Assembly: GCF_002979455.1 (NCBI RefSeq)
Contig: NZ_PCOU01000009.1
Coordinates: 1-64,000 of the forward strand
Reading direction: 5' to 3'
DNA from: Chryseobacterium sp. MYb7
GTDB lineage: Bacteria > Bacteroidota > Bacteroidia > Flavobacteriales > Weeksellaceae
DNA: 64,000 nucleotides
Position 1 is the stretch's first letter, and each line of letters starts with the position of its first letter. The position numbers and the translations under genes were made by a program. A model generated the notes under the pieces. It searched no databases. It was given only the letters and a program-made list of their open reading frames with translations, and was not told the origin of the DNA. Below are positions 1-64,000 of this stretch, piece after piece.

Positions 1-253
1 AATATTACATGGATCAGCCTACATTATCTGGCTTTTTCTATTTTGTTCCTAAGAAAAATAAAAGTTTAAACAGGTTTACCGTTAAATTATATTCTCCGAT
101 TACATCTTCATATTTCTTAAAAAAAGATAATAAAATTTCTTATTTAAATCTATATAAATGAAAAAAAATAATAATATTTAAAAATTGGTTGATATTATGA
201 TGTATCAATAACATTTTTTGAACTAGTTCAAAGGTCAGGAATTGAAGCCTCTG
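1..253. other. Intergenic, no gene seen
   Basis: This AT-rich leading stretch has no open frame that I can support on either strand. It may be the 3' flank of a gene lying outside the window plus the promoter region of the hydrolase that follows. Confidence 0.4.
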
Positions 254-261
254 TAATTTTG
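254..261 (+). promoter_or_regulatory. Putative -7 promoter element
   Basis: TAATTTTG matches the Bacteroidota -7 consensus TAnnTTTG and lies about 18 bases before the ATG at 280, which fits a short leader. No matching -33 TTTG at the usual 18-19 base spacing is evident, so this call rests on the -7 box and position only. Confidence 0.35.
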
Positions 262-279
262 TCCTGTAAAACTTTACGT

Positions 280-918
280 ATGGAAAATACTTTTAAAACA
301 ATTCTGACCCTTGGTCTGATATTTATTTCACTGATTACAATGAACGCACAACAAAAACAAAAAATGGAACACACGGCATTATTAATTATCGATTTACAAA
401 ACGATTATTTTCCGGGAGGAAAAATGACTTTGGAAAAAGCTGAACAGGCAGCCAAAAATACTAAGGAAATTTTAGAATATTTTCGGAAGAATAATCTCCC
501 AATTATTCATATCCAGCATATTTCTACCAATGAAGGGGCTACTTTTTTCCTGCCAGATACTGAGGGTGCTAAAATCAACACTCTTGTTTTGCCGAAGGAA
601 AATGAAAAAGTAATTGTCAAGCATTCTCCCAACAGTTTCAAAGAAACTGATTTATTGAACTATCTAATGTCAAATAAAATTAAAAATCTAGTGATTACAG
701 GAATGATGACGGACGTTTGTGTAGAAGCCACTACAAGAGCTGCCTTCGATTTTGGCTTTCACAATACAATCATCGGAGATGCTACGGCAACCAGAAACCG
801 TGAATTAAATGGAGAAGTCATAAAAGCAGCAGATGTACAAAAGTCCTTTTTGGCAGGAATATCTGCTCTTGGAAATCTTTATGCTCGTGTCGTAAATACT
901 GATGAACTTTTAAAATAA
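280..918 (+). CDS. Isochorismatase-like cysteine hydrolase
   Basis: The protein (212 aa from ATG 280) has the isochorismatase/nicotinamidase fold. The catalytic triad is visible as Asp38 in LIIDLQND, Lys114 in VIVKHSPNSF and Cys147 in MMTDVCVEAT. The family hydrolyses amides or isochorismate-type substrates, and the substrate here cannot be read from sequence. The first 25 residues form a hydrophobic signal-like segment ending MNAQ, which is unusual for this normally cytoplasmic family. An internal ATG at 364 (MEHTALL) would give a cytoplasmic form starting exactly at the domain. I prefer 280 because a -7 box sits just upstream. An upstream TTG at 259 is unlikely. Confidence 0.85.
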   Translation: MENTFKTILTLGLIFISLITMNAQQKQKMEHTALLIIDLQNDYFPGGKMTLEKAEQAAKNTKEILEYFRKNNLPIIHIQHISTNEGATFFLPDTEGAKINTLVLPKENEKVIVKHSPNSFKETDLLNYLMSNKIKNLVITGMMTDVCVEATTRAAFDFGFHNTIIGDATATRNRELNGEVIKAADVQKSFLAGISALGNLYARVVNTDELLK

Positions 919-1025
919 TGTTATTTTGAAGCTGGAAAGGCACAACGATTTTTAAGATAAGATTTTTGGAATCATCTAAAAAGCCTTTTTCATCTGTTAA
1001 AGAATTAAAATTAAAGGCTATTTTA

Positions 1026-1130
1026 AAACGCGAAGGCGCTAAGAATTTTTAAAATATCAGGTGTTTTTAAGGTCGCAAAGATTTTATCTCCGATAAAATT
1101 TAAAACAGTTCATCTTGCTGAAAATCTCAC
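1026..1130. repeat. Degenerate copy of dispersed repeat family A
   Basis: This gap (919-1308) carries a decayed copy of the repeat seen complete at 53632-53808 and 55215-55397. Shared pieces are AACGCGAAGGCGC at the left, GCAAAGATTTTATCTCCGAT around 1075 and CTTGCTGAAAATCT near 1114. The right inverted end is lost and replaced by GAGCGAAGTCGAAATG. No gene is seen in the gap. Confidence 0.6.
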
Positions 1131-1308
1131 ATTGAGCGAAGTCGAAATGTTCTTGTGTCTTGAAATAAATAAAATGTATGATAAATTTTTGCGTCTACCC
1201 AACAAAAAACCAGAGTTCTATTGCTTAAATACAGAAATAACTTAACATAACTTAATTCCGCAAAAGGTGTCAATAATTTTGATACCTTTATTTTACTTAA
1301 ATAAACCC

Positions 1309-1887
1309 ATGTCCGATTTACTTTTTAAAAATATCATTCAATACATCAACCTTTCAGAAGAAGATTTTAAACAGTTTGTAAAGCCATTTGAATATAAAAA
1401 ATTTAAAAAGAAAGAAATTGTGCTTAAAGAAGGAGATTACTGCTTCTTTGAAGGGTTTGTTCTGAGTGGCTGTTTCAAAATTTATTATCTTAACGAAAGC
1501 GGATTTGAACAGACTTTATATTTTGCAGTGGAAGGCTGGTGGATTACGGATATAGACAGTCTTATCAATAATGTTCCGAGCATTCTGAATATTGAAGCCC
1601 TTGAAGACGGTGAAGTATTGATGATTAGTAAAAAGGATAAAGAACATCTGTACGAATCAATGCCTCAGATAGAAAAGCTTTTCAGGATAATGAACCAGAA
1701 ATCTTCGGTAGCACTGCAGAGGAGGATTCTTTCTTTGACAGGTAAAACTGCAGATAAACGATATCTCGAATTTCTTGAAAAGTATCCGGGATTGGAACAG
1801 AAAATTACCCAACAGCAGGTGGCTTCTTATTTGGGAATTACCCATGAATTTTTAAGTAAAATAAGGAAGAAACTTTTGATGGGATAA
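1309..1887 (+). CDS. Crp/Fnr family transcriptional regulator
   Basis: The 192-aa protein has an N-terminal cyclic-nucleotide-binding-type beta barrel (about residues 25-120; KEGDYCFFEGFVLSGCFKIYY). A C-terminal winged helix-turn-helix follows (about 145-190; ITQQQVASYLGITHEFLSKI). This is the common flavobacterial Crp-like layout, and the ligand is usually unknown. It has no Fnr-type cysteine cluster, so iron-sulfur oxygen sensing is unlikely. ATG 1309 is chosen over an upstream in-frame start at 1267 because the domain begins there and a -7-like TAATTTTG lies at 1274-1281. It stands alone; the gene upstream is a possible but unproven target. Confidence 0.85.
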   Translation: MSDLLFKNIIQYINLSEEDFKQFVKPFEYKKFKKKEIVLKEGDYCFFEGFVLSGCFKIYYLNESGFEQTLYFAVEGWWITDIDSLINNVPSILNIEALEDGEVLMISKKDKEHLYESMPQIEKLFRIMNQKSSVALQRRILSLTGKTADKRYLEFLEKYPGLEQKITQQQVASYLGITHEFLSKIRKKLLMG

Positions 1888-2156
1888 ATGAGTTGATTTT
1901 ACATTTCTATTTGTGCTTATAAATCAGGGTTTTATAGAATTTTATTTGGTTTATGAATAGAAGGGTTCAATCGCTGAAATAGTTTTTATAAATCCAATTT
2001 TTTTCGGAATTAGGAATTGAATTTTTCCCAATGTTTTCAGGCTTATTAAGAATGTTTCAAAATAAGCAAAAGCGAGGCCAAAGTGACAAAAAACAGCTTT
2101 TTTTAAGCTCTTTGTGGTTTATCATGCTTATTTTTGCATGTCAAGTACAATAAATC

Positions 2157-5100
2157 ATGAAGAAGCTCCAAGATATTCTTATCTCAACCAGGACAATGGC
2201 TGTATTGCTGCTGGTTTACGCATTCGCGATGGCTTATGCAACGTTCTTAGAAAATGACTACGGAACTCCTACAGCAAAAGCATTAATTTATGAAGCCAAG
2301 TGGTTCGAACTGATCATGGTCCTGCTCATTCTTAATTTCATAGGAAATATCGGAAGATACAGACTGTGGAAAAAAGACAAGTGGCCGGTTCTTGTTTTCC
2401 ACCTTGCCTTTATTTTTATTTTTATCGGTGGTGCTATCACAAGATACATCAGTTTCGAAGGAACAATGCACATCAGAGAAGGTGAAACTTCAAACGAAAT
2501 CGTAACGGATAAAAATTTCTTTAAAATTCAGATTGAAGAAAAAGGTGACGTTCTTAATTATCAGGATGTTCCTTATCTGATGTCTCCATTGCACAAAGAT
2601 TTCAATGCAACTTATGATTTCCACGGAAAAGAAGTGAAAGTTTTTGCAAAGGAATACATTCAAAGAAAAAAAGACAGCCTTGTAGCTGAGCCAAACGGAG
2701 CAGAATATCTTCACTTGGTTTCTACCGGAAATACCGGAAGACAAAACATTTACATCAAACCGGGAGAGACAAAATCGATCAACGGAACTTTGGTAACGTT
2801 CAACAGAGCGATTGAAGGAGCTGTTGAATTCAAAAATGAAGGCGGAAAATTATTCATCAAAACTCCTGTAGATGCCAACTATATGACGATGGCAACACAG
2901 GCAACAGGAACTACCGTGAAAGATGAATTCCAGCCTTTGGCATTAAGAAGTTTATATACAATCAACGAATTGAAGCTTGTAGTTCCTGAAGGTCTTAAAA
3001 AAGGAAGACTGATGGCGATTGAAGGGGACAGAAAGAAAGATGCTAATGTTCCTGATATGCTTCAGATTGAGCTTCAGGGGCCAAAAACAAAACAGATTGT
3101 AGATCTTTCTGTTGAAAAAGGAAACCCGAATGCTTACAAACAGATTACGATGGATGGTTTAAACATCATGGTAGGATTCGGACCTAAAGTATACAATACC
3201 CCTTTCGCATTGAAACTGGATGACTTTGTAATGGAAACCTATCCGGGGAGTTCATCTCCAAGTGCTTATGAAAGCCATGTAAAAATCATTGATGAAGGTA
3301 AAGAAACTCCTTATAAAATTTATATGAACCACGTTCTAAATCATGGTGGATACCGTTTCTTCCAGTCAAGCTTTGATCCGGACAGAATGGGAACAGTACT
3401 TTCTGTAAACCACGATTACTGGGGAACCTTGATTTCTTATATTGGTTATACTCTTTTATTCTTAGGAATGTTTGTGATCTTCTTCTGGAAAGGAACTCAC
3501 TTCTGGAAACTGAACAAAATGCTGACTGATGTCAACAAAAAGAAAGCTGCAGCAGTTCTTTTACTATTCTTAAGCTTAGGTTTGAATGCTCAGAAGATTG
3601 AAACTCACGGAACGACTGACGGAAGCAGAGAACACATTCATGTGGAAGGAGATAATCATTCTCATGCTCCGGCTCCATCTGCCCAGCCGCTTGATGGTGC
3701 TGCTCCAAAGCAGAACTCTCTGGCAACGCCAATGGGTAAGATGAGATCTATTTCTCCGGATGAAATCATTGCCAGAAACAAAATCAGCAAAGAGCATGCG
3801 GATAAATTCGGATACCTTCTGGTACAAAGTTTTGAAGGAAGAATTGTTCCTATCAATACGGAAGCATTAGATGTTTTAAGAAAACTATACAAAAAAGACG
3901 AATTCAAAGGAACAGATGGAAAGTCTCTTACAGCTAACCAATGGTTCCTTTCAATCAATACAGACACACCAAGCTGGACAATGGTGCCTATGATCAAAGT
4001 AGGACCTAAAGGTGGTGATGAACTGAAAAATAAAACAAAGGCAGATGAAGATGGTTACACTTCACTGATGAACCTTTTCCCTGCGGATGCTAACGGAAAC
4101 TTAAATTATATTCTGGAGCATGATTACAACACTGCATTCCGTAAAAAACCGGCTGAACAGACAAATTATGATAAAGAAGTAATTGCTGTAAACGAAAGAG
4201 TACAGATCTTCAATGAGTTCTTCAGCGGTCAGTTTATGAGAATTGTTCCTGTGAAAAATGATGCCAATCATACATGGCATTCATGGTTAGATCAGAAATT
4301 CGAACCAGATATGGAATCTCAGCAGGTAATGGGACCTTATTTTGCAGAAGCTCTTACCGCACAGAAAACCGGAAACTGGAGCAAAGCAGATACAGAATTG
4401 GCAAAGCTTTCAGAATACCAGCAAAAATGGGGTAAAGCAGTTGTTCCTGCTAAATCTAAAGTAGATCTTGAAGTATTTATGAACAAAGCGGATATCAACT
4501 TCAAATTGTTGATCTTCTATACGCTTGTTGGTGGTCTTCTTTTAATCTTAGGATTTGTTGAGTTGTTCAAATCAAATAAACTATTAAACAAGATTATCAA
4601 GGTAATCATTGCGCTTGGTTTAGTTGGATATCTATTACATTTCCTTGGACTTGTTGCAAGATGGTATATTTCAGGGCACGCTCCTTGGAGTAACGGTTAT
4701 GAAGCCATTATCTTTATCTCTTGGGTAGGTATTACAGCAGGTTTATTATTATATAGAAATTCAAATGCATTAATTCCTGCAGCCGGATTTATGGTAGCAG
4801 TTATTATGATGGGATTCGCACACGGAGGTTCAGCGCTTGATCCACAGATCACACCATTGGTTCCTGTGTTGAAATCTTACTGGTTAATTGTTCACGTAGC
4901 AATTATTACCTCCAGTTATGGATTCTTCGCACTGTCGATGATTATTGCTGTTATTTCATTGGTATTCTATATTATCTCCAATAAAGAAACCTATAAAATT
5001 CACCACGATACTACATTGAAGGAATTGGTAATCGTTTCTGAAATGTCATTAACAATCGGGTTATTTGCACTAACAGTAGGAAACTTCTTAGGAGGAATCT

Positions 5101-5426
5101 GGGCAAACGAATCTTGGGGAAGATACTGGAGCTGGGACCCGAAAGAAACATGGGCTTTCATTTCCATCATGGTCTATGCATTTGTACTGCACATGAGATT
5201 AGTACCAGGATTGAGAAGCAGATGGGCGTTCCACGTAGCAACAATGTTTGCTTTCTGTTCAATGGTAATGACTTATTTCGGAGTAAACTATTACTTAAGC
5301 GGACTTCACTCGTATGCAGCGGGAGATCCGGTACCAGTACCAGCTTGGGTATACATCGGAATCTCAACAATGATTATTTTATCAGCTGTTTCTTATTGGA
5401 AGTTTAAAATGCTTACAAAGAAATAG
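2157..5426 (+). CDS. ccsBA: Fused cytochrome c maturation protein CcsBA (ResB-CcsA)
   Basis: This 1089-aa membrane protein joins both halves of the system II cytochrome c synthase, which exports haem and attaches it to apocytochrome c at the outer face of the inner membrane. The N-terminal half is ResB/CcsB-like: membrane segments near residues 13-30, 50-65 and 78-97, a long periplasmic domain, and another segment near 425-445. The C-terminal half is CcsA-like, with several membrane helices from about 780 and the tryptophan-rich WWD haem motif GRYWSWDPKETW near residue 990. A hydrophobic stretch followed by a His-rich segment (about 460-505; REHIHVEGDNHSHAP) lies between them. The fusion is usual in Bacteroidota. 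It is monocistronic and ends at a strong hairpin. Confidence 0.93.
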   Translation: MKKLQDILISTRTMAVLLLVYAFAMAYATFLENDYGTPTAKALIYEAKWFELIMVLLILNFIGNIGRYRLWKKDKWPVLVFHLAFIFIFIGGAITRYISFEGTMHIREGETSNEIVTDKNFFKIQIEEKGDVLNYQDVPYLMSPLHKDFNATYDFHGKEVKVFAKEYIQRKKDSLVAEPNGAEYLHLVSTGNTGRQNIYIKPGETKSINGTLVTFNRAIEGAVEFKNEGGKLFIKTPVDANYMTMATQATGTTVKDEFQPLALRSLYTINELKLVVPEGLKKGRLMAIEGDRKKDANVPDMLQIELQGPKTKQIVDLSVEKGNPNAYKQITMDGLNIMVGFGPKVYNTPFALKLDDFVMETYPGSSSPSAYESHVKIIDEGKETPYKIYMNHVLNHGGYRFFQSSFDPDRMGTVLSVNHDYWGTLISYIGYTLLFLGMFVIFFWKGTHFWKLNKMLTDVNKKKAAAVLLLFLSLGLNAQKIETHGTTDGSREHIHVEGDNHSHAPAPSAQPLDGAAPKQNSLATPMGKMRSISPDEIIARNKISKEHADKFGYLLVQSFEGRIVPINTEALDVLRKLYKKDEFKGTDGKSLTANQWFLSINTDTPSWTMVPMIKVGPKGGDELKNKTKADEDGYTSLMNLFPADANGNLNYILEHDYNTAFRKKPAEQTNYDKEVIAVNERVQIFNEFFSGQFMRIVPVKNDANHTWHSWLDQKFEPDMESQQVMGPYFAEALTAQKTGNWSKADTELAKLSEYQQKWGKAVVPAKSKVDLEVFMNKADINFKLLIFYTLVGGLLLILGFVELFKSNKLLNKIIKVIIALGLVGYLLHFLGLVARWYISGHAPWSNGYEAIIFISWVGITAGLLLYRNSNALIPAAGFMVAVIMMGFAHGGSALDPQITPLVPVLKSYWLIVHVAIITSSYGFFALSMIIAVISLVFYIISNKETYKIHHDTTLKELVIVSEMSLTIGLFALTVGNFLGGIWANESWGRYWSWDPKETWAFISIMVYAFVLHMRLVPGLRSRWAFHVATMFAFCSMVMTYFGVNYYLSGLHSYAAGDPVPVPAWVYIGISTMIILSAVSYWKFKMLTKK

Positions 5427-5445
5427 ACTTTTGTACATATAAATT

Positions 5446-5479
5446 AAAATCCTGGAATTCACTTTCCGGGATTTTTTTT
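5446..5479 (+). terminator. Rho-independent terminator after ccsBA
   Basis: AAAATCCTGGAA pairs with TTCCGGGATTTT across a 6-base loop (12 pairs including one G-U) and runs into a T tract. It begins 20 bases after the stop codon. Confidence 0.85.
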
Positions 5480-5517
5480 ATTCATATTATTTCTAGCTTT
5501 AAAGTGAATATCTTATT

Positions 5518-5666
5518 AACGCTAAGTTCGCAATGATTTTTGTGATGAGTTGTCGTTCGTAAAGGCATTTCACTCAGCACAGAAACTAGCGGTCTTAGCT
5601 AAACGAAGTGGCTTTGCGAACAAAATATGATGTATCCTAATAAATTAACCTCGCGAACTTTGCGTT
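5518..5666. repeat. Dispersed repeat with inverted ends (family A-like)
   Basis: A 149-bp element fills most of the 382-bp gap between ccsBA and the SPFH gene. Its ends are near-perfect inverted repeats: AACGCTAAGTTCGC at 5518 and GCGAACTTTGCGTT at 5653-5666, with one mismatch. The end words (AACGC..., ...TTTGCGTT) are those of the copies in the his operon, while the interior differs. The remaining gap (5667-5808) holds no gene. Confidence 0.65.
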
Positions 5667-5808
5667 AGTTAAAAATACCCGAATCTTATATCTTGGAACT
5701 CGAACCCCGCACCCTGCTCCTCAAAAAAAAACAAAATTCTTCATTTATAATTCAAAATTCATTAGTATCTTTATGATATCAAAATAATATCAAACTAAAA
5801 TTTCAATC

Positions 5809-6675
5809 ATGGAAAAAACATTAAAACCCATGTCGGGTTATCTTACCTTAGTTATCTGCCTTGCATTGTTTATTGCAGCAGTTTACTTCTTTGTTACAGG
5901 AGTAGATCAAAGTATAGCCTATGTGGTTATCGCTATGCTTTGCTTTCTTCTTTCGTGCTTTTTCTTAAAAGGTTTAATGATTATTCAGCCTAACCATTCG
6001 AGAGTATTAAACTTCTTTGGAAAATATGTAGGAAGTGTAAAAGAGAACGGATTGTTTTTTATCAACCCTTTATATTCGTCACAGAAAATGTCGTTACGTT
6101 CAGAGAATTTACAAGGCCAGACTTTGAAAGTAAATGATAAAATGGGTAACCCTATTGAAATAGCAGTGGTAATCGTATGGAAAGTAGGAGATACCTACAA
6201 AGCTGCTTTTGACGTAGAGCGTTATTCAGATTTTGTGAAAATGCAGAGTGAAGCGGCGGTAAGACACCTGGCGATGAGCTTTCCTTATGATAATTTAGAA
6301 GATGATCATGCTCCGATTACGTTGAGAGAAGGAGGTGATAAGATCAATTCTATTTTGGAGCAGGAACTTACAGACCGTCTTTCAAAAGCGGGAATTGTGA
6401 TTCAGGAAGCTAGAATTTCGCACCTTGCATATGCTTCAGAAATTGCAGGAGCAATGCTTCAGAGACAGCAGGCTACGGCTATTGTTGCAGCAAGAACCAA
6501 GATTGTAGAAGGAGCTGTAGGAATGGTGGATCTTGCTTTGAAAAAACTTTCAGAAGAGAATATCGTTGAGCTTGATGATGAAAGAAAAGCGGCAATGGTA
6601 AGCAATTTAATGGTGGTTCTTTGCGGTGAAAAAGCGGCGACTCCCATATTAAATGCCGGAACACTTTATAATTAA
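5809..6675 (+). CDS. SPFH/Band 7 domain protein
   Basis: The 288-aa protein has two N-terminal membrane helices (about residues 10-30 and 35-58). A Band 7/SPFH domain follows (about 62-230), recognisable from IIQPNHSRVLNFFGKYVG, MSLRSENLQGQTLKVND and the alanine/glutamine-rich helix AGAMLQRQQATAIVAARTK. Such proteins oligomerise at the membrane and scaffold or regulate proteases and other membrane proteins. The C-terminal segment ends KAATPILNAGTLYN. A small ribbon-helix-helix gene starts 80 bases downstream on the same strand, a pairing I recall from related flavobacteria. No specific partner can be named. Confidence 0.88.
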   Translation: MEKTLKPMSGYLTLVICLALFIAAVYFFVTGVDQSIAYVVIAMLCFLLSCFFLKGLMIIQPNHSRVLNFFGKYVGSVKENGLFFINPLYSSQKMSLRSENLQGQTLKVNDKMGNPIEIAVVIVWKVGDTYKAAFDVERYSDFVKMQSEAAVRHLAMSFPYDNLEDDHAPITLREGGDKINSILEQELTDRLSKAGIVIQEARISHLAYASEIAGAMLQRQQATAIVAARTKIVEGAVGMVDLALKKLSEENIVELDDERKAAMVSNLMVVLCGEKAATPILNAGTLYN

Positions 6676-6755
6676 GAAGTGAAAATTAACAGTTAAATTT
6701 TAGTGTAGATTTTCACACTAAAATAGTTAGAAATAATGTAAGAGAATATTAGAAA

Positions 6756-6944
6756 ATGAAATCAGAAAAAGCTCAAAACTCTTCGGAAAGCAAAGGGAAA
6801 AAATCTTTTGTGATAAGAATAGATGAGTCTACTTATAAACTCCTTGAAAAGTGGGCCAATGATGAATTCAGAAGTGTGAACGGCCAGATCGAATACCTGC
6901 TGCATCAGAGCCTGGTAGAGTCGGGAAGAAAAAAGAAAGAGTGA
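6756..6944 (+). CDS. Arc-like ribbon-helix-helix DNA-binding protein
   Basis: The 62-aa protein has the Arc/MetJ ribbon-helix-helix pattern: a short beta strand KSFVIRIDESTYKLLEKWA followed by two helices with RSVNGQIEYLLHQSL, as in Arc-type proteins (R.xxSxNxxIxxxL). The N-terminus is a Ser/Lys-rich tail. It lies 80 bases after the SPFH gene and probably shares its transcript. It could act as an autoregulator. There is no toxin-like neighbour, so an antitoxin role is not favoured. Confidence 0.75.
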   Translation: MKSEKAQNSSESKGKKSFVIRIDESTYKLLEKWANDEFRSVNGQIEYLLHQSLVESGRKKKE

Positions 6945-7110
6945 TTTTGAAGAAATCAATTTTTAAGGAATAATGGTGCTTTTGGGGGAATTTATTCATA
7001 AGAAGCCTCTGTTTATTCAGGATTTTACATTAAGGAAAATGTAAAAAAGACCCATTTTTTGAACACTTCAATAAATAAATAACAATTTGGTTAACCTTAT
7101 ATCAAAAAAG

Positions 7111-7138
7111 AAAGCAGAGAAATTTTCTCTGCTTTTTT
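7111..7138. terminator. Bidirectional terminator
   Basis: AAAGCAGAG and CTCTGCTTT form a stem over a short AT loop, with T runs on both sides. It lies between the convergent ribbon-helix-helix gene (+) and the small membrane-protein gene (-). Confidence 0.75.
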
Positions 7139-7286
7139 ATTTGATACAACTCTGAAGACTATCTGCTCCAACGTAGAATATGACGAGCCAAATCAAGCCT
7201 TTAATGGTAAAGAAAGCTAATCCTGCCCATCCCACACGCTTGAACCACTTTTTAAGCTTTGAGTTATTTTCTTGTGAATTTTCCAT
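7137..7286 (-). CDS. Small membrane protein, 49 aa
   Basis: This short frame starts at an ATG (complement of 7284-7286) and ends at TAA (complement of 7137-7139). The N-terminus is polar and lysine-rich (MENSQENNSKLKKWFKRVG). A single hydrophobic helix follows (about residues 20-40, AGLAFFTIKGLIWLVIFYVG), then a short tail ending SCIK. The stop codon overlaps the bidirectional terminator, as expected for a real gene end. I do not recognise a characterised family. The amphipathic basic start plus one membrane helix suggests an inner-membrane small protein. Confidence 0.6.
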   Translation of the reverse strand: MENSQENNSKLKKWFKRVGWAGLAFFTIKGLIWLVIFYVGADSLQSCIK

Positions 7287-7421
7287 TGGCGATTATCAAA
7301 ATGATTACCCTGCAAAGATAAGCATGTTTATAATTAGTCCAAATAAAAAGCGTATTAAAAATTAAAGTTTTGAGGTTCACATAATATTTTTATCTTTAGA
7401 GAGAACGAAAAGTAAGATTTT

Positions 7422-8972
7422 ATGTCAAAAAAAGTAAAGGATTTCGGAATTGAAAAAACACTTAGAAATCTTGGTATCAAAGAAGAGAACAAAGGGACTT
7501 CAGTGGGCGGAAAATATTTCGCTTCAGGAAAGGTGATAGAAAGCATTTCTCCTGTAGACGGAAAATTGATCGCTAAAGTAAAAACTTCCGGAGAAAGTGA
7601 TTATGACAAAGTAATTGAAACTGCTCAAAAAGCATTTCAGGAATTCAGGCTGATTCCGGCTCCTAAAAGAGGAGAGATCGTAAGACAGCTGGGCTTAAAA
7701 TTAAGAGAATATAAAGATGACCTTGGTAAGCTTGTTTCTTATGAAATGGGTAAATCATTACAGGAAGGTCTTGGAGAAGTTCAGGAAATGATCGATATCT
7801 GTGATTTCGCAGTAGGACTTTCAAGGCAGCTTCAGGGGTACACGATGCACTCGGAAAGACCAGGACACAGAATGTATGAGCAATACCATCCGCTGGGAGT
7901 AGTAGGAGTTATTACAGCATTCAACTTCCCGGTAGCTGTTTGGTCTTGGAATACTGCATTAGCTTGGATCTGCGGTAACGTTACCATCTGGAAGCCATCT
8001 GAAAAAACACCACTTTGTGCTATTGCATGCCAGAATATCATGATGGAGGTTATCAAGGAAAATAATCTACCTGAAGGAGTTTCGAGTGTATTGGTATCAG
8101 ACCACGAAATCGGACAGAAATTAGTAGATGATAAAAGAGTAGCGCTTGTATCTTTCACAGGGTCTACAAGAGTAGGAAGAATGGTTTCTTCTAAAGTAGC
8201 AGAAAGATTCGGGAAATCAATCCTTGAATTAGGCGGAAACAATGCTATCATTATTACGAAAGAAGCTGATATCGATATGTCAATCATCGGAGCTGTTTTC
8301 GGAGCGGTAGGAACGGCAGGGCAGAGATGTACTTCAACAAGAAGACTGATCATCCACGAAAGTGTATATGACGAAGTGAAAAATAGATTGGTAAAAGCTT
8401 ACGGTCAGTTGAAAATCGGAAATCCATTGGATGAGAAAAACCATGTGGGACCACTTATCGACACTGATGCCGTAAACCAATACGAAGAAGCCATCAAGAA
8501 ATGTAAAAAAGAAGGAGGGAAATTCGCTGTTGAAGGTGGAGTTTTAACCGGAAAAGATTACGAATCCGGATGCTATGTTAAACCTTGCGTAGCAGAAGTG
8601 AAGAACTCTTACGAGATTGTTCAGCACGAAACATTTGCACCGATCCTTTATCTGATTAAATATAAAACATTAGAAGATGCTATTGCCATTCAGAATGATG
8701 TTCCTCAGGGACTATCTTCTGCAATCATGACCCAGAACTTAAGAGAAGCAGAATTATTCCTTTCTCACGCTGGTTCAGACTGTGGTATTGCCAATGTAAA
8801 TATTGGAACTTCTGGCGCTGAAATTGGTGGAGCTTTCGGTGGTGAAAAAGAAACCGGAGGTGGAAGAGAATCGGGATCTGATGCCTGGAAGTATTACATG
8901 AGAAGACAAACCAATACAATCAATTACACTGCACAACTTCCTTTAGCACAAGGAATTAAATTTGATTTATAA
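7422..8972 (+). CDS. amaB: Aldehyde dehydrogenase, probable L-aminoadipate-semialdehyde dehydrogenase
   Basis: A full-length 516-aa NAD(P)-dependent aldehyde dehydrogenase of the ALDH7 (antiquitin) type. The nucleotide-binding region includes [16 protein letters not shown] and [10 protein letters not shown], the catalytic glutamate lies in [10 protein letters not shown], and the nucleophile is Cys303 in [16 protein letters not shown]7 enzymes oxidise 2-aminoadipate 6-semialdehyde (piperideine-6-carboxylate) to 2-aminoadipate. The next gene is lysine 6-aminotransferase, which makes that semialdehyde, so the pair forms a two-step lysine-to-aminoadipate route. The spacing of about 114 bases suggests co-transcription. 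The family call is firm. The substrate is inferred from subfamily resemblance and context. Confidence 0.9.
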
Positions 8973-9086
8973 AAGCTTTACTTAAAGCACCCAAAAAACT
9001 TAAAACTTAATAACCTGAATGGTTAAATGTTTCCTTGTTGGGGAACATTTAATCACTCACTTATTAAATCACACTACAAATTTATT

Positions 9087-10412
9087 ATGGAACAAATATT
9101 AGATATAAAAGCAAATAAAGTAAAAGAAACAGTAGGAAGACATGTTCTTGCAGACGGTTTCGATTTTGTGATGGATATTGAAAAGTCACACGGATCATGG
9201 CTTTATGATAAATTGACAAACAGAGAATATCTGGATATGTTCTCTATGTTCGCATCAGCATCCGTTGGATACAACCACCCTTATCTTGTAGAAAGATCAG
9301 AATGGCTGGGAAAAATGGCTGTGAACAAACCTACTTTGGCTGACGTTTACTCTGAAGAATATGCTCATTTTCTTGAAGTATTCGAAAGAGTAGTGATTCC
9401 TGAAGAATTACAATATGCTTTCTTTATCGAAGGCGGAACTCTTGGCGTTGAAAATGCTATGAAAGCATGCTTCGACTGGAAAACCCGCAAAAACTTTGCA
9501 AAAGGACTAGACACGGAAGCAGGAATCTGCATCCACTTCAAACAGGCTTTTCACGGAAGAAGTGGGTATACTTTGAGCTTAACCAATACTTCTGACCCAA
9601 GAAAATACCAATATTTCCCAATGTTCAACTGGCCGAGAATTTTAAACCCAAAATTAAAGTTCCCGATTACGGAAGAAAACCTGGAAGAAACTATCAAAAA
9701 TGAAAACCTTGCTTTACTTCAGATTGAAGAGGCTATTCTGATGAACCCCAATAAAGTGGCTTGTATCATCATAGAACCTATTCAGGCAGAAGGAGGTGAC
9801 AACCATTTCAGAGACGAATTCCTTTTAGGATTAAGAAGAATCTGTGATGACAACGAAATCTTACTTATTTTTGATGAAGTTCAGACAGGGATTGCTATCA
9901 CAGGAAAAATGTGGGCATTCCAGCATTTTACAGCAAAACCGGATATTATTTCTTTCGGGAAAAAAGCCCAGGTTTGTGGTGTTCTAGCCAATAAAGAAAA
10001 GTTTGATGAAGTTCCGAATAACGTTTTCAGAGAAAGCTCAAGAATCAATTCTACCTTCGGAGGAAACTTTATAGACATGCTTCGTTTCCAGTTGGTAATG
10101 GAGGTGATCGAAAAAGAAAACCTTGTTGAGAATGCAAGAGTTGTTGGAGATTTCTTATTGGAAAATTTGAAAACCCTGGCAGAAAAATATCCTGAAAAAA
10201 TTTCAAATGCAAGAGGTAGAGGCTTAATGTGTGCTGTTGATCTGCCATCTGCAGAACAGAGAAACCACCTGATGAACGAACTTTACAAGGATGGATTAAT
10301 CATTCTTCCATGTGGAGATCAGTCTCTTCGTTTCAGACCTCACCTAAATGTTACTAAAGAAGAAATTCAGCTTGCTTTAGACAAAATTGAAAACAATATT
10401 AATAAAATTTAA
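9087..10412 (+). CDS. lat: L-lysine 6-transaminase
   Basis: A class III PLP aminotransferase of 441 aa. Visible features are the substrate/PLP segment FFIEGGTLGVENAMKACFDW, the PLP-binding aspartate in LLIFDEVQTG, and the Schiff-base lysine in IISFGKKAQVCG. The long-form architecture and flanking aldehyde dehydrogenase match lysine 6-aminotransferase, which transfers the epsilon-amino group of lysine to 2-oxoglutarate. An in-frame ATG at 9027 would add 20 residues with no family resemblance. I choose 9087, where MEQILDIKANKVKETVGRHV begins the expected N-terminus. Confidence 0.9.
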   Translation: MEQILDIKANKVKETVGRHVLADGFDFVMDIEKSHGSWLYDKLTNREYLDMFSMFASASVGYNHPYLVERSEWLGKMAVNKPTLADVYSEEYAHFLEVFERVVIPEELQYAFFIEGGTLGVENAMKACFDWKTRKNFAKGLDTEAGICIHFKQAFHGRSGYTLSLTNTSDPRKYQYFPMFNWPRILNPKLKFPITEENLEETIKNENLALLQIEEAILMNPNKVACIIIEPIQAEGGDNHFRDEFLLGLRRICDDNEILLIFDEVQTGIAITGKMWAFQHFTAKPDIISFGKKAQVCGVLANKEKFDEVPNNVFRESSRINSTFGGNFIDMLRFQLVMEVIEKENLVENARVVGDFLLENLKTLAEKYPEKISNARGRGLMCAVDLPSAEQRNHLMNELYKDGLIILPCGDQSLRFRPHLNVTKEEIQLALDKIENNINKI

Positions 10413-10473
10413 AACTCAGGATTTGTAATTGTAAAAAAAATATCGTATATTTAGATACTGAAACAATTAGAAT

Positions 10474-10704
10474 ATGGAAAGAAGTACGAGAGTATCAGTG
10501 TATGTAAGTGATAACCCTTCAGAAATTCAATTGGTTAAGTCTAAATTGGATGATGCACAAATTACAAATACCGTTGAAAATAACTATCTTACGTTTACTA
10601 CAACGCCAACAGCTACTTCGCTGAAGGTAATGGTAGATCTGGAAGATGAAAAAAAAGCATTTGATGTTATTGATGCTTACCTTCAACAAAGTGAAAATCA
10701 ATAA
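10474..10704 (+). CDS. DUF2007-type small protein
   Basis: The 76-aa protein has the short ferredoxin-like pattern of DUF2007 (putative signal-transducing protein): MERSTRVSVYVSDNPSEIQL, then LVKSKLDDAQITNTVENNYL and a final helix EKKAFDVIDAYLQ. Family members are small cytoplasmic proteins of unknown function. It follows the lysine aminotransferase by about 60 bases and ends before a strong terminator, so it may be the last gene of that transcript. Confidence 0.65.
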   Translation: MERSTRVSVYVSDNPSEIQLVKSKLDDAQITNTVENNYLTFTTTPTATSLKVMVDLEDEKKAFDVIDAYLQQSENQ

Positions 10705-10736
10705 ACAATTTCATAATTTTAAATTTTACTACTTCG

Positions 10737-10772
10737 AACCGAAAATTAATCTACATTAATTTTCGGTTTTTT
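10737..10772 (+). terminator. Rho-independent terminator
   Basis: AACCGAAAATTAAT and ATTAATTTTCGGTT form a perfect 14-bp stem with a CTAC loop, followed by a T run. It closes the lysine/DUF2007 transcript. Confidence 0.9.
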
Positions 10773-10859
10773 AATTAATTACAAACTATTGAGAGGTAAA
10801 AGATCAAACAAAGTATTCTGATTTTTTAAACATTCAATCTTTTAATCAAATTTTACAAC

Positions 10860-11372
10860 ATGAATCCAGAGATTACACTAAGACAGGCAGAAATTGAGGA
10901 CAGAAACATTATTTGGGAAATTATTCAGCAATCCATTGAAAGGAGAAGACAGGATGGAAGTACCCAATGGCAGAACGGATACCCTAATCTTGGAACAGTA
11001 GAAAGTGATATTGCAAAAGGATTTGGTCACGTTATGACAGTAGACGGAGAGATTGCAGTATATGCAGCTCTTATTCTGAATGACGAACCGGCTTACAGTA
11101 CCATTAAAGGAGCATGGCTTAGTAACGGTGAATTTGTTGTGGTTCACAGAGTGGCTGTAGATGAAAAATTTGCAGGACAGGGTATGGTAAAAAAACTTTT
11201 TGATCAGATCGAAGGATTTACAAAATCCCATGGAATTCAGAGTATTAAAGTAGATACCAACCATGACAATATTGCCATGTTGAAAATCCTTGAAGGAAGA
11301 GGGTATTCCTATTGTGGAGAGGTTCTTTTGAGAGATGGAATGAGGAAAGCTTTTGAGAAGATTATAATTTAA
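10860..11372 (+). CDS. GNAT family N-acetyltransferase
   Basis: The 170-aa protein has the GNAT fold. Strand 4 is VVVHRVAVDEKFAGQGMVKKLFDQIE, with the acetyl-CoA-binding Q/RxxGxG/A loop read as FAGQGMVKK. It is followed by IKVDTNHDNIAMLKILEGRGYSYCGEV, the usual asparagine-containing C-terminal motif. The substrate is unknown. It is preceded by its own intergenic region after a terminator and followed by about 115 bases before the efflux regulator, so it is probably a separate unit. Confidence 0.85.
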   Translation: MNPEITLRQAEIEDRNIIWEIIQQSIERRRQDGSTQWQNGYPNLGTVESDIAKGFGHVMTVDGEIAVYAALILNDEPAYSTIKGAWLSNGEFVVVHRVAVDEKFAGQGMVKKLFDQIEGFTKSHGIQSIKVDTNHDNIAMLKILEGRGYSYCGEVLLRDGMRKAFEKIII

Positions 11373-11488
11373 GCAAAAAGTTAAATCCTCTTTCATTGAA
11401 TTTTTAAACCGCCCTTTATTTATAAACTCTATCAAGTTTGTTCGTTTGGTTCTGAACTAATTTTTACATTTGTTCAAATTTTTATATT

Positions 11489-11944
11489 ATGCACCAAAGT
11501 ATAGAAATTGATGAGAAAATTTTTCAGGATGCCGTAAAGTTTTATGGCACCGTGTTCAGCTTACCCCCTTTAGCATCTAAAATTTATTCCTACCTTCTTT
11601 TCGACTATGAGAAAGTAGGAATTACTTTTGACGAGTTTGTGGAAGTACTTTCAGCGAGCAAAAGTTCCGTATCTACAAGTATTTCACTGCTGCTCAATGC
11701 ACAACTTATCGTAGATCACAATAAAATGGATGAGCGGAAACGATATTTTTTCATCAACGACGAATACAAGAAAATACGATTCGAAAAAATTGTCCAAAAA
11801 ATGCAGGACGAATTAAAACTATTAGATGATTTAAACAATTTTAAAAAAAGTAAAGACGATGGATACAATGAAAGAATAGAAGTTTACAAAGCACTCTTAA
11901 ATAAAAACATAGAAAATATTCAGGAATCTCTTAATAAACTATAA
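11489..11944 (+). CDS. MarR/GbsR-like winged-helix regulator of the efflux operon
   Basis: The 151-aa protein has a winged helix-turn-helix core (about residues 15-95). FYGTVFSLPPLASKIYSYLL resembles the GbsR/MarR-type N-terminus, KSSVSTSISLLLNAQLI the recognition helix, and MDERKRYFFI the wing. A coiled C-terminal helix follows. The stop codon is one base from the ATG of the efflux adaptor, so translation is likely coupled. It probably represses its own RND operon and may be released by substrate drugs; this is inferred from position. Confidence 0.8.
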   Translation: MHQSIEIDEKIFQDAVKFYGTVFSLPPLASKIYSYLLFDYEKVGITFDEFVEVLSASKSSVSTSISLLLNAQLIVDHNKMDERKRYFFINDEYKKIRFEKIVQKMQDELKLLDDLNNFKKSKDDGYNERIEVYKALLNKNIENIQESLNKL

Positions 11945-11945
11945 A

Positions 11946-13133
11946 ATGAATAATAAGCTAGTTATACTTTCCATTGCAGCGTTTTCACTGACAGCCTGCA
12001 AAAAAGAAGCTCCGAAGCAGGATGGTGCCAAGCCGTACCCTGTTGTTTCCGTGGAGTCAAAAAATATAGTGGGTTATCAGACGTTTCCGGCTACCATTCA
12101 GGGTAGAGTAAACAATGATGTACGCGCAAAAATACAGGGATATATTACCCAGGTATTGGTAGATGAAGGGCAATATGTTACTAAAGGACAACCTTTATTC
12201 CGTCTGGAAACCAATATTCTGAACGAAAATGCAGCCGCTTCCAAAGCAGGAATCGGGGCTGCAGCATCCAGTGTTGCAGCAGCTCAGGCTTCTGTAAATG
12301 CAGCACAGGTTGAAGTGAACAAACTAAAACCTCTTGTTCAGAAAAATATCATCAGCAATGTACAGCTGCAGACCGCTCAGGCTCAGCTGGCTCAGGCACA
12401 AGCTCAGTTACAGCAGGCCAATGCTGCCAAAAGACAAGCAGAAGCCAATTACAAAGGAGTAGAAGCAAACATCGAATATTCTATCATTCGTGCACCTATT
12501 TCAGGGGTGATCGGAAGACTTCCATTGAAAGTGGGAAGTTTGGTAGGACCGTCTGATCAGACTCCTCTTACAACGATTTCTGATACTTCTGAGATCTATG
12601 CTTATTTTGCGATGAATGAAAAGGAATATTTCAATTTCCTTGAAAAAGCTCCTGGTGCTTCTATGCCTGAGAAAATTAAAAACTTACCCATGGTAGAGCT
12701 TCAGCTGGCTAATGGAAGTCTTTATCCTGAAAAAGGAAAAATTGAAGCCATTACCGGTCAGATTGATCCTACAACAGGAACCATTCAGTTCAGAGTAGCA
12801 TTCTCTAATGCTCAGAAATTATTGAGCAATGGTAACAGTGGAACCATCAGATTCCCTCAGAATTATGATAATGTATTGGTAGTTCCTGAAAGTGCTACTT
12901 ATGAACAACAAGGTATTGTTTACGTATACAAAGTAGAAAAAGGAGATACTGCCAGAAATGTTGTGGTAAATGTTATTGACAGAATCGACAATATGGCTCT
13001 TATCAAGTCAGGAGTTAATAAAGGAGAAACTGTTATTGCAGCTGGTATCGGAGGTCTGAAACCAGGTACAGCTGTGAAGCCGAAACCCATCAAAATGGAT
13101 AGTCTTGTTCAATCAATAAAACCGAAATTCTAA
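11946..13133 (+). CDS. RND efflux periplasmic adaptor (membrane fusion) lipoprotein
   Basis: The 395-aa protein starts with a lipoprotein signal (MNNKLVILSIAAFSLTAC, lipobox LTAC, Cys18). It then shows the HlyD/AcrA layout: a lipoyl half-motif VRAKIQGYITQVLVDEGQYV, a long alanine/glutamine-rich coiled-coil hairpin (about residues 100-165), the second lipoyl half RAPISGVIGRLPLKVGSLVG, then beta-barrel and membrane-proximal domains. It bridges the inner-membrane pump to the outer-membrane channel. The last codon overlaps the start of the RND gene, so the pair is translationally coupled. Confidence 0.95.
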   Translation: MNNKLVILSIAAFSLTACKKEAPKQDGAKPYPVVSVESKNIVGYQTFPATIQGRVNNDVRAKIQGYITQVLVDEGQYVTKGQPLFRLETNILNENAAASKAGIGAAASSVAAAQASVNAAQVEVNKLKPLVQKNIISNVQLQTAQAQLAQAQAQLQQANAAKRQAEANYKGVEANIEYSIIRAPISGVIGRLPLKVGSLVGPSDQTPLTTISDTSEIYAYFAMNEKEYFNFLEKAPGASMPEKIKNLPMVELQLANGSLYPEKGKIEAITGQIDPTTGTIQFRVAFSNAQKLLSNGNSGTIRFPQNYDNVLVVPESATYEQQGIVYVYKVEKGDTARNVVVNVIDRIDNMALIKSGVNKGETVIAAGIGGLKPGTAVKPKPIKMDSLVQSIKPKF

Positions 13134-16100
13134 TGATAAAAAACTTTATTAACAGACCGGTTTTATCTACCGTAATCTCAATTTTGATTGTGATTCTCGG
13201 TGTGTTAGGGCTGATCTCGTTACCGGTTACACAGTATCCGGATATTGCACCGCCTACGGTGAGTGTTTCCGCAAATTATACGGGAGCCAATGCTGAGACG
13301 GTCATGAAGAGTGTTGTAGTACCTTTGGAAGAACAGATCAACGGGGTGGAAGGTATGGATTATATCACTTCCAGTGCGGGGAACGACGGTTCTGCCCAAA
13401 TCCAGGTTTTCTTCAAACAAGGAATTGATCCGGATATTGCTGCGGTAAACGTACAGAACCGTGTGGCCAGAGCAACACCTCTTCTGCCATCCGAAGTAAC
13501 GCGTTCAGGGGTTGTAACCCAGAAACAGCAAACGAGTGCCCTGATGTATATGTCTTTCTATTCTGAAAATAAAGACCTTGATGATGTATACCTTCAGAAC
13601 TTTTTGAACATCAACATTATTCCAAACCTTAAAAGGGTAAATGGTGTAGGGGATGCCAACGTTTTCGGAGGTAAAAACTACTCGATGAGAATCTGGCTGG
13701 ATCCTGCAAAAATGGCTGCCTATAGTGTAACTCCTACAGATGTTACCAATGCCATCAATGAGCAAAGCAGGGAAGCTGCTGCAGGTTCTATCGGACAAAA
13801 CAGTGGCAGCTCTTTTGAATATATCATCAAATATGTAGGTAAATTCAACGATAAAGAACAGTACGATAATATCATCATCAAATCTCTTGCAAACGGCCAA
13901 AACCTGATGCTGAAAGACGTTGCTAAAGTAGAACTGGCAGGACAATCTTATACAGGAATCGGGGAGAACGGAAACAACCCTTCCATCAGTATGGGGATCT
14001 TCCAGACTCCCGGATCCAATGCACAGGAGATTATTAAAAATATCAAAGCCTATCTGAAATCAGCCGAGGGAACTTTTCCAAAAGGGGTAAAGTATACTTT
14101 CAACTTTGATACCAATGAATTCCTTGAAGCTTCTATTGAAAAGGTAGTACATACCCTGATCGAAGCCTTTATTCTGGTATTTATTGTGGTATATATTTTC
14201 CTTCAGGACTTCAGATCTACGCTGATCCCGGCTATCGCGGTTCCGGTATCTATTGTAGGGGCATTCTTCTTCCTGAATCTTTTCGGATATTCCTTGAACC
14301 TCTTAACATTATTTGCATTGGTACTGGCGATCGGTATTGTGGTGGATGACGCCATTGTGGTCGTCGAGGCCGTTCATGCGAAGATGGAGCACGGTATTTC
14401 TGATGCGAAAAAAGCTACGGTAGAAGCAATGGATGAGATTACTGGGGCTATTATTTCTATTACCTTAGTAATGGCAGCAGTATTTATTCCGGTGACGTTC
14501 ATTACAGGGCCTACAGGGGTATTCTATCAACAGTTTGGTATTACGCTGATCATTGCCATCATCATTTCTGCTATTAATGCATTAACGTTGAGCCCGGTTT
14601 TATGTTCATTATTCCTAAAGCCTCACGAAGCGCATCATGCAGAGTATAAAAACTTAAACATTCTACAGAAGTTTTTTTATAAGTTTAATATTGCTTTTAA
14701 AACAACTACTGAGCGCTACGGAAGAGGATTTGTATTCCTTTTAAGACATAAATGGGTAACCCTGATTATTTTCGCTGTTACCGGAGGAATTTTATTCTGG
14801 GCAAGCAGCAGTATGAAGAAAGGGTTTGTACCTACAGAAGACAGAGGGATTATCTTTACGGATGTTCAGCTTCCTCCGGGAGCTTCTATGGAAAGAACGT
14901 ACAACGCCTTGAAAACACTTCAGGCTAAAGCATTGAAAGTTCCGGGAGTACAGAACGTAACGATCTCCACAGGTAGAGGATTCTTATCCGGAAACGGAAG
15001 TAACAACGGTCTTGCCTTTGTGAAACTAAAACCGTTTGATGAAAGAAAAAAAGACGGACAGACTTCTGAAGATATCACCAAACAATTATTTGGAATTGTA
15101 GGAGCCGTTCCTGATGCCAAAGTAGTATTCTTCCAACCGCCAAGTGTACCTGGATTTGGTAACAGTGCAGGTTTTGAGATGGTACTGTTGGATAAATCGG
15201 GGGGTGAATATGCAGATTTAGATGCTAAAACCAATGAGTTCATCGGTAAACTGATGGAAAGACCGGAAATTCAATTTGCGCAGACGTCATTCAATACCAA
15301 ATATCCTCAGTATCAGATGGAAATTAATGTTCCACTGAGCAAACAGCTTGGGGTTTCTGTAAATGACATTCTGGCTACGATGCAGGGGTATATCGGGGGT
15401 ATTTATACTGCCGACTTTACCAAGTATGGGAAACAGTTTAGAGTGATGGTTCAGGCGCTTCCTGAGAACAGACAGAATATTGAAAATCTGAACCAGCTCT
15501 ATGTCAGAACAGGTTCAGGTGCAATGTCTCCGATTTCACAGTTTGTAACATTGACAAAAGCATATGGGCCACAATCTGTAAGCCGTTATAACTTGTTTAC
15601 ATCCGTGAAAGTGACAGGAGCAAACTCTGAAGGATATAGTTCCGGGGATGCCATCACCGCTGTACAGCAGGTGGCAAACGAAACCCTGAATCAAAACTAT
15701 GCAGTGGAATTTACAGGGTTAACAAGAGAAGAATTAAATTCAGGATCTCAAACGCTTCTGATCTTTGCATTGAGTTTAATTTTTGTGTACTTTATTCTTT
15801 CTGCACAGTATGAAAGTTATATCCTGCCACTGGTTGTTGTGATCTCTCTTCCGTTAGGGGTAATGGGGGCTTACTTCGGACAGAAGGTAATGGGCTTGGA
15901 AAATAACATTTATTTCCAGATTGCCCTGATCATGCTCGTAGGGCTACTGGCGAAAAATGCGATCCTTATCGTGGAATTTGCTGTTCAGAGAAGGCATCAC
16001 GGTGAAACCATTGTCATGTCAGCCATCAATGCAGCTAAAGCGAGGGTAAGACCTATCCTAATGACATCGTTCGCTTTTATCTTCGGTTTATTACCGTTAG

Positions 16101-16279
16101 TTCTGGCAAGTGGAATTGGTGCAGTAGGTAACAGATCTATTGCTACGGGTGCAGCTATCGGACTATTGATAGGAACTATTTTAGGATTATTTGTAATTCC
16201 TGTACTGTATGTGATTTTCGAAACACTGCAGGAAAAAATTAAGCCTATCAAAAAAGAAGAAATCAATTTAGCAGAATAA
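13133..16279 (+). CDS. RND efflux transporter, hydrophobe/amphiphile exporter (AcrB type)
   Basis: The 1048-aa protein is a full-length HAE-1 pump, with an N-terminal membrane helix (MIKNFINRPVLSTVISILIV), two large periplasmic loops and 12 predicted membrane segments. The proton-relay aspartates are present in GIVVDDAIVVVEAVHAKME, and the second-half helix GLLAKNAILIVEFA is also typical. It exports drugs, detergents or dyes using the proton gradient. It sits between its adaptor (start overlapping by one base) and an outer-membrane factor, giving a complete tripartite system. Substrate range cannot be predicted. Confidence 0.96.
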   Translation: MIKNFINRPVLSTVISILIVILGVLGLISLPVTQYPDIAPPTVSVSANYTGANAETVMKSVVVPLEEQINGVEGMDYITSSAGNDGSAQIQVFFKQGIDPDIAAVNVQNRVARATPLLPSEVTRSGVVTQKQQTSALMYMSFYSENKDLDDVYLQNFLNINIIPNLKRVNGVGDANVFGGKNYSMRIWLDPAKMAAYSVTPTDVTNAINEQSREAAAGSIGQNSGSSFEYIIKYVGKFNDKEQYDNIIIKSLANGQNLMLKDVAKVELAGQSYTGIGENGNNPSISMGIFQTPGSNAQEIIKNIKAYLKSAEGTFPKGVKYTFNFDTNEFLEASIEKVVHTLIEAFILVFIVVYIFLQDFRSTLIPAIAVPVSIVGAFFFLNLFGYSLNLLTLFALVLAIGIVVDDAIVVVEAVHAKMEHGISDAKKATVEAMDEITGAIISITLVMAAVFIPVTFITGPTGVFYQQFGITLIIAIIISAINALTLSPVLCSLFLKPHEAHHAEYKNLNILQKFFYKFNIAFKTTTERYGRGFVFLLRHKWVTLIIFAVTGGILFWASSSMKKGFVPTEDRGIIFTDVQLPPGASMERTYNALKTLQAKALKVPGVQNVTISTGRGFLSGNGSNNGLAFVKLKPFDERKKDGQTSEDITKQLFGIVGAVPDAKVVFFQPPSVPGFGNSAGFEMVLLDKSGGEYADLDAKTNEFIGKLMERPEIQFAQTSFNTKYPQYQMEINVPLSKQLGVSVNDILATMQGYIGGIYTADFTKYGKQFRVMVQALPENRQNIENLNQLYVRTGSGAMSPISQFVTLTKAYGPQSVSRYNLFTSVKVTGANSEGYSSGDAITAVQQVANETLNQNYAVEFTGLTREELNSGSQTLLIFALSLIFVYFILSAQYESYILPLVVVISLPLGVMGAYFGQKVMGLENNIYFQIALIMLVGLLAKNAILIVEFAVQRRHHGETIVMSAINAAKARVRPILMTSFAFIFGLLPLVLASGIGAVGNRSIATGAAIGLLIGTILGLFVIPVLYVIFETLQEKIKPIKKEEINLAE

Positions 16280-16295
16280 AATTAAGATTTAAGAA

Positions 16296-16362
16296 ATTAG
16301 AAGTTAGAAATTAGAGATGGGTCTAAAAACTAACTTCTAACTTCTAAACTCTAACTTCTAAT
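16296..16362. repeat. Inverted repeat with internal iterations between pump genes
   Basis: ATTAGAAGTTAG at 16296-16307 is perfectly inverted as CTAACTTCTAAT at 16351-16362. Between them the word CTAACTTCTAA recurs. The element lies in the gap between the RND gene and the outer-membrane factor. It can form an RNA hairpin without a T tract, so it may stabilise or tune the upstream message rather than terminate. It may equally be a dispersed repeat. Confidence 0.6.
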
Positions 16363-16370
16363 TAAAAATA

Positions 16371-17786
16371 ATGAAGAGTTTATTAAACATCATAAAAGGA
16401 ATCACTTTTTCAGTTTTCATACTCGGAGCCATCTCATCTTGTATGGCAAGAAAAGAGTATGAAAGACCGAAGAACGTTGTAGACGAAAAGCTGTTCCGTA
16501 CAGATATGCTTCCTTCAGACAGTGCCAGCATTGCGAATATTTCATGGAAAGAGATCTTTACAGATCCGATATTGCAGGGGCACATTTCTAAAGCACTGGA
16601 AAATAATCTGGATATCAGAATTGCCTTAGAAAGTATCAATTCTGCGGAGGCTTATCTGAAACAAAGCAAAGCAGCATATCAACCGACACTTTCCATCGGA
16701 CCTAACTATACGTTCCAGACCCAGTCTATCAATACTCAGTTTGGACAGATCATTGGAGAAAGACGTTACGTAAATCAGTTTGATATTACGGCAAGTATCG
16801 GGTGGGAGGCCGATATCTGGGGGAAACTAAGAGCACAGGAGAAAGCACAGTTAGCAACCTATTTAGGAACTGTTGCTGCTCACAAAGCAGTAAAAAGCAG
16901 CCTTGTGTCTTCTATCGCTTCTGCGTATTATCAATTATTGACTTTTGATGCACAGAAGAGAATTATTACAGAAACTATTGCGGTAAGAGAGAAAAACCTG
17001 GAAGCAACAAAGGCTTTAAAAACTGCCGGAACAGTTACTGAAGTAGCAGTTCAGCAGAGTGAGGCGCTTGTTTTCAATGCTAAATCATTACTGATTGATA
17101 TTGATACACAGATTCAGCTGCTGGAAAATACCATGAGCCTTCTGATGGGTGAGCCTTCTCATTCTATTGCAAGATCTACACTGGAAGGACAGAACCTTCC
17201 GATTGATTTGAAGTTAGGGTATCCTTCTCAGCTTCTGGCAAACCGTCCGGATGTAATGAGAGCGGAATACAACCTGATGAATGCTTTTGAACTGACAAAT
17301 TCTGCCAAGGCTCAGTTTTATCCTACGTTAAAACTGACAGGGAGCGGAGGGCTTCAGTCTGTGGATATTGACCATTTGTTCAGCGTAAATTCATTGTTTG
17401 CGAATGTAGTTGCAGGGTTGGCTCAGCCTATATTGAATAAAAGACAGATCAAGACCAACTATGATGTGAGTCTTGCAAATCAGGAGACAGCATATTTGAA
17501 CTTCAGAAAAACAGTTCTTACTGCAGGAAAAGAAGTTTCTGATGCCATCAGGGTTTTCTCCGTTCAGGATTCATTCATTGAATTAAAACAAAAAGAGTTG
17601 GATGCCTATAAAAAATCGGTTGACTATTCTCAGGAATTGGTAAACTATGGTATGGCAAACTACCTTGAAGTATTGAATGCAAGCGTGAATTCATTGAACG
17701 CAGAATTGAACATCTCTAATGCAAGATACAGTAAAATGAAAGCCGCTGTAGAGCTTTACCAGGCTTTAGGCGGAGGCTGGAAGTAG
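16371..17786 (+). CDS. RND efflux outer membrane factor (TolC/NodT family lipoprotein)
   Basis: The 471-aa protein has a lipoprotein signal ending in the lipobox ISSC (about Cys24) and two OEP repeats. These show the usual TolC-type features SAEAYLKQSKAAYQPTLSIG, GWEADIWGKLRAQEKA and, in the second half, LLANRPDVMRAEYNLM. It forms the trimeric outer-membrane channel for the preceding pump. It starts about 90 bases after the pump gene, beyond a hairpin-forming repeat, and is followed by a strong terminator that closes the operon. Confidence 0.94.
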   Translation: MKSLLNIIKGITFSVFILGAISSCMARKEYERPKNVVDEKLFRTDMLPSDSASIANISWKEIFTDPILQGHISKALENNLDIRIALESINSAEAYLKQSKAAYQPTLSIGPNYTFQTQSINTQFGQIIGERRYVNQFDITASIGWEADIWGKLRAQEKAQLATYLGTVAAHKAVKSSLVSSIASAYYQLLTFDAQKRIITETIAVREKNLEATKALKTAGTVTEVAVQQSEALVFNAKSLLIDIDTQIQLLENTMSLLMGEPSHSIARSTLEGQNLPIDLKLGYPSQLLANRPDVMRAEYNLMNAFELTNSAKAQFYPTLKLTGSGGLQSVDIDHLFSVNSLFANVVAGLAQPILNKRQIKTNYDVSLANQETAYLNFRKTVLTAGKEVSDAIRVFSVQDSFIELKQKELDAYKKSVDYSQELVNYGMANYLEVLNASVNSLNAELNISNARYSKMKAAVELYQALGGGWK

Positions 17787-17810
17787 CCGTATTTTGTAAT
17801 TTAATATTAT

Positions 17811-17844
17811 AAAACGTATGTCAGTAATGGCATACGTTTTTTTA
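17811..17844 (+). terminator. Rho-independent terminator of the efflux operon
   Basis: AAAACGTATG and CATACGTTTT form a 10-bp stem over a 10-base loop, followed by a T run. Confidence 0.88.
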
Positions 17845-17935
17845 TTATTGATCATGTTAAAATAGTTTAATAGGTAAAATCAATTTGTATATATGTATTT
17901 AACTACGTAGTTTTATACTTTAAAATAAAAATACT

Positions 17936-18424
17936 ATGAAATTGCAGATACAGCCCATAGGAAATTCTTATTCAGAACAGGCTATTGATCTGATTTTGAC
18001 GATTCAGCAGAAAGAGTTTAACATTCCGATTACCATACAGGATCAACCCGATCTTTTGCAGATAGAAAGTTTTTATACGGAAGCCGGAGGTAACTTTTGG
18101 GGTGCGTTTGTAGATGGAGAACTGGTAGGTTCTATTGCGCTGGTTAAGTTTGACGAAAGGGCAGGAGCGATCAGGAAAATGTTTGTCAAAAAAGAATTCA
18201 GAGGAAAAGACTTGAATATTGCCCAGGAATTATTGGAAGTTTTAATTTCTTTCTGTCGGGAAAACGGAATTGATGATTTATATTTGGGAACCATAACGGT
18301 ACTGAAAGCAGCCCAGCGTTTCTATGAAAGGAATCATTTTGTAAAGATTGAAAAAGGAAATCTTCCTGTGAAATTTCCTTTAATGAGTGCTGATGATGTT
18401 TTTTACCATTTAAATATGGACTGA
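17936..18424 (+). CDS. GNAT family N-acetyltransferase
   Basis: The 162-aa protein has GNAT core strands LVGSIALVKFDERAGAIRKM and the acetyl-CoA loop VKKEFRGKDLNIAQELLEVL, then LYLGTITVLKAAQRFYERNHF near the end. The next gene, a MarR-like regulator, begins two bases after the stop, so the two are almost certainly co-transcribed. Such acetyltransferase/MarR pairs are common in Bacteroidota. The target is unknown. Confidence 0.87.
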   Translation: MKLQIQPIGNSYSEQAIDLILTIQQKEFNIPITIQDQPDLLQIESFYTEAGGNFWGAFVDGELVGSIALVKFDERAGAIRKMFVKKEFRGKDLNIAQELLEVLISFCRENGIDDLYLGTITVLKAAQRFYERNHFVKIEKGNLPVKFPLMSADDVFYHLNMD

Positions 18425-18426
18425 AT

Positions 18427-18906
18427 ATGAATGTAATCAACGAAGCAGGAATTCTTGCGATATCTACCAGACTCCACCGCCTCAGTGAACAATTGAGGAA
18501 AGATGGAGCGCTTATCTATAAAGCCTTCGGAATTGATTTCGAGTTGAAATGGTTTCCGGTTATTTTCACCATTTATAAAAAAGAAATAGCAAGTGTTGTC
18601 GAAATTGCCAACGAAATCGGTTACACTCATCCATCCACCATAACACTGCTTAAGGAACTTGAAAAACTGGAGTTGATCCAATGGGAAAAGGATAAACAGG
18701 ACGAACGCAAAAGACTTTTTAAGCTCACTTCAAAAGGGCAGGAACTCATTGATCAAATGAAACCCGTTTGGGAGCTGATGGCTCACATTTTAGGAGATAT
18801 CGCAGACAATAAAAACAATCTGCTGACTGCTATTGATGAAGCAGAAGAGAAAATTGCCAGTCAGTCTTTTTATCAGAGGGCGCTGCAACGTAAAAATTCC
18901 AAGTAA
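18427..18906 (+). CDS. MarR family transcriptional regulator
   Basis: The 159-aa protein has the MarR winged-helix domain (about residues 40-115). EIANEIGYTHPSTITLLKELEKLELI supplies the helix-turn-helix and WEKDKQDERKRLFKLTSKGQELI the wing with its DxR signature. Helical dimerisation regions flank it. It is two bases downstream of the acetyltransferase gene and probably autoregulates the pair. The ligand is unknown. Confidence 0.88.
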   Translation: MNVINEAGILAISTRLHRLSEQLRKDGALIYKAFGIDFELKWFPVIFTIYKKEIASVVEIANEIGYTHPSTITLLKELEKLELIQWEKDKQDERKRLFKLTSKGQELIDQMKPVWELMAHILGDIADNKNNLLTAIDEAEEKIASQSFYQRALQRKNSK

Positions 18907-19346
18907 ATATCGGAGCGTTTTCTTCTACTTACATAGTAAATAATAATGTATAAAAAATAAAAAAATTAATTCCTTCTCACTGATCATCCAATCATAATAG
19001 GTCTTTTTGTTCAAGATGTGAAAAAGCTTTATTGAAAACTCATTGTCGTAGAACTACGACAATTTTCCAAATAATCGGTAATTCATTTTGGAGTGAATAT
19101 TTAAGGTTATATATTGCAATACCAAAATCACTAAAAAAACTTATGAAAAAATACCGAAATCAACCACTTTTTACAGTGTTACTAAGTATCTAAAGCGGAA
19201 TTTTTTTCTGAAAATTCCCACTGTACCCATCTCAGGTCAATCATTGAAAAGCTTGTTCAAGAGACCGTTACATGCTTGTAGATTGATTCCTTGAACCGAA
19301 GGGTCTCACCTTATTCAATTAAGTCATACACCAAAAAAAAGATGTC
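18907..19346. other. Intergenic upstream of vgrG with a perfect hairpin
   Basis: This 440-bp gap has no supportable gene. At 19043-19062 TTGTCGTAG and CTACGACAA form a perfect 9-bp inverted repeat around AA. It has no T tract, so a protein-binding site is as likely as an RNA hairpin. The rest is AT-rich and may hold the promoter of the type VI module. Confidence 0.5.
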
Positions 19347-21479
19347 ATGTTTAAGGAACAGAATAATCTTCCCAAACCGGAAATAGATTCAGACAAGACA
19401 GATTTTGTAAGCAAAATCAAAGACAATAAAAAAGTTAAAGAAGTAAAGAAAGCTGCTTCAAAAGTGAATAATGCAGTCAATATGGTGAATACAGGAAAGC
19501 AATTCCTAAACCAGCCTTTACTGCCCAATGAACCATCCATAAGTAAGGATAAGCTTTGGGTCAAACAGCCTACTTCTAAAATATTCAATGCTGACAGTAT
19601 TCCGGAGAGTGCCATCGTAGGAATCAACCGGGTAGTAAAGCTTGATATCCATGTGGAAGGTAAATCTATAAAGTATTTCAAACATTTTAGCCTTACTCAA
19701 AGTGCTACTAAACATCACGAGTTTGAGCTTATTCTTGCTCATGATACGTTAGGAAGTGCAGAAAACCATAATCTTGAAGAAATACAGAATTTCCTGGGAA
19801 AAAGGATTACGGTGGTTTTCAAATATAAAGATGTGGAAGGCGGAGCTGAGCGGAATTTTATAGGAGTTATCACGGAAGTTGGATTCAGCCAGGAACAAGG
19901 AAGCCTGGGTAATCTTGTGCTGTCAGGTTTCAGTCCAACAATTTTGTTAGATGCTGCCCCACATATTCAAAGCTTCGGCGGAGCACAACCCATTAGCTTG
20001 AACAGTATTGCCAATGAAGTGATTAAAGAAGGATTAGGGCAGGGGAAATTTGACTTCAGAATAGATGCCCGCCATGGCAATGTATCTTACAGTTCTCAAT
20101 ACGGAGAAACCCATTATAACTATCTGGCTAGAATTGCTGAAGCTTATGGAGAACAATTTTTCTATGATGGAGAAGTTTTACATTTCGGACAATTGCCACC
20201 ACAGGAAAAGCCTGTGTTGTTAACCTATGGCAGTAATCTGACGGATGTTAAAATTAAAATGAAAGCTCAACATGTGAATCCTTCATTTTATGGATATAAC
20301 AGTAGTAAAAATGAAAAATTTAAAGGCGGAAGCTCAAAAATAACACATACCTCAGATATTGCGAAGAGGGCTTATGAAATTTCAGAAAAAACTTTTCAAA
20401 CCCCATCTTTAAGAGTAGCTCCTATCAAAGCATCATCTTTTATGGATATTGATGCTTCTCAAAAGGGAACTGCAGGAAGTAAAGCTTCAGAAGTTTTTGT
20501 AACTTCCGGTAATACAACCGTTCCTTTTCTTTATCCGGGATGTATTGCGGATATCCAGATGCGTAAAACGGATACTAACGAAACCTCTTATTTCACTAAA
20601 TTAATGCTTATAGAGGTAACCCATCAAGTGGATGCCCGCGGATACTATGATGGATCTTTCCAGGCCATAGCTTCTGATACCGGATTTATTCCAAGACCAG
20701 AATTTACAGTTCCGGTGGCGGAACCCCAGTTTGGAAAAGTAGTTTCCAATACCGATCCTGAAAATCAAGGCCGCGTGCAGGTTCAGCTTGACTGGCAAAC
20801 CGGCCAGGACACCACAGAATTTATCCGTGTAATGTCTCCTGATGCCGGAAGCAGTGAGAAGGTAGGTAAGAACAGAGGATTTATGTCTATTCCTGAAGTG
20901 GGAGATCAGGTCATTATCAATTTTGTACATCTTCATCCCGATCGTCCTTTTGTGATGGGTGGAATGTATCATGGCGGAATTGGAGCTGGTGGCGGCACTG
21001 GAAATAATGTTATGAGTTTCAGTGGACGAAGCGGCGCAGAATTAAAATATGACAATGGAGCCGGATCTATGAATCTTAAAGATCAGGGCGGTGCCAATAT
21101 GAATTTTGACGGAACCGGAAACGCGACTACCAATGCAAATAGCAACCATACTGTGAATGCAGGAAGTTCCAATGTCATCAATGTGGGGGGCAAAAAAGAT
21201 GCTCCGCCACAATCATTGCTGAAAATGGATGCAGGCGGAAATATTACCCTTGACGGAAAAACAAGTATTACCCTACAGGTAGGAGATAATTCTATCACCA
21301 TATCCGAAGAAGGTATTATGGCTTCAGCAGGAAAAGGAATAATTGATATCACTGCACTTACCGGAGCTCTGGGATTGTCAAGTAAAGGCGGCCCTATGGA
21401 TATCAGCACAGATTCGCCACTTACTATTACCGGCGGACCAAGCGCTGTGATGTCTTCAGGAGATACCAATATTATGTAA
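19347..21479 (+). CDS. vgrG: Type VI secretion tip protein VgrG
   Basis: The 710-aa protein is a VgrG/Rhs-Vgr spike. It has a polar N-terminal extension (about 1-80), gp27-like domains with IPESAIVGINRVVKLDIHVE and SQYGETHYNYLARIAEAYGE, and a gp5-type OB fold with GKVVSNTDPENQGRVQVQLD, ending in a glycine/asparagine-rich beta-helix needle. It forms the trimeric puncturing tip of the contractile T6SS (subtype iii in Bacteroidota). A DUF4280 effector starts 16 bases downstream, the normal place for cargo. No sheath, baseplate or ATPase genes are in the window, so this is an orphan effector island served by a core cluster elsewhere. Confidence 0.93.
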   Translation: MFKEQNNLPKPEIDSDKTDFVSKIKDNKKVKEVKKAASKVNNAVNMVNTGKQFLNQPLLPNEPSISKDKLWVKQPTSKIFNADSIPESAIVGINRVVKLDIHVEGKSIKYFKHFSLTQSATKHHEFELILAHDTLGSAENHNLEEIQNFLGKRITVVFKYKDVEGGAERNFIGVITEVGFSQEQGSLGNLVLSGFSPTILLDAAPHIQSFGGAQPISLNSIANEVIKEGLGQGKFDFRIDARHGNVSYSSQYGETHYNYLARIAEAYGEQFFYDGEVLHFGQLPPQEKPVLLTYGSNLTDVKIKMKAQHVNPSFYGYNSSKNEKFKGGSSKITHTSDIAKRAYEISEKTFQTPSLRVAPIKASSFMDIDASQKGTAGSKASEVFVTSGNTTVPFLYPGCIADIQMRKTDTNETSYFTKLMLIEVTHQVDARGYYDGSFQAIASDTGFIPRPEFTVPVAEPQFGKVVSNTDPENQGRVQVQLDWQTGQDTTEFIRVMSPDAGSSEKVGKNRGFMSIPEVGDQVIINFVHLHPDRPFVMGGMYHGGIGAGGGTGNNVMSFSGRSGAELKYDNGAGSMNLKDQGGANMNFDGTGNATTNANSNHTVNAGSSNVINVGGKKDAPPQSLLKMDAGGNITLDGKTSITLQVGDNSITISEEGIMASAGKGIIDITALTGALGLSSKGGPMDISTDSPLTITGGPSAVMSSGDTNIM

Positions 21480-21495
21480 TTCTAAAACCGAAATC

Positions 21496-23112
21496 ATGGA
21501 TGAGTTAGAATACATAACCCTCAATGCCCTGATGATGTGTGACCAGGGGGCAGCTCCGGATTTCTTTAAACCTACGTTCAATACGAAGGTGAAAATCCAT
21601 GGCTGTCTTGTAGCGACCAATCAGGATGCTACTCCTCTTATTAATATCCCTTCCTTTAAAGTGTGTAAGATCAGTGGAGGACCTTGTACACCTACTACTG
21701 TTCCTATGAAATGGCAGGATACCTGGCAGGTAAAAATTAACGGGATCCGTTCTTTGATAGGGAAAAGTACTTGTCAATGTCCTATAGGCGGGAAGATAGA
21801 GTTTATGACCAGTGGGCAGGTTCCACTTCCGGATGATGCGGCCAAGGAGGTAAAAGATATGCAGGATCAGGCACAGCGTGAACTTGACGATAGTGGACAT
21901 GGCGATAGTGTAGGTGAGGCAGGTTTTGTAGAAGGTATGATCCCGGTTTGGGGAAGCGGTCGTGACCTCATCAATGATATACAAACCGGAGATGTTGGCG
22001 GTGGTCTTATGAATGCCGGATTTTTAATCTGGGATGTCGCTTCTATAGCCGTAGGTGTAGTTTCTTTCGGAACCGGAACAGTAGCTATGCAGGGAGCAAA
22101 AGCAGGAGTAAAAGGAGCTATAAAAGCAGGGGCAAAAGCCATATCTAAAGAAGCTCTGCAACAGATGGGAAAAGCGGCACTAAAAAAGCTGAGCAAAGAA
22201 GCTTTAAAGAAAAGTGTGGATGATGTAGCCAAAAAATTGCTTAAGACCTGTGTTTTTGCCTGTTTTCCAGCCGGAACACCTGTGCATACCGAACACGGAA
22301 TTAAAAATATTGAAGATGTCCAAATCGGAGATCAGGTGTGGGCTTATGATGAAGATACGGATACCGTAGCCCTTCAGCCGGTGATTGATCTTATCGTCAA
22401 TGAAAGTGACCATACCATTAGTATTTATACCGAAGCTGAAGTGATTGAAACAACTGCAATACATCCTTTTTATACTGAGGAAGGCTGGAAAGATGCTTCA
22501 GAATTAGAAATAGGTGAAAAAATTCTAACGAAAAATGATACGAAAGTTATTATTGAAAGGATAGAATATAGCTATGAACCTAAAAAAGTTTATAACTTTA
22601 CGGTAGCTCATTTTCATACCTATTTTGTAGGCCTGCTGGCTTTACTGGTTCATAATTCTGGCAGATGCTTGTCCCAAATGATTCTGGAATCTCAGAAATG
22701 GTTTCAGAAAGTTAGGCGTGGATATTTTTTTAATTTAGTATGGAATAGCGAATTAAGAAAACAAGCATTAGAAAAAGGTTTTAAATATTCTCATGAAGTT
22801 GAAGTCTTATTAAAGAAGGGGAAAGTTGGAAAAATAGATGGATTAATAGAAAATGCTGACGGAACTTTTAAAATTATTGAACGTAAAGCTAGTGATCTAA
22901 GTCAAATTTCAGATAAAACAATCAAAAGTTATATTGATGATGCAGCAAAATATAATGGTAAACCTATGACACAGACTGGCCAAGTAATAAATTCAGCTGG
23001 AGGTAAAGTAATATTACATGTTGAAAAAGTTGGTAACTTAAGTAAAGAAGTTATTGAGCATGCAAGAAAAAAAGGAGTAGAAATAGTGGATAATATTTCT
23101 GGATTAATTTAA
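21496..23112 (+). CDS. Polymorphic type VI effector: DUF4280 (PAAR-like) - Hint - PD-(D/E)XK nuclease
   Basis: The 538-aa protein is modular. Residues 1-115 form a DUF4280 PAAR-like spike cap, with cysteines at 15, 37, 57, 64, 93 and 95. Residues about 140-250 form a Gly/Ala-rich amphipathic region (VASIAVGVVSFGTGTVAMQG). Residues 256-387 are a Hint autoprocessing domain: Cys256 of CFPAGTPV, His323 of AIHPF, and terminal His-Asn at 386-387 followed by Ser388. The C-terminal 150 residues resemble a restriction-endonuclease fold, with Asp448 in GKIDGLI and Glu462-x-Lys464 in KIIERKAS. I infer a DNA-cutting toxin delivered on VgrG and perhaps released by Hint cleavage. The toxin-encoding end is more AT-rich than the front, as expected for exchangeable tips. 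Confidence 0.88.
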   Translation: MDELEYITLNALMMCDQGAAPDFFKPTFNTKVKIHGCLVATNQDATPLINIPSFKVCKISGGPCTPTTVPMKWQDTWQVKINGIRSLIGKSTCQCPIGGKIEFMTSGQVPLPDDAAKEVKDMQDQAQRELDDSGHGDSVGEAGFVEGMIPVWGSGRDLINDIQTGDVGGGLMNAGFLIWDVASIAVGVVSFGTGTVAMQGAKAGVKGAIKAGAKAISKEALQQMGKAALKKLSKEALKKSVDDVAKKLLKTCVFACFPAGTPVHTEHGIKNIEDVQIGDQVWAYDEDTDTVALQPVIDLIVNESDHTISIYTEAEVIETTAIHPFYTEEGWKDASELEIGEKILTKNDTKVIIERIEYSYEPKKVYNFTVAHFHTYFVGLLALLVHNSGRCLSQMILESQKWFQKVRRGYFFNLVWNSELRKQALEKGFKYSHEVEVLLKKGKVGKIDGLIENADGTFKIIERKASDLSQISDKTIKSYIDDAAKYNGKPMTQTGQVINSAGGKVILHVEKVGNLSKEVIEHARKKGVEIVDNISGLI

Positions 23113-23131
23113 TTAAAAATTTATTATAAAA

Positions 23132-23722
23132 ATGTATAAAACAGAATTTTCGAAGTATAATGGACTTATGGAAAAGATAATGGATGAACAAACTACATTA
23201 GAAGTTCATTTATCTACAGAGTTTAGCCAGAATGTTCCAAAGAAGTTTCTAAAATATACCCCTGACGAGTGGGCCAGATATGCTTTTGAAAATGAACTTG
23301 AATATAGTATTAACTATTATAAAGATGAAAAACCTTATTGCCAGGTTACCATTGATTCTATGAGTATAATATTAAATTTTTATGATAACAATATACTTAA
23401 GCATAATTTAATGATAGTCTTTTCCAAAGGTGACATCGTTAAAGGTGATTTTAAGGGATACAGTAACAATAAAATTTTTTTAAAACAAATTTCCTGGTAT
23501 GGTGATCTTGGAAAAACACTATTATTCTATTCAAATAAGAAGAAAGACAATGTTTTTTTGAAGGAATTTGTAAAAGAAAATGAAAAAACAGTACTCATCG
23601 AACAATTTGGAACTGCAGATTTATCTAAACATTGGTTTGATACGCCTAAAGATTATTTAGACTATGAAGTATTATTAGATTACCAGAATCTATTTAATCA
23701 GCTTCCATCAGTACCAGCTTAA
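23132..23722 (+). CDS. Putative immunity protein to the upstream nuclease toxin
   Basis: The 196-aa cytoplasmic-looking protein has no signal peptide and no family I recognise. It starts 20 bases after the toxin gene on the same strand and is AT-rich like the toxin tip, the usual position and composition for a cognate immunity gene. It is rich in aromatic and charged residues (YTPDEWARYAFENELEYSIN, SKHWFDTPKDYLDYE) and acidic overall near its end, as expected of an inhibitor of a DNA-binding enzyme. The function is inferred from position only. Confidence 0.6.
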   Translation: MYKTEFSKYNGLMEKIMDEQTTLEVHLSTEFSQNVPKKFLKYTPDEWARYAFENELEYSINYYKDEKPYCQVTIDSMSIILNFYDNNILKHNLMIVFSKGDIVKGDFKGYSNNKIFLKQISWYGDLGKTLLFYSNKKKDNVFLKEFVKENEKTVLIEQFGTADLSKHWFDTPKDYLDYEVLLDYQNLFNQLPSVPA

Positions 23723-23824
23723 AATGATGATCTGACTATCAATCAGAAACTAGAGTTAGAATCATAAAATATATAAAATTCATTATCAGCAATAAAGGCA
23801 TTCAGAGTATACAATAGTAATGAA

Positions 23825-24697
23825 ATGAGTATTTCAAATTTTTTATTCGGGGAAAATATTCCTCTTTTTCAACTGGAAAAGTTCTCGCAGGAATACACCC
23901 TGAAGGTAGAGAATACTTTTATTATGGGTAAAGAGAATAAACCAATCTCATTAAAAACCTTATCAGATATTATTATTGAACAAGAAAAGAGAGATCATGA
24001 TATCAATACCACCATAAAACTACAGGAAATCACGGGTGATACTGATGATGCTTTGATGAAGCCTTTTTTGTTGCAAAGTCTTGCCCTTGCAGATATTTCC
24101 CGCAATATTCAGTTGAAAAGAAATCTTAGCGGGAAAATTCTTTCTATTGAGAATAAACCTGATCTCTGGAAAAGTTGGGAAGAATGGAAAGAGAATAAGC
24201 TGGCGAGTGCTTTCCCGGAGGAAAAGGATCAAAATAAGTTGATTACAAATTATGAAAAGGGATTGAAAAACTTTGATGTTGAATTAAAGAAGAATCTGAA
24301 ATACATTCTCTTACTGCCGGAAGTTTATAACCTTATATTTCCTCCTAATGAATATTACAGTTTTCTATTCAGCCTGTCAAATATTCATTCCAGGCTGATT
24401 GATGGGGTAGAATATCACTATCAGTTGAAACTGGTAAAACTTGAAGAAGAAAACAAGAACCTTTTTGTAGAGTTTCATTCGGTACTGAACAACCATGATG
24501 AACTTATGAAAAGCCATATCAAAAAGCTTTATGAGAAGGAGAAAGATTTTTCTGTTGACGAGTTTGAATTCAGTATCAAAACCAAATACAATTTTGAAAA
24601 ATCAACAGCTAAGATCCTGAACGCGGAACTTCATTTTGTAGAAAAAATGCATGAACATCTGGCTTATTTCATTGATATGGATTTACATAGCAAATAA
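23825..24697 (+). CDS. Unknown protein of the type VI effector module
   Basis: The 290-aa, mostly helical protein has no signal peptide or membrane segment. Charged heptad-like stretches (YEKGLKNFDVELKKNLKYIL, LKLVKLEEENKNLFVEFHS) suggest coiled coils. It is on the same strand as the VgrG/effector genes, about 100 bases after the putative immunity gene, and precedes a convergent gene, so it closes the module. It could be an effector-loading adaptor, a second immunity protein, or unrelated. I do not recognise the family. Confidence 0.55.
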   Translation: MSISNFLFGENIPLFQLEKFSQEYTLKVENTFIMGKENKPISLKTLSDIIIEQEKRDHDINTTIKLQEITGDTDDALMKPFLLQSLALADISRNIQLKRNLSGKILSIENKPDLWKSWEEWKENKLASAFPEEKDQNKLITNYEKGLKNFDVELKKNLKYILLLPEVYNLIFPPNEYYSFLFSLSNIHSRLIDGVEYHYQLKLVKLEEENKNLFVEFHSVLNNHDELMKSHIKKLYEKEKDFSVDEFEFSIKTKYNFEKSTAKILNAELHFVEKMHEHLAYFIDMDLHSK

Positions 24698-24747
24698 TTA
24701 GTTTTAAACAAATAGTACTAACAATCAACCCTTTCAAGACTCATACA

Positions 24748-25380
24748 CTATGATTGGGAAATATTGATAATAGGATTAAGAAAAGATTTTTGTTTTAAAT
24801 GCTGTTTTTCGTCTTCCGTTAGGTCATTGGTCCCAAGGCCAATCCTGTTCCAGGGTTTTCCGTTATCCATTCCATCAGCTAATTCAATAGATCCAATTTT
24901 AATTTTTTTATGAAGTCCTAGTATCGTTAAATCCATCAATTGACCTGGATTTATTTCCCCTTCTATAATTTCCCCAAGCAGATAAAAGCTTCTGTTGGTA
25001 AGTTGGAAAGCACTGGCAATCTTAAATTTAGCAGTAACATCATGCCAGCTGTATCCACAATGTCTGCACTGTTTTGCATAGGGAGTGCGGGCAAGTTTAT
25101 TACATTTCGGGCAATTATTGAAAAAAACTTTTTCAGGAGTTTCAGCCAATATCCGCGTTACAACATTTTGTTCAAAAACTTCATATCCATGTTCTAATAG
25201 TTTTATGACTTCAGGATCAGAATTTATCCAGCCCCGCTTTATCATTACATTTCTGATATGTTCACTTTCAGAACTCTTCAAAGTATACATATGATGATTT
25301 AGCGCTAACGCTTCGTCCCTGGTCATTAATTTCCCAAAATATCTGATAATATAATTTATAGTTTCTCTGTCCATATCCAA
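24748..25380 (-). CDS. Zinc-ribbon protein with EF-Tu domain-2-like C-terminus
   Basis: The 210-aa protein has an N-terminal helical part (about 1-85). A four-cysteine zinc ribbon follows (about residues 90-112; CPKCNKLA...CRHCGYSW). The beta-rich C-terminus has FYLLGEIIEGEINPGQLMDL then KIGSIELADG, resembling the second (OB-like) domain of translational GTPases. No GTPase domain is present. It is convergent with the type VI module and divergent from the YdeI-like gene. The role is unknown; the EF-Tu resemblance is pattern recognition only. Confidence 0.6.
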   Translation of the reverse strand: MDMDRETINYIIRYFGKLMTRDEALALNHHMYTLKSSESEHIRNVMIKRGWINSDPEVIKLLEHGYEVFEQNVVTRILAETPEKVFFNNCPKCNKLARTPYAKQCRHCGYSWHDVTAKFKIASAFQLTNRSFYLLGEIIEGEINPGQLMDLTILGLHKKIKIGSIELADGMDNGKPWNRIGLGTNDLTEDEKQHLKQKSFLNPIINISQS

Positions 25381-25545
25381 CTAAAAAAAGTAAAACCTTT
25401 TTAATGATTTAACTTGTCTAATTTATGATTTATTTCTTTACAATAGCCTTGTATTATGGAATGTGATAATTAAGAAATAGAAATTTAATACTGACAAACT
25501 ATTGTCACTAAAGTATTCTAATTTTACATCAATAAAAGAAAAGCT

Positions 25546-26127
25546 ATGGGGAAAATTGCGGAGAAACAAACCTTCAATGTCAATACAAAGGCAGAATGGC
25601 GGCAATGGCTGGAGGAGAATCATCATATAGAGCAATCTGTATGGCTGATTTGTAATACCAGAAAATCAAATTTACCTATTGTGTATTGGACAGATCTGGT
25701 AGATGAAGCTCTTTGTTTTGGCTGGATTGACAGTACAAGGAAGACCATTGACGAAGGTTCTTTTATGCAGTTATTTAGCAGACGGAAACCGAAGAGTACC
25801 TGGTCAAAAATTAATAAGGATAAGGTTCAGAAATTGATAGAAAATAATCTGATGACAAAAGCAGGATTTGAAACCATCCGAATTGCCAAAGAGAATGGCT
25901 CGTGGAATATTTTGGACAGTGTGGAAGATCTTACCATTCCTGAAGATTTGAATGAAGCATTTAAGCAGCATGAAGGTTCTGAAACGTATTTTCTAAGTTT
26001 GAGTAAATCCATAAGAAAAATGCTGCTTCAATGGATTGTACTTGCCAAAAGACCCGAAACCAGAAAAAACCGTATTGATGAAATTGCCATACAGGCTGCT
26101 CAGAATAGGAAACCTAAAAATTTTTAA
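25546..26127 (+). CDS. YdeI/OmpD-associated family protein
   Basis: The 193-aa protein matches the YdeI-type pattern. The N-terminal part has TKAEWRQWLEENHHIEQSVW and VDEALCFGWIDSTRKTID. The FSRRKPKSTWSKINKDKVQKLI segment follows, and the C-terminal helices include SKSIRKMLLQWIVLAKRPET. Members are soluble proteins of uncertain function. It is monocistronic and ends at a shared terminator with the convergent TonB receptor gene. Confidence 0.8.
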   Translation: MGKIAEKQTFNVNTKAEWRQWLEENHHIEQSVWLICNTRKSNLPIVYWTDLVDEALCFGWIDSTRKTIDEGSFMQLFSRRKPKSTWSKINKDKVQKLIENNLMTKAGFETIRIAKENGSWNILDSVEDLTIPEDLNEAFKQHEGSETYFLSLSKSIRKMLLQWIVLAKRPETRKNRIDEIAIQAAQNRKPKNF

Positions 26128-26176
26128 GTTGTAAAAAGATAGAATATTATTTTTGACACTTATGTTTAAAAATAAG

Positions 26177-26207
26177 AAAAGACTGTCCCAAAAATGGACA
26201 GTCTTTT
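26177..26207. terminator. Bidirectional terminator
   Basis: AAAAGACTGTCC and GGACAGTCTTTT form a 12-bp stem over CAAAAAT. It lies between the convergent YdeI-like gene and the TonB receptor gene and can serve both. Confidence 0.85.
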
Positions 26208-26237
26208 CAATTGATTCATTATTAAAATAATATGATC

Positions 26238-28847
26238 TTAGAATCTCAAAGTGGCCGCAACAGACCAGGTTCTTCCAAAACCAAGGAATCCTGTATTGCC
26301 ATCTGCAACACCCTGATAGACTCTGCCTGCATCCTGATAGGTTTTTCCGGCATCGGGACCATTTGCAATTTTATCACCAGCGAAGATATTGGAGCTTAAT
26401 TCAGAAATATAATATTTGTTGAATAAGTTGTATACGTTCGCTCTCAATGTTAAAGATTTTTTTGCATCCAATGTGAATTTGTAAGAAGCTCCTACATCAA
26501 ATAAATGGTAGCTTGGCAATTTTACAATTCCTTTTTCTCTTGCTGCTTCAGTAAGGAAGTTGATCGGGTTGAATTGTGCATAAAGCTTGTCATAGTATTC
26601 CCAGTTAGCATCAATACTGAATGCTTTGGTAATATTATAATCAGCCCCGATACTTGCAGTAGTTTGTGCAGCATCTCCTACCTTCAGGTCTTTGATATTG
26701 ATCACACCTGTAGCTCCAGCTATTTCCTGGTTAGTTTGAACATCAAGGATGTTGAAGTTGGCGTTTCCTTTGTACTTCCAGTTACCGAAAGAAACCATTC
26801 CTCTAAGCTTAAGGTTAGCAAAAGGTCTTACTTTTGTCTCCAGCTCAAGTCCCTGGTGTACTTGACCAACGTTCAAAGCATTATAGAAATAAGCATTTCC
26901 AAGGCTTAACTGGGAGAATTTTGCAACATCGGCTGCTGTAGCATTGAATGTTCTTGAAATAAATCTGTCATCCCACTGCGTTCTGTAAGCATTGATGTTT
27001 ACATCTATGTAACGCGATTTGAAACCATATCCTAACTCTACAGAGAAGATTCTTTCATTCTTTGCATCGTTGTAGATATTCTGGTTAGACGGGAACAAAG
27101 CGTTGAATAAAGGCTGTCTTGAGATAACCCCTGTATTGAAAAATACATTATGATGGTCATCTATATTATAGTTGGCACCACCTTTTACGATATACCCCGT
27201 TTTGTGATACCATTTTGTTTCCTGATTTCCTGGTGTATACAGCATATAATCTACTCTCTTGTAGTATTGCTCAGAAACGGATCCCTGAACAGAAGCACTT
27301 AGCTTTTCAGAGCTGTATTCAACCATACCATAGATACCAGCCCATTTTACCAAACCTTCATTGTGAATAGATACTTTCTGAGCATCTTTAAGCTTAGTAA
27401 GCGGTTCAGGCTTTACAGTCTGATTGATAAAATATCCCTTTGGTGCATTGGCTGTATTAGGAACATACAATGCATCTGATCCTAACATATCAGTTACAAT
27501 GTCATACAGAGCTCCTTTGTATGTTTTAAGATCAATACCTCCGTTAAAGGTCCAGTTATTCTTTTTATAATTAAGGTCGGCGATTACTCCATACCAGTCA
27601 TGAGCATTGATGCTTTGTTTTCTTACGATCCCATTGGTTCCGTTCAGCGTAGCTACATATTTTCCGTTATAATCCGTAGGGGAACCTGCAGGTGCAGTGA
27701 ATGTTGATTTTTGGAAAGTATTTCCATTATAATCCGTTACCATACCGCCTCTGTTATAACGATAAATCATATCCCAGTTGATCGTACCGTCTCCGCCTGC
27801 ACCAGAATTCATGAAATTCATAGTTTGTCCTGCCGCATTTTTGATAGAACCGTTAAGTCCGGTACCTCCGCCACCACGTCCCCATGAACCATAAAGAACT
27901 GTGGATAATTTCAGATTATCATTGATATTCCAGTCCCAGTTTAATGAAGCGATAGGCTTGTGGTAGAAGTTAGGTGCAAGATTGAATTGAGAACCGTTCA
28001 GCATTCCTGTTTGTGGGTTGTATCTTCTTCCATAGGTATCAAGTTGCTGCAAAGTAGCTACATTCGCTCCGGTTGCGGAAGATCTTCTTGTGTCGTGTAC
28101 CTGTGGTGCTCCGGTTGCGATAAAGTTGAATGCATGTTTTTCATTAGGCTTAAATCCTGTAGAGAAAAACCAGGAATAACCTTCTCCCTGAGTTCCGTTG
28201 ATATAACCGTCACCTTGCCAACGGGAAAGCAATACGGTTGTTCCCCATTTGTTTTTTAATCCTGAAGAATACATTGCAGATATTCTGGAGTAATTGTCGT
28301 TACCAACTTCCCCTTTTACCATTGCTTTTTGCTCAGAATCGGTAGCTTTAGTTACAATATTGATGGTTCCTCCTACAGAGGGAACCACGAATTTAGAAGC
28401 TCCCAATCCTCTCTGAATCTGAATGTTGCTTGCAATGTCAGCTAACCCAGTCCAGTTAGACCAGTATACAGTACCTCCCTGCATGTCATTAACCGGCTGT
28501 CCGTTGATAATAACTGCAATGTTAGCCCCGTCAAAACCTCTCATGTTGATTCTGCTGTCTCCGAATCCTCCACCTACTTTGGTCACGTAAACGGATGGAG
28601 TAGACTTCATAATTTCAGGGAATTCTCTGTTTCCCAGTTTCTCCTGAATTTCTGCTGCTTTAATGTTGGAAACTGCAACAGGTGTTTTTCTCTCTTTGGC
28701 TGTTTGGGAAAGGTTTCTACCTACCAACATAACCTCATCAATAGATTTTGATTTGTCTAATGAATCCTTCGTACTTTGCCCATAATATATGGCGGCCGTA
28801 GGTAATACAAGCGCTATAATTAGTCGCTTTTTAAAAGTAATGCTCAT
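26238..28847 (-). CDS. TonB-dependent outer membrane receptor
   Basis: The 869-aa protein has a signal peptide (about 1-23), a TonB-box region near SIDEVMLVGRNL, and a plug domain (about 55-170; INMRGFDGANIAVIINGQPV, GGTINIVTKATD). A long beta-barrel ends in an aromatic terminus (TWSVAATLRF), as outer-membrane insertion requires. It lacks an N-terminal carboxypeptidase-like domain and no SusD-like partner is adjacent, so a glycan SusC role is unlikely. Iron complex, cofactor or peptide uptake are all possible. It is monocistronic, with a 378-bp divergent region upstream. Confidence 0.9.
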   Translation of the reverse strand: MSITFKKRLIIALVLPTAAIYYGQSTKDSLDKSKSIDEVMLVGRNLSQTAKERKTPVAVSNIKAAEIQEKLGNREFPEIMKSTPSVYVTKVGGGFGDSRINMRGFDGANIAVIINGQPVNDMQGGTVYWSNWTGLADIASNIQIQRGLGASKFVVPSVGGTINIVTKATDSEQKAMVKGEVGNDNYSRISAMYSSGLKNKWGTTVLLSRWQGDGYINGTQGEGYSWFFSTGFKPNEKHAFNFIATGAPQVHDTRRSSATGANVATLQQLDTYGRRYNPQTGMLNGSQFNLAPNFYHKPIASLNWDWNINDNLKLSTVLYGSWGRGGGGTGLNGSIKNAAGQTMNFMNSGAGGDGTINWDMIYRYNRGGMVTDYNGNTFQKSTFTAPAGSPTDYNGKYVATLNGTNGIVRKQSINAHDWYGVIADLNYKKNNWTFNGGIDLKTYKGALYDIVTDMLGSDALYVPNTANAPKGYFINQTVKPEPLTKLKDAQKVSIHNEGLVKWAGIYGMVEYSSEKLSASVQGSVSEQYYKRVDYMLYTPGNQETKWYHKTGYIVKGGANYNIDDHHNVFFNTGVISRQPLFNALFPSNQNIYNDAKNERIFSVELGYGFKSRYIDVNINAYRTQWDDRFISRTFNATAADVAKFSQLSLGNAYFYNALNVGQVHQGLELETKVRPFANLKLRGMVSFGNWKYKGNANFNILDVQTNQEIAGATGVINIKDLKVGDAAQTTASIGADYNITKAFSIDANWEYYDKLYAQFNPINFLTEAAREKGIVKLPSYHLFDVGASYKFTLDAKKSLTLRANVYNLFNKYYISELSSNIFAGDKIANGPDAGKTYQDAGRVYQGVADGNTGFLGFGRTWSVAATLRF

Positions 28848-29225
28848 GAAATAAACTAGCGTGTTTGATTTTAAGGCTGCAAAGATGGATAATTATTTTT
28901 GAATTAAGTATTAAATCTTCCCGAAGTGACATCCTATTATGTATATATAACGCATTATTACCCGTTTTTTTGAATGTATTAATTATTTCAGATATTTAAT
29001 TTACAATTTGTTATAAAAGTGAATTATATAAAAAAGAGGGTTGTTTTTAACGAATAAAAATAATGATGTTGCTTCCGTAAAAATCTACCCTTGTGTATTT
29101 TTTTCTAATGACCTTTGTGGTTTGGTTTATTTTGTATCATTATTAATATATTTGCAGATACTATTTGTATCAAATTCATTTTGTCAGATAACATAAGGTT
29201 TTCTATTATTTTAAAAACTAAAAAT
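28848..29225. other. Divergent intergenic region
   Basis: This 378-bp AT-rich region separates the TonB receptor (-) and alkB (+) and must contain both promoters. On the minus strand a -7-like CATCTTTG lies about 30-40 bases before the receptor start. I see no clear Fur-box-like palindrome and no small gene. Confidence 0.4.
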
Positions 29226-29837
29226 ATGCCCCAACTCAGCCTGTTCGATTCAGAAGATTTGTATGAATTTCCAAAAGATCTTTTGGAGTACAGAGAACAT
29301 TTCCTGAGTCAGGAAGAAGCGGACCAACTTAAAAACCATTTGCTTGAAACTGCTCCATGGAAACAACGAACCCAGAAAATGTATGACAAAATGGTTCTGA
29401 CACCTCGTTTAACAGCCTGGTATGGTGATCCGAAAACGGATTATCCATTGGGGAATGGGGAAGTGGATAATAATCTCTGGACACCAGAATTGTTATCTTT
29501 AAAACAAAGGATAGAGGAAACATTTGGTTATCAGTTCAATTCTGTATTGCTTAATCTTTACAGGGATCACAATGATTCGGTTGCATGGCACCGAGATAAA
29601 GAGAGCAGATATGGAAAACGTCCTGTGATTGCGTCTTTAAGTTTAGGACAGACCAGAAATTTTGATTTCCGGAAAAAGGATCACCATCAGAATAAATACA
29701 GCCTGCCACTTCCTCATGGTTCATTATTGATTATGAAAGGAGATCTTCAGGAAAATTGGGAACATCGGATTGCTAAGTCAGTCACTACAATGAAGGAGCG
29801 TATTAATCTTACATTCCGGCTGGTCCAGGAAGCATAG
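29226..29837 (+). CDS. alkB: AlkB-like 2-oxoglutarate/Fe(II) dioxygenase (DNA alkylation repair)
   Basis: The 203-aa protein has the AlkB-type jelly roll. The iron ligands are visible as HxD in VAWHRDKESRYG and the distal His in NWEHRIAKS. The 2-oxoglutarate-binding arginine pattern is RINLTFR at the C-terminus. Substrate-lid residues MVLTPRLTAWYGD resemble ALKBH2/3-like members. It directly reverses N-alkyl damage in DNA or RNA. ATG 29226 (MPQLSLFDSEDLYEFP) is preferred. An upstream in-frame ATG adds 37 hydrophobic residues unlike the family. Confidence 0.9.
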   Translation: MPQLSLFDSEDLYEFPKDLLEYREHFLSQEEADQLKNHLLETAPWKQRTQKMYDKMVLTPRLTAWYGDPKTDYPLGNGEVDNNLWTPELLSLKQRIEETFGYQFNSVLLNLYRDHNDSVAWHRDKESRYGKRPVIASLSLGQTRNFDFRKKDHHQNKYSLPLPHGSLLIMKGDLQENWEHRIAKSVTTMKERINLTFRLVQEA

Positions 29838-29934
29838 AATGTTTATTTTAAATGGTAGATTGATGTGTATTAATTCAAAATAAAAAACCTGAAGTCCTTT
29901 CTTTTTCCACAAAAAAACTGCACCTTTGCCTCCA

Positions 29935-30020
29935 CAATGGGGTGCTACAGAACAGTGGCTGAGATGATACCCAGGAATGTACTTCCACACCTGATCCGGA
30001 TAATGCCGGCGTAGGGATTG
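29935..30020 (+). promoter_or_regulatory. TPP (thi-box) riboswitch
   Basis: The conserved thi-box parts are all present: GGGGTGCT at 29939-29945, GCTGAGATGATACCC at 29959-29973, ACCTGATCCGGATAATGCCG from 29989, and GTAGGGA at 30011-30017. A P1 helix can form from CAAT (29935-29938) and ATTG (30017-30020). It sits about 40 bases before the PnuC-family gene. Binding of thiamine pyrophosphate normally switches off expression. The downstream ATCATCTCA (30028-30036) is exactly complementary to TGAGATGAT inside the aptamer (29960-29968), a likely alternative pairing. Confidence 0.96.
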
Positions 30021-30059
30021 CTTACCAATCATCTCATCATTTGATTTCTAATAATTAAT

Positions 30060-30656
30060 ATGATGCAGGACATTTTAAAACAAATTACCTTACCGGAATG
30101 GTTTGGAGTCTTATTTTCAGTCATTCAGGTTTTACTGGCTCGTAAAAACAATGTCAACAACTATCTTTTCGGAATTGCAGGTATTCTGCTAACGTTGTAT
30201 GTGATGCTTACCTCCAAGCTTTATGCTGAATTTACTTTAAATCTTTATTATCTGATCATGAGCATCTACGGATGGCTGTATTGGAAATTTGGGAAACAAA
30301 AATCCAAAATGGAAATTTCTGTTACCACCACCACAGAAAAATGGATTACTGGAGGAATAGTTTTGGGAACTTTTATCTTATTCTGGTCTTTTCTGACCCA
30401 TTTTACCGATTCTGATGTTCCTATCTGGGATTCTCTGGTGAGTGCTTTTGCCTGGGCAGGAATGTGGCTGATGGCAAGACGGAAAATTGAAAACTGGGTG
30501 ATATTGAACGTAAGTAATATTATTTCTATTCCTTTAATGATTCATAAGGAATTGTATCTCTATGCTGTCTTGACGTCATTTTTATTTTTAGTAGCCATTT
30601 CCGGATATATAGAATGGCAGAAAATCATTAAATCTAAAGCTAATGCTCAGTACTAA
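30060..30656 (+). CDS. pnuT: PnuC-family transporter, probable thiamine transporter PnuT
   Basis: The 198-aa protein has about seven hydrophobic segments and the PnuC-type C-terminal motif WxxxxxN in IENWVILNVSN. Classical PnuC moves nicotinamide riboside. PnuT homologues move thiamine and are marked by a TPP riboswitch, as here. It therefore probably brings thiamine across the inner membrane by facilitated diffusion, with trapping by phosphorylation. Its end overlaps the next gene by 14 bases. The start could be the first or second of two adjacent ATGs. Confidence 0.88.
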   Translation: MMQDILKQITLPEWFGVLFSVIQVLLARKNNVNNYLFGIAGILLTLYVMLTSKLYAEFTLNLYYLIMSIYGWLYWKFGKQKSKMEISVTTTTEKWITGGIVLGTFILFWSFLTHFTDSDVPIWDSLVSAFAWAGMWLMARRKIENWVILNVSNIISIPLMIHKELYLYAVLTSFLFLVAISGYIEWQKIIKSKANAQY

Positions 30657-31674
30657 AGCTATCAGACAAGAACTTCAGGGAGCTTCTGTAATTTCGGATA
30701 AAGTAATAGAGCATATTCACGAAGAAGGATTACTTAAGATCTGGGTTCCCCAAAAGTATGGAGGGCTGGGCTATCGTTTTGAGGAAGGACTTAAAGCATT
30801 GTTCGGCTGGGCAGAAACTGATGGAAGCTTTGGCTGGATGCTGACACTTTGTGCCGGAGCCAATTATTTTTCCAGAAACATTAAACCTGAAGTGGCTCAA
30901 TTGCTGTTCACTCATTCTGAAACATGCTTTGGCGGAAGCGGTATGATTGGTGGCATTGCGGAAAAACAAATTGATGATACCTATTTAATTAATGGCTCAT
31001 GGAATTTTGCAACCGGAGCACCCCATCTGACGCATTTTACTTTAAATGCTAAAATTACAGACAACGGGAAACCTATAATAGATGAAGATGGTAATGAGGT
31101 CATTCGTTCATTCATTATTAAGAAAGAACATGCTAAAATTATTCCCAATTGGAAATCGATGGGAATGAAAGCCAGCGGAACCTATTCATTCACCATTGAA
31201 AATGTTCTTATTAGTGAAGATTACAGTTTTGTTTATGATACCTTTTTCACCAAAGATATTCTGGACAGCATTCCGTTTCGGGTTTTTGCAGATTTAACGC
31301 TGTTGGTCAATTACCTGGGAATAGCATCTCATTTTATTGAAGAGGCAGAATATATTCGTCCTGATATCCATTTCAAAAGTTTCGCTGAGTCTGTTGAAAA
31401 ACATTTGGAAAAAGTACTAAACATAGCCAGAGAAGTAGAAAATATACTAGGTGATCATAAAGAGATTTCAAACGATCAACAACACGAGATTCACCAATAT
31501 GGAGTAGAGCTGGTGCAAAAATTATCCCATCAAATTCTTACGGTTTACACACAATTAGGAATCCGGGCAACGGATACCAATTCTACAGTGTATCAGGTGT
31601 TCTGTGACTATTTTACAGCGGCTATGCATTCTAATTTCAGGTCTTCTACTGCTGATTTGGACTTTTCTTTTTAA
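30643..31674 (+). CDS. Acyl-CoA dehydrogenase-like flavoprotein in the TPP-regulated operon
   Basis: The 343-aa protein resembles the acyl-CoA dehydrogenase/flavin monooxygenase superfamily. An N-terminal helical part has IWVPQKYGGLGYRFEEGLKA. The middle beta domain has GSWNFATGAPHLTHFTLNAK and WKSMGMKASGTYSFTIENV, and a C-terminal four-helix part follows. It is somewhat shorter than catabolic acyl-CoA dehydrogenases (about 380 aa). It overlaps the PnuT-like gene by 14 bases and so falls under the same TPP riboswitch. A role in thiamine salvage or oxidation of a thiamine-related compound is an inference from context; I know of no assigned reaction. Confidence 0.75.
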   Translation: MLSTKAIRQELQGASVISDKVIEHIHEEGLLKIWVPQKYGGLGYRFEEGLKALFGWAETDGSFGWMLTLCAGANYFSRNIKPEVAQLLFTHSETCFGGSGMIGGIAEKQIDDTYLINGSWNFATGAPHLTHFTLNAKITDNGKPIIDEDGNEVIRSFIIKKEHAKIIPNWKSMGMKASGTYSFTIENVLISEDYSFVYDTFFTKDILDSIPFRVFADLTLLVNYLGIASHFIEEAEYIRPDIHFKSFAESVEKHLEKVLNIAREVENILGDHKEISNDQQHEIHQYGVELVQKLSHQILTVYTQLGIRATDTNSTVYQVFCDYFTAAMHSNFRSSTADLDFSF

Positions 31675-31755
31675 TGATTGTACTTCTGAACGTATATAAA
31701 ATAAGGAATAGCCGGCACTTACTTCTTAGCAGATATTCTCATTTTATTGGAAAAT

Positions 31756-32292
31756 TTATTTTTTAGGCCACTCTTCACGTAAAACAGCATAAATAACATC
31801 ATCTACCCAGTTGTTTTTCCAGAACAGACTTTTCACGAAATGTCCTTCTTTTCTTAAACCAATTCTTTCCATAAGTTGAATGGAAGCTGTATTGTCAGGA
31901 TCCACAGAAGCTGTAATTCTATGTTTATGTAAATCATTAAAAAGATAATCAATAATACCTTCTAAAACCTCAGAAGCATAGCCTTTACCTTGAAACGATG
32001 GACTTAATGTGATTCCTAACTCTGCCTGTACGTTCTCAACTCCCAAAAAATGAACTCCGATATCTCCAATGACCACTTTTGTTTCTTTATCTGTAATCAA
32101 AAGCTGGTACCAGCTTTCGGGCTGATTGAATTCTTTGGTATTTCTTTGAATAAAACTTTCCACATCTTCCAGGGTTTCAGGAATCCAGCCTTGAAATTTA
32201 TTCGCTTCCGAATCTGAACGGTAATTGAAAATATCTTGCTTGTCATCCATTGTAATATCCCGCAGCAGTAGTCTTTCTGTATAGAGTTGCAT
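31756..32292 (-). CDS. GNAT acetyltransferase, RimJ/RimL-like
   Basis: The 178-aa protein begins MQLYTERLLLRDITMDDKQD, the typical RimJ/RimL start. The acetyl-CoA loop is SPSFQGKGYASEVLEGIIDY, followed by HRITASVDPDNTASIQLMER and GLRKEGHFVKSLFWKNNWVD. These enzymes acetylate protein N-termini or small amines; the substrate here is unknown. It is convergent with the flavoprotein gene and stands alone. Confidence 0.88.
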   Translation of the reverse strand: MQLYTERLLLRDITMDDKQDIFNYRSDSEANKFQGWIPETLEDVESFIQRNTKEFNQPESWYQLLITDKETKVVIGDIGVHFLGVENVQAELGITLSPSFQGKGYASEVLEGIIDYLFNDLHKHRITASVDPDNTASIQLMERIGLRKEGHFVKSLFWKNNWVDDVIYAVLREEWPKK

Positions 32293-32415
32293 GATTGTGT
32301 TATTATTTCAGGCAAAAATAGGATTAATTGGGAAGTTATTCAATGGAGAATTATGGATTTTATGTTCGCAGAGCCTGTTTTCCTTAATTTTAATTTAATA
32401 AAATTTATAAAATAG

Positions 32416-32445
32416 TTGCAAATATCAATTAAATACTTACTTTTG
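32416..32445 (+). promoter_or_regulatory. Promoter of tRNA-Ala
   Basis: TTG at 32416-32418 and TACTTTTG at 32438-32445, separated by 19 bases, match the Bacteroidota sigma-A pattern TTG-N19-TAnnTTTG. The tRNA starts 23 bases after the -7 box. Confidence 0.8.
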
Positions 32446-32468
32446 TACCGCTTTAAAAAACAAAGTAC

Positions 32469-32542
32469 GGGGGATTGGCGCAGTTGGCTAGCGCGTTTGA
32501 CTGGCAGTCAAAAGGTCACGGGTTCGAATCCCGTATTCTCCA
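32469..32542 (+). tRNA. tRNA-Ala (anticodon GGC)
   Basis: A 74-nt cloverleaf folds cleanly. The acceptor GGGGGAT pairs with ATTCTCC, the D stem is GCGC/GCGC, the anticodon stem is TTTGA/TCAAA with loop CTGGCAG (anticodon GGC), and the T arm is ACGGG-TTCGAAT-CCCGT. The third acceptor pair is G-U, the alanine identity element, and the discriminator base is A. CCA is not encoded. The DNA downstream contains broken genes, as often found beside tRNA integration sites. Confidence 0.96.
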
Positions 32543-32553
32543 CTTTTTAAACT

Positions 32554-32606
32554 AAAGAGAATTTGTAAATTATTGAAAAATAAATAATTACATTTTCTCT
32601 TTTTTG
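32554..32606 (+). terminator. Terminator after tRNA-Ala
   Basis: AAAGAGAA pairs with TTCTCTTT, and inner TGTAA pairs with TTACA beyond a small mismatch. A T run follows. Confidence 0.65.
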
Positions 32607-32713
32607 TTTTTATACCCAAACTTTTGAAAAATGCTTTTTTGAATCTGTTTGAATCTAATTAAACCTATTTGAACTTTAAGAGTTACAACCTAGATTATTT
32701 TAAAACAAATATA

Positions 32714-32872
32714 CTACGATTTAAAATAATGTCCGCTACTCTCAAAATAGTCAAGCATTATACTCCTTGCCGTAGCTTCCCAATCAATTACAACCCAATG
32801 AGGAATATTAAAAGTATCATCTTCATACAGCCATTGCACAAAATCTTCATTGGCGTCGTATTCGATGTAGTA
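32714..32872 (-). pseudogene. Fragment resembling the ArdA antirestriction C-terminus
   Basis: About 52 codons read YYIEYDANEDFVQWLYEDD and then IDWEATARSIMLDYFESSGH, which I recognise as like the C-terminal end of ArdA-type antirestriction proteins on conjugative elements. The frame upstream (to 33001) does not look like ArdA, and no intact start domain exists, so this is a remnant. Its place just past tRNA-Ala suggests the scar of an integrated element. The gaps on either side hold no other gene. Confidence 0.45.
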
Positions 32873-32994
32873 AAGATGTATAAATATACAACAAAAAGCC
32901 CATAAATACAAGTTTTTCCGGCTGTTTTTAACCAAAGTATCAACGGTTGTTAAAAACTTTTTAACCACTCGGAGCGCAGGAGGAACAAAAACAG

Positions 32995-33860
32995 TTGCCA
33001 AAAAAAGAAACTTTGAAAGGGGCGGGTTGGAAAAAAAACTCTAAAATTAATCCAGAAACACTTGACTACATAATATTTGCCCACAATTTTGGTGATGTCC
33101 CTTATGGGAAAAATCAATCTGATGCCGGTCCCAGTTTAGCTTCAAGAGTTAAACATCAACTTAAAATCACTGTGTAGCTTACGATGTATTATTTGGTTGT
33201 CCAGGATGGATTGAGGGAGTAATACAAGGTAATGCATTTATCAAAGCTGGTATTGCAAAAACCTTCCTAATAATTAGAGCAGAAACATTATCACGGGTAG
33301 TTGACATTCATGAAAGAGATAGCATGATTTATGCAGACGGTGCAGGAGCAGTGGTCATCCAAGCAACTCATGATGATAGTGGAATAAAATCACATCTTTC
33401 AGCTTCTCATACCTTGAACGAAAAAAACTATCTTTATTTTGGAAAGTCATATAATACCGAGGATTTCTCAGATACAAAATTCATTAAGACGACAGGTAGA
33501 CAGATATATGAGTTCGCTCTTACAAACGTCCCACAGGCTATGAAAAAATGTTTAGATGACAGTGGATACAAAATTAACCAATTGAGCAAACTTATAATTC
33601 ATAAGGCTAATGAAAAAATGGATGAGGAAATCGTAAAGCGTTTTTACAAGTTATATGACACTCCAGTGCCTAAAGATATTATGCCAATGATAATTAGCAA
33701 ACTAGGAAACAGTAGTGTAACAACCATACCTACTTTACTCACTATGATATTAAATAATGAACTTCCACAACACAATATCAAAGAAAATGATATAGTTTTA
33801 TTTGCATCAGTTGGGGCAGGTATGAATATTAATATTAATGCTTTAGTATATAAATTTTAG
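32995..33860 (+). pseudogene. Broken 3-oxoacyl-ACP synthase III (FabH/KASIII-like)
   Basis: Two frames together give a ketoacyl-ACP synthase III lacking its first part. The first (to about 33170) has LDYIIFAHNFGDVPYGKNQS and LASRVKHQLKI. After a small frame-shifting deletion near 33165-33172, a second frame continues CVAYDVLFGCPGWIEGVIQG to the end at 33860. The catalytic triad is still readable: Cys in FGCPGW, His in LIIHKANEK and Asn in KLGNSSVTT. An internal ATG at 33324 lies after the catalytic Cys and could give only an inactive piece. The 5' end joins the ArdA-like remnant region. Confidence 0.75.
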
Positions 33861-33976
33861 CAGATGTCAATAATGAGAACACACAATTACAGTGAGAAAG
33901 GTAATTATTCAAAAAAAAGCAGATAAACTAAATTATCTGCTAATATCTTTGTTTGAAGATTTTTAATCTTTAAAAA

Positions 33977-34168
33977 CTAAGCAATCTTTACGTTAACCGC
34001 GTTAACGCCTTTTGCTCCGTTTTGTAAATCGAATGTTACGACATCATTTTCACGAATATTGTCTACTAAACCTGAAGTATGTACGAAAACATCTTGTCCA
34101 CCTGTTGATGGTGTAATAAAACCAAATCCTTTGGCATCGTTAAAGAATTTTACTGTTCCTTGTTGCAT
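33977..34168 (-). CDS. Cold-shock protein (CspA family)
   Basis: A 63-aa single cold-shock domain with both RNA-binding motifs: RNP1 KGFGFIT and RNP2 VFVHTSG. It begins MQQGTVKFFNDAKGFGFIT. These proteins bind single-stranded RNA/DNA and melt RNA structure. The upstream region on this strand (34169-34540) is long and gene-free, consistent with a structured 5' leader as in other csp genes, although I cannot define the transcription start. Confidence 0.95.
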   Translation of the reverse strand: MQQGTVKFFNDAKGFGFITPSTGGQDVFVHTSGLVDNIRENDVVTFDLQNGAKGVNAVNVKIA

Positions 34169-34548
34169 TGTAATGTATTAAAAAATTATTGTATTAAAAT
34201 TTGGCTCTCACCATTACTGTAATGACTTCAAAACAGTAATAAATCGATTTGCGAACAAAAATGATGGGTCTTTTTAGAATCTTGAAATATTCAAGTTGGA
34301 AAAATACTGTACCTTATTGAGGACAAAAATTAGCGGCTGAAAAAGCGAAGACTGATAGAAGAGTAAACTCAAAGTTTCAGAAGAAGCATCGGCAGTAGCC
34401 TGATTATTTTACAAATGTACACATAATTTATTGAAAACAAGCACTTTTTGTTTTTTTTATTTATCCCTCATACAATTAACAGAAATTAACATATAGTTTA
34501 ATGATTTTAATTGGTGTAAATAGTAACCCAAGTATTCTCAACAACGAC
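34169..34548. other. Gene-free region upstream of the cold-shock gene
   Basis: This 380-bp stretch holds no open frame I can support. It should contain the cold-shock gene's promoter and leader on the minus strand. It may also hold whatever plus-strand transcript is ended by the terminator at 34549. Confidence 0.4.
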
Positions 34549-34576
34549 AAAGCCCTTTTTCATAAGGGCTTTTTTC
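34549..34576 (+). terminator. Orphan plus-strand terminator
   Basis: AAAGCCCTT and AAGGGCTTT form a 9-bp stem over TTTCAT, then a T run. No plus-strand gene ends nearby; the last is the broken FabH at 33860, beyond the cold-shock gene. Confidence 0.75.
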
Positions 34577-34690
34577 ATATTCAAAATTTCGGATCTTTTC
34601 ATTTTTTCCTGAAAGAAAATTATATGAATGTCCCAAAATTAATTGTAATTTTTTACAGTCTGGATTTGTAAATTTGAAAAAAAATAAAAT

Positions 34691-35434
34691 ATGGAATTTT
34701 CTCCTTTTAATCCTGTGATCAAACTTTGCCTGCAAGGAATGGGCTTTGAAGATAAAGGAATGCCTGAAGAAGCGGCTCAATTATTTTTACAAGCCTGGGA
34801 AAAAGGTTCGGATGATCATGAAAAGTTTTTGGCGGCTCATTATGTATCACGTCATCAGAAAACCACTGCTGATCAGTTAAAATGGCTTGAAACTTCTTTA
34901 GAATTTGCCCTGAAAATCAATGATGACACCGTTAAAAGTGCTTTGCCTTCTCTTTATCTGAATATTTCCAAATGCTATGAGGATTTAAGAGATAGGGAAA
35001 AATCAAAAAAGAATGCTGAGTTATCATTGTTACTTAAAAATCATCCGTCTGATAAAGGATCCTTTTACCACGGTACAAAAGCTGATTTACAGATTGGAGA
35101 CCTGTTGACAGCAGGCGGAAATTCTAATTATCAATCGGAATTAAAAATGAATCATATTTACTTCACTGCTTTAACCCATGGAGCCGGGCTGGCTGCAGCA
35201 TTGGCAAAAGGTGATGGAGCAGAGCGTGTATATATTGTGGAACCAACAGGGAATTTTGAAAATGATCCCAATGTCACAGATAAAAAGTTTCCCGGAAATC
35301 CCACCCGTTCTTACCGTTCCGAAATGCCTCTGAAAATTATTGGAGAGATTACAGAATGGACTAAACCAGGTTCTGAAGATCTTCAAAGATTTCGTGAAAA
35401 ATTAGATAATAGTAAAGGAGAAATCATTAATTAA
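34691..35434 (+). CDS. arr: NAD+ rifampin ADP-ribosyltransferase (Arr) with N-terminal helical domain
   Basis: The C-terminal 125 residues of this 247-aa protein are the Arr enzyme: FYHGTKADLQIGDLLTAGG, HIYFTALTHGAGLAAALAKG, RVYIVEPTGNFENDPNVTDK and PTRSYRSEMPLKIIGEI. Arr transfers ADP-ribose from NAD+ to the C23 hydroxyl of rifamycins and inactivates them. Typical Arr proteins are about 140 aa. Here residues 1-115 form an extra tetratricopeptide-like helical domain (MPEEAAQLFLQAWEKGSDDH, LPSLYLNISKCYEDLRDREK). It is monocistronic between two terminators. Resistance is predicted from family, not shown. Confidence 0.9.
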   Translation: MEFSPFNPVIKLCLQGMGFEDKGMPEEAAQLFLQAWEKGSDDHEKFLAAHYVSRHQKTTADQLKWLETSLEFALKINDDTVKSALPSLYLNISKCYEDLRDREKSKKNAELSLLLKNHPSDKGSFYHGTKADLQIGDLLTAGGNSNYQSELKMNHIYFTALTHGAGLAAALAKGDGAERVYIVEPTGNFENDPNVTDKKFPGNPTRSYRSEMPLKIIGEITEWTKPGSEDLQRFREKLDNSKGEIIN

Positions 35435-35524
35435 TTCTTCGATGACAATGAAAATATCTGATTATGATTATACTCATAAAGTACCGGATAAATCTTTTCT
35501 TAGATTTGAAACAAGTTTTTCATT

Positions 35525-35578
35525 TATCCAATAGTTGGGGTCTCTCGGTCAGAGATTTTTCTATTGGATAATTTTTTT
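35525..35578 (+). terminator. Terminator after arr
   Basis: TATCCAATAG pairs with CTATTGGATA, with an inner TCTCT/AGAGA helix, followed by a T run. Confidence 0.8.
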
Positions 35579-35663
35579 GTAAAGTAATTTTCCCTTTTCT
35601 AAAATTGAAAGGATTGATTTAGTCTCGGATAAAATACAGACAAAGCCTTTTTAAGCCTGAAAT

Positions 35664-36635
35664 TTATAAATAATAACAATTATCAGATTTTGTTGAGAGA
35701 TCAGAAGTTGTCCTTTTGATGGTTTCCATTAATTTTTTCGCAGCAAATATTCCCATTTCGTATCCATTATTGATTTGATACTCATACGTTTCATCCAAAT
35801 ATTTCGGAAGAGTTCCTTCACTTATCGCAACCACCTTTTTATTCGTATTGTTAAGGCTTCTTTTGATTAGTGAGCTGTGAAGCCCCATCAATGTTTCGTC
35901 ACTCATGGCAAAAAAACCATCAAATGAATGATCATCTAAAAAAATATCAAGTTTCTGTTTTACAATATCAGCAGATTTACAGAATATGATTTCCAATTGG
36001 ATGTCAGAAGATTGGCTGATTTTGTTTTCAAATGATCTGAGCCTGCTTTGAGTAATTTCAAGATTTTCATCACCAAAAATAGCCAGTATATTTTTGCAGC
36101 CTTGATCAATTAGCTTTTGGGCACACAGTTCGGCTGTTTTTATATTGTCAAAAATTACAGATTCGAAACTCTGCTGAGGAACAGTTTTGTCGAAAATAAT
36201 AACCGGAATTTCCATTTCCTTCAGTTTTTTCAAATGCTCACCATCTTTTGTCTCCTTTGTTAATGAAATCAGAATGCCATCCACCCTGGAATTGATGCAG
36301 GTTTCTATATGTTCTTTTTCTGTCTCATAAGAATCATCGGATGATAATATGAAAAAGCGATATCCTTCTTTATTAAGAACTGATGAAATACCATTAATGA
36401 TTGATGGTAAAAAGAATATGGAAATTTCCGGAACAATAAGGCCAATCACCTTAGAAGAATTTTTCCTGAAACTGATGGCAAAATCATTCGGAACGTAATT
36501 AAACGTTTCGGCGGCTTCCTTCACTTTGAGCTTAACAGAACTGCTTATATCAGGATGATCCTTTAATGCTCTGGAAACTGTGGAAGTACTAATGTTGAGC
36601 ATCTTCGCAAGATCTTTTATGGTAGTTCTTTTCAT
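35664..36635 (-). CDS. LacI family transcriptional regulator
   Basis: The 323-aa protein has the LacI helix-turn-helix and hinge (residues 1-60; TIKDLAKMLNISTSTVSRAL). The periplasmic-binding-like effector domain follows (VIGLIVPEISIFFLPSIING, NSRVDGILISLTKE, FDGFFAMSDETLMGLHSSLI). It is transcribed away from the TonB receptor/hydrolase/kinase/transporter operon. A LacI-type operator lies in between, so it is the likely repressor of that operon, released by a sugar or sugar phosphate. The sugar (probably sucrose or a product) is inferred from the operon content. Confidence 0.92.
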   Translation of the reverse strand: MKRTTIKDLAKMLNISTSTVSRALKDHPDISSSVKLKVKEAAETFNYVPNDFAISFRKNSSKVIGLIVPEISIFFLPSIINGISSVLNKEGYRFFILSSDDSYETEKEHIETCINSRVDGILISLTKETKDGEHLKKLKEMEIPVIIFDKTVPQQSFESVIFDNIKTAELCAQKLIDQGCKNILAIFGDENLEITQSRLRSFENKISQSSDIQLEIIFCKSADIVKQKLDIFLDDHSFDGFFAMSDETLMGLHSSLIKRSLNNTNKKVVAISEGTLPKYLDETYEYQINNGYEMGIFAAKKLMETIKRTTSDLSTKSDNCYYL

Positions 36636-36763
36636 TTTAAGAAGTTCGTGTCAATTATTGGGAGAAATTAAGAATAATTGTACTAAAACATTTTGTTAAT
36701 ATTTGTTAAATAAACACTAGTGATTTGTTAATTAAAAGTTAATTCGACGAAAACTTATCAACT

Positions 36764-36786
36764 GCAACCGTTTGCGCAACCGTTTG
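36764..36786 (+). promoter_or_regulatory. LacI-type operator
   Basis: GCAACCGTTTG occurs twice, at 36764-36774 and 36776-36786. The junction CGTTTGCGCAACCG is a near-palindrome around a central GCGC, the form expected for LacI-family operators. It lies between the divergent regulator and TonB receptor genes, about 93 bases before the receptor ATG. Confidence 0.75.
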
Positions 36787-36878
36787 AAATTAATACTGTG
36801 TTCATACCCTGTTCAAAATCCCTTTTCGAAACACTAAAAAAAATACTTTTGAGACATAACAAAAAATTAGAAAATACT

Positions 36879-39296
36879 ATGGAAGCACAAGTGATAAAGA
36901 AATTGCTGATTTTAGGAACCATTAATACAGCTGCTTTTATGTTCTCTCAGGATACGGTTCATGATACAATATCAGCCAGAAATAAAATCATAGATGAAGT
37001 TGTTATTACAGGTAATTCCAATCCTAAATCTTCCATTAAGACAAGTACTTCAATTTCAACGTTAAAACAAGCTGATATTATCAATTCAGCACCAAGAACT
37101 ACAGCTGAAATTTTTAGAACGATCCCGGGAATCCGCAGTGAATCTTCAGGAGGTGAAGGAAACTCGAATATTACGGTAAGAGGAGTTCCTGTATCTGCAG
37201 GAGGATCAAGATATCTTCTGATTCAGGAGGATGGTCTTCCGGTAATGCAGTTTGGAGATATTGCTTTTGGAACGCAGGACCAGTTTACAAGATTTGATTC
37301 TTTTGTATCCAGGGTTGAAGCATTGAGAGGAGGTTCTGCATCAGTTTTTGCATCAAATTCACCGGCAGGGATTATCAATTTTATTACCAAAACGGGAGAA
37401 AAGAAGGGAGGAAGCATCACCCAGCAGGTAGGTTTGAATTATAACAACTTCAGAACAGATATAGACTACGGAACTCCTCTGGGCAAAGACTTTTATATTG
37501 GAGTAGGCGGCTTTTACAGAGGTGGAGACGGTCCCAGAAAAACAGGATATACTTCTAATAACGGAGGGCAGTTTCGTTTGTCTTTACTAAAGAAATTCGA
37601 AAAAGGGAGTATCCGAGTTTATGGTAAATATCTCGATGACAGAACTGCAGCCTATATGCCAATGCCGATCGCAGTTTCAGGTTCAGATGCCAATCCTGAT
37701 TACAGCTCTCTAAGCAATTATAATATCTTAACAGGGGCTCTTCAGTCTTCTCATTTTAAAAATGATCTTACTTTTGGAGGGAATGGGCAGATTCTTAAAA
37801 GTGATATCCGTGATGGAATGCATTCCGTATCTAAGACGGTAGGTTTGGAATTTAATTATGATCTGGGAGCCGGATGGAAATTAGATGCTAAGGCAAGATA
37901 TGTAGCAAATGACGGACAGTTTTTAGCACCTTTCCCTGCTGCAGTGGGAAGCAAATCCGAAATTCTGGAATCTGTTGCCGGATATGGAAGTGCAGTCTAT
38001 GCAGGAACCAGCACAGCCGTAGATAACGATAGAAAATATATGAAAACAGTTTTATTCAATACCAAACTGAATAATCTGAACAACTTTTTCAGCGATTTAA
38101 ACATTAGTAAAAAATGGAATAAAGTAAAACTCAATGCCGGAGTGTATAACAGCAGACAAAACATCAACCTGTCCTGGAACTGGAATACCTATCTGATGGA
38201 AGTTTCCGATAATAATGCAAGATTAGTAGATATTATCAGCAATACAGGAACGAAAATTACAGATAACGGCCTGCTTCACTATGGAGTTCCGGATTGGGGA
38301 GGCGTGAATAGAAATTACGACACAAAGTATTCTGTGATTGCCCCTCATGCTCAAGTGGAAATTAATCCCATTGCGAACTTGACCTTTGATCTTGGAGTAC
38401 GATACGATTTTGGAAATGTATCAGGAAGTTTTTCCGGAACAAAAAATACAACACGTATCATTGATGTGAATCAAAACGGAATTATTGAAACTCCTGAACT
38501 TTCAGTGGCTGTGGTAGACGGAACCGTTCCTGTTGATTATAAATATACTATTTTCGGATACTCATTTGGAGCCAATTATGCCCTAAATTCTCATCATGCA
38601 GTTTTTGCCAGAGTAAGCCAGGGAGGAAGTGCTTCTGCCGACAGAATTCTTTTTGCAGGATACAATTATACCAATAATGATGATCCTGCTTTAGATGCTG
38701 TAAAAGTGAATAAACTCAATCAGATTGAAGCCGGTTATAAAGTAAGAGGAGCTAATTATTTTCTGAATACTACTTTCTTTTATGCAAAAACCATTGAGGC
38801 CAACTATGAAGCAACCACACAGCTGAGAACAGAAAACAAATATCAGTCCTGGGGAATTGAGTTTGATGGATTTTATAAGATCAATAAATATTTCGATATC
38901 AAAGCCGGTCTTACTTATACGCATGCCGAAATTAAAAATGCAATCGATCCGGCAATAATCGGCAATATGCCGAGAAGAACTCCCAAGCTGATGTATTCAT
39001 TTAATCCTAATGTCAATATAGAAAAGCTGAGCTTTGGTTTCTTTGCTGTAGGATCTACAAAAGCATTTACTCAGGATAGCAATAAATTGATTATGCCGGG
39101 CTATATCATTATAAATCCATACATCTCATACAGATTGTTACATAATCTGACACTGAATGTGAATGCTAATAATGTGTTTAATGCACTTGCCATTACCGAA
39201 GCAGAAGAAGGATCACTACAGGGAACCAACGGAATTGTCAGAGCGAGAACACTGCCGGGAAGAACAATAGGAGCAAGTGTAAAATTTGATTTCTAA
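36879..39296 (+). CDS. TonB-dependent receptor of the putative sucrose locus
   Basis: The 805-aa protein has a signal peptide (MEAQVIKKLLILGTINTAAF...), a TonB-box-like IDEVVITGNSN, and a plug domain with TVRGVPVSAGGSRYLLIQED and SNSPAGIINFITKTG. The beta-barrel ends RTIGASVKFDF. There is no SusC-type carboxypeptidase domain and no SusD gene. It resembles single-component sugar TonB receptors such as those of Xanthomonas sucrose loci in layout. It is the first gene of a four-gene operon behind a LacI operator. ATG 36879 is chosen; an upstream in-frame start at 36798 would precede the signal peptide. Confidence 0.88.
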   Translation: MEAQVIKKLLILGTINTAAFMFSQDTVHDTISARNKIIDEVVITGNSNPKSSIKTSTSISTLKQADIINSAPRTTAEIFRTIPGIRSESSGGEGNSNITVRGVPVSAGGSRYLLIQEDGLPVMQFGDIAFGTQDQFTRFDSFVSRVEALRGGSASVFASNSPAGIINFITKTGEKKGGSITQQVGLNYNNFRTDIDYGTPLGKDFYIGVGGFYRGGDGPRKTGYTSNNGGQFRLSLLKKFEKGSIRVYGKYLDDRTAAYMPMPIAVSGSDANPDYSSLSNYNILTGALQSSHFKNDLTFGGNGQILKSDIRDGMHSVSKTVGLEFNYDLGAGWKLDAKARYVANDGQFLAPFPAAVGSKSEILESVAGYGSAVYAGTSTAVDNDRKYMKTVLFNTKLNNLNNFFSDLNISKKWNKVKLNAGVYNSRQNINLSWNWNTYLMEVSDNNARLVDIISNTGTKITDNGLLHYGVPDWGGVNRNYDTKYSVIAPHAQVEINPIANLTFDLGVRYDFGNVSGSFSGTKNTTRIIDVNQNGIIETPELSVAVVDGTVPVDYKYTIFGYSFGANYALNSHHAVFARVSQGGSASADRILFAGYNYTNNDDPALDAVKVNKLNQIEAGYKVRGANYFLNTTFFYAKTIEANYEATTQLRTENKYQSWGIEFDGFYKINKYFDIKAGLTYTHAEIKNAIDPAIIGNMPRRTPKLMYSFNPNVNIEKLSFGFFAVGSTKAFTQDSNKLIMPGYIIINPYISYRLLHNLTLNVNANNVFNALAITEAEEGSLQGTNGIVRARTLPGRTIGASVKFDF

Positions 39297-39338
39297 TTTG
39301 ATAATCATTACGATAATTAAAAATAACTTATTCATAAT

Positions 39339-40460
39339 ATGTTTACACAAAAAGCTTTACAGGTTATAGAACAGTCCATTTCAGAAGAGGGAATTCTTGC
39401 CTCTTGTAAAAGAAAGGATAACTATGCCAGAGTATGGTCCAGAGATTCTATGATGACAGGAATTACCGGTATTTTAATCAAAAATCAGGCAATTACAGAG
39501 GGCTTGAAGAAATCAATAAAAACACTTGTAAAGCATCAGGCTGAAAATGGTCAGATCCCTTCGAATGTTGTTGGTGAAGAAGTCAGCTATGGAACATTGG
39601 TAGGACGAACAGATGCGACGGTTTGGTGGATTATCGGAGCTTGTGAATATATCTTGTATACCGAAGATGAAGATTTAAAAGAGGCTTTAAAAGAAAAAAT
39701 AAATAAAGCATTTTCATGTTTGAAGACTTGGGAATTCAACCAAAGAGGTTTACTTTACAGTCCGCTGGGAGGGAACTGGGCAGATGAATATGTCACATCA
39801 GGTTATGTTTTATATGATAATGTACTCCGCTACTGGGCATTCAAAAGTGCAGCAAAGGTATATGAAGATGCACACCTGCAATCTCTCACTGAAACAACCA
39901 AAGAGCTGATAGAAAACAATTTCAGTAAGAGCGGTATTCATGCAGAACGATATCATGAAACTGCTTATCAAAAAGCCAATAAAACACCTTATTTATGGGC
40001 ATCATTGAATGCAAATGGGTATGATGAAAGATTTGATCTGGCAGGAAATGCTTTAGCTGTTTTTTTAGGGTTGAACCTAAATTTAGATGCCTTCACTCTT
40101 TTTTTGGAAAAATTAAAACTTGAGTTTGGTCATTGGATGCTGCCCGTATTTTATCCCATTATTTTCCCTGAAGACGCCGACTGGAATTTATTGGAAAACA
40201 ATTACAGTTATCAATTTAAAAATCAGCCTTATCATTTTCATAACGGCGGATCATGGCCCATATACCTTGGCTGGCTTTGTCTGGGACTGAAAAAAAGAGG
40301 ATATGATAAAATGCCTTTAGAAATTCTACACCAATACGAAAAACTCCTCAAGGAGAAAGGTTCAGATTTCAGAGAATATTATTCTACAGACCAGCTAATC
40401 CCTGCAGGAACTGAATTTCTTTGCTTTTCAGCCTGCGGTTATCTTCTGATGAAGATCTAG
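39339..40460 (+). CDS. GH100-like (alpha/alpha)6-barrel glycoside hydrolase, putative invertase
   Basis: The 373-aa protein has no signal peptide. It shows an alpha/alpha-barrel hydrolase pattern: NYARVWSRDSMMTGITGILI, LVGRTDATVWWIIGACEYIL, LLYSPLGGNWADEYVTSGYV and FHNGGSWPIYLGWLCLGLKK. The Arg-Asp pair (WSRDS) and GGNWADEY match alkaline/neutral invertases (GH100) and related amylo-1,6-glucosidase-like enzymes. Being cytoplasmic and next to an SLC45-like transporter, hydrolysis of imported sucrose to glucose and fructose is the best guess. It starts 42 bases after the receptor gene. Confidence 0.75.
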   Translation: MFTQKALQVIEQSISEEGILASCKRKDNYARVWSRDSMMTGITGILIKNQAITEGLKKSIKTLVKHQAENGQIPSNVVGEEVSYGTLVGRTDATVWWIIGACEYILYTEDEDLKEALKEKINKAFSCLKTWEFNQRGLLYSPLGGNWADEYVTSGYVLYDNVLRYWAFKSAAKVYEDAHLQSLTETTKELIENNFSKSGIHAERYHETAYQKANKTPYLWASLNANGYDERFDLAGNALAVFLGLNLNLDAFTLFLEKLKLEFGHWMLPVFYPIIFPEDADWNLLENNYSYQFKNQPYHFHNGGSWPIYLGWLCLGLKKRGYDKMPLEILHQYEKLLKEKGSDFREYYSTDQLIPAGTEFLCFSACGYLLMKI

Positions 40461-40511
40461 TGTAAAGATCAGTATCAATACAATTTATATATTTAAAAAA
40501 CGGATTATAAG

Positions 40512-41156
40512 ATGATTGGAGATGTCATAAATTTGGAGCAAAAGCATTTGGATACGGCTGAAAATATTTATGAAAGAATAAAGAAAACCTTTCAGGTGTC
40601 TCAAAAATGGATTGTTGGAATTGGTGGGGAAAGTGGCAGTGGAAAATCAGTCACAGCCTTTGCTTTAAGAAAAATTTTAGAGGAAAAAGGGATAACAGGT
40701 CTGGTGATACAAATGGATGATTATTTTAAGCTTCCTCCCAAAAGTAATCATGAGAACAGACAAAAAAGCCTGAATAATGTCGGGGTGCATGAAGTATATC
40801 TGGATAAAATTCAGGAAACAATAAAGAATTTTAAAGAAAATGAATCTTTCATTACAAAACCTCTGATTCATTATGCTGAAAATTCTGTTTCAGAGGAAAT
40901 TCTTAATATAGAAGATATTCAGGTTCTTATTATTGAAGGAACTTACGTGTTGGATATTGATGATTTTGATGTAAGTATTTTTATTGACCGCACTTATAAA
41001 GATACTTATGAAAATCGAATGAAAAGAAACCGTGATGAACAAAGTGATTTTATCGAAAAAGTATTAGAGATTGAACATACAATCATTCGTCAGTTCAAAG
41101 AAAAAGCAGATCTGTTACTGGATAAAGAGTATCATATTATAAAGTCTAAGCTATGA
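40512..41156 (+). CDS. Uridine-kinase/phosphoribulokinase-like P-loop kinase
   Basis: The 214-aa protein has a Walker A motif in GIGGESGSGKSVTAFAL (about residues 36-50), the substrate-region aspartates VIQMDDYFKLPP, and the ENRMKRNRDEQ lid segment of the uridine kinase/PRK group. Its place inside a sugar operon, with the transporter gene overlapping by four bases, suggests a sugar rather than a nucleoside substrate. Phosphorylating the fructose or glucose released by the hydrolase is plausible. This is an inference; the family also includes uridine and pantothenate kinases. Confidence 0.75.
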   Translation: MIGDVINLEQKHLDTAENIYERIKKTFQVSQKWIVGIGGESGSGKSVTAFALRKILEEKGITGLVIQMDDYFKLPPKSNHENRQKSLNNVGVHEVYLDKIQETIKNFKENESFITKPLIHYAENSVSEEILNIEDIQVLIIEGTYVLDIDDFDVSIFIDRTYKDTYENRMKRNRDEQSDFIEKVLEIEHTIIRQFKEKADLLLDKEYHIIKSKL

Positions 41157-42544
41157 ATAAGAAAATAATACCAAGAATGAGTTTCTGGCAGATATGGAAT
41201 ATGAATGTAGGGTTTTTCGGCATTCAGTATAGCTTTGGGCTGCAGCAGACTGCTGTGAATCCGTTATATTCTTTTTTAGGGGCGCATGCAGATCAGCTTC
41301 CTATTCTTAATCTGGCAGGTCCTGTTACAGGATTGCTTATCCAACCGCTGATTGGAGCAATAAGTGATAAAACATGGAGTGTAAAATGGGGACGACGGAA
41401 ACCCTTTTTTCTGATGGGGGCTGTACTGTGCAGTCTTGCATTATTTCTTTTTCCGTTCAGCTCTTCAATCTGGATGGCAGTTGGGCTTCTCTGGGTTTTG
41501 GATGCTGCCAATAATACAGCTATGGAGCCGTACAGAGCATTTATAGGGGATAAACTCCCGGAAGAACAGCAGACTTTTGGCTTCCAGATGCAGAGTCTCT
41601 TTGTGGGAGGCGGAATTACACTGGCCAATCTTTCTCTTTTTATTTTTCAGAAAGACTTTGGAGGAAACACCGAAGTAGGAGGTATTCCTGAATGGGTTTA
41701 TTATTCATTCTTTTTGGGTTCTTTCTGGTCTGTCGCCTCTGTTTTATGGTCTGTGTACAAAACACCGGAAATTCCTCCGACAGACGAAGAACTTATTCAA
41801 CTGAAAGCTGAAAAAGAAAATGATACACTTTTTACACCATTTGTCGATATTTTTAAAGCTATTGTTAATATGCCAAAAATACTTTGGCAGCTGGCAATGG
41901 TGTATCTATTTCAATGGTACGCGCTTTTTTGTTATTGGCAATTTGTCACTCCAATGATCAAGCAGACGCTTTATCATATTTCGGAAACAGATGAAGAAAG
42001 TGCCAATTTATTGATCGAACTTTCAAAAAATAGACTTGCTGTATCTCAGGATGATCTGCTTTGGGCAAAAAATGTACTTAATCTTGTTGAAAAAGCAGTG
42101 GGACAGACAGGTCTTATGAATGGATTTTACAATTTTATTACATTGATTTCAGCACTTCTTCTGATTCCATTTGCCCTCCGATATTCTGCTAAAAATGTAT
42201 ATGCTTTCTGTCTGGTAGCCACAGGAGTATCATTGCTGATGTTACCATTCATCACCAATGAATATTTGATACTATTGCCTATGGTTCTCTTTGGTATTGG
42301 ATGGGCGGCTATGATGGGGCTTCCTTATTCTATGGTATCTCCATCGATTCCTGCTAGCAAAAGAGGTGTTTATATGGGAGTAATTAATATGATGATTGTG
42401 ATTCCCATGCTGATTCAGACCTTGACTTTTGGACCTGTTTACAAATATATTTTGGGCAGTAATCCCTCGGCAGCCATTATGGTAGCGGGAGTCTTGTTTT
42501 TGTTGGCCTCTTTTTCAGTAATTATGATGAAAATAAAAAAATAG
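41153..42544 (+). CDS. MFS sugar transporter, SLC45/sucrose-symporter-like
   Basis: The 463-aa protein has about 12 membrane segments and SLC45/GPH hallmarks: FWQIWNMNVGFFGIQYSFGL at the start, AISDKTWSVKWGRRKPFFLM (the GRRKPF loop), DAANNTAMEPYRAFIGD, and GIGWAAMMGLPYSMVSPSIP in the second half. Related proteins are proton-coupled sucrose or maltose importers in plants, animals and bacteria. It overlaps the kinase gene by four bases (ATGA) and ends the operon. Confidence 0.88.
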   Translation: MNKKIIPRMSFWQIWNMNVGFFGIQYSFGLQQTAVNPLYSFLGAHADQLPILNLAGPVTGLLIQPLIGAISDKTWSVKWGRRKPFFLMGAVLCSLALFLFPFSSSIWMAVGLLWVLDAANNTAMEPYRAFIGDKLPEEQQTFGFQMQSLFVGGGITLANLSLFIFQKDFGGNTEVGGIPEWVYYSFFLGSFWSVASVLWSVYKTPEIPPTDEELIQLKAEKENDTLFTPFVDIFKAIVNMPKILWQLAMVYLFQWYALFCYWQFVTPMIKQTLYHISETDEESANLLIELSKNRLAVSQDDLLWAKNVLNLVEKAVGQTGLMNGFYNFITLISALLLIPFALRYSAKNVYAFCLVATGVSLLMLPFITNEYLILLPMVLFGIGWAAMMGLPYSMVSPSIPASKRGVYMGVINMMIVIPMLIQTLTFGPVYKYILGSNPSAAIMVAGVLFLLASFSVIMMKIKK

Positions 42545-42587
42545 AAGCGAATTCTTTTTAAAAGTAATAATTGAATTCTTCGACTAT

Positions 42588-42848
42588 TTATTCATCAATA
42601 GAACTGAATGCCAGATGAGCGTAAAGTATGTTTTCATTCCCCTCTCTGGTCCATGTTCTGCCATTAATCAAGCCAAAAGCCAGCTTATTGATAGAATACA
42701 AATATTTTTCAATTTGCTGCCACTGTATTTCGTCTACATATGATTCTATATTTACCCAGTCACCAACAATCGGCATCGTTTCAAACTCTGCTGCAGGAAT
42801 GTCAATATCAATTTCCTTTAAATCATCAGACACAAAAACTACTTTCAT
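42588..42848 (-). CDS. Hypothetical protein, 86 aa
   Basis: A short soluble acidic protein (MKVVFVSDDLKEIDIDIPAA ... FGLINGRTWTREGNENILYA). There is no signal peptide, membrane segment or family I recognise. It is convergent with the sugar transporter gene, and the coding pattern looks real (full ATG-to-stop frame with balanced residues). Function unknown. Confidence 0.55.
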   Translation of the reverse strand: MKVVFVSDDLKEIDIDIPAAEFETMPIVGDWVNIESYVDEIQWQQIEKYLYSINKLAFGLINGRTWTREGNENILYAHLAFSSIDE

Positions 42849-42996
42849 ATTTAATATTTTAAATCAAATATAGTTAAACGGAAGTCATTTTATATTTATT
42901 TCTAAATATTTTAGTAAAATAGTCATAATAGTCAATTTTTTCCCTGTTATAAAGAGAATATTGTTATTTTAGTATCGAATTAAAATACTTAAAACC

Positions 42997-43181
42997 ATGA
43001 AAAATTTAAAGAAAATTTAAAGAAAATTTCAAGAGAGCAATTAAAATCAGTAAAGGGTGGAGCAACTCCAGTTGTTCAATGCAAAATTGGGTTTCATTAT
43101 GAGTGCAGATCAGTAGGAGTTTGTGATGATATGCAAGATCTGCATGACTGTTCATGCGAATGTGTTCCCAATAAAAAATAA
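42997..43181 (+). pseudogene. GG-leader small peptide (bacteriocin-like), frame broken by 11-bp duplication
   Basis: Reading from ATG 42997 reaches TAA at 43018-43020. The -1 frame then encodes KKISREQLKSVKGG, a typical flavobacterial double-glycine leader. A cysteine-rich core follows (VVQCKIGFHYECRSVGVCDD, then CSCECVPNKK), ending at 43181. The break is an 11-bp tandem duplication of AATTTAAAGAA; removing one copy restores an ordinary GG-leader peptide of about 57 aa. A slippery-looking AAATTTA (43002-43008) in the correct phase could in principle give a -1 ribosomal frameshift. No peptidase-ABC exporter gene is nearby. Confidence 0.65.
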
Positions 43182-43227
43182 ATTATTGACCCTCTGAAAA
43201 ATAGGGTTTTATTAAGCGAAAACAAAA

Positions 43228-43260
43228 ACAGCCGCAATTCATGTTGTGGCTGTCTTTTTT
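43228..43260 (+). terminator. Terminator after the GG-leader gene
   Basis: ACAGCCGCAA pairs with TTGTGGCTGT over TTCATG (one G-U pair), then CTTTTTT. Its survival supports a transcript from the broken peptide gene. Confidence 0.82.
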
Positions 43261-43278
43261 GAAATCAAATATCGAGTA

Positions 43279-43962
43279 TTATAAAGATCTGGAACGGGCA
43301 ATATTAATAAGGTACACAAGGTGTGCGTACATGCTTCGCTTCACAGACTCTACTTTTATATCTCCGGTGGTCTGGTTAATGGTGGTTACAATATCGGTAT
43401 TACACTGGCCTGCAAAGTTTCCACTTCCTAAATAGTTAACGGTATTGGCACTTGGATAAGAAATCCTTGGATAATCAGGAGCTGTTTGATTGGCAACAGG
43501 TGCTGTACCGGCAAATCCTTTGTTATCAATATATCGGGCTGTCCAGGTTCCTAAAAATTGTCCGTTACCTGTATTAATTCCTTGTCCTACTACAATTTGA
43601 GTATCTACTGGGTTACTGAATCCTGCACAGGAAGTATAGTGATTAATAGAAACGGTACATGAAGAAGCATTATCAATAGGCTGAAAGCATTTTCCTTCAT
43701 AAATAGTTAGTCTTTGATCAGTAGAAGACATAGAGGTGTTTAATAAAGCTTTGGGAGCAAAAATCTCTTCAGGGGAAATCAGGGTTAAAACTCCGTCTGC
43801 ATCAGCTGCAACAATTTTTTTTTCGGCATTCGAAAGCGCTCTTACTCTTACCAGACCATTTACATCTAATGTATGGGTTGGAGTGGAAGTATTGATCCCA
43901 ACCTGTGCTGATAAACTCCCACAAATAGCAAAAGCTGCCAAAAAGAATGTTTTTGTTTTCAT
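43279..43962 (-). CDS. Secreted protein, unknown function
   Basis: The 227-aa protein has a clear signal peptide (MKTKTFFLAAFAICGSLSAQ). The N-terminus VGINTSTPTHTLDVNGLVRV is shared by many flavobacterial surface and fibre-like proteins. The middle has paired cysteines (GKCFQPIDNASSCTVSINHY) and the C-terminus is beta-rich. No catalytic motif is seen. ATG 43962 is preferred over an in-frame ATG ten codons earlier, since the signal peptide starts there. The neighbours are the convergent GG-leader gene and a 384-bp gap upstream. Confidence 0.7.
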   Translation of the reverse strand: MKTKTFFLAAFAICGSLSAQVGINTSTPTHTLDVNGLVRVRALSNAEKKIVAADADGVLTLISPEEIFAPKALLNTSMSSTDQRLTIYEGKCFQPIDNASSCTVSINHYTSCAGFSNPVDTQIVVGQGINTGNGQFLGTWTARYIDNKGFAGTAPVANQTAPDYPRISYPSANTVNYLGSGNFAGQCNTDIVTTINQTTGDIKVESVKRSMYAHLVYLINIARSRSL

Positions 43963-44346
43963 GTTATTCTTTGAAAAGGTTAAATTTTTCACTAAGGTAA
44001 GAAATATCTTTAAAACAGGAAGGAAAATAGCCTGAAATCTAATATAAAGTAATTGTAAACGAATATTTAATATAATAATATCTGTTTTTAAGTTTATTTT
44101 TAAAATAACTCAAAATTTAAACACCTTGTATTTGTTTGAAAAATATTTGTATTTTAGCCAAAATATGTTGTTTTTTAATAAACATATTGAGCACTAATTA
44201 AAATTCAGATAATTTGAATAAAAAATTAGTAGATTTGCACGGAACAAAAAAATATTAAATATTAAACACTATTCTCAGTAACAGAACTTTTAAAGGAAAG
44301 TATATAGAGAATAACAGGATTTTAGGTTATAAAACTACTAGAAACT
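43963..44346. other. Divergent intergenic region
   Basis: A very AT-rich 384-bp gap between the secreted protein (-) and the small lipoprotein (+). TAGATTTG at 44230-44237 matches the -7 consensus for the rightward gene, leaving a leader of about 100 bases. I see no small gene or stable hairpin. Confidence 0.4.
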
Positions 44347-44718
44347 ATGAAGAAACTTTTTTTACTTTTATTTACGGCATTTTTATTTATCGGTTGCAGC
44401 TCTGATGATGATACCATCTATGATTATGTAGGAACATGGTCTGGTTCTTATGAAGGAAGTGACAAAGGAGTTTGGAACTTTGTGGTAGATAAAAGTGGTA
44501 AAGTGGTAGGAACAATGCATTCCGATATAAGTGATGAAAACTATAATATTTCCGGGAATTTAAGTGAAACAGGAGATCTTAACGCAACATTAGGACTTCC
44601 CTCAAAAGGAGAATTCAAAGGGACATTATCTCCTAAAGATAAGAATGGAAATGGAAACTGGGCAAACTCACTTCCGACACCCCCAAAATCAGGAACCTGG
44701 AAAGGACAAAAGAAATAA
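44347..44718 (+). CDS. Small lipoprotein, unknown function
   Basis: The 123-aa protein has a lipoprotein signal (MKKLFLLLFTAFLFIGC, Cys17) followed by SSDDD. The SDDD stretch after the lipobox is the kind of acidic signal associated with surface export of lipoproteins in Bacteroidota. The mature part is a small beta-sandwich-like domain (YVGTWSGSYEGSDKGVWNFV, SGNLSETGDLNATLG). No family is recognised. It ends at a strong shared terminator. Confidence 0.7.
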   Translation: MKKLFLLLFTAFLFIGCSSDDDTIYDYVGTWSGSYEGSDKGVWNFVVDKSGKVVGTMHSDISDENYNISGNLSETGDLNATLGLPSKGEFKGTLSPKDKNGNGNWANSLPTPPKSGTWKGQKK

Positions 44719-44721
44719 AAT

Positions 44722-44753
44722 AAAAAGTCTGCAGAATCTACTGCAGACTTTTT
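44722..44753. terminator. Bidirectional terminator
   Basis: AAAAAGTCTGCAG and CTGCAGACTTTTT form a perfect 13-bp stem over AATCTA, with A/T tracts on both sides, between two convergent genes. Confidence 0.9.
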
Positions 44754-44756
44754 TAT

Positions 44757-45395
44757 TTAAACAAATCCCATATGGGTAATTTCATTCTTTTCATTCTTTA
44801 ATACCACAAAGTAGAGTAGAAGGCCATCTTCGGAAAAATACTTTTTAAAAGAACTTTCCTGTTTTTTATCCCAAGTAATTATTTCTTCAGCAGATTCTGT
44901 TTTATAGTTTTCGGAATCTAATTTTATAGTGATAACCACTGCCTGATCTGAAGTACACTCATCATTCTTATACAGTACCTGATCCTGAATTCTTATACAA
45001 TCCGAAACCTTATTGATTGCACCCATCTGAAATTCTCTCAGAAGTTTTCTTCCTTCTTCAGTTTTTAAACCAAGTTCAACTGTTCGTTTTCCTCTTTCGG
45101 AAATCGTATCTAAATCTTTGATGGCCGTCATCACCTTTGCAAACTTCTGGTAGAGGAGGGGATCACCTGATTCTTTGATATAGATTTCCAGACTCTTTCG
45201 GATCACCTTCCCAATTTTTGAGCAGTGTCCGAATTCTGAACTGTTTTGGCGTACTTTCTCATATGACGGACTCTTTTTAAAAGCCGTTTTATTGAACCCA
45301 CTTTTCTTCCGAACCACATTTTTCCCGTTCAGATTATAAAATACCAGGTCGCCCACAGCTCCTGTGATCTTGATTACACTTTCATAGGTTGCCAT
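44757..45395 (-). CDS. Hypothetical protein, 212 aa
   Basis: A soluble protein beginning MATYESVIKITGAVGDLVFY and NLNGKNVVRKKSGFNKTAFK. A helical middle (YQKFAKVMTAIKDLDTISER) and a beta-rich end (VVITIKLDSENYKTESAEEI) follow. I recognise it as a recurring type in Chryseobacterium-like genomes but know no function. The start resembles phage or secretion structural proteins only weakly. No signal peptide is present. Confidence 0.6.
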   Translation of the reverse strand: MATYESVIKITGAVGDLVFYNLNGKNVVRKKSGFNKTAFKKSPSYEKVRQNSSEFGHCSKIGKVIRKSLEIYIKESGDPLLYQKFAKVMTAIKDLDTISERGKRTVELGLKTEEGRKLLREFQMGAINKVSDCIRIQDQVLYKNDECTSDQAVVITIKLDSENYKTESAEEIITWDKKQESSFKKYFSEDGLLLYFVVLKNEKNEITHMGFV

Positions 45396-45549
45396 ATCTT
45401 CAAAATAGAAATCAAATATACCAATAAATAATGGAAATCAAAATTTTAACATATATTTATAATATAGTTGTAGTATAGTTATATTATAATTAAAATATAA
45501 AATGTATATTTGTGATGTGTTTTGTTAATTAATTATAAATCAGAAGAAT

Positions 45550-46122
45550 ATGGGAACGGAATTATTTCAACAAAAAATAAAAATAAAGCAGATGGTTGTT
45601 GTACTGGCAGCGTCTGTTTTTGTGGTTTCCTGCGGATCCTCTAAAAGTGTATCCCGTAACAAAAAATCAAATACGAAGACCGTAGCCAAAGCTGAAAATC
45701 TCAGAAAACTGGATTCAAAATTTGATGGTAACGTTTCAAGATCTATTAATGATATCCTGAAAGATGCTGAAAAATATATAGGAACACCGTATAAGTTTGG
45801 AGGAAATACTTCTTCAGGCTTCGATTGTTCAGGATTTACGGTAAAAGTATTCGAAGAAAATGATTTTAATCTTCCAAGAAGATCTTCTGATCAGGCCGAG
45901 GCTGGGAAAAGCATTGATATCAAAGAAGTGAAACCTGGCGATCTGTTGTTTTTTGCAACAGCAGGAGGAAGCAGAGTCTCTCACGTAGGAATCGTTCATG
46001 ATATTGGCCCTGATGGAGAAGTGAAATTCATTCATGCTTCTACCTCAAAAGGAGTGATGATTTCGTCCCTGAACGAAAAATATTGGAATAAGGCCTACCT
46101 TCATGCCCAAAGAGTCCTGTAA
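45550..46122 (+). CDS. NlpC/P60 (C40) cell-wall peptidase lipoprotein
   Basis: The 190-aa protein carries a lipoprotein signal (lipobox VVSC, with CGSSKS after it). It has an NlpC/P60 endopeptidase domain (about residues 70-190): catalytic Cys in SGFDCSGFTVKVF, His in SRVSHVGIVHDIG and third polar residue His in KFIHAST. Such enzymes cut gamma-D-Glu to diaminoacid bonds in peptidoglycan stems. An alternative ATG at 45592 would start directly at the hydrophobic signal and may be the real start. A LytTR gene begins 14 bases after the stop. Confidence 0.9.
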   Translation: MGTELFQQKIKIKQMVVVLAASVFVVSCGSSKSVSRNKKSNTKTVAKAENLRKLDSKFDGNVSRSINDILKDAEKYIGTPYKFGGNTSSGFDCSGFTVKVFEENDFNLPRRSSDQAEAGKSIDIKEVKPGDLLFFATAGGSRVSHVGIVHDIGPDGEVKFIHASTSKGVMISSLNEKYWNKAYLHAQRVL

Positions 46123-46136
46123 AATATACTCTTAAA

Positions 46137-46466
46137 ATGATTGAGAACCGGACATTTGCCTTTATTAAAACAGATAAAAAGCTGATCAAGCTTTTCTTTA
46201 AAGATATCAATATCATCAAGGGACTTGGAAATTATGTGGAAGTTCATACCACAGATCACAAAAGATATATTTATTACAAAACGCTTAAAGATCTTATCGA
46301 AAACCTTCCGGACGAATTTATGCGTGTCCATAATTCTTATATTGTCAATCTGACAAATATTGAATCTTTCGAAGACAACCACTTAATCAGCGGTGATTTA
46401 AAAATTACAGTTGCTAAAACCTATAGAGAATGTCTGCAGACAGCTCTTGGTAACATGATGCTTTAA
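46137..46466 (+). CDS. Stand-alone LytTR DNA-binding protein
   Basis: The 109-aa protein is only a LytTR domain (FAFIKTDKKLIKLFFKDINI, KGLGNYVEVHTTDHKRYIYY, FMRVHNSYIVNLTNIESFED). It lacks the receiver domain usual in LytTR response regulators, and no histidine kinase is nearby. It follows the NlpC/P60 lipoprotein gene by 14 bases and is probably co-transcribed, so it may regulate that gene or others tied to the cell wall. Without a receiver its input is unknown. Confidence 0.85.
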   Translation: MIENRTFAFIKTDKKLIKLFFKDINIIKGLGNYVEVHTTDHKRYIYYKTLKDLIENLPDEFMRVHNSYIVNLTNIESFEDNHLISGDLKITVAKTYRECLQTALGNMML

Positions 46467-46571
46467 ACTTCCACATAAGAAAAACACCCAAGTACATCAT
46501 ATTTTTAGCTGTATGTGTAAATAAGTTTTCATTCTTTTTTTCATGTTTTAGTTTTACAGAAAATTAATACA

Positions 46572-46943
46572 ATGAATAAAAAAAGAGCACTAGATTACAT
46601 TCAAAAGAATACAATCATCGGAATAAAAGCCGGACATCAAAGACTCGAATTCCTGGAAATATGGATGGTTGTAGTCCAAAACCGGATTTTCGCAAGATCG
46701 TGGGGACTTGCTGAAAGAAGCTGGTACCATACTTTTTTAAAAGATTCTGCTGGAGAAATTCAATGTGGGGAAACGATTTATCCTATAAAAGCAATTATTC
46801 CGGAAGATATCAGTGATCTTACTGCAGAAATTAACCAGGCTTATCTGACAAAATATAATTCTGACCATAATATTAAATATTCACAGGGAATAATTCAGGA
46901 AAAGCATATTGCGAAAACAATGGAGTTTATTATTTTGGAGTAA
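46572..46943 (+). CDS. DUF2255 family protein
   Basis: The 123-aa protein resembles the DUF2255/pyridoxamine-oxidase-like split-barrel type: GIKAGHQRLEFLEIWMVVVQ, RIFARSWGLAERSWYHTFLK and GEIQCGETIYPIKA. These residues (W/R around RSW) are typical of small flavin-binding-fold proteins with no assigned function. Separated from the LytTR gene by 105 bases, it may be independent. Confidence 0.7.
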   Translation: MNKKRALDYIQKNTIIGIKAGHQRLEFLEIWMVVVQNRIFARSWGLAERSWYHTFLKDSAGEIQCGETIYPIKAIIPEDISDLTAEINQAYLTKYNSDHNIKYSQGIIQEKHIAKTMEFIILE

Positions 46944-46976
46944 ATAACAGTTGAAATATTCAATAGAAACGGATTA

Positions 46977-47128
46977 TTATCCTGAGCTCAGTCGAAGGAA
47001 GCCCGTTCAATAAAATGGCAATCAATTAATTGGCTTTAGCCAAAACTTATATCATAACCTTCTTAAACCACCCCGTCAAAAATTCTTTGAATTTTCGCCA
47101 CCCCTCCTCCGGAGGAGGGGGATTTTTA
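46977..47128. repeat. Dispersed flavobacterial intergenic repeats with a 20-bp palindrome
   Basis: Two repeat pieces lie here. One contains CCTGAGCTCAGTCGAAGG (46981-46998), similar to the GAGCGAAGTCGAAATG piece at 1135. The other, from about 47068, reads CCACCCCGTCAAAAATTC and ends in the perfect palindrome CCCCTCCTCCGGAGGAGGGG (47101-47120). Its GC-richness contrasts with the surroundings. I recognise this wording as a common intergenic repeat in flavobacterial genomes. No T tract on the plus side argues against a simple terminator. Confidence 0.65.
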
Positions 47129-47216
47129 GATTTCCGTTTCTAATCTTTCTGCCATTTATCATTGCAATAGCATTGCATCAGGAAACTTTGCAAATTTGCC
47201 TAAAACTATTATCATT

Positions 47217-47828
47217 ATGGCAGATTTCATCAGATTCTTTATTCCTTCCTACTTCCTGTTGTTTTTTATTGTATCTTTCTTAGGAATTAGCGTTAAAGTA
47301 GCAAAACAGATGGGCAAAAATCCCAACGTCCTTCCAAGAGATGGCTCAGCTTATGCTCTGGTAGGATTATATTTTAAACTGATTTTATTGGCACTGTTTG
47401 CTTATGTTATGCTTCTTTTGTGGTTTCCGGAATCTGTATTTCCGGCATTTAAAATTCAACTTCTGGAATCTTCTTTTTTTCAGTATACAGGATTTTTTTT
47501 GATGATGGCGGCATTTATTTGGGTGGTTATAGCTCAGCAGCAAATGAAAGATTCATGGCGTATCGGTATTGACAGCGAAATAAAAACTAACCTGATTACT
47601 CACGGATTATTCAGATTTTCAAGAAATCCTATATTTCTGGGAATAATCATCAGTCTTGTCGGTTTTTTTCTTGTTTTTCCCACTGCAATTGCTTTTTCTT
47701 TTCTTATGATTGGAAGTATTTTGATGCAGATTCAGATACGCCTTGAAGAAGAGTATCTGTTAAAAGAACACGGACAAATCTATCTGGCATACAAAAAGAG
47801 AGTAAATCGTATGCTGAGTCTTTATTAA
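47217..47828 (+). CDS. Isoprenylcysteine carboxyl methyltransferase-family membrane protein
   Basis: The 203-aa protein has four to five membrane segments. The family motif HGLFRFSRNPIFLGIIISLV is followed by the C-terminal RLEEEYLLKEHGQIYLAYKK (HGxxYxxY pattern) that binds S-adenosylmethionine in ICMT/phospholipid methyltransferase-like proteins. Bacterial members may methylate lipids or small molecules; the substrate is unknown. ATG 47217 is chosen. An in-frame TTG at 47196 would add seven residues. Confidence 0.85.
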   Translation: MADFIRFFIPSYFLLFFIVSFLGISVKVAKQMGKNPNVLPRDGSAYALVGLYFKLILLALFAYVMLLLWFPESVFPAFKIQLLESSFFQYTGFFLMMAAFIWVVIAQQQMKDSWRIGIDSEIKTNLITHGLFRFSRNPIFLGIIISLVGFFLVFPTAIAFSFLMIGSILMQIQIRLEEEYLLKEHGQIYLAYKKRVNRMLSLY

Positions 47829-47911
47829 AAGCACCATGTGAAAAACCGTTTTGCTGAACTTTTTTGTATCTTTGGGCAGTATAATTTTTCAAACTAATTT
47901 AAATAAGAAAC

Positions 47912-48724
47912 ATGTCGTTACAACAAACTATTGAAAATATCTGGGACAACAGAGAATTATTGCAGAATGAAGACAGCCAAAAGGCGATCAGAGAAGTTAT
48001 TTCTTTAGTTGATAAAGGTGAACTTCGTACTGCGGAACCTACAGAAAACGGATGGCAGGTAAATGAATGGGTGAAAAAAGCAGTAGTAATGTATTTCCCA
48101 ATCCAAAAGATGGAAACTATTGAAGTAGGCCCGTTTGAATTTCATGATAAAATGCCTTTGAAGAGAAACTATGCTGAAAAAGGAGTGAGAGTTGTACCGC
48201 ATGCAGTGGCGAGAGAAGGAGCTTATATTGCTCCGGGAGTTATTTTAATGCCATCTTATGTAAACATTGGTGCTTATGTAGATTCAGGAACCATGGTTGA
48301 TACTTGGGCAACAGTAGGAAGCTGTGCACAGATTGGTAAAAATGTTCACCTGAGTGGCGGTGTAGGTATCGGTGGAGTATTGGAGCCATTACAGGCTGCT
48401 CCGGTAATCATTGAAGATGACTGCTTTATCGGTTCAAGATGTATTGTTGTAGAAGGAGTTCATGTAGAAAAAGAAGCAGTATTGGGTGCTAATGTAGTAC
48501 TAACGGCCTCTACAAAAATTATCGATGTCACAGGAGATACCCCTATTGAAATCAAAGGAAGAGTTCCTGCACGTTCAGTAGTAATTCCTGGAAGCTATAC
48601 AAAACAGTATCAGGCTGGAGAATATCAGGTTCCATGTGCACTGATCATCGGCCAGAGAAAAGAATCTACAGATAAGAAAACATCTCTGAATGATGCATTG
48701 AGAGAGAATAATGTAGCTGTTTAA
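47912..48724 (+). CDS. dapD: 2,3,4,5-tetrahydropyridine-2,6-dicarboxylate N-succinyltransferase
   Basis: The 270-aa protein is a left-handed beta-helix acyltransferase. The hexapeptide region (about 95-220) includes VRVVPHAVAREGAYIAPGVI, MPSYVNIGAYVDSGTMVDTW and AQIGKNVHLSGGVGIGGVLE. The N-terminal alpha domain and length match DapD, which makes N-succinyl-2-amino-6-oxopimelate in lysine and diaminopimelate synthesis. A -7-like TATCTTTG at 47867 precedes it. The glycosyltransferase gene starts 24 bases after its stop and may be read through. Confidence 0.95.
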   Translation: MSLQQTIENIWDNRELLQNEDSQKAIREVISLVDKGELRTAEPTENGWQVNEWVKKAVVMYFPIQKMETIEVGPFEFHDKMPLKRNYAEKGVRVVPHAVAREGAYIAPGVILMPSYVNIGAYVDSGTMVDTWATVGSCAQIGKNVHLSGGVGIGGVLEPLQAAPVIIEDDCFIGSRCIVVEGVHVEKEAVLGANVVLTASTKIIDVTGDTPIEIKGRVPARSVVIPGSYTKQYQAGEYQVPCALIIGQRKESTDKKTSLNDALRENNVAV

Positions 48725-48747
48725 GATTACCACTTTAAATTACAATC

Positions 48748-49926
48748 TTGAAAGAAAAATTCCTTAAAATACTATTAAACCCTAAATTTATATTTGGGGT
48801 TTACCTTATTGCAGCTATCGTAGTTACACTTTCTAAATTTTCAAGAGGGCAAAGGGCTATAAATAATTATTTGATTTTCAAAAATGTTTTCCTTCATACA
48901 TTAGAACAGAAAAACCTGTATACCGAATATCCGGATCTTTATTTTGATACCAATTTTTATGGTGTTTTCTTCAGTTTAATCGTTTTTCCTTTTTCCATAA
49001 TGCCTGACTGGCTGGGAATTATATTATGGAATATGGCTAATGCCGTAATTTTTATTTATGCTATTCATAAACTTCCCATTTCAGAAACTAAAAAAGCGAT
49101 TTTTGGATTGCTTTGCCTTCAGGAATTTATTACTGCTGCCAGTAGTTTACAATTCAATATTGCATTAACAGGACTACTGATACTTTCCGCCATTTATATT
49201 TATGAAAGGAAAGAAATTAAATCGGTTACAGCTATTCTTATTGGAGTTTTTGTGAAACTATATGGTATTATAGGGTTATCCCAATTTTTCTTTATTAAAA
49301 ATAAGATTAAATTTATTTTTGTGGGGATCGCAGCTGCAGGATTGTTTTTTGTGGCCCCTATGGTGTATTCAAGTCCCCAGTTTGTTATTCAGTGTTATTC
49401 TGACTGGTTTTACGCATTAGGTCCCAAAAATGCTCATAACCAGATATTAGGGAATATGCAGGATATTTCATTAATGGGATTTGTAAGAAGAATTTTGGGG
49501 GATGCAGCTATTTCAAATCTAACCTTTATATCTTTTGGTTTGCCATTATTTGTTTTACCTTATATTAGAATTAAGCAATATAAAAATTATGCATTTCAAT
49601 TAATGATCTTATCATCTTCATTATTGTTTTTGGTTTTATTCAGTTCCGGATCAGAATCACCTACATATATTATTGCGGTAGCGGGAGTGATGATTTGGTT
49701 TTTACTTCAAAAAGAAAGAACACCAATAGTATGGGGAATGCTTATTTTTGTTATTATTTTAACATGTTTTTCACCTTCAGATCTGTTTCCAAAATCTATT
49801 AAAGAGAACTATATTATAAAATATTCTTTAAAAGCAGTTCCGTGTATTGTGGTTTGGCTAAGGATTATTTATGAATTAATGACAAGAGATTTCTTGTTTA
49901 ATAAACACTATGAATTAAAAAAATGA
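48748..49926 (+). CDS. Glycosyltransferase 87-like integral membrane protein
   Basis: The 392-aa protein has roughly ten hydrophobic segments. It resembles the GT87/DUF2029 group of polyprenyl-phosphate-dependent sugar transferases: an early loop NLYTEYPDLYFDTNFYGVFF carries acidic residues in the usual place, and YGIIGLSQFFFIKNKIKFIF and FSSGSESPTYIIAVAGVMIW follow. The start appears to be TTG 48748, because no ATG lies before the first membrane helix. Its end overlaps the next gene by four bases (ATGA), starting a tightly coupled four-gene run. Confidence 0.75.
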   Translation: MKEKFLKILLNPKFIFGVYLIAAIVVTLSKFSRGQRAINNYLIFKNVFLHTLEQKNLYTEYPDLYFDTNFYGVFFSLIVFPFSIMPDWLGIILWNMANAVIFIYAIHKLPISETKKAIFGLLCLQEFITAASSLQFNIALTGLLILSAIYIYERKEIKSVTAILIGVFVKLYGIIGLSQFFFIKNKIKFIFVGIAAAGLFFVAPMVYSSPQFVIQCYSDWFYALGPKNAHNQILGNMQDISLMGFVRRILGDAAISNLTFISFGLPLFVLPYIRIKQYKNYAFQLMILSSSLLFLVLFSSGSESPTYIIAVAGVMIWFLLQKERTPIVWGMLIFVIILTCFSPSDLFPKSIKENYIIKYSLKAVPCIVVWLRIIYELMTRDFLFNKHYELKK

Positions 49927-50633
49927 CATTAGATGTTATCATCCCGTTTTATAACGTCAAAGAACATATTTTGGATGTTTTTGAGCAGAATATAAAGCAA
50001 ATCGTTAAAGATGGAAAAATAAAAAATTTTAATATAATTCTGGTTAATGACGGTTCCAGTACATTTATTCATGGAAGACATATTGAAAATTTGCAAAACA
50101 CGTTTCCTGATATATTGGAATATGTTGATCTGGAAAAGAATATAGGTAAAGGCGGTGCAATAAAAAAAGGAATGGAAAAATCCCGGGCGGAATATGCTAT
50201 TTTTTATGATATTGATTTTCCTTTTGGAATGAATGCACTATACGATATGTATAACAGGCTTAATCAAGAAGATATAGATTTAATTATTGCCAAAAGAGAT
50301 TTTTCCTATTATGATAAACTTCCTTGGAAAAGAAAGTTTATTTCTATTATCGTTAAGCTCATCGCATTTGTATTTTCAAAAGGTACCATTCATGATTCTC
50401 AGGCTGGATTAAAAGGAATGAAAAAGAAAGTAATTCCTATTTTATTAGAAACTCATAGTAATTCTTTCATTATGGATTTTGAGTTTTTATTAAAAGCATC
50501 CCGAAGAAAGATAAAAATGAGTAATATTATAGTAACACCTAATGAAGATATTGAGTTTACTAACTTTTCCAATCAGGTATTACGAAATGAAATAAAGGGG
50601 CTGTTAAGAATTTTAATTTCAAAAATTTCATGA
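49923..50633 (+). CDS. Glycosyltransferase family 2
   Basis: The 236-aa protein has the GT-A fold start TLDVIIPFYNVKEHILDVFE, the nucleotide-binding VNDGSS motif, and the DxD-like YDIDFPFGMNALYD. GKGGAIKKGMEKSRAEYAIF matches dolichyl-phosphate-sugar synthase-type GT2 enzymes, which would make the polyprenyl-phosphate sugar used by the GT87-like neighbour. Overlaps of four bases at both ends indicate translational coupling. Confidence 0.88.
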   Translation: MTLDVIIPFYNVKEHILDVFEQNIKQIVKDGKIKNFNIILVNDGSSTFIHGRHIENLQNTFPDILEYVDLEKNIGKGGAIKKGMEKSRAEYAIFYDIDFPFGMNALYDMYNRLNQEDIDLIIAKRDFSYYDKLPWKRKFISIIVKLIAFVFSKGTIHDSQAGLKGMKKKVIPILLETHSNSFIMDFEFLLKASRRKIKMSNIIVTPNEDIEFTNFSNQVLRNEIKGLLRILISKIS

Positions 50634-51406
50634 TATTATTATCATTTGACATAGAAGAATTTGACCTTCCTTTTGAATATAAGGGTGAAATTCCTTTTGA
50701 AAAACAGATTTCAATTTCACAAACAGGATTAGAGAGAATTCTTGATATCCTTAAAAAACATAAGGCCAAAGCTACCTTTTTTTCAACGGTAGTTTTTGCA
50801 GAGAATAGCAGACACCTTATCGAAAGGTTGTTAAATGAAGGTCATGAACTGGCTTCTCACACTTGGTTTCATTCACAATTTGAAGACAAACATCTGAAGG
50901 AATCAAGAGAAAAACTGGAAGAATTATTTTCTACAAAGGTTACCGGATTAAGAATGCCGAGAATGATGCCTGTAGACGAAAAAGAAGTGGAAAGGGCAGG
51001 GTATTCATATAACTCATCCATCAATCCTACATTTTTGCCGGGAAGATATAATAATTTAAAAGTATCCAGAACGTATTTCAAAGAAGGAAATGTAATTCAG
51101 GTTCCGGCTTCGGTTTCGCCTAATTTCAGAATTCCCTTATTTTGGTTAAGTTTTCACAATTTTCCTTTGTTTTTCTATAAAAAATTGGCTTCTGACAGTT
51201 TGAAAAAAGATAAATATCTGAACATTTATTTCCATCCGTGGGAATTTGCAGAAATAAAAGATGAAGCCTTTAAACTTCCTGGATTTACAGTAAAAAATTC
51301 AGGAAAAGACATGGTGGAAAGATTTGATTCGTTCGTAGGCTGGTTAAAAGAAAAGGGTTATACATTTGTTACATTTCAGGAATTTCAAAAACAGATAGAA
51401 CGATGA
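50630..51406 (+). CDS. Polysaccharide deacetylase (NodB-like, CE4)
   Basis: The 258-aa protein begins ILLSFDIEEFDLPFEYKGEI, where the Asp-x-Glu replaces the Asp-Asp of classic NodB motif 1. Motif 2 is GHELASHTWFHS, with metal-binding His residues. The later LRMPRMMPVDEKEVERAGYS corresponds to motif 3. No signal peptide is seen, so it may act on a cytoplasmic or lipid-linked glycan. It is embedded in the glycosyltransferase operon with four-base overlaps, implying a de-N-acetylated sugar in the product. Confidence 0.85.
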   Translation: MILLSFDIEEFDLPFEYKGEIPFEKQISISQTGLERILDILKKHKAKATFFSTVVFAENSRHLIERLLNEGHELASHTWFHSQFEDKHLKESREKLEELFSTKVTGLRMPRMMPVDEKEVERAGYSYNSSINPTFLPGRYNNLKVSRTYFKEGNVIQVPASVSPNFRIPLFWLSFHNFPLFFYKKLASDSLKKDKYLNIYFHPWEFAEIKDEAFKLPGFTVKNSGKDMVERFDSFVGWLKEKGYTFVTFQEFQKQIER

Positions 51407-52500
51407 AGATTGCCTTTGATGCAAAACGATTTTTCCACAATACATCCGGTCTGGGAAATTACTCGAGAGATCTTGTAAGAATCCTTTCAGAATATGAACC
51501 GGACAATGAATATCTGCTGCTCAGCAAAAACAAATCCGAGCGGGGAAAAGAGCTTCTGGAACGTCCTAATGTTCACTTTATTCCAACGTCAAAAGGAAAC
51601 CTTTCCCGCCAGTTGAAAATGGGTAAAGATGCCCAACAACAAGGAGCCGGTATTTTCCATGGCTTATCCGGCGAACTTCCTTTAAAATGGAATCCAAAAC
51701 CTATTAAAAAGGTCGTTACCATTCATGATCTGATCTTTGTAAGGTTTCCGCAGTATTATTCTTTTTTTGACAGGAAAATCCATTTCTGGAAATTTAAAAA
51801 AGCGGCTGATTCAGCGCACAAAATAATTGCTATTTCAGAACAGACCAAAAGAGATATTATCCAGTATTTAAAAGTTTCTGAGAATAAAATTGAAGTTATT
51901 TATCAGGGATGTCATCACGCTTTTAAAGAACAGCAGTCTCCGGAAATGATGCAGACAGTAAAAGAGAAATTTAAGCTTCCGGAAAGATTTATACTGAATG
52001 TTGGTACTATTGAAGACCGCAAAAATCTATTGAATGTTGTAAAGGCGATCAGCGATACAGAAATTCCGCTCGTTGTAGTGGGAAGAAAAACCAAATATTA
52101 CCAGAAAATAGAAAGTTTCCTGAAAAAAAACAAAATGGAAAAGCAGGTGCTTTTCCTGGAAGGTGTTTCTATGGATGAGCTGGCTTGTCTCTATAAACTT
52201 GCAGATATTTTTGTTTATCCAAGTTTCTTTGAAGGCTTCGGAATTCCTGTGATTGAGGCACTTTTCTCCAAAACTGTAGTAGTTACAAGCAACACCAGCT
52301 GTCTGCCGGAAGCGGGAGGAAAAGACTCTGTGTATGTGAATCCTGACGATGATCTTGATATCCGGGCAAAATTAAAATTTCTCTGGGAAAATGAATCCGA
52401 GAGAAAACGCCGTGAGGAAAAGGGTTTCGAGTTTGTTCAGAAGTTTAATGACGAACCTATTGCAAAGGAATTGATAAAGTTCTATCAAAAAATTATCTGA
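51403..52500 (+). CDS. Glycosyltransferase family 4 (GT-B)
   Basis: The 365-aa protein has the GT-B layout. The N-terminal acceptor domain begins MKIAFDAKRFFHNTSGLGNY (glycine loop), and the C-terminal nucleotide-sugar domain has ERFILNVGTIEDRKNLLNVV and the EX7E-type motif in PSFFEGFGIPVIEALFSKTV. It is similar to mannosyltransferase-type GT4 enzymes. It ends the overlapping glycan operon, and the his promoter begins seven bases after its stop codon. Confidence 0.9.
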   Translation: MKIAFDAKRFFHNTSGLGNYSRDLVRILSEYEPDNEYLLLSKNKSERGKELLERPNVHFIPTSKGNLSRQLKMGKDAQQQGAGIFHGLSGELPLKWNPKPIKKVVTIHDLIFVRFPQYYSFFDRKIHFWKFKKAADSAHKIIAISEQTKRDIIQYLKVSENKIEVIYQGCHHAFKEQQSPEMMQTVKEKFKLPERFILNVGTIEDRKNLLNVVKAISDTEIPLVVVGRKTKYYQKIESFLKKNKMEKQVLFLEGVSMDELACLYKLADIFVYPSFFEGFGIPVIEALFSKTVVVTSNTSCLPEAGGKDSVYVNPDDDLDIRAKLKFLWENESERKRREEKGFEFVQKFNDEPIAKELIKFYQKII

Positions 52501-52506
52501 AAAAAG

Positions 52507-52536
52507 TTTGCATTTTAAAAATAAATCCTACATTTG
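52507..52536 (+). promoter_or_regulatory. Promoter of the histidine operon
   Basis: TTTG at 52507-52510 and TACATTTG at 52529-52536 are 18 bases apart, an excellent Bacteroidota sigma-A promoter. Transcription should begin about 52541-52545, a few bases before the leader peptide ATG at 52554. Confidence 0.85.
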
Positions 52537-52553
52537 CATCATAATTCAATACA

Positions 52554-52604
52554 ATGAAACCAATATTTTTAGCATTACATCATTATCACCATCATCTCTG
52601 CTAG
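52554..52604 (+). CDS. hisL: Histidine operon leader peptide
   Basis: A 16-codon frame MKPIFLALHHYHHHLC ends at TAG 52602-52604. Five of six consecutive codons (52578-52595) are histidine. This is the signature of attenuation by ribosome stalling when charged tRNA-His is scarce. It lies between a strong promoter and a terminator hairpin, about 144 bases before hisG. Confidence 0.92.
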   Translation: MKPIFLALHHYHHHLC

Positions 52605-52679
52605 ACGGAATTGATTGATATAAGTATGTGCTAAAATCAAAAATAATTAAAACCGTCTGAGTAAATAGGCGGTTTTTTT
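52603..52679 (+). promoter_or_regulatory. Attenuator (terminator/antiterminator) of the histidine operon
   Basis: The terminator is AAAACCGTC (52649-52657) pairing with GGCGGTTTT (52668-52676), followed by T residues. AGACGG at 52603-52608, overlapping the leader stop codon, is exactly complementary to CCGTCT (52653-52658), the left arm of the terminator. A ribosome stalled at the His codons would leave AGACGG free to form the antiterminator, and a ribosome reaching the stop codon would cover it. Confidence 0.85.
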
Positions 52680-52747
52680 GTTTCCTGAATTCTCTTCAGA
52701 AATTTTAATAGATCAGTTTTTATTTGCTCGGACCCAAAAAAGGCAAA

Positions 52748-53605
52748 ATGAGTAAATTAAAAATTGCAATCCAAAAAAGCGGCCGGCTTTACGAAGAATC
52801 TCTTCAGCTTCTCAAAGACTGCGGAATCTTTGTCAACAACGGTAAAGACCAACTCAAAGTTTCAGTAGATAACTTTCCGATGGAAATCATGTACCTCCGG
52901 AACTCAGACATCCCTCAATACCTGGAAGATGGAGTAGTTGACGTGGCCATTCTTGGTGAAAATCTCCTGATTGAAAAAGGTAAAAATATCAAGACTGTTC
53001 AGAAGCTTGGCTTTTCAAAATGCCGTGTTTCATTGGCTGTTCCTAAAGAAGTAGAGACCGATGAAATTTCTTATTTCCAGGGCAAAAAGATTGCCACTTC
53101 TTACCCAAATACCCTTAAAAACTTTTTAGAGAAAGAAGGAATTCTTTCAGACATTCACGTGATTTCCGGTTCTGTAGAAATCGCTCCAAATATTGGTCTT
53201 GCAGACGGAATATGTGATATTGTCAGTTCCGGAAGTACCTTATTCAAAAATGGATTAAGAGAAACAGTCACTTTACTAAAATCGGAAGCTGTTTTGGCTC
53301 AAACACCTCAATTATCGGCTGAAAAAGAAGCCATTCTTGAAAAATTTGTATTCAGAATCAAGTCTGTTTTAAAAGCAAAAAATTCAAAATACATTCTGAT
53401 GAATGTTCCCAATGAAAAAATCCAGAAAGTTGCGGGTGTTCTTCCTGTATTGAAAAGTCCCACAGTCATTCCGCTCGCAGAAGAAGGCTGGAGCAGTATT
53501 CATTCTGTTATTGATGAAGAGCGTTTCTGGGATGTTATTGACGAACTCAAAGAAAATGGAGCACAGGATATTTTAATCATTCCAATTGATAAAATGGTTA
53601 TTTAG
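52748..53605 (+). CDS. hisG: ATP phosphoribosyltransferase, long form
   Basis: The 285-aa enzyme condenses ATP with PRPP in the first step of histidine synthesis. It begins KLKIAIQKSGRLYEESLQLL, has the ligand loop GADGICDIVSSGST-like segment (LADGICDIVSSGSTLFKNGL), and has a C-terminal ACT-like regulatory domain (VPNEKIQKVAGVLPVLKSPT), marking the long, histidine-inhibited HisG that does not need HisZ. ATG 52748 is chosen; an in-frame TTG 24 bases earlier is unlikely. First structural gene after the attenuator. Confidence 0.96.
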   Translation: MSKLKIAIQKSGRLYEESLQLLKDCGIFVNNGKDQLKVSVDNFPMEIMYLRNSDIPQYLEDGVVDVAILGENLLIEKGKNIKTVQKLGFSKCRVSLAVPKEVETDEISYFQGKKIATSYPNTLKNFLEKEGILSDIHVISGSVEIAPNIGLADGICDIVSSGSTLFKNGLRETVTLLKSEAVLAQTPQLSAEKEAILEKFVFRIKSVLKAKNSKYILMNVPNEKIQKVAGVLPVLKSPTVIPLAEEGWSSIHSVIDEERFWDVIDELKENGAQDILIIPIDKMVI

Positions 53606-53631
53606 AAAAATAATAATAGCGAATGTTGGTT

Positions 53632-53808
53632 AACGCAAAGGTGCAATAAAAATGAATTTGATACTGCTTTAAGGCGCAAAGATTTTATCTGCGATAAAAT
53701 TGAATGCCGTTTTAAATCACAAAACTATACTAACGCACTTGCTGAAAATCTTAGATTTTCTTGCGCCTTAAAAAAGTAAAGATTAAAAAAACTTGCGCCT
53801 TTGCGTTT
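53632..53808. repeat. Dispersed repeat family A (copy in hisG-hisD spacer)
   Basis: A 177-bp element has inverted ends, AACGCAAAGG and CCTTTGCGTT, and inner arms AAGGCGCAAAGATTTTATCT and CTTGCTGAAAATCTTAGATT. It closely matches 55215-55397 and, in decayed form, 1026-1130. It is non-coding and can fold into a long imperfect hairpin in the his mRNA. Confidence 0.85.
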
Positions 53809-53818
53809 ATAAAAAATG

Positions 53819-53905
53819 AATTATTAAGGTCTCAAGCAGCTGAATAAAATAGCTTCAGCTATGATCTTAATAAAACTTAACAACTTAAAAAGAATCTTAA
53901 TGGTT
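53819..53905. repeat. Repeat family B (short copy)
   Basis: Directly abuts the family A copy. It starts AATTATTAAGG and ends CTTAATGGTT, the family B end also seen at 56736-56745. It is about 87 bp, shorter than the other two copies, so probably internally deleted. It leaves about 20 bases before the hisD start. Confidence 0.7.
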
Positions 53906-53926
53906 CAAAAAAATTAAGAAAGTACA

Positions 53927-55201
53927 ATGAAAATATACAGATATCCCACAAAAGACACTTGGAAAGACTTGGTTAAACGCCCGGTTTTGGAGCAGAAAGA
54001 AATTTCAGGTCTGATTACAGAAATATTTGCAGAAGTTGAAAAAAATGGAGATCAAGCTTTAATAGAATTCAATAAAAAGTTTGATAAAGCAGAAACGAAG
54101 AGCATTAAAGTTTCTGATGCTGAAATTCAAGAGGCTGAAAAGCAGATTAATGATGACTTGAGAGAAGCTATTCAACAGGCTAAAGAAAATATATCAATAT
54201 TTCACGCCTCTCAAAAGACGGAGATTCAGAAGATTGAAACCACAAAAGGGGTTGTTTGCTGGCGTGAAAATCGCGCTGTAGAGAGAGTTGGGATCTATAT
54301 TCCGGGAGGAACTGCTCCTTTATTTTCTACAGTATTAATGCTTGCAGTTCCTGCAAATCTGGCGGGATGTAAAGAAATCGTACTGTGTACACCACCAGAC
54401 AAAAATGGAAATATCAATCCCGCCATTCTTTATGCCGCCAAACTTTGTGGAGTTTCGAAAATCTTTAAGACAGGTGGGGCGCAGGCTGTTGCAGCGATGA
54501 CTTTTGGAACAGAAAGCATTCCTGCAGTGAACAAAATTTTCGGTCCTGGAAATCAGTTTGTAGTAGCAGGAAAAGAATACGCCCAACGTTACGGAGTGGC
54601 TATTGATATGCCTGCCGGACCGAGTGAAGTTCTCGTCATAGCAGATGAACAAGCCGTTCCTGATTTCTGCGCTGCAGATCTTCTTTCACAGGCAGAACAC
54701 GGAAGTGACAGTCAGGTTGTTTTTATCACGACAGACCTTAAAGTGTTTGAAGAGACAATAGAGGCTGTTGGGCAACAAATCAAGGATTTACCAAGAAATG
54801 AATTTGCAGGTCAGGCATTAGAAAACAGTTCTTTTATTTTAGTCAATTCTTTGGAAGAAGCCCTTGAGTTCAGTAATCTTTATGCTCCGGAGCACCTTAT
54901 TCTGGCTATCAATGATTTTGAAAAATATATTCCGAAGGTTCAGAATGCAGGTTCGGTTTTTCTAGGAAACTATTCTTGTGAAAGTGCGGGAGATTATGCC
55001 AGCGGAACCAATCACACGCTTCCTACCAATGCGTATGCAAAGAACTACAGTGGAGTTTCGTTAGATAGTTTCGTAAAGAAAATAACATTCCAGCACCTTT
55101 CAAAAGAAGGGCTTCAGAATTTAGGAAAAACAATAGAGCTTATGGCAGAAGCGGAAGGGCTGTTTGCTCACAAAAATGCAGTGTCGATAAGATTGAAATA
55201 A
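53927..55201 (+). CDS. hisD: Histidinol dehydrogenase
   Basis: The 424-aa zinc enzyme performs the last two oxidations from histidinol to histidine with NAD+. Family signatures are plain: RVGIYIPGGTAPLFSTVLML, FGPGNQFVVAGKEYAQ, AIDMPAGPSEVLVIADE and LLSQAEHGSDSQVVFIT, with the C-terminal SGTNHTLPTNAYAKNYSGVS. It is separated from hisG by 320 bp filled with two repeat elements. Confidence 0.96.
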   Translation: MKIYRYPTKDTWKDLVKRPVLEQKEISGLITEIFAEVEKNGDQALIEFNKKFDKAETKSIKVSDAEIQEAEKQINDDLREAIQQAKENISIFHASQKTEIQKIETTKGVVCWRENRAVERVGIYIPGGTAPLFSTVLMLAVPANLAGCKEIVLCTPPDKNGNINPAILYAAKLCGVSKIFKTGGAQAVAAMTFGTESIPAVNKIFGPGNQFVVAGKEYAQRYGVAIDMPAGPSEVLVIADEQAVPDFCAADLLSQAEHGSDSQVVFITTDLKVFEETIEAVGQQIKDLPRNEFAGQALENSSFILVNSLEEALEFSNLYAPEHLILAINDFEKYIPKVQNAGSVFLGNYSCESAGDYASGTNHTLPTNAYAKNYSGVSLDSFVKKITFQHLSKEGLQNLGKTIELMAEAEGLFAHKNAVSIRLK

Positions 55202-55214
55202 TTAATTGTTGGAA

Positions 55215-55397
55215 AACGCAAAGACGCAAGAGAATTATAATGAGAAACATTTTTAAGACGCAAGGATTTTATCTCCGATAAAATTGAATAATGTATATAA
55301 AAACACAAAACAAAGCGCATACCCTTGCTGAAAATCTTCGATTTTCTTGCGCCTTAGAAAATTGTTACAGAATTAAAAGACTTTGCGCCCTTGCGTT
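55215..55397. repeat. Dispersed repeat family A (copy in hisD-hisC spacer)
   Basis: A 183-bp element with ends AACGCAAAGACGC and GCGCCCTTGCGTT and the shared inner words GATTTTATCTCCGATAAAAT and CTTGCTGAAAATCTTCGATT. It is the closest relative of 53632-53808. Confidence 0.85.
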
Positions 55398-55411
55398 TAT
55401 CAAAAAAAATG

Positions 55412-55540
55412 AACCATTAAGAAAATGAAGTATGTAAGCAAAGTTAAGATTCAAATACATTTGAATTCAGCTCATTGCTTAATAAAGATCGGAAGATATT
55501 TTCTTCATTATTCTTAATAACTTAATCCAGCTTAACGGTT
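55412..55540. repeat. Repeat family B (copy in hisD-hisC spacer)
   Basis: A 129-bp element with AACCATTAAG at the left and CTTAACGGTT at the right (inverted with one mismatch). It contains an inner palindrome-like TTCAAATACATTTGAA. It directly follows a family A copy, the same order as between hisG and hisD. Confidence 0.8.
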
Positions 55541-55584
55541 TAAAAACGGTTTTATAATAATTTTTTTTTAAGAAAGTCAATACA

Positions 55585-56610
55585 ATGAAAAATAATAGTA
55601 TCAAAACACTCGTAAGAGAAAATATATTACAATTACAGCCCTATATCAGTTTCAGGGATCACAATGAATTTAATGCTCCCGTTATGCTGGATGCCAATGA
55701 AAGTCCATTCGGGGAATGCAACCGCTATCCGGATTCTACCCAGAAAAGGCTTAAAAGCAAGCTTGCGGGGCTCAAAAATGTTTTACCCTCACAGATTGCC
55801 ATAGGAAACGGAAGCGACGAGCTGATAGACCTTATCATTAAAATCTTCTGTGAGCCTAAAAAAGATGCCATTCTGATGATGAATCCATCATTTGCGATGT
55901 ATGGTTTCTATGCAGCAATCAACGAGAATAAAGTTTTGAAATTGGATTTGAATGAAAACTTTGAAATCGTAAAGAATGATTTTTTAAAAGCGACAGCAGA
56001 TCCTTCACTGAAGATTTTCTTTTTATGCTCACCCAATAATCCTACAGGAAACAGTGTAGATGATATTGAATTTTATCTTCAGAATTTCAACGGAATTGTA
56101 GTGGTAGATGAAGCTTATATTGAATTTTCCGGAAAAAAATCAAGTCTGGAGCTTTTGGACAAATATTCGAACCTGATTGTATTGCAAACCTTTTCTAAAG
56201 CGTGGGGAATTGCCGGGGCAAGAGTAGGCATGGCTTATGCATCCGAAGAGATTATCAGCCTTATCAATACTGTAAAAGCACCTTACAATGTGAATGTTCT
56301 GAGCCAGGAACTGATTTTAAAGACGTTAGAGGAAGAAAACAGGCTGCAGGAAAATGTAAGCCGTATCTTAGAAGAGAGAGCATGGCTAAAAGAGCAGTTT
56401 GAAGGAATTGCATGCATTAAGAAAGTATTTTCAACAGATGCGAATTTCTTCCTGATCAGAATGGAAAATGTTGATAACGTATATTCAAAAATGTTGGAAG
56501 AGGAAATTTTAACCAGCAGAAGAGACCCAGCCATTCCTGGATGTATCAGGATTAATGTAGGAAACCGTACAGAAAATGAAAAACTAATTAACCTTTTACA
56601 AGAAATATAA
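55585..56610 (+). CDS. hisC: Histidinol-phosphate aminotransferase
   Basis: The 341-aa class I/II PLP enzyme converts imidazole-acetol phosphate to histidinol phosphate. Visible features are VMLDANESPFGECNRYPDST, IAIGNGSDELIDLIIKIFC, the PLP contact FFLCSPNNPTGNSVDDIEFY, the catalytic lysine in LQTFSKAWGIAGARVGMAYA, and RRDPAIPGCIRINVG. The gene sits in the his operon after a repeat-filled 383-bp spacer. Confidence 0.96.
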   Translation: MKNNSIKTLVRENILQLQPYISFRDHNEFNAPVMLDANESPFGECNRYPDSTQKRLKSKLAGLKNVLPSQIAIGNGSDELIDLIIKIFCEPKKDAILMMNPSFAMYGFYAAINENKVLKLDLNENFEIVKNDFLKATADPSLKIFFLCSPNNPTGNSVDDIEFYLQNFNGIVVVDEAYIEFSGKKSSLELLDKYSNLIVLQTFSKAWGIAGARVGMAYASEEIISLINTVKAPYNVNVLSQELILKTLEEENRLQENVSRILEERAWLKEQFEGIACIKKVFSTDANFFLIRMENVDNVYSKMLEEEILTSRRDPAIPGCIRINVGNRTENEKLINLLQEI

Positions 56611-56615
56611 ATATA

Positions 56616-56745
56616 AACCATTAAGAAAGATGAAGAGAATAAGAAAAATTAAGATTCATCAAAGATGAATAAGTAAGAATATAGCTCAATTAATCTTTAG
56701 CTATGCCCTTAATAATTCTTAATCACTTAAAAAAGCTTAATGGTT
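56616..56745. repeat. Repeat family B (copy in hisC-hisB spacer)
   Basis: A 130-bp element with perfect 10-bp inverted ends, AACCATTAAG at 56616-56625 and CTTAATGGTT at 56736-56745. It starts six bases after the hisC stop and ends 23 bases before hisB. No family A copy accompanies it here. Confidence 0.82.
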
Positions 56746-56768
56746 AAAAACAATTTTATAAAAAACAT

Positions 56769-57863
56769 ATGAAAAAAGTATTATTTATAGACCGTGACGG
56801 AACACTCATCATTGAACCGCCTACAGATTTTCAGGTAGATTCTCTGGAAAAGCTGGAATTTTATCCGGGAGTCTTTCAGAACCTGGCAAAAATTGTCAGT
56901 GAATTGGATTATGAACTGGTAATGGTAACCAATCAGGATGGATTGGGAACTGAAAGTTTTCCTGAAGAAGATTTCATAAAACCACACGAAAAAATGCTGC
57001 AGGCATTTGAAAATGAAGGAATAATTTTTAGTGATATTTTAATTGATAAAAGCTTTGAATCTGAAAACCTTCCTACTAGAAAACCAGGAATCGGAATGCT
57101 GAGTAAATACATTTATGGAAATTATGATCTTGAAAATTCTTATGTAATTGGTGATCGAAGTACAGATGTTCAACTTGCTAAAAATCTGAAATCTAAAGCT
57201 ATTTATCTTAATCAAAACTTAAATAGTGATGCTGAGTTGTCTACAACAAATTGGTCAGAGATTTATCAGTTCTTAAAATCCGGAATGCGAAAGGCTAAAG
57301 TCTCTCGCAAAACCAATGAAACAGATATCGAAATTGAAGTTAATCTTGATGGAAACGGAAAGGCAGATATTTCAACAGGGCTTCACTTTTTTGACCACAT
57401 GCTGGACCAGATTGCGAGACACGGAAATATGGATTTAACCATCAAGGTAAAAGGCGATCTTGCTGTAGATGAGCACCACACCATTGAAGATACAGGAATT
57501 GTTCTGGGAGAAGCTATTTTAAAAGCTTTAGGAAAGAAAAAAGGGATTGAAAGATATGGTTTCCTGCTTCCGATGGACGACTGTCTTTCTCAAGTGGCTA
57601 TCGATTTCGGCGGCAGACCTTGGCTGGTTTGGGATACCCCGTTTAAGAGAGAAAAGATTGGAGATGTACCTACTGAAATGTTCTTTCACTTCTTTAAATC
57701 GTTTACAGATGCCTCAAAATCCAATCTGAACATCAAAGCAGAAGGAGATAATGAGCACCACAAAATTGAATCCATCTTTAAGGCTTTTGCAAAAGCCGTT
57801 AAAATGGCTGTGAACCAATCAGATAGTAATTACAGTTTACCTTCTACAAAAGGAAGTTTATAA
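56769..57863 (+). CDS. hisB: Bifunctional histidinol-phosphatase / imidazoleglycerol-phosphate dehydratase
   Basis: The 364-aa fusion has an N-terminal HAD-type phosphatase (about 1-165) with nucleophile/acid Asp pair FIDRDGTL and [12 protein letters not shown]. The C-terminal dehydratase (about 175-364) has manganese-binding histidines in [34 protein letters not shown] and [18 protein letters not shown]. It performs the sixth and eighth steps of the pathway. The stop codon is two bases before hisH. Confidence 0.97.
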
Positions 57864-57865
57864 AT

Positions 57866-58444
57866 ATGATTGCCATAATAAAATACAACGGAGGAAATGT
57901 AAATTCCGTCCAGAATGCTCTCAACAGACTGAATGTAGATTCTATAATCACCGATGATCCCGGGCAGATCTTAAAAGCTGACAAAGTGATCTTTCCAGGG
58001 GTGGGAGAAGCTTCATCCACCATGAAGCTGTTGAAGGAAAGAGAGCTTGACCTTCTAATTCCAAGTCTTAAACAGCCGGTTCTGGGAATATGTCTGGGCA
58101 TGCAGCTGATGTGTAAAGGAAATGAAGAAGGAGATACTGAAGGAATGGGAATTTTTGATATTAATGTTAGAAAATTTCCAGCAAAGGATATTGTTCCGCA
58201 TATGGGATGGAATACACTTTCAGGGCAGACTTCATCACTGTTTTCAGGAATTGAAAAGAGCAGTGATGTTTATTTTGTTCACAGCTATTATTGTGAGCTT
58301 TCAGACTTTACAACTTCTGTTTGTGATTATATCCTGCCGTTTAGCGCCTCATTGCAGAAAGACAATTTTTATGCAGTACAGTTTCACCCTGAAAAATCAG
58401 GAATTGTGGGAAATCAGATCGTTAAGAACTTTATAAATTTATAA
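57866..58444 (+). CDS. hisH: Imidazole glycerol phosphate synthase, glutaminase subunit
   Basis: The 192-aa class I glutamine amidotransferase has nucleophile Cys in [11 protein letters not shown] and the His-Glu pair in VQFHPEKSG. It supplies ammonia to HisF. The start is two bases after hisB and its stop overlaps the hisA start as TAATG. Confidence 0.97.
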
Positions 58445-59169
58445 TGATGAAAATAATTCCGGCTATTGATATTATTGACGGCAAATGTGTCCGTTTGTCG
58501 AAAGGAGATTATAACACAAAGAAAATATACAATGAAGACCCTGTAGAAGTGGCGAAAGAATTTGAGAGTTTTGGCATTCAGTTTCTTCACCTGGTGGATC
58601 TTGATGGAGCAAAATCAAAACATATTGTCAATCAAAAGGTTCTTGAAAATATTGCGGGCTCTACTTCATTACATATTGATTTTGGAGGAGGCTTAAAAAC
58701 TCAGGAAGATATTGAAACCGCTTTTAATTCCGGAGCAAAACAGATTACTTTAGGAAGTATTGCGGTTCAAAATCCTGAATTCTGCTATGAAATGATCCAA
58801 AAATATGGTGCTGAGAAAATTATTCTCGGGGCTGATTGTGACAACAGAAAAATTAAAACTTCCGGTTGGCTTGAAGAAAGTGATAATGACATTATTGATT
58901 TTATCCTTCAATATCAGGAAAAAGGGATCCAATCCACAATATGTACTGATATTGCAAAAGATGGAATGCTGGAAGGTCCTTCAACAGGGCTTTATATTGA
59001 AATCTTATATAAAACATCCGTTCAGTTGGTGGCAAGCGGAGGAATTTCCGGGATTGCTGATGTGTATAAAATGAAAGATATCGGCTGCGCAGGGACAATC
59101 ATCGGAAAAGCAATTTATGAAGGAAAAATAAGCTTACAACAACTTCAAAATTTTATTGAAAATGCTTAA
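58444..59169 (+). CDS. hisA: ProFAR isomerase
   Basis: The 241-aa TIM-barrel enzyme isomerises ProFAR to PRFAR. It has the N-terminal catalytic Asp ([20 protein letters not shown]), phosphate loops [19 protein letters not shown] and [15 protein letters not shown], and the second catalytic Asp in [15 protein letters not shown]. Two adjacent ATGs (58444, 58447) are possible starts. Its last eight bases overlap hisF. Confidence 0.96.
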
Positions 59170-59914
59170 AAAAAGAATTATTCCATGTTTGGATATTAAA
59201 GATGGAGCTACGGTGAAAGGAATCAATTTTGAAGACCTTAAAAATGCAGGAGATCCTGTAGAGCTTGCCAAAAAATATGAGCAGGAAGGAGCAGATGAAC
59301 TTGTTTTCCTTGATATTACGGCAACTATTGAAAACAGGAAGACTTTTGTAGAATTGGTAAAAGAGATTGCCAAAGAGCTCAGCATCCCTTTTACAGTGGG
59401 AGGTGGAATTTCGTCTGTGGAAGATGTTAGAAAGCTTTTGGAAGCAGGTGCAGACAAGATCAGTATCAATTCCTCAGCGGTAAAAAATCCGGCACTTATT
59501 TCTGATTTAGCCAAAGAATTTGGAAGCCAATGCGTTGTGGTTGCTATTGATACAAGACAAGTGGGCGATAAAGATTTAGTTCACATCAAAGGGGGAAGAG
59601 AAGCTACCGAACTTTCTACGGTAGAATGGGCAAAAAAAGCTGAATCTCTTGGAGCAGGAGAAATTCTGCTGACTTCTATGGATGGAGATGGCACAAAAAA
59701 CGGCTTTGATCTTCGTATTACAAAACTGGTTTCAGATAATATAAGCATTCCTGTGATTGCTTCCGGAGGTGCCGGTAATGTGGATGACTTTGTTAAAGTA
59801 TTTAATGAGACAAAAGCAACGGGAGGATTGGCAGCCAGTATTTTCCATTTTAATGAAATAGGAATTCAGGATTTAAAACAACAGTTAAAAACTCAAAAAA
59901 TAGAAGTACGATGA
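59162..59914 (+). CDS. hisF: Imidazole glycerol phosphate synthase, cyclase subunit
   Basis: The 250-aa TIM barrel starts [20 protein letters not shown] with catalytic Asp11. It has [20 protein letters not shown], the second catalytic Asp in [17 protein letters not shown], and [18 protein letters not shown]. It closes the imidazole ring and releases AICAR, using HisH ammonia. ATG 59162 overlaps the end of hisA; an in-frame TTG two codons earlier is less likely. It overlaps hisIE by four bases. Confidence 0.96.
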
Positions 59915-60498
59915 AAATAGATTTTAATAAAGATAATGGGCTTGTTCCGGTAATCATTCAGGACAGCAGAACATTGCAGGTTTTGATGCTGGGCTACATG
60001 AATGAAGAAGCTTTTGAAAAAACAAAAGAAGAAGGAATTGTTACCTTTTTCAGCCGTTCCAAAAACAGGCTCTGGACAAAAGGAGAAGAATCCGGTAATT
60101 TTTTAACGGTAAAAAGTATTGACATTGACTGTGATCAGGATACCATTTTAATTAAAGCCGTTCCAAAGAATGTGGTTTGCCACACAGGAAGTTTCAGTTG
60201 TTTCGGAGAAAAGGATGCCAAAGGATTTCTGTATGAACTGGAAGATAAAATATCACAACGAATAGATACTAAAGCTGAAGGTTCCTATACTTATTCTCTC
60301 TACCAGAGAGGAATTAATAAAATGGCTCAAAAAGTAGGAGAAGAAGCCGTAGAACTCGTTATTGAAGCTAAAGATAATAACGAAGAGCTCTTTAAAAATG
60401 AAGCTGCAGATCTGCTGTATCACTTCCTGATTTTATTGAAAGCCAAAGGATTTTCGATGGAAGAAATTGAAGAAATTCTTAAAAACAGAGATAAATAA
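59911..60498 (+). CDS. hisIE: Bifunctional phosphoribosyl-AMP cyclohydrolase / phosphoribosyl-ATP diphosphatase
   Basis: The 195-aa fusion has an N-terminal cyclohydrolase (about 1-105) with [20 protein letters not shown], the zinc/magnesium site [13 protein letters not shown] and CHTGSFSCF. The C-terminal pyrophosphohydrolase (about 110-195) has [14 protein letters not shown] and [18 protein letters not shown]. It catalyses the second and third steps. It is the last gene of the his operon, with a terminator at its stop codon. Confidence 0.96.
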
Positions 60499-60527
60499 AA
60501 CCTTTGAATTATTTCAAAGGTTTTTTT
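60497..60527 (+). terminator. Terminator of the histidine operon
   Basis: AAAACCTTTGAA and TTCAAAGGTTTT form a 12-bp stem over TTAT, followed by T residues, overlapping the hisIE stop. Confidence 0.9.
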
Positions 60528-60752
60528 CATTACGACAGAAAAAAATTATAAAAACAGTTTTCATACATGACGATTATCAGTTGGTGTTGATAAAATAAAC
60601 TGTAATAGTCATATGAATGGATTATTTTATTTAGATGTGATTAGTGAATTAATTTAAAACTATACCAAACGAAAGGTTGTTAAAACACCCAAATTTCACA
60701 GGCTGTCAAAAATCGTACTTTTGTTTTTAATTATTCTAAATAAGACTTAAGT

Positions 60753-62875
60753 ATGAATAAATCTATTTTCTTAATCGGAAGCCTTGTGGCATTTTCTCAA
60801 GTGGCTGCCCAGAAAAAAGATTCATTAGAACAGAACAGGCTTGATGAAGTGATTGTTACCGCATCAAGATCTCCGGAAATTGTAAAGAAAACAGCTTCCA
60901 CAGTTAATATCATCAACAAAAAAGAAATTGCAGAACAATCATTGATTTCTGCCGATCTCAGTAATATTCTTGCCTACAAAGTACCTGGATTAGCATTTGG
61001 GAATAACCTGGTGAGCAATAGAGGGCAGACATTAAGAGGAAGAAACGTTCTGATTATGATTGATGGAATTCCACAATCCAGCCCTTTACGTAATAATGAC
61101 AGAGAAATCAGAAGTATTGATCCTTCGGTCTTAGAACGAATTGAAGTGGTGAAAGGAGCTACTTCCATCTATGGGAATGGTGCAGAAGGAGGAATTATTA
61201 ATTATATAACCCAAAAAAGTACTTCCGGTAAAATTTTTTCAGGAAGAACCGTATTAGGATTTACCAGCCATGATTTGTTTCATAATAAAATGTTCAAATC
61301 AGATGGGGGTGCAGGGTACAGAGTTTCCCAAAGCTTCTTGGGAAAAGCAGGTAAGTTCGATTATCTGGTGAATGGAACTCTTACCCAAAACGGAGTAAAA
61401 ATAGACGGTGAAGGATTAGTCCAGAATCCAAGATATGGATTGGGCGAGACTGCTGTCAATAATATTTTCGCGAAAATAGGATATGATCTTAATGAGAATA
61501 ACAGATTGGAAGCGATGTATAATTACTATTCGAGTCTGCAGGATTCCAAATATATTTTGGATCAGGGAAAATATGGCGAACAGCCTTCTACCGGGAAATT
61601 AGGTGACAGAGAAGGAGTGAAAGAAGGGACAAGATATAACTACAACGGATATCTTAAATATATCAATAAGAATATTTTCCGTAACACCACCCTCAATACA
61701 ACCCTATATTTCCAGGACTTTTATACGATTTATGATTACAGGAATGCTCCGAGATGGAAAACAGGAGGGCAATCCGCTATTTTAGAAAAAAAATACGGTT
61801 TTAGAGCAGATTTTAATACTGAATTTGGAAAAGAGAAGGGGTTAAAAGGTTCATTGACCTATGGTCTGGATCTTTTAGATGAAAAAACAAGCCAGCCGCT
61901 GGTTGACGGAAGAATGTGGGTTCCGGAAATGAATATGCTGGCTGTCGCACCTTTTGTACAGGGAAAATTATTCCTTACAGATGATTTGACGGTAAAGGCA
62001 GGCGTTCGATGGGATAAAATGTCCGTAAAAGTTCCGGATTATACTACGTTGCCTTCCAATAAAGATGTTCCGTTCAATGTAGAAGGAGGAAGATTAAACT
62101 ATTCAAATCTATCTTATAATGTAGGTGTGAGCTATGTGGCATTTGATTTCTTCCAGCCTTTCACCTCATATTCCCGAGGATTTAATATCTATGATTTGGC
62201 CGTGTGCTTAGAGATGCAAAGAGCAATGTCTTAAGCGAAATCAATACCGACCCTGTAGTTATTGATAATTATGAAATAGGTTTCAACAGTAAAATAGGGC
62301 AGTATGTAGATTTTTCAGCCAGTTATTTTTATAATTACTCCAAACTGGGAGCTGATCTTGTTTCTGTAAACGGTTTCTGGACTCCGCTTCGTGCTCCTCA
62401 GTACATTAACGGAGTAGAATTGGCAGTGAATATCTATCCGACACGAGGCTTAACTATCGGAACCAGTTATACTTACCAGGAAGGGAAGGTAGATGTAAAG
62501 AATGATAACAGCTACGAAAAATATTTAAGCGGTTTAAGAATTGCACCCGCAAGGTTGAATTCTTTCGTTAAATGGAATGATAAGGTTCAGAAACTACAAT
62601 TAGGAGTCTATCATATGTACTCATTTAAAAGAGATAAGTTTGAGCCCGCAGCTTCAGGAAAGTATGATGAAGGAGAAGGACCTGTGAAAAGTTTTAACCT
62701 TTTCAATGTTCAGGGAAGCTATAAACTAAATAAACTCCTGACCATAGGGCTTGGAATAGAGAATATATTCAATACCTCTTATTTCACACCTACCTCAATG
62801 TATACTGCGCGTGATGCAGAATATGTACGCGGAAACGGAAGATATTATACGGTTTCTCTTAATTTTAATTATTAA
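60753..62875 (+). pseudogene. TonB-dependent (siderophore-type) receptor split by a frameshift
   Basis: Two overlapping frames (60753-62234 and 62204-62875) together encode one receptor of about 707 aa. The first has a signal peptide, TonB-box-like LDEVIVTASRSPEIVKKT, plug (LRGRNVLIMIDGIPQSSPLR, GNGAEGGIINYITQKS) and most of the barrel. The second completes the barrel to RYYTVSLNFNY. At about 62201 the first frame reads DLAVCLEM where DLARVLRDAKSNV is expected; adding one C (GCCGTG to GCCCGTG) restores a single frame. Plug features resemble iron-siderophore receptors. A -7 box TACTTTTG lies at 60716. It may be a true mutation or a sequencing/assembly slip. Confidence 0.88.
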
Positions 62876-62897
62876 TATGAATCTTTTTTATAAAAAC

Positions 62898-62932
62898 AGC
62901 CCTTTTCGCAATAGAAAAGGGCTTATTTTTTT
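62898..62932 (+). terminator. Terminator after the split receptor
   Basis: AGCCCTTTTC and GAAAAGGGCT form a 10-bp stem over GCAATA, then a T-rich run. Confidence 0.85.
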
Positions 62933-63103
62933 AGTGAAATTATATTTTATTTTTCAGTCATGATATTTGGAAGAATGCTTATTTTAGGAATTTAAATGGA
63001 TTATTATAGAAAATGAAATATGCTTTAGAAGTCATAGGTGAGAATTTGTTTTATCACTGTACTCTTTTTTAATTTGAAGTAATGTTTTAAAAAGAGAAAT
63101 AAA

Positions 63104-63466
63104 ATGAGAAGATTATTTATACTGCTTTCTTTTCTTTCATTGATTAATTGTAAACCACAATTGAAGCTGGGAAGATATGCGAGTGTCTGTTATGTTACAG
63201 ATGCACCAGGTACTATACTTGTACTTAAGAAGAATAGTAATTTCGTTTTGATTTATCCCGGTTCTGTAGAACAATTTTCCGGAATATGGAGTGTAAAAGA
63301 GGATACTTTATTTCTGAAATCACAATATCATAATACGCTGGGACAAAATGATAGCGCTTTTGTAAATGAAAAGGAATATTTCATAATAAAAAGAAAGAAA
63401 TTAATATCTGCTCAAAATAAAAAATGTTTTTTAGTTTTAAAAAAAATAGATCAATCTCCTAAATAA
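63104..63466 (+). CDS. Small lipoprotein, unknown function
   Basis: The 120-aa protein has a lipoprotein signal (MRRLFILLSFLSLINC, Cys16). The mature part is beta-rich (SNFVLIYPGSVEQFSGIWSV), a calycin-like small barrel by feel. No family is recognised. Its stop overlaps the next ATG as TAATG, so both are translated from one message. Confidence 0.65.
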   Translation: MRRLFILLSFLSLINCKPQLKLGRYASVCYVTDAPGTILVLKKNSNFVLIYPGSVEQFSGIWSVKEDTLFLKSQYHNTLGQNDSAFVNEKEYFIIKRKKLISAQNKKCFLVLKKIDQSPK

Positions 63467-63888
63467 TGACTCCGTTACAAAAAGCTAAAGATTTGATGGA
63501 TAACGGGCAATATATGTCCGCTGTTATAATTTTGCAAAATATAAATGGATTATCTCCAAAGTCTGAAAACTACAGACTATTATTCATGTCAAACTGTTGG
63601 TACAAGTTAGAAGAATATCAGTGGGCTATTGATATTGCTAATAATGTATTACAAAAAGATGAATACAATGAAATAGCATCCCAGATAAAATATTTGTCCT
63701 ATTGTGAACTTAAAGATTTTGATAACGCTTTAGCAGAGATTATACATTTTTTATCATTTAATGAGGCGGATCTTTATAAAGTAACGCTGGAGGAATTATT
63801 AACAGATATCAGAGATGGTTTTATTAATGACGAGGATATTGTTTCTAAAATCAAAGAATTGGCATTAAAAAATAACTGTTTTGAATAA
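63466..63888 (+). CDS. Tetratricopeptide-like small protein
   Basis: The 140-aa helical protein has TPR-like pairs (QKAKDLMDNGQYMSAVIILQ, YKLEEYQWAIDIANNVLQKD, LKDFDNALAEIIHFLSFNEA) and an acidic C-terminus. It is cytoplasmic and translationally coupled to the preceding lipoprotein gene. Toxin immunity proteins can look like this, but no toxin gene is adjacent within the window. Function unknown. Confidence 0.6.
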   Translation: MTPLQKAKDLMDNGQYMSAVIILQNINGLSPKSENYRLLFMSNCWYKLEEYQWAIDIANNVLQKDEYNEIASQIKYLSYCELKDFDNALAEIIHFLSFNEADLYKVTLEELLTDIRDGFINDEDIVSKIKELALKNNCFE

Positions 63889-63919
63889 AAATATTTGAAC
63901 GTCTTCTTTTACAAATAAG

Positions 63920-63947
63920 AACAGCAGGAATATTCCTGCTGTTTTTT
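63920..63947. terminator. Bidirectional terminator
   Basis: AACAGCAGGAATATTCCTGCTGTT is read as two 12-base arms forming a palindromic stem (AACAGCAGGAAT / ATTCCTGCTGTT), with T tracts on both strands. It suggests convergent genes here. Confidence 0.85.
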
Positions 63948-63963
63948 ATTATAGATTGATTTT

Positions 63964-64000
63964 TTATCTTTCAATCATGATATTTTTAACAAGCGTCTGA
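63964..64000 (-). CDS. Possible C-terminal end of a gene running in from the right
   Basis: The minus strand has an open frame entering from the window edge and ending QTLVKNIMIER then TAA at 63964-63966, just beyond a bidirectional terminator. Only 11 codons are visible, so this rests on position. A similar end (SILPNIMTEK then TAA) occurs as an isolated minus-strand piece near 62950. Confidence 0.3.
   Translation of the reverse strand, partial: QTLVKNIMIER

Follow-up and report, generated by a model that had tools for sequence, protein, structure and literature searches.

The his operon and its leader

The window, which is the whole stretch of 64,000 nucleotides that was analysed, carries a Chryseobacterium his operon on its forward strand. 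The first gene, hisG, encodes ATP phosphoribosyltransferase with the C-terminal domain (52748-53605; TIGR00070 and TIGR03455, both over cut-off), and its product shares 98% identity with the HisG of two Chryseobacterium records. The remaining genes, hisD, hisC, hisB, hisH, hisA, hisF and hisIE, were placed at 53927-60498 by open reading frames and profile matches. The hisG ATG lies at 52748, while the mechanically called reading frame begins at a TTG farther upstream. The gaps between hisG and hisD (53606-53926) and between hisD and hisC (55202-55584) hold copies of a repeat of about 200 nt, GCGCAAAGATTTTATCTGCGATAAAAT ... CTTGCGCCTTTGCG, the pieces of which are 74-86% alike, and a related shorter repeat precedes hisB.

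A first-pass annotation had described a Bacteroidota promoter before hisG, a 16-residue leader with five His in six codons, and a terminator hairpin with an antiterminator arm overlapping the leader stop. Each of these could be read at the positions it had given. The promoter (52507-52536, forward strand) consists of TTTG at 52507-52510, an 18-nt spacer and TACATTTG at 52529-52536, and was named using what we take to be the consensus letters of the Bacteroidota promoter. Promoters of F. johnsoniae are described as having a -7 element plus a weaker -33 element. The promoter is kept in the part of the genus alignment that was inspected, and TAnnTTTG occurs at most 60 nt 5' of the leader ATG in 182 of the 258 leaders in the comparative set defined below.

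The leader peptide gene (52554-52604, forward strand) has 16 codons, with ATG at 52554, the product MKPIFLALHHYHHHLC and the stop codon TAG at 52602-52604. Codons 9-14 (52578-52595) read His-His-Tyr-His-His-His, and the regulatory run is thus made of codons for the product of the his operon, as in an attenuator. When the region 5' of hisG was dinucleotide-shuffled 3000 times, an ATG reading frame with five His in seven codons never arose. The fold of the 140-nt leader had a z-score of -4.45, and 0 of 200 shuffles were equally stable. In the minimum free energy fold, a predicted anti-antiterminator hairpin (52567-52636) pairs UUUUAGCAUUACAU with AUGUGCUAAAA and encloses the His codons together with arm 2 of the antiterminator. 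Among 65 genus members, AGCA occurs with TGCT in 20 and AACA with TGTT in 33, with no mixed pairs; in the remaining 12 the sequence is different or one side was not located by pattern. The putative hairpin over the His codons is therefore supported by a compensatory change, AGCA/TGCT versus AACA/TGTT.

An intrinsic terminator (52649-52679), placed as in an attenuator between the leader reading frame and hisG, has an 11-bp stem and a 6-nt loop (stem-loop 52649-52676, then a T run; -12.1 kcal/mol). Terminator-like sites in the region overall showed no excess (5 versus a shuffle mean of 6.6). Arm 2, the 5' side of the antiterminator (UAGACGG, 52602-52608), overlaps the leader stop codon and can form a 7-bp run with CCGUCUG; within it, AGACGG lies at 52603-52608 and the complementary CCGTCT at 52653-52658. 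The description of the antiterminator as a 6-bp pairing only was understated. When arm 2 is free and arm 4 has not yet been made, two inner helices of 5 bp each lengthen AGACGG:CCGUCU into a hairpin (52600-52662) of -12.7 kcal/mol versus -12.1 kcal/mol for the terminator.

By coordinates, a ribosome at the stop codon covers arm 2 and one halted at the His codons leaves it uncovered, with the footprint assumed to extend from -12 to +15 of the P-site codon. When the window leader was folded with the ribosome at the stop, the probability of the antiterminator pairing (2:3) at the U tract was 0 and that of the terminator 0.94. With His9, His10, His12 or His13 in the A site, the 2:3 probability at the U tract was 0.02, 0.37, 0.94 and 0.48, respectively, and before arm 4 is made it was at least 0.98 with His9, His10 or His13 in the A site. 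Because these values vary with the stalled codon, the equilibrium picture depends on the stall position, and timing matters.

Conservation of the attenuator

In order to follow the leader in relatives, hisG was searched in 59 genomes of the genus, 120 of the family and 148 of the order. Matches were obtained in 58, 73 and 78 of them (the sets overlap), and 187 upstream regions were extracted. A His leader was scored where an ATG reading frame of at most 60 amino acids held at least three His in seven codons, a rule satisfied by 57 of 3740 shuffles. Leaders were found 5' of hisG in 165 of the 187 regions, or 165 of 168 when family f16 is set aside. By group, they occurred in 65/65 regions of the genus, 61/62 of the rest of the family and 39/41 of other families (f2, f3, f4, f7, f9, f13, f14 and f15); one region, L129, was unparsed owing to a wrong frame and was scored as a miss. 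A second set from family f3 comprised 130 genomes, 107 with hisG, and yielded 101 new regions. Leader and terminator were present in 93 of these; six had no leader by the rule (one is a 210-nt stub and three are leader-like with two His) and two were unparsed. The 165 order leaders and the 93 from f3 make up the set of 258.

Under loose search criteria, a hairpin with a T run was present in all 258 leaders, although a few are poor (e.g. L148). Arm 2 was sought in the 45 nt 3' of the His run, and its best candidate started at most 12 nt past the first base of the stop codon in 258 of 258. The 2:3 run had a median of 8 bp and reached at least 6 bp in 232. The first-pass annotation had suggested looking in relatives for conserved His runs and for covarying AGACGG/CCGTCT pairs, and both were found. 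All 65 genus regions have the run, and in each of them arms 2 and 3 can pair over 6 bp or more, through AGACGG or AGGCGG with CCGTCT in 64 and through CGGACGG in one. Across 129 genera, the 2:3 score of own sequences was 17.5, compared with a mean of 15.5 and a maximum of 16.1 for swapped ones (0/500). By these comparisons, the predicted antiterminator is mutually exclusive with the terminator and covaries.

Family f16 had a His leader in 0 of 19 regions although hisG is kept (L126-L128, L130, L132-L136, L138, L142-L147, L151, L186 and L187). The 0.6-Mb genomes of this family look like those of reduced endosymbionts, and his regulation was apparently lost from them while the gene was retained. 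From other orders, 30 hisG loci were fetched and 26 parsed, and a His leader was present in 21 of the 26. Among these leaders, 18 of 21 terminators end 16-33 nt 5' of hisG; the hairpin of L208 looks misplaced. Many of the other-order his terminators (L189-L218) have in common GGCTTACC...GGTAAGCC or close variants, and by their sequence these attenuators are of a different design.

An element between the terminator and hisG

The first-pass annotation had ended the unit at 52679. Two further segments appear to take part, namely element 5 (TATTTGCTCGGAC, 52721-52733), which it had not noticed, and the start of hisG. Element 5 can form 13 bp, two of them G.U, with element 3 (GTCTGAGTAAATA, 52655-52667), which comprises the upper half of the terminator 5' arm and the loop. 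It can also form 9 bp with the hisG start, element 6 (ATGAGTAAAT, 52748-52757), which has GAGTAAAT in common with element 3. Extended by a U-run/A-run helix, the 5:6 pairing gives a predicted hairpin that encloses the hisG start (52711-52771, forward strand; -14.9 kcal/mol). Shuffles matched the window pairings in 2 of 5000 cases for 3:5 and 124 of 5000 for 5:6.

Elements 3 and 5 pair in a run of 9 bp or more in 64 of 65 genus members, 194 of 258 leaders and 76 of 129 genera; such a run was absent in the other 53 genera, and a run of 9 bp occurred in 0 of 21 other-order his leaders. In swap tests with one member per genus (36 genera, 200 draws), the own score for 3:5 was 19.96 versus a swapped maximum of 15.65, and the independent f3 set gave 20.0 versus a maximum of 16.0 (93 leaders, 0/1000). 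Compared with shuffles of the same region, the pairing had p < 0.01 in 19 of 36 genera. When genera were ranked one by one, 37 of 129 had an own arm that outscored 95% or more of the foreign arms and 30 of 129 had an own region that did so, with about 6 expected; this test is blunted because many genera share states.

The aligned cells of 3:5 (1617 cells, 147 distinct combinations) comprised 1369 Watson-Crick, 143 G.U, 13 A.C and 92 other pairs, counted over combinations in which 7 or more of the 11 pairs of 3:5 are Watson-Crick, and with the register set on Watson-Crick pairs only. The large excess of G.U over A.C argues for pairing in transcribed RNA rather than for a DNA operator. Cells and genera are related by a tree, and the statistics treat them as independent. 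The three segments also change together across genera, in a comparison that left out the 16 of 165 leaders whose terminator has no anchor motif. Elements 3/5/6 read GAGTAAA/TTTACTC/GAGTAAA in most genera, GAGTACA/TGTACTC/GAGTACA in some of g35, GAGCAAA or GAACAAA/TTTGTTC/GAACAAA in g7, g30 and part of g26, GAGTTTT/GAACTC/GAGTTC in g11, and GAGTATA/TATACTC/GAGTATT in L164. In a group of f3 genera, GAGACAATC is found with GATTGTTTC, and the start pairing is shifted to the adjacent ACTCAT:ATGAGT. Taken on these comparisons, the case for the RNA pairing 3:5 is strong.

The 5:6 start pairing is more weakly supported. In the f3 set its own score was 13.5 versus a swapped mean of 12.2 and maximum of 12.9 (0/1000), and across 36 genera it was 14.46 (lowest draw 13.85) versus a swapped maximum of 13.75. 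Against same-region shuffles, p was below 0.05 in 17 of 36 genera. Its 1176 cells comprised 902 Watson-Crick, 74 G.U, 30 A.C and 170 other pairs, an asymmetry that partly reflects the one in 3:5, given the likeness of elements 3 and 6. Where elements 3 and 6 differ, element 5 fits only element 3 in 153 cases, only element 6 in 32, both in 38 and neither in 13. Element 5 thus mostly follows element 3, so that 3:5 is the main pairing and 5:6 comes second. An ATGAG start of hisG goes with a long 3:5 run, as it occurs in 57 of the 73 genera whose run is 9 bp or longer versus 6 of the 33 whose run is shorter than 8 (Fisher 7e-9, with the relatedness of genera ignored). This comparison covers the genera that have the anchor and a run other than 8. 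The resemblance of the loop to the start was slightly above that in swaps (3.58 vs 3.35; 3 of 5000 as high). In L255, L276 and L304, a 12-bp 3:5 pairing is kept while hisG starts with ATGAC and has no 5:6 pairing at that place, so 3:5 may have another role.

Folding was used to examine the predicted effect of element 5 on the hisG start in the 71 genera whose 3:5 score is 20 or more. In 60 of these, the element stops 12-23 nt short of the AUG. Blocking it in silico raised start accessibility from 0.46 to 0.60, compared with 0.49 for control windows (Wilcoxon 2e-6). Of the 69 genera that have a control window, 45 responded more strongly to the block than to any control; about 15 genera showed no rise. 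The models thus predict a hairpin that hides the hisG start (-14.9 kcal/mol in the window) and is opened by blocking element 5.

A response to the leader ribosome was not seen in equilibrium folding of the same 71 genera, where start accessibility was 0.464 with the ribosome at the stop versus 0.473 with it stalled (p = 0.26), and 3:5 before the start is made was lower when stalled (0.295 vs 0.358; p = 0.004). The same calculation hardly opens the terminator on stalling (0.935 to 0.909); it is therefore a weak test, yet it gives no support for a lock, and the kinetic order probably decides. In folds of the window, 3:5 dominated in most ribosome states before the hisG start is transcribed and beat the terminator at that stage with the ribosome at the stop (p ~0.99). 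Once the start and the A-run are made, 5:6 won in every ribosome state tried (p ~0.92).

Proposed control of hisG and alternative readings

By comparison with its relatives, it is near certain that the leader is a histidine attenuator. That part of the first-pass reading, a ribosome-mediated attenuator, stands, and what has to be given up is its 6-bp limit and its end at 52679. A translational lock on hisG is more likely than not. Our preferred reading, which we consider somewhat more probable than not, joins the two, in that flavobacteria would have supplemented the histidine attenuator with a second lock, one that acts on the translation of hisG.

We infer the ribosome behavior, the order of events and the effect on translation as follows. 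The ribosome would translate the 16-codon leader and so sense the supply of His-tRNA. With ample His-tRNA, it would reach the stop codon and cover arm 2 (52602-52608), the terminator pairing 3:4 would form, and the RNA would end at about 52679. With scarce His-tRNA, it would stall in the HHYHHH run, arm 2 would pair with arm 3, the terminator would be blocked, and the his operon would be made. Two partners would compete for element 5 in the read-through RNA, since pairing with the hisG start (5:6) would close that start and pairing with the terminator arm and loop (3:5) would leave it open. As long as arm 2 keeps arm 3 paired, the loop GAGUAAAU would be single-stranded and would trap the emerging element 5, taking it during the 14 nt before the hisG start emerges and leaving hisG translatable. 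If the terminator hairpin stands and has been bypassed, the loop would be constrained and element 5 would close the hisG start. Since element 5 can pair alternatively with the loop or with the hisG start, the terminator loop would be a decoy copy of that start.

A wider form of the proposal seems to us evenly balanced between true and false. It holds that one stalling event both passes RNA polymerase and, via the decoy that traps the anti-start element, turns hisG translation on, that finished mRNAs keep sensing histidine, and that the arrangement is widespread in bacteria that lack Shine-Dalgarno (SD) sequences. If the proposal is true, it shows how SD-less bacteria can equip an attenuator with translational control, namely by concealing the very start codon. 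Regulation would then also influence which codons hisG has at positions 2-3, and transcripts that have passed the terminator might remain responsive to histidine.

Other explanations of element 5 were weighed against this one. An ordinary leader-peptide attenuator could act alone, with element 5 as a by-product or relic that does nothing for hisG translation. Such an attenuator needs no more than the classical parts, all of which are present, and the absence of the 9-bp 3:5 run from 53 of the 129 order genera and from all 21 other-order leaders would fit it, as would the equilibrium folds in which the hisG start is unresponsive to stalling. A relic would decay, however, and the covariation of 3:5 (0 of 1000 swaps) with its 143 G.U versus 13 A.C pairs counts against one; we hold this explanation to be unlikely. 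Action in trans, which strikes us as rather improbable, would have the terminated leader RNA, abundant in plentiful histidine, bind element 5 of the hisG mRNA, a short way 5' of the AUG, through its terminator loop and block 30S loading. Such a role would agree with the greater conservation of 3:5 than of 5:6 and with its persistence in genera without 5:6. Trans-acting attenuator RNAs are known, and the hisG leader RNA might resemble rnTrpL of Sinorhizobium, reportedly an attenuated leader RNA that acts in trans. The fit of element 5 to the hisG start and the ATGAG association would nevertheless be left unexplained, and a loop of 6-9 nt would have to open its own stem in order to form 12-13 bp.

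The pairing could also act in cis and independently of 5:6, if 3:5 took the terminator hairpin apart in read-through mRNA and the resulting helix just 5' of hisG altered 30S binding or decay directly. That 3:5 outcompetes the terminator before the start is made favors this in the window, though the 71-genus mean is only 0.36, and the 5:6 swap tests and the ATGAG association speak for a part played by the start itself; we regard it as quite improbable. Very improbable is an operator at the DNA level, in which a protein binds the GAGTAAAT/ATTTACTC repeats. Three related copies do lie around the hisG start, but the pairing partner includes the terminator arm, and the strong asymmetry of G.U over A.C led us to reject the operator.

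Relation to known leaders and to other amino-acid operons

The enterobacterial his attenuator has a His-run peptide, a terminator, an antiterminator and a hairpin over the regulatory codons. The Chryseobacterium leader is like it in its short His-run peptide, its terminator before hisG, its exclusive antiterminator and its hairpin over the His codons. It differs in that arm 2 overlaps the leader stop, the promoter is of the Bacteroidota type, and element 5 lies 3' of the terminator with the hisG start involved. In the B. subtilis trp leader, TRAP likewise combines transcription attenuation with a hairpin over the start of the first gene, but there the signal is sensed by a protein and no leader-peptide ribosome takes part. 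The Rfam family His_leader, presumably RF00514, was not among the eight matches at E up to 1 for positions 51500-53500. No family reached its gathering score on the hisG leader, and membership in an Rfam leader family was rejected because all matches, among them some to leaders for Phe, Thr and Leu, fell below threshold. The covarying element is a ready model for a curated flavobacterial RNA family.

In Flavobacterium psychrophilum, a structured 5' element upstream of hisG has been described that is transcribed in vivo, has no Rfam match and is present in other Flavobacteriaceae genera, and the same study suggested leader-peptide attenuation for amino-acid operons (PMC9723704). The attenuator as such is therefore not new; the element concerns the same gene in related bacteria. 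The closest likeness to the proposed double control is with vmlR of B. subtilis, for which it has been proposed that stalling in an upstream reading frame leads to an antiterminator and that pairing in the read-through RNA disrupts a hairpin hiding the downstream SD (PMC9226507). vmlR senses antibiotics and hides an SD (PMC9226507), whereas the hisG leader, in a phylum that lacks SD sequences, would sense an amino acid and pair the start codon and first codons; a further difference is that covariation here extends across many genera. F. johnsoniae is described as having no SD sequences and as tuning initiation by mRNA structure near the start (PMC6847099), and leader-peptide-like short reading frames are reported in 5' UTRs of B. 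thetaiotaomicron (PMC7366714). A literature search that covered few subscription journals returned no start-codon lock in an amino-acid leader.

The regions upstream of trpE, pheA and ilvD were drawn from 60 genomes of the order each, with 26, 25 and 16 loci, respectively, inspected of the 30 fetched for each gene, and were judged by eye. Leaders with runs of W, F/Y and I/L/V had no convincing pairing of the 3:5 type in these sets. Among the rows compared with 100 shuffles, two fell below 5 in 100, ilvD of L397 (10-nt run, 3) and pheA of L355 (8-nt run, 4), and neither pairing adjoins a convincing leader or terminator. The Chryseobacterium pheA loci had no convincing Phe/Tyr leader. Several families have Phe/Tyr-rich leaders with a terminator mostly close before pheA (L356, L362, L363, L365-L369, L372-L378 and L380). 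In the same Chryseobacterium genome, the region upstream of trpE (L344) carries the Trp leader MNNNIWWWLSNSSSGLEVLSCC and a terminator 34 nt before trpE, with no element 5 seen. Ile/Val/Leu-rich leaders and terminators precede ilvD in families f9 and f3 (L381-L383, L391 and L395).
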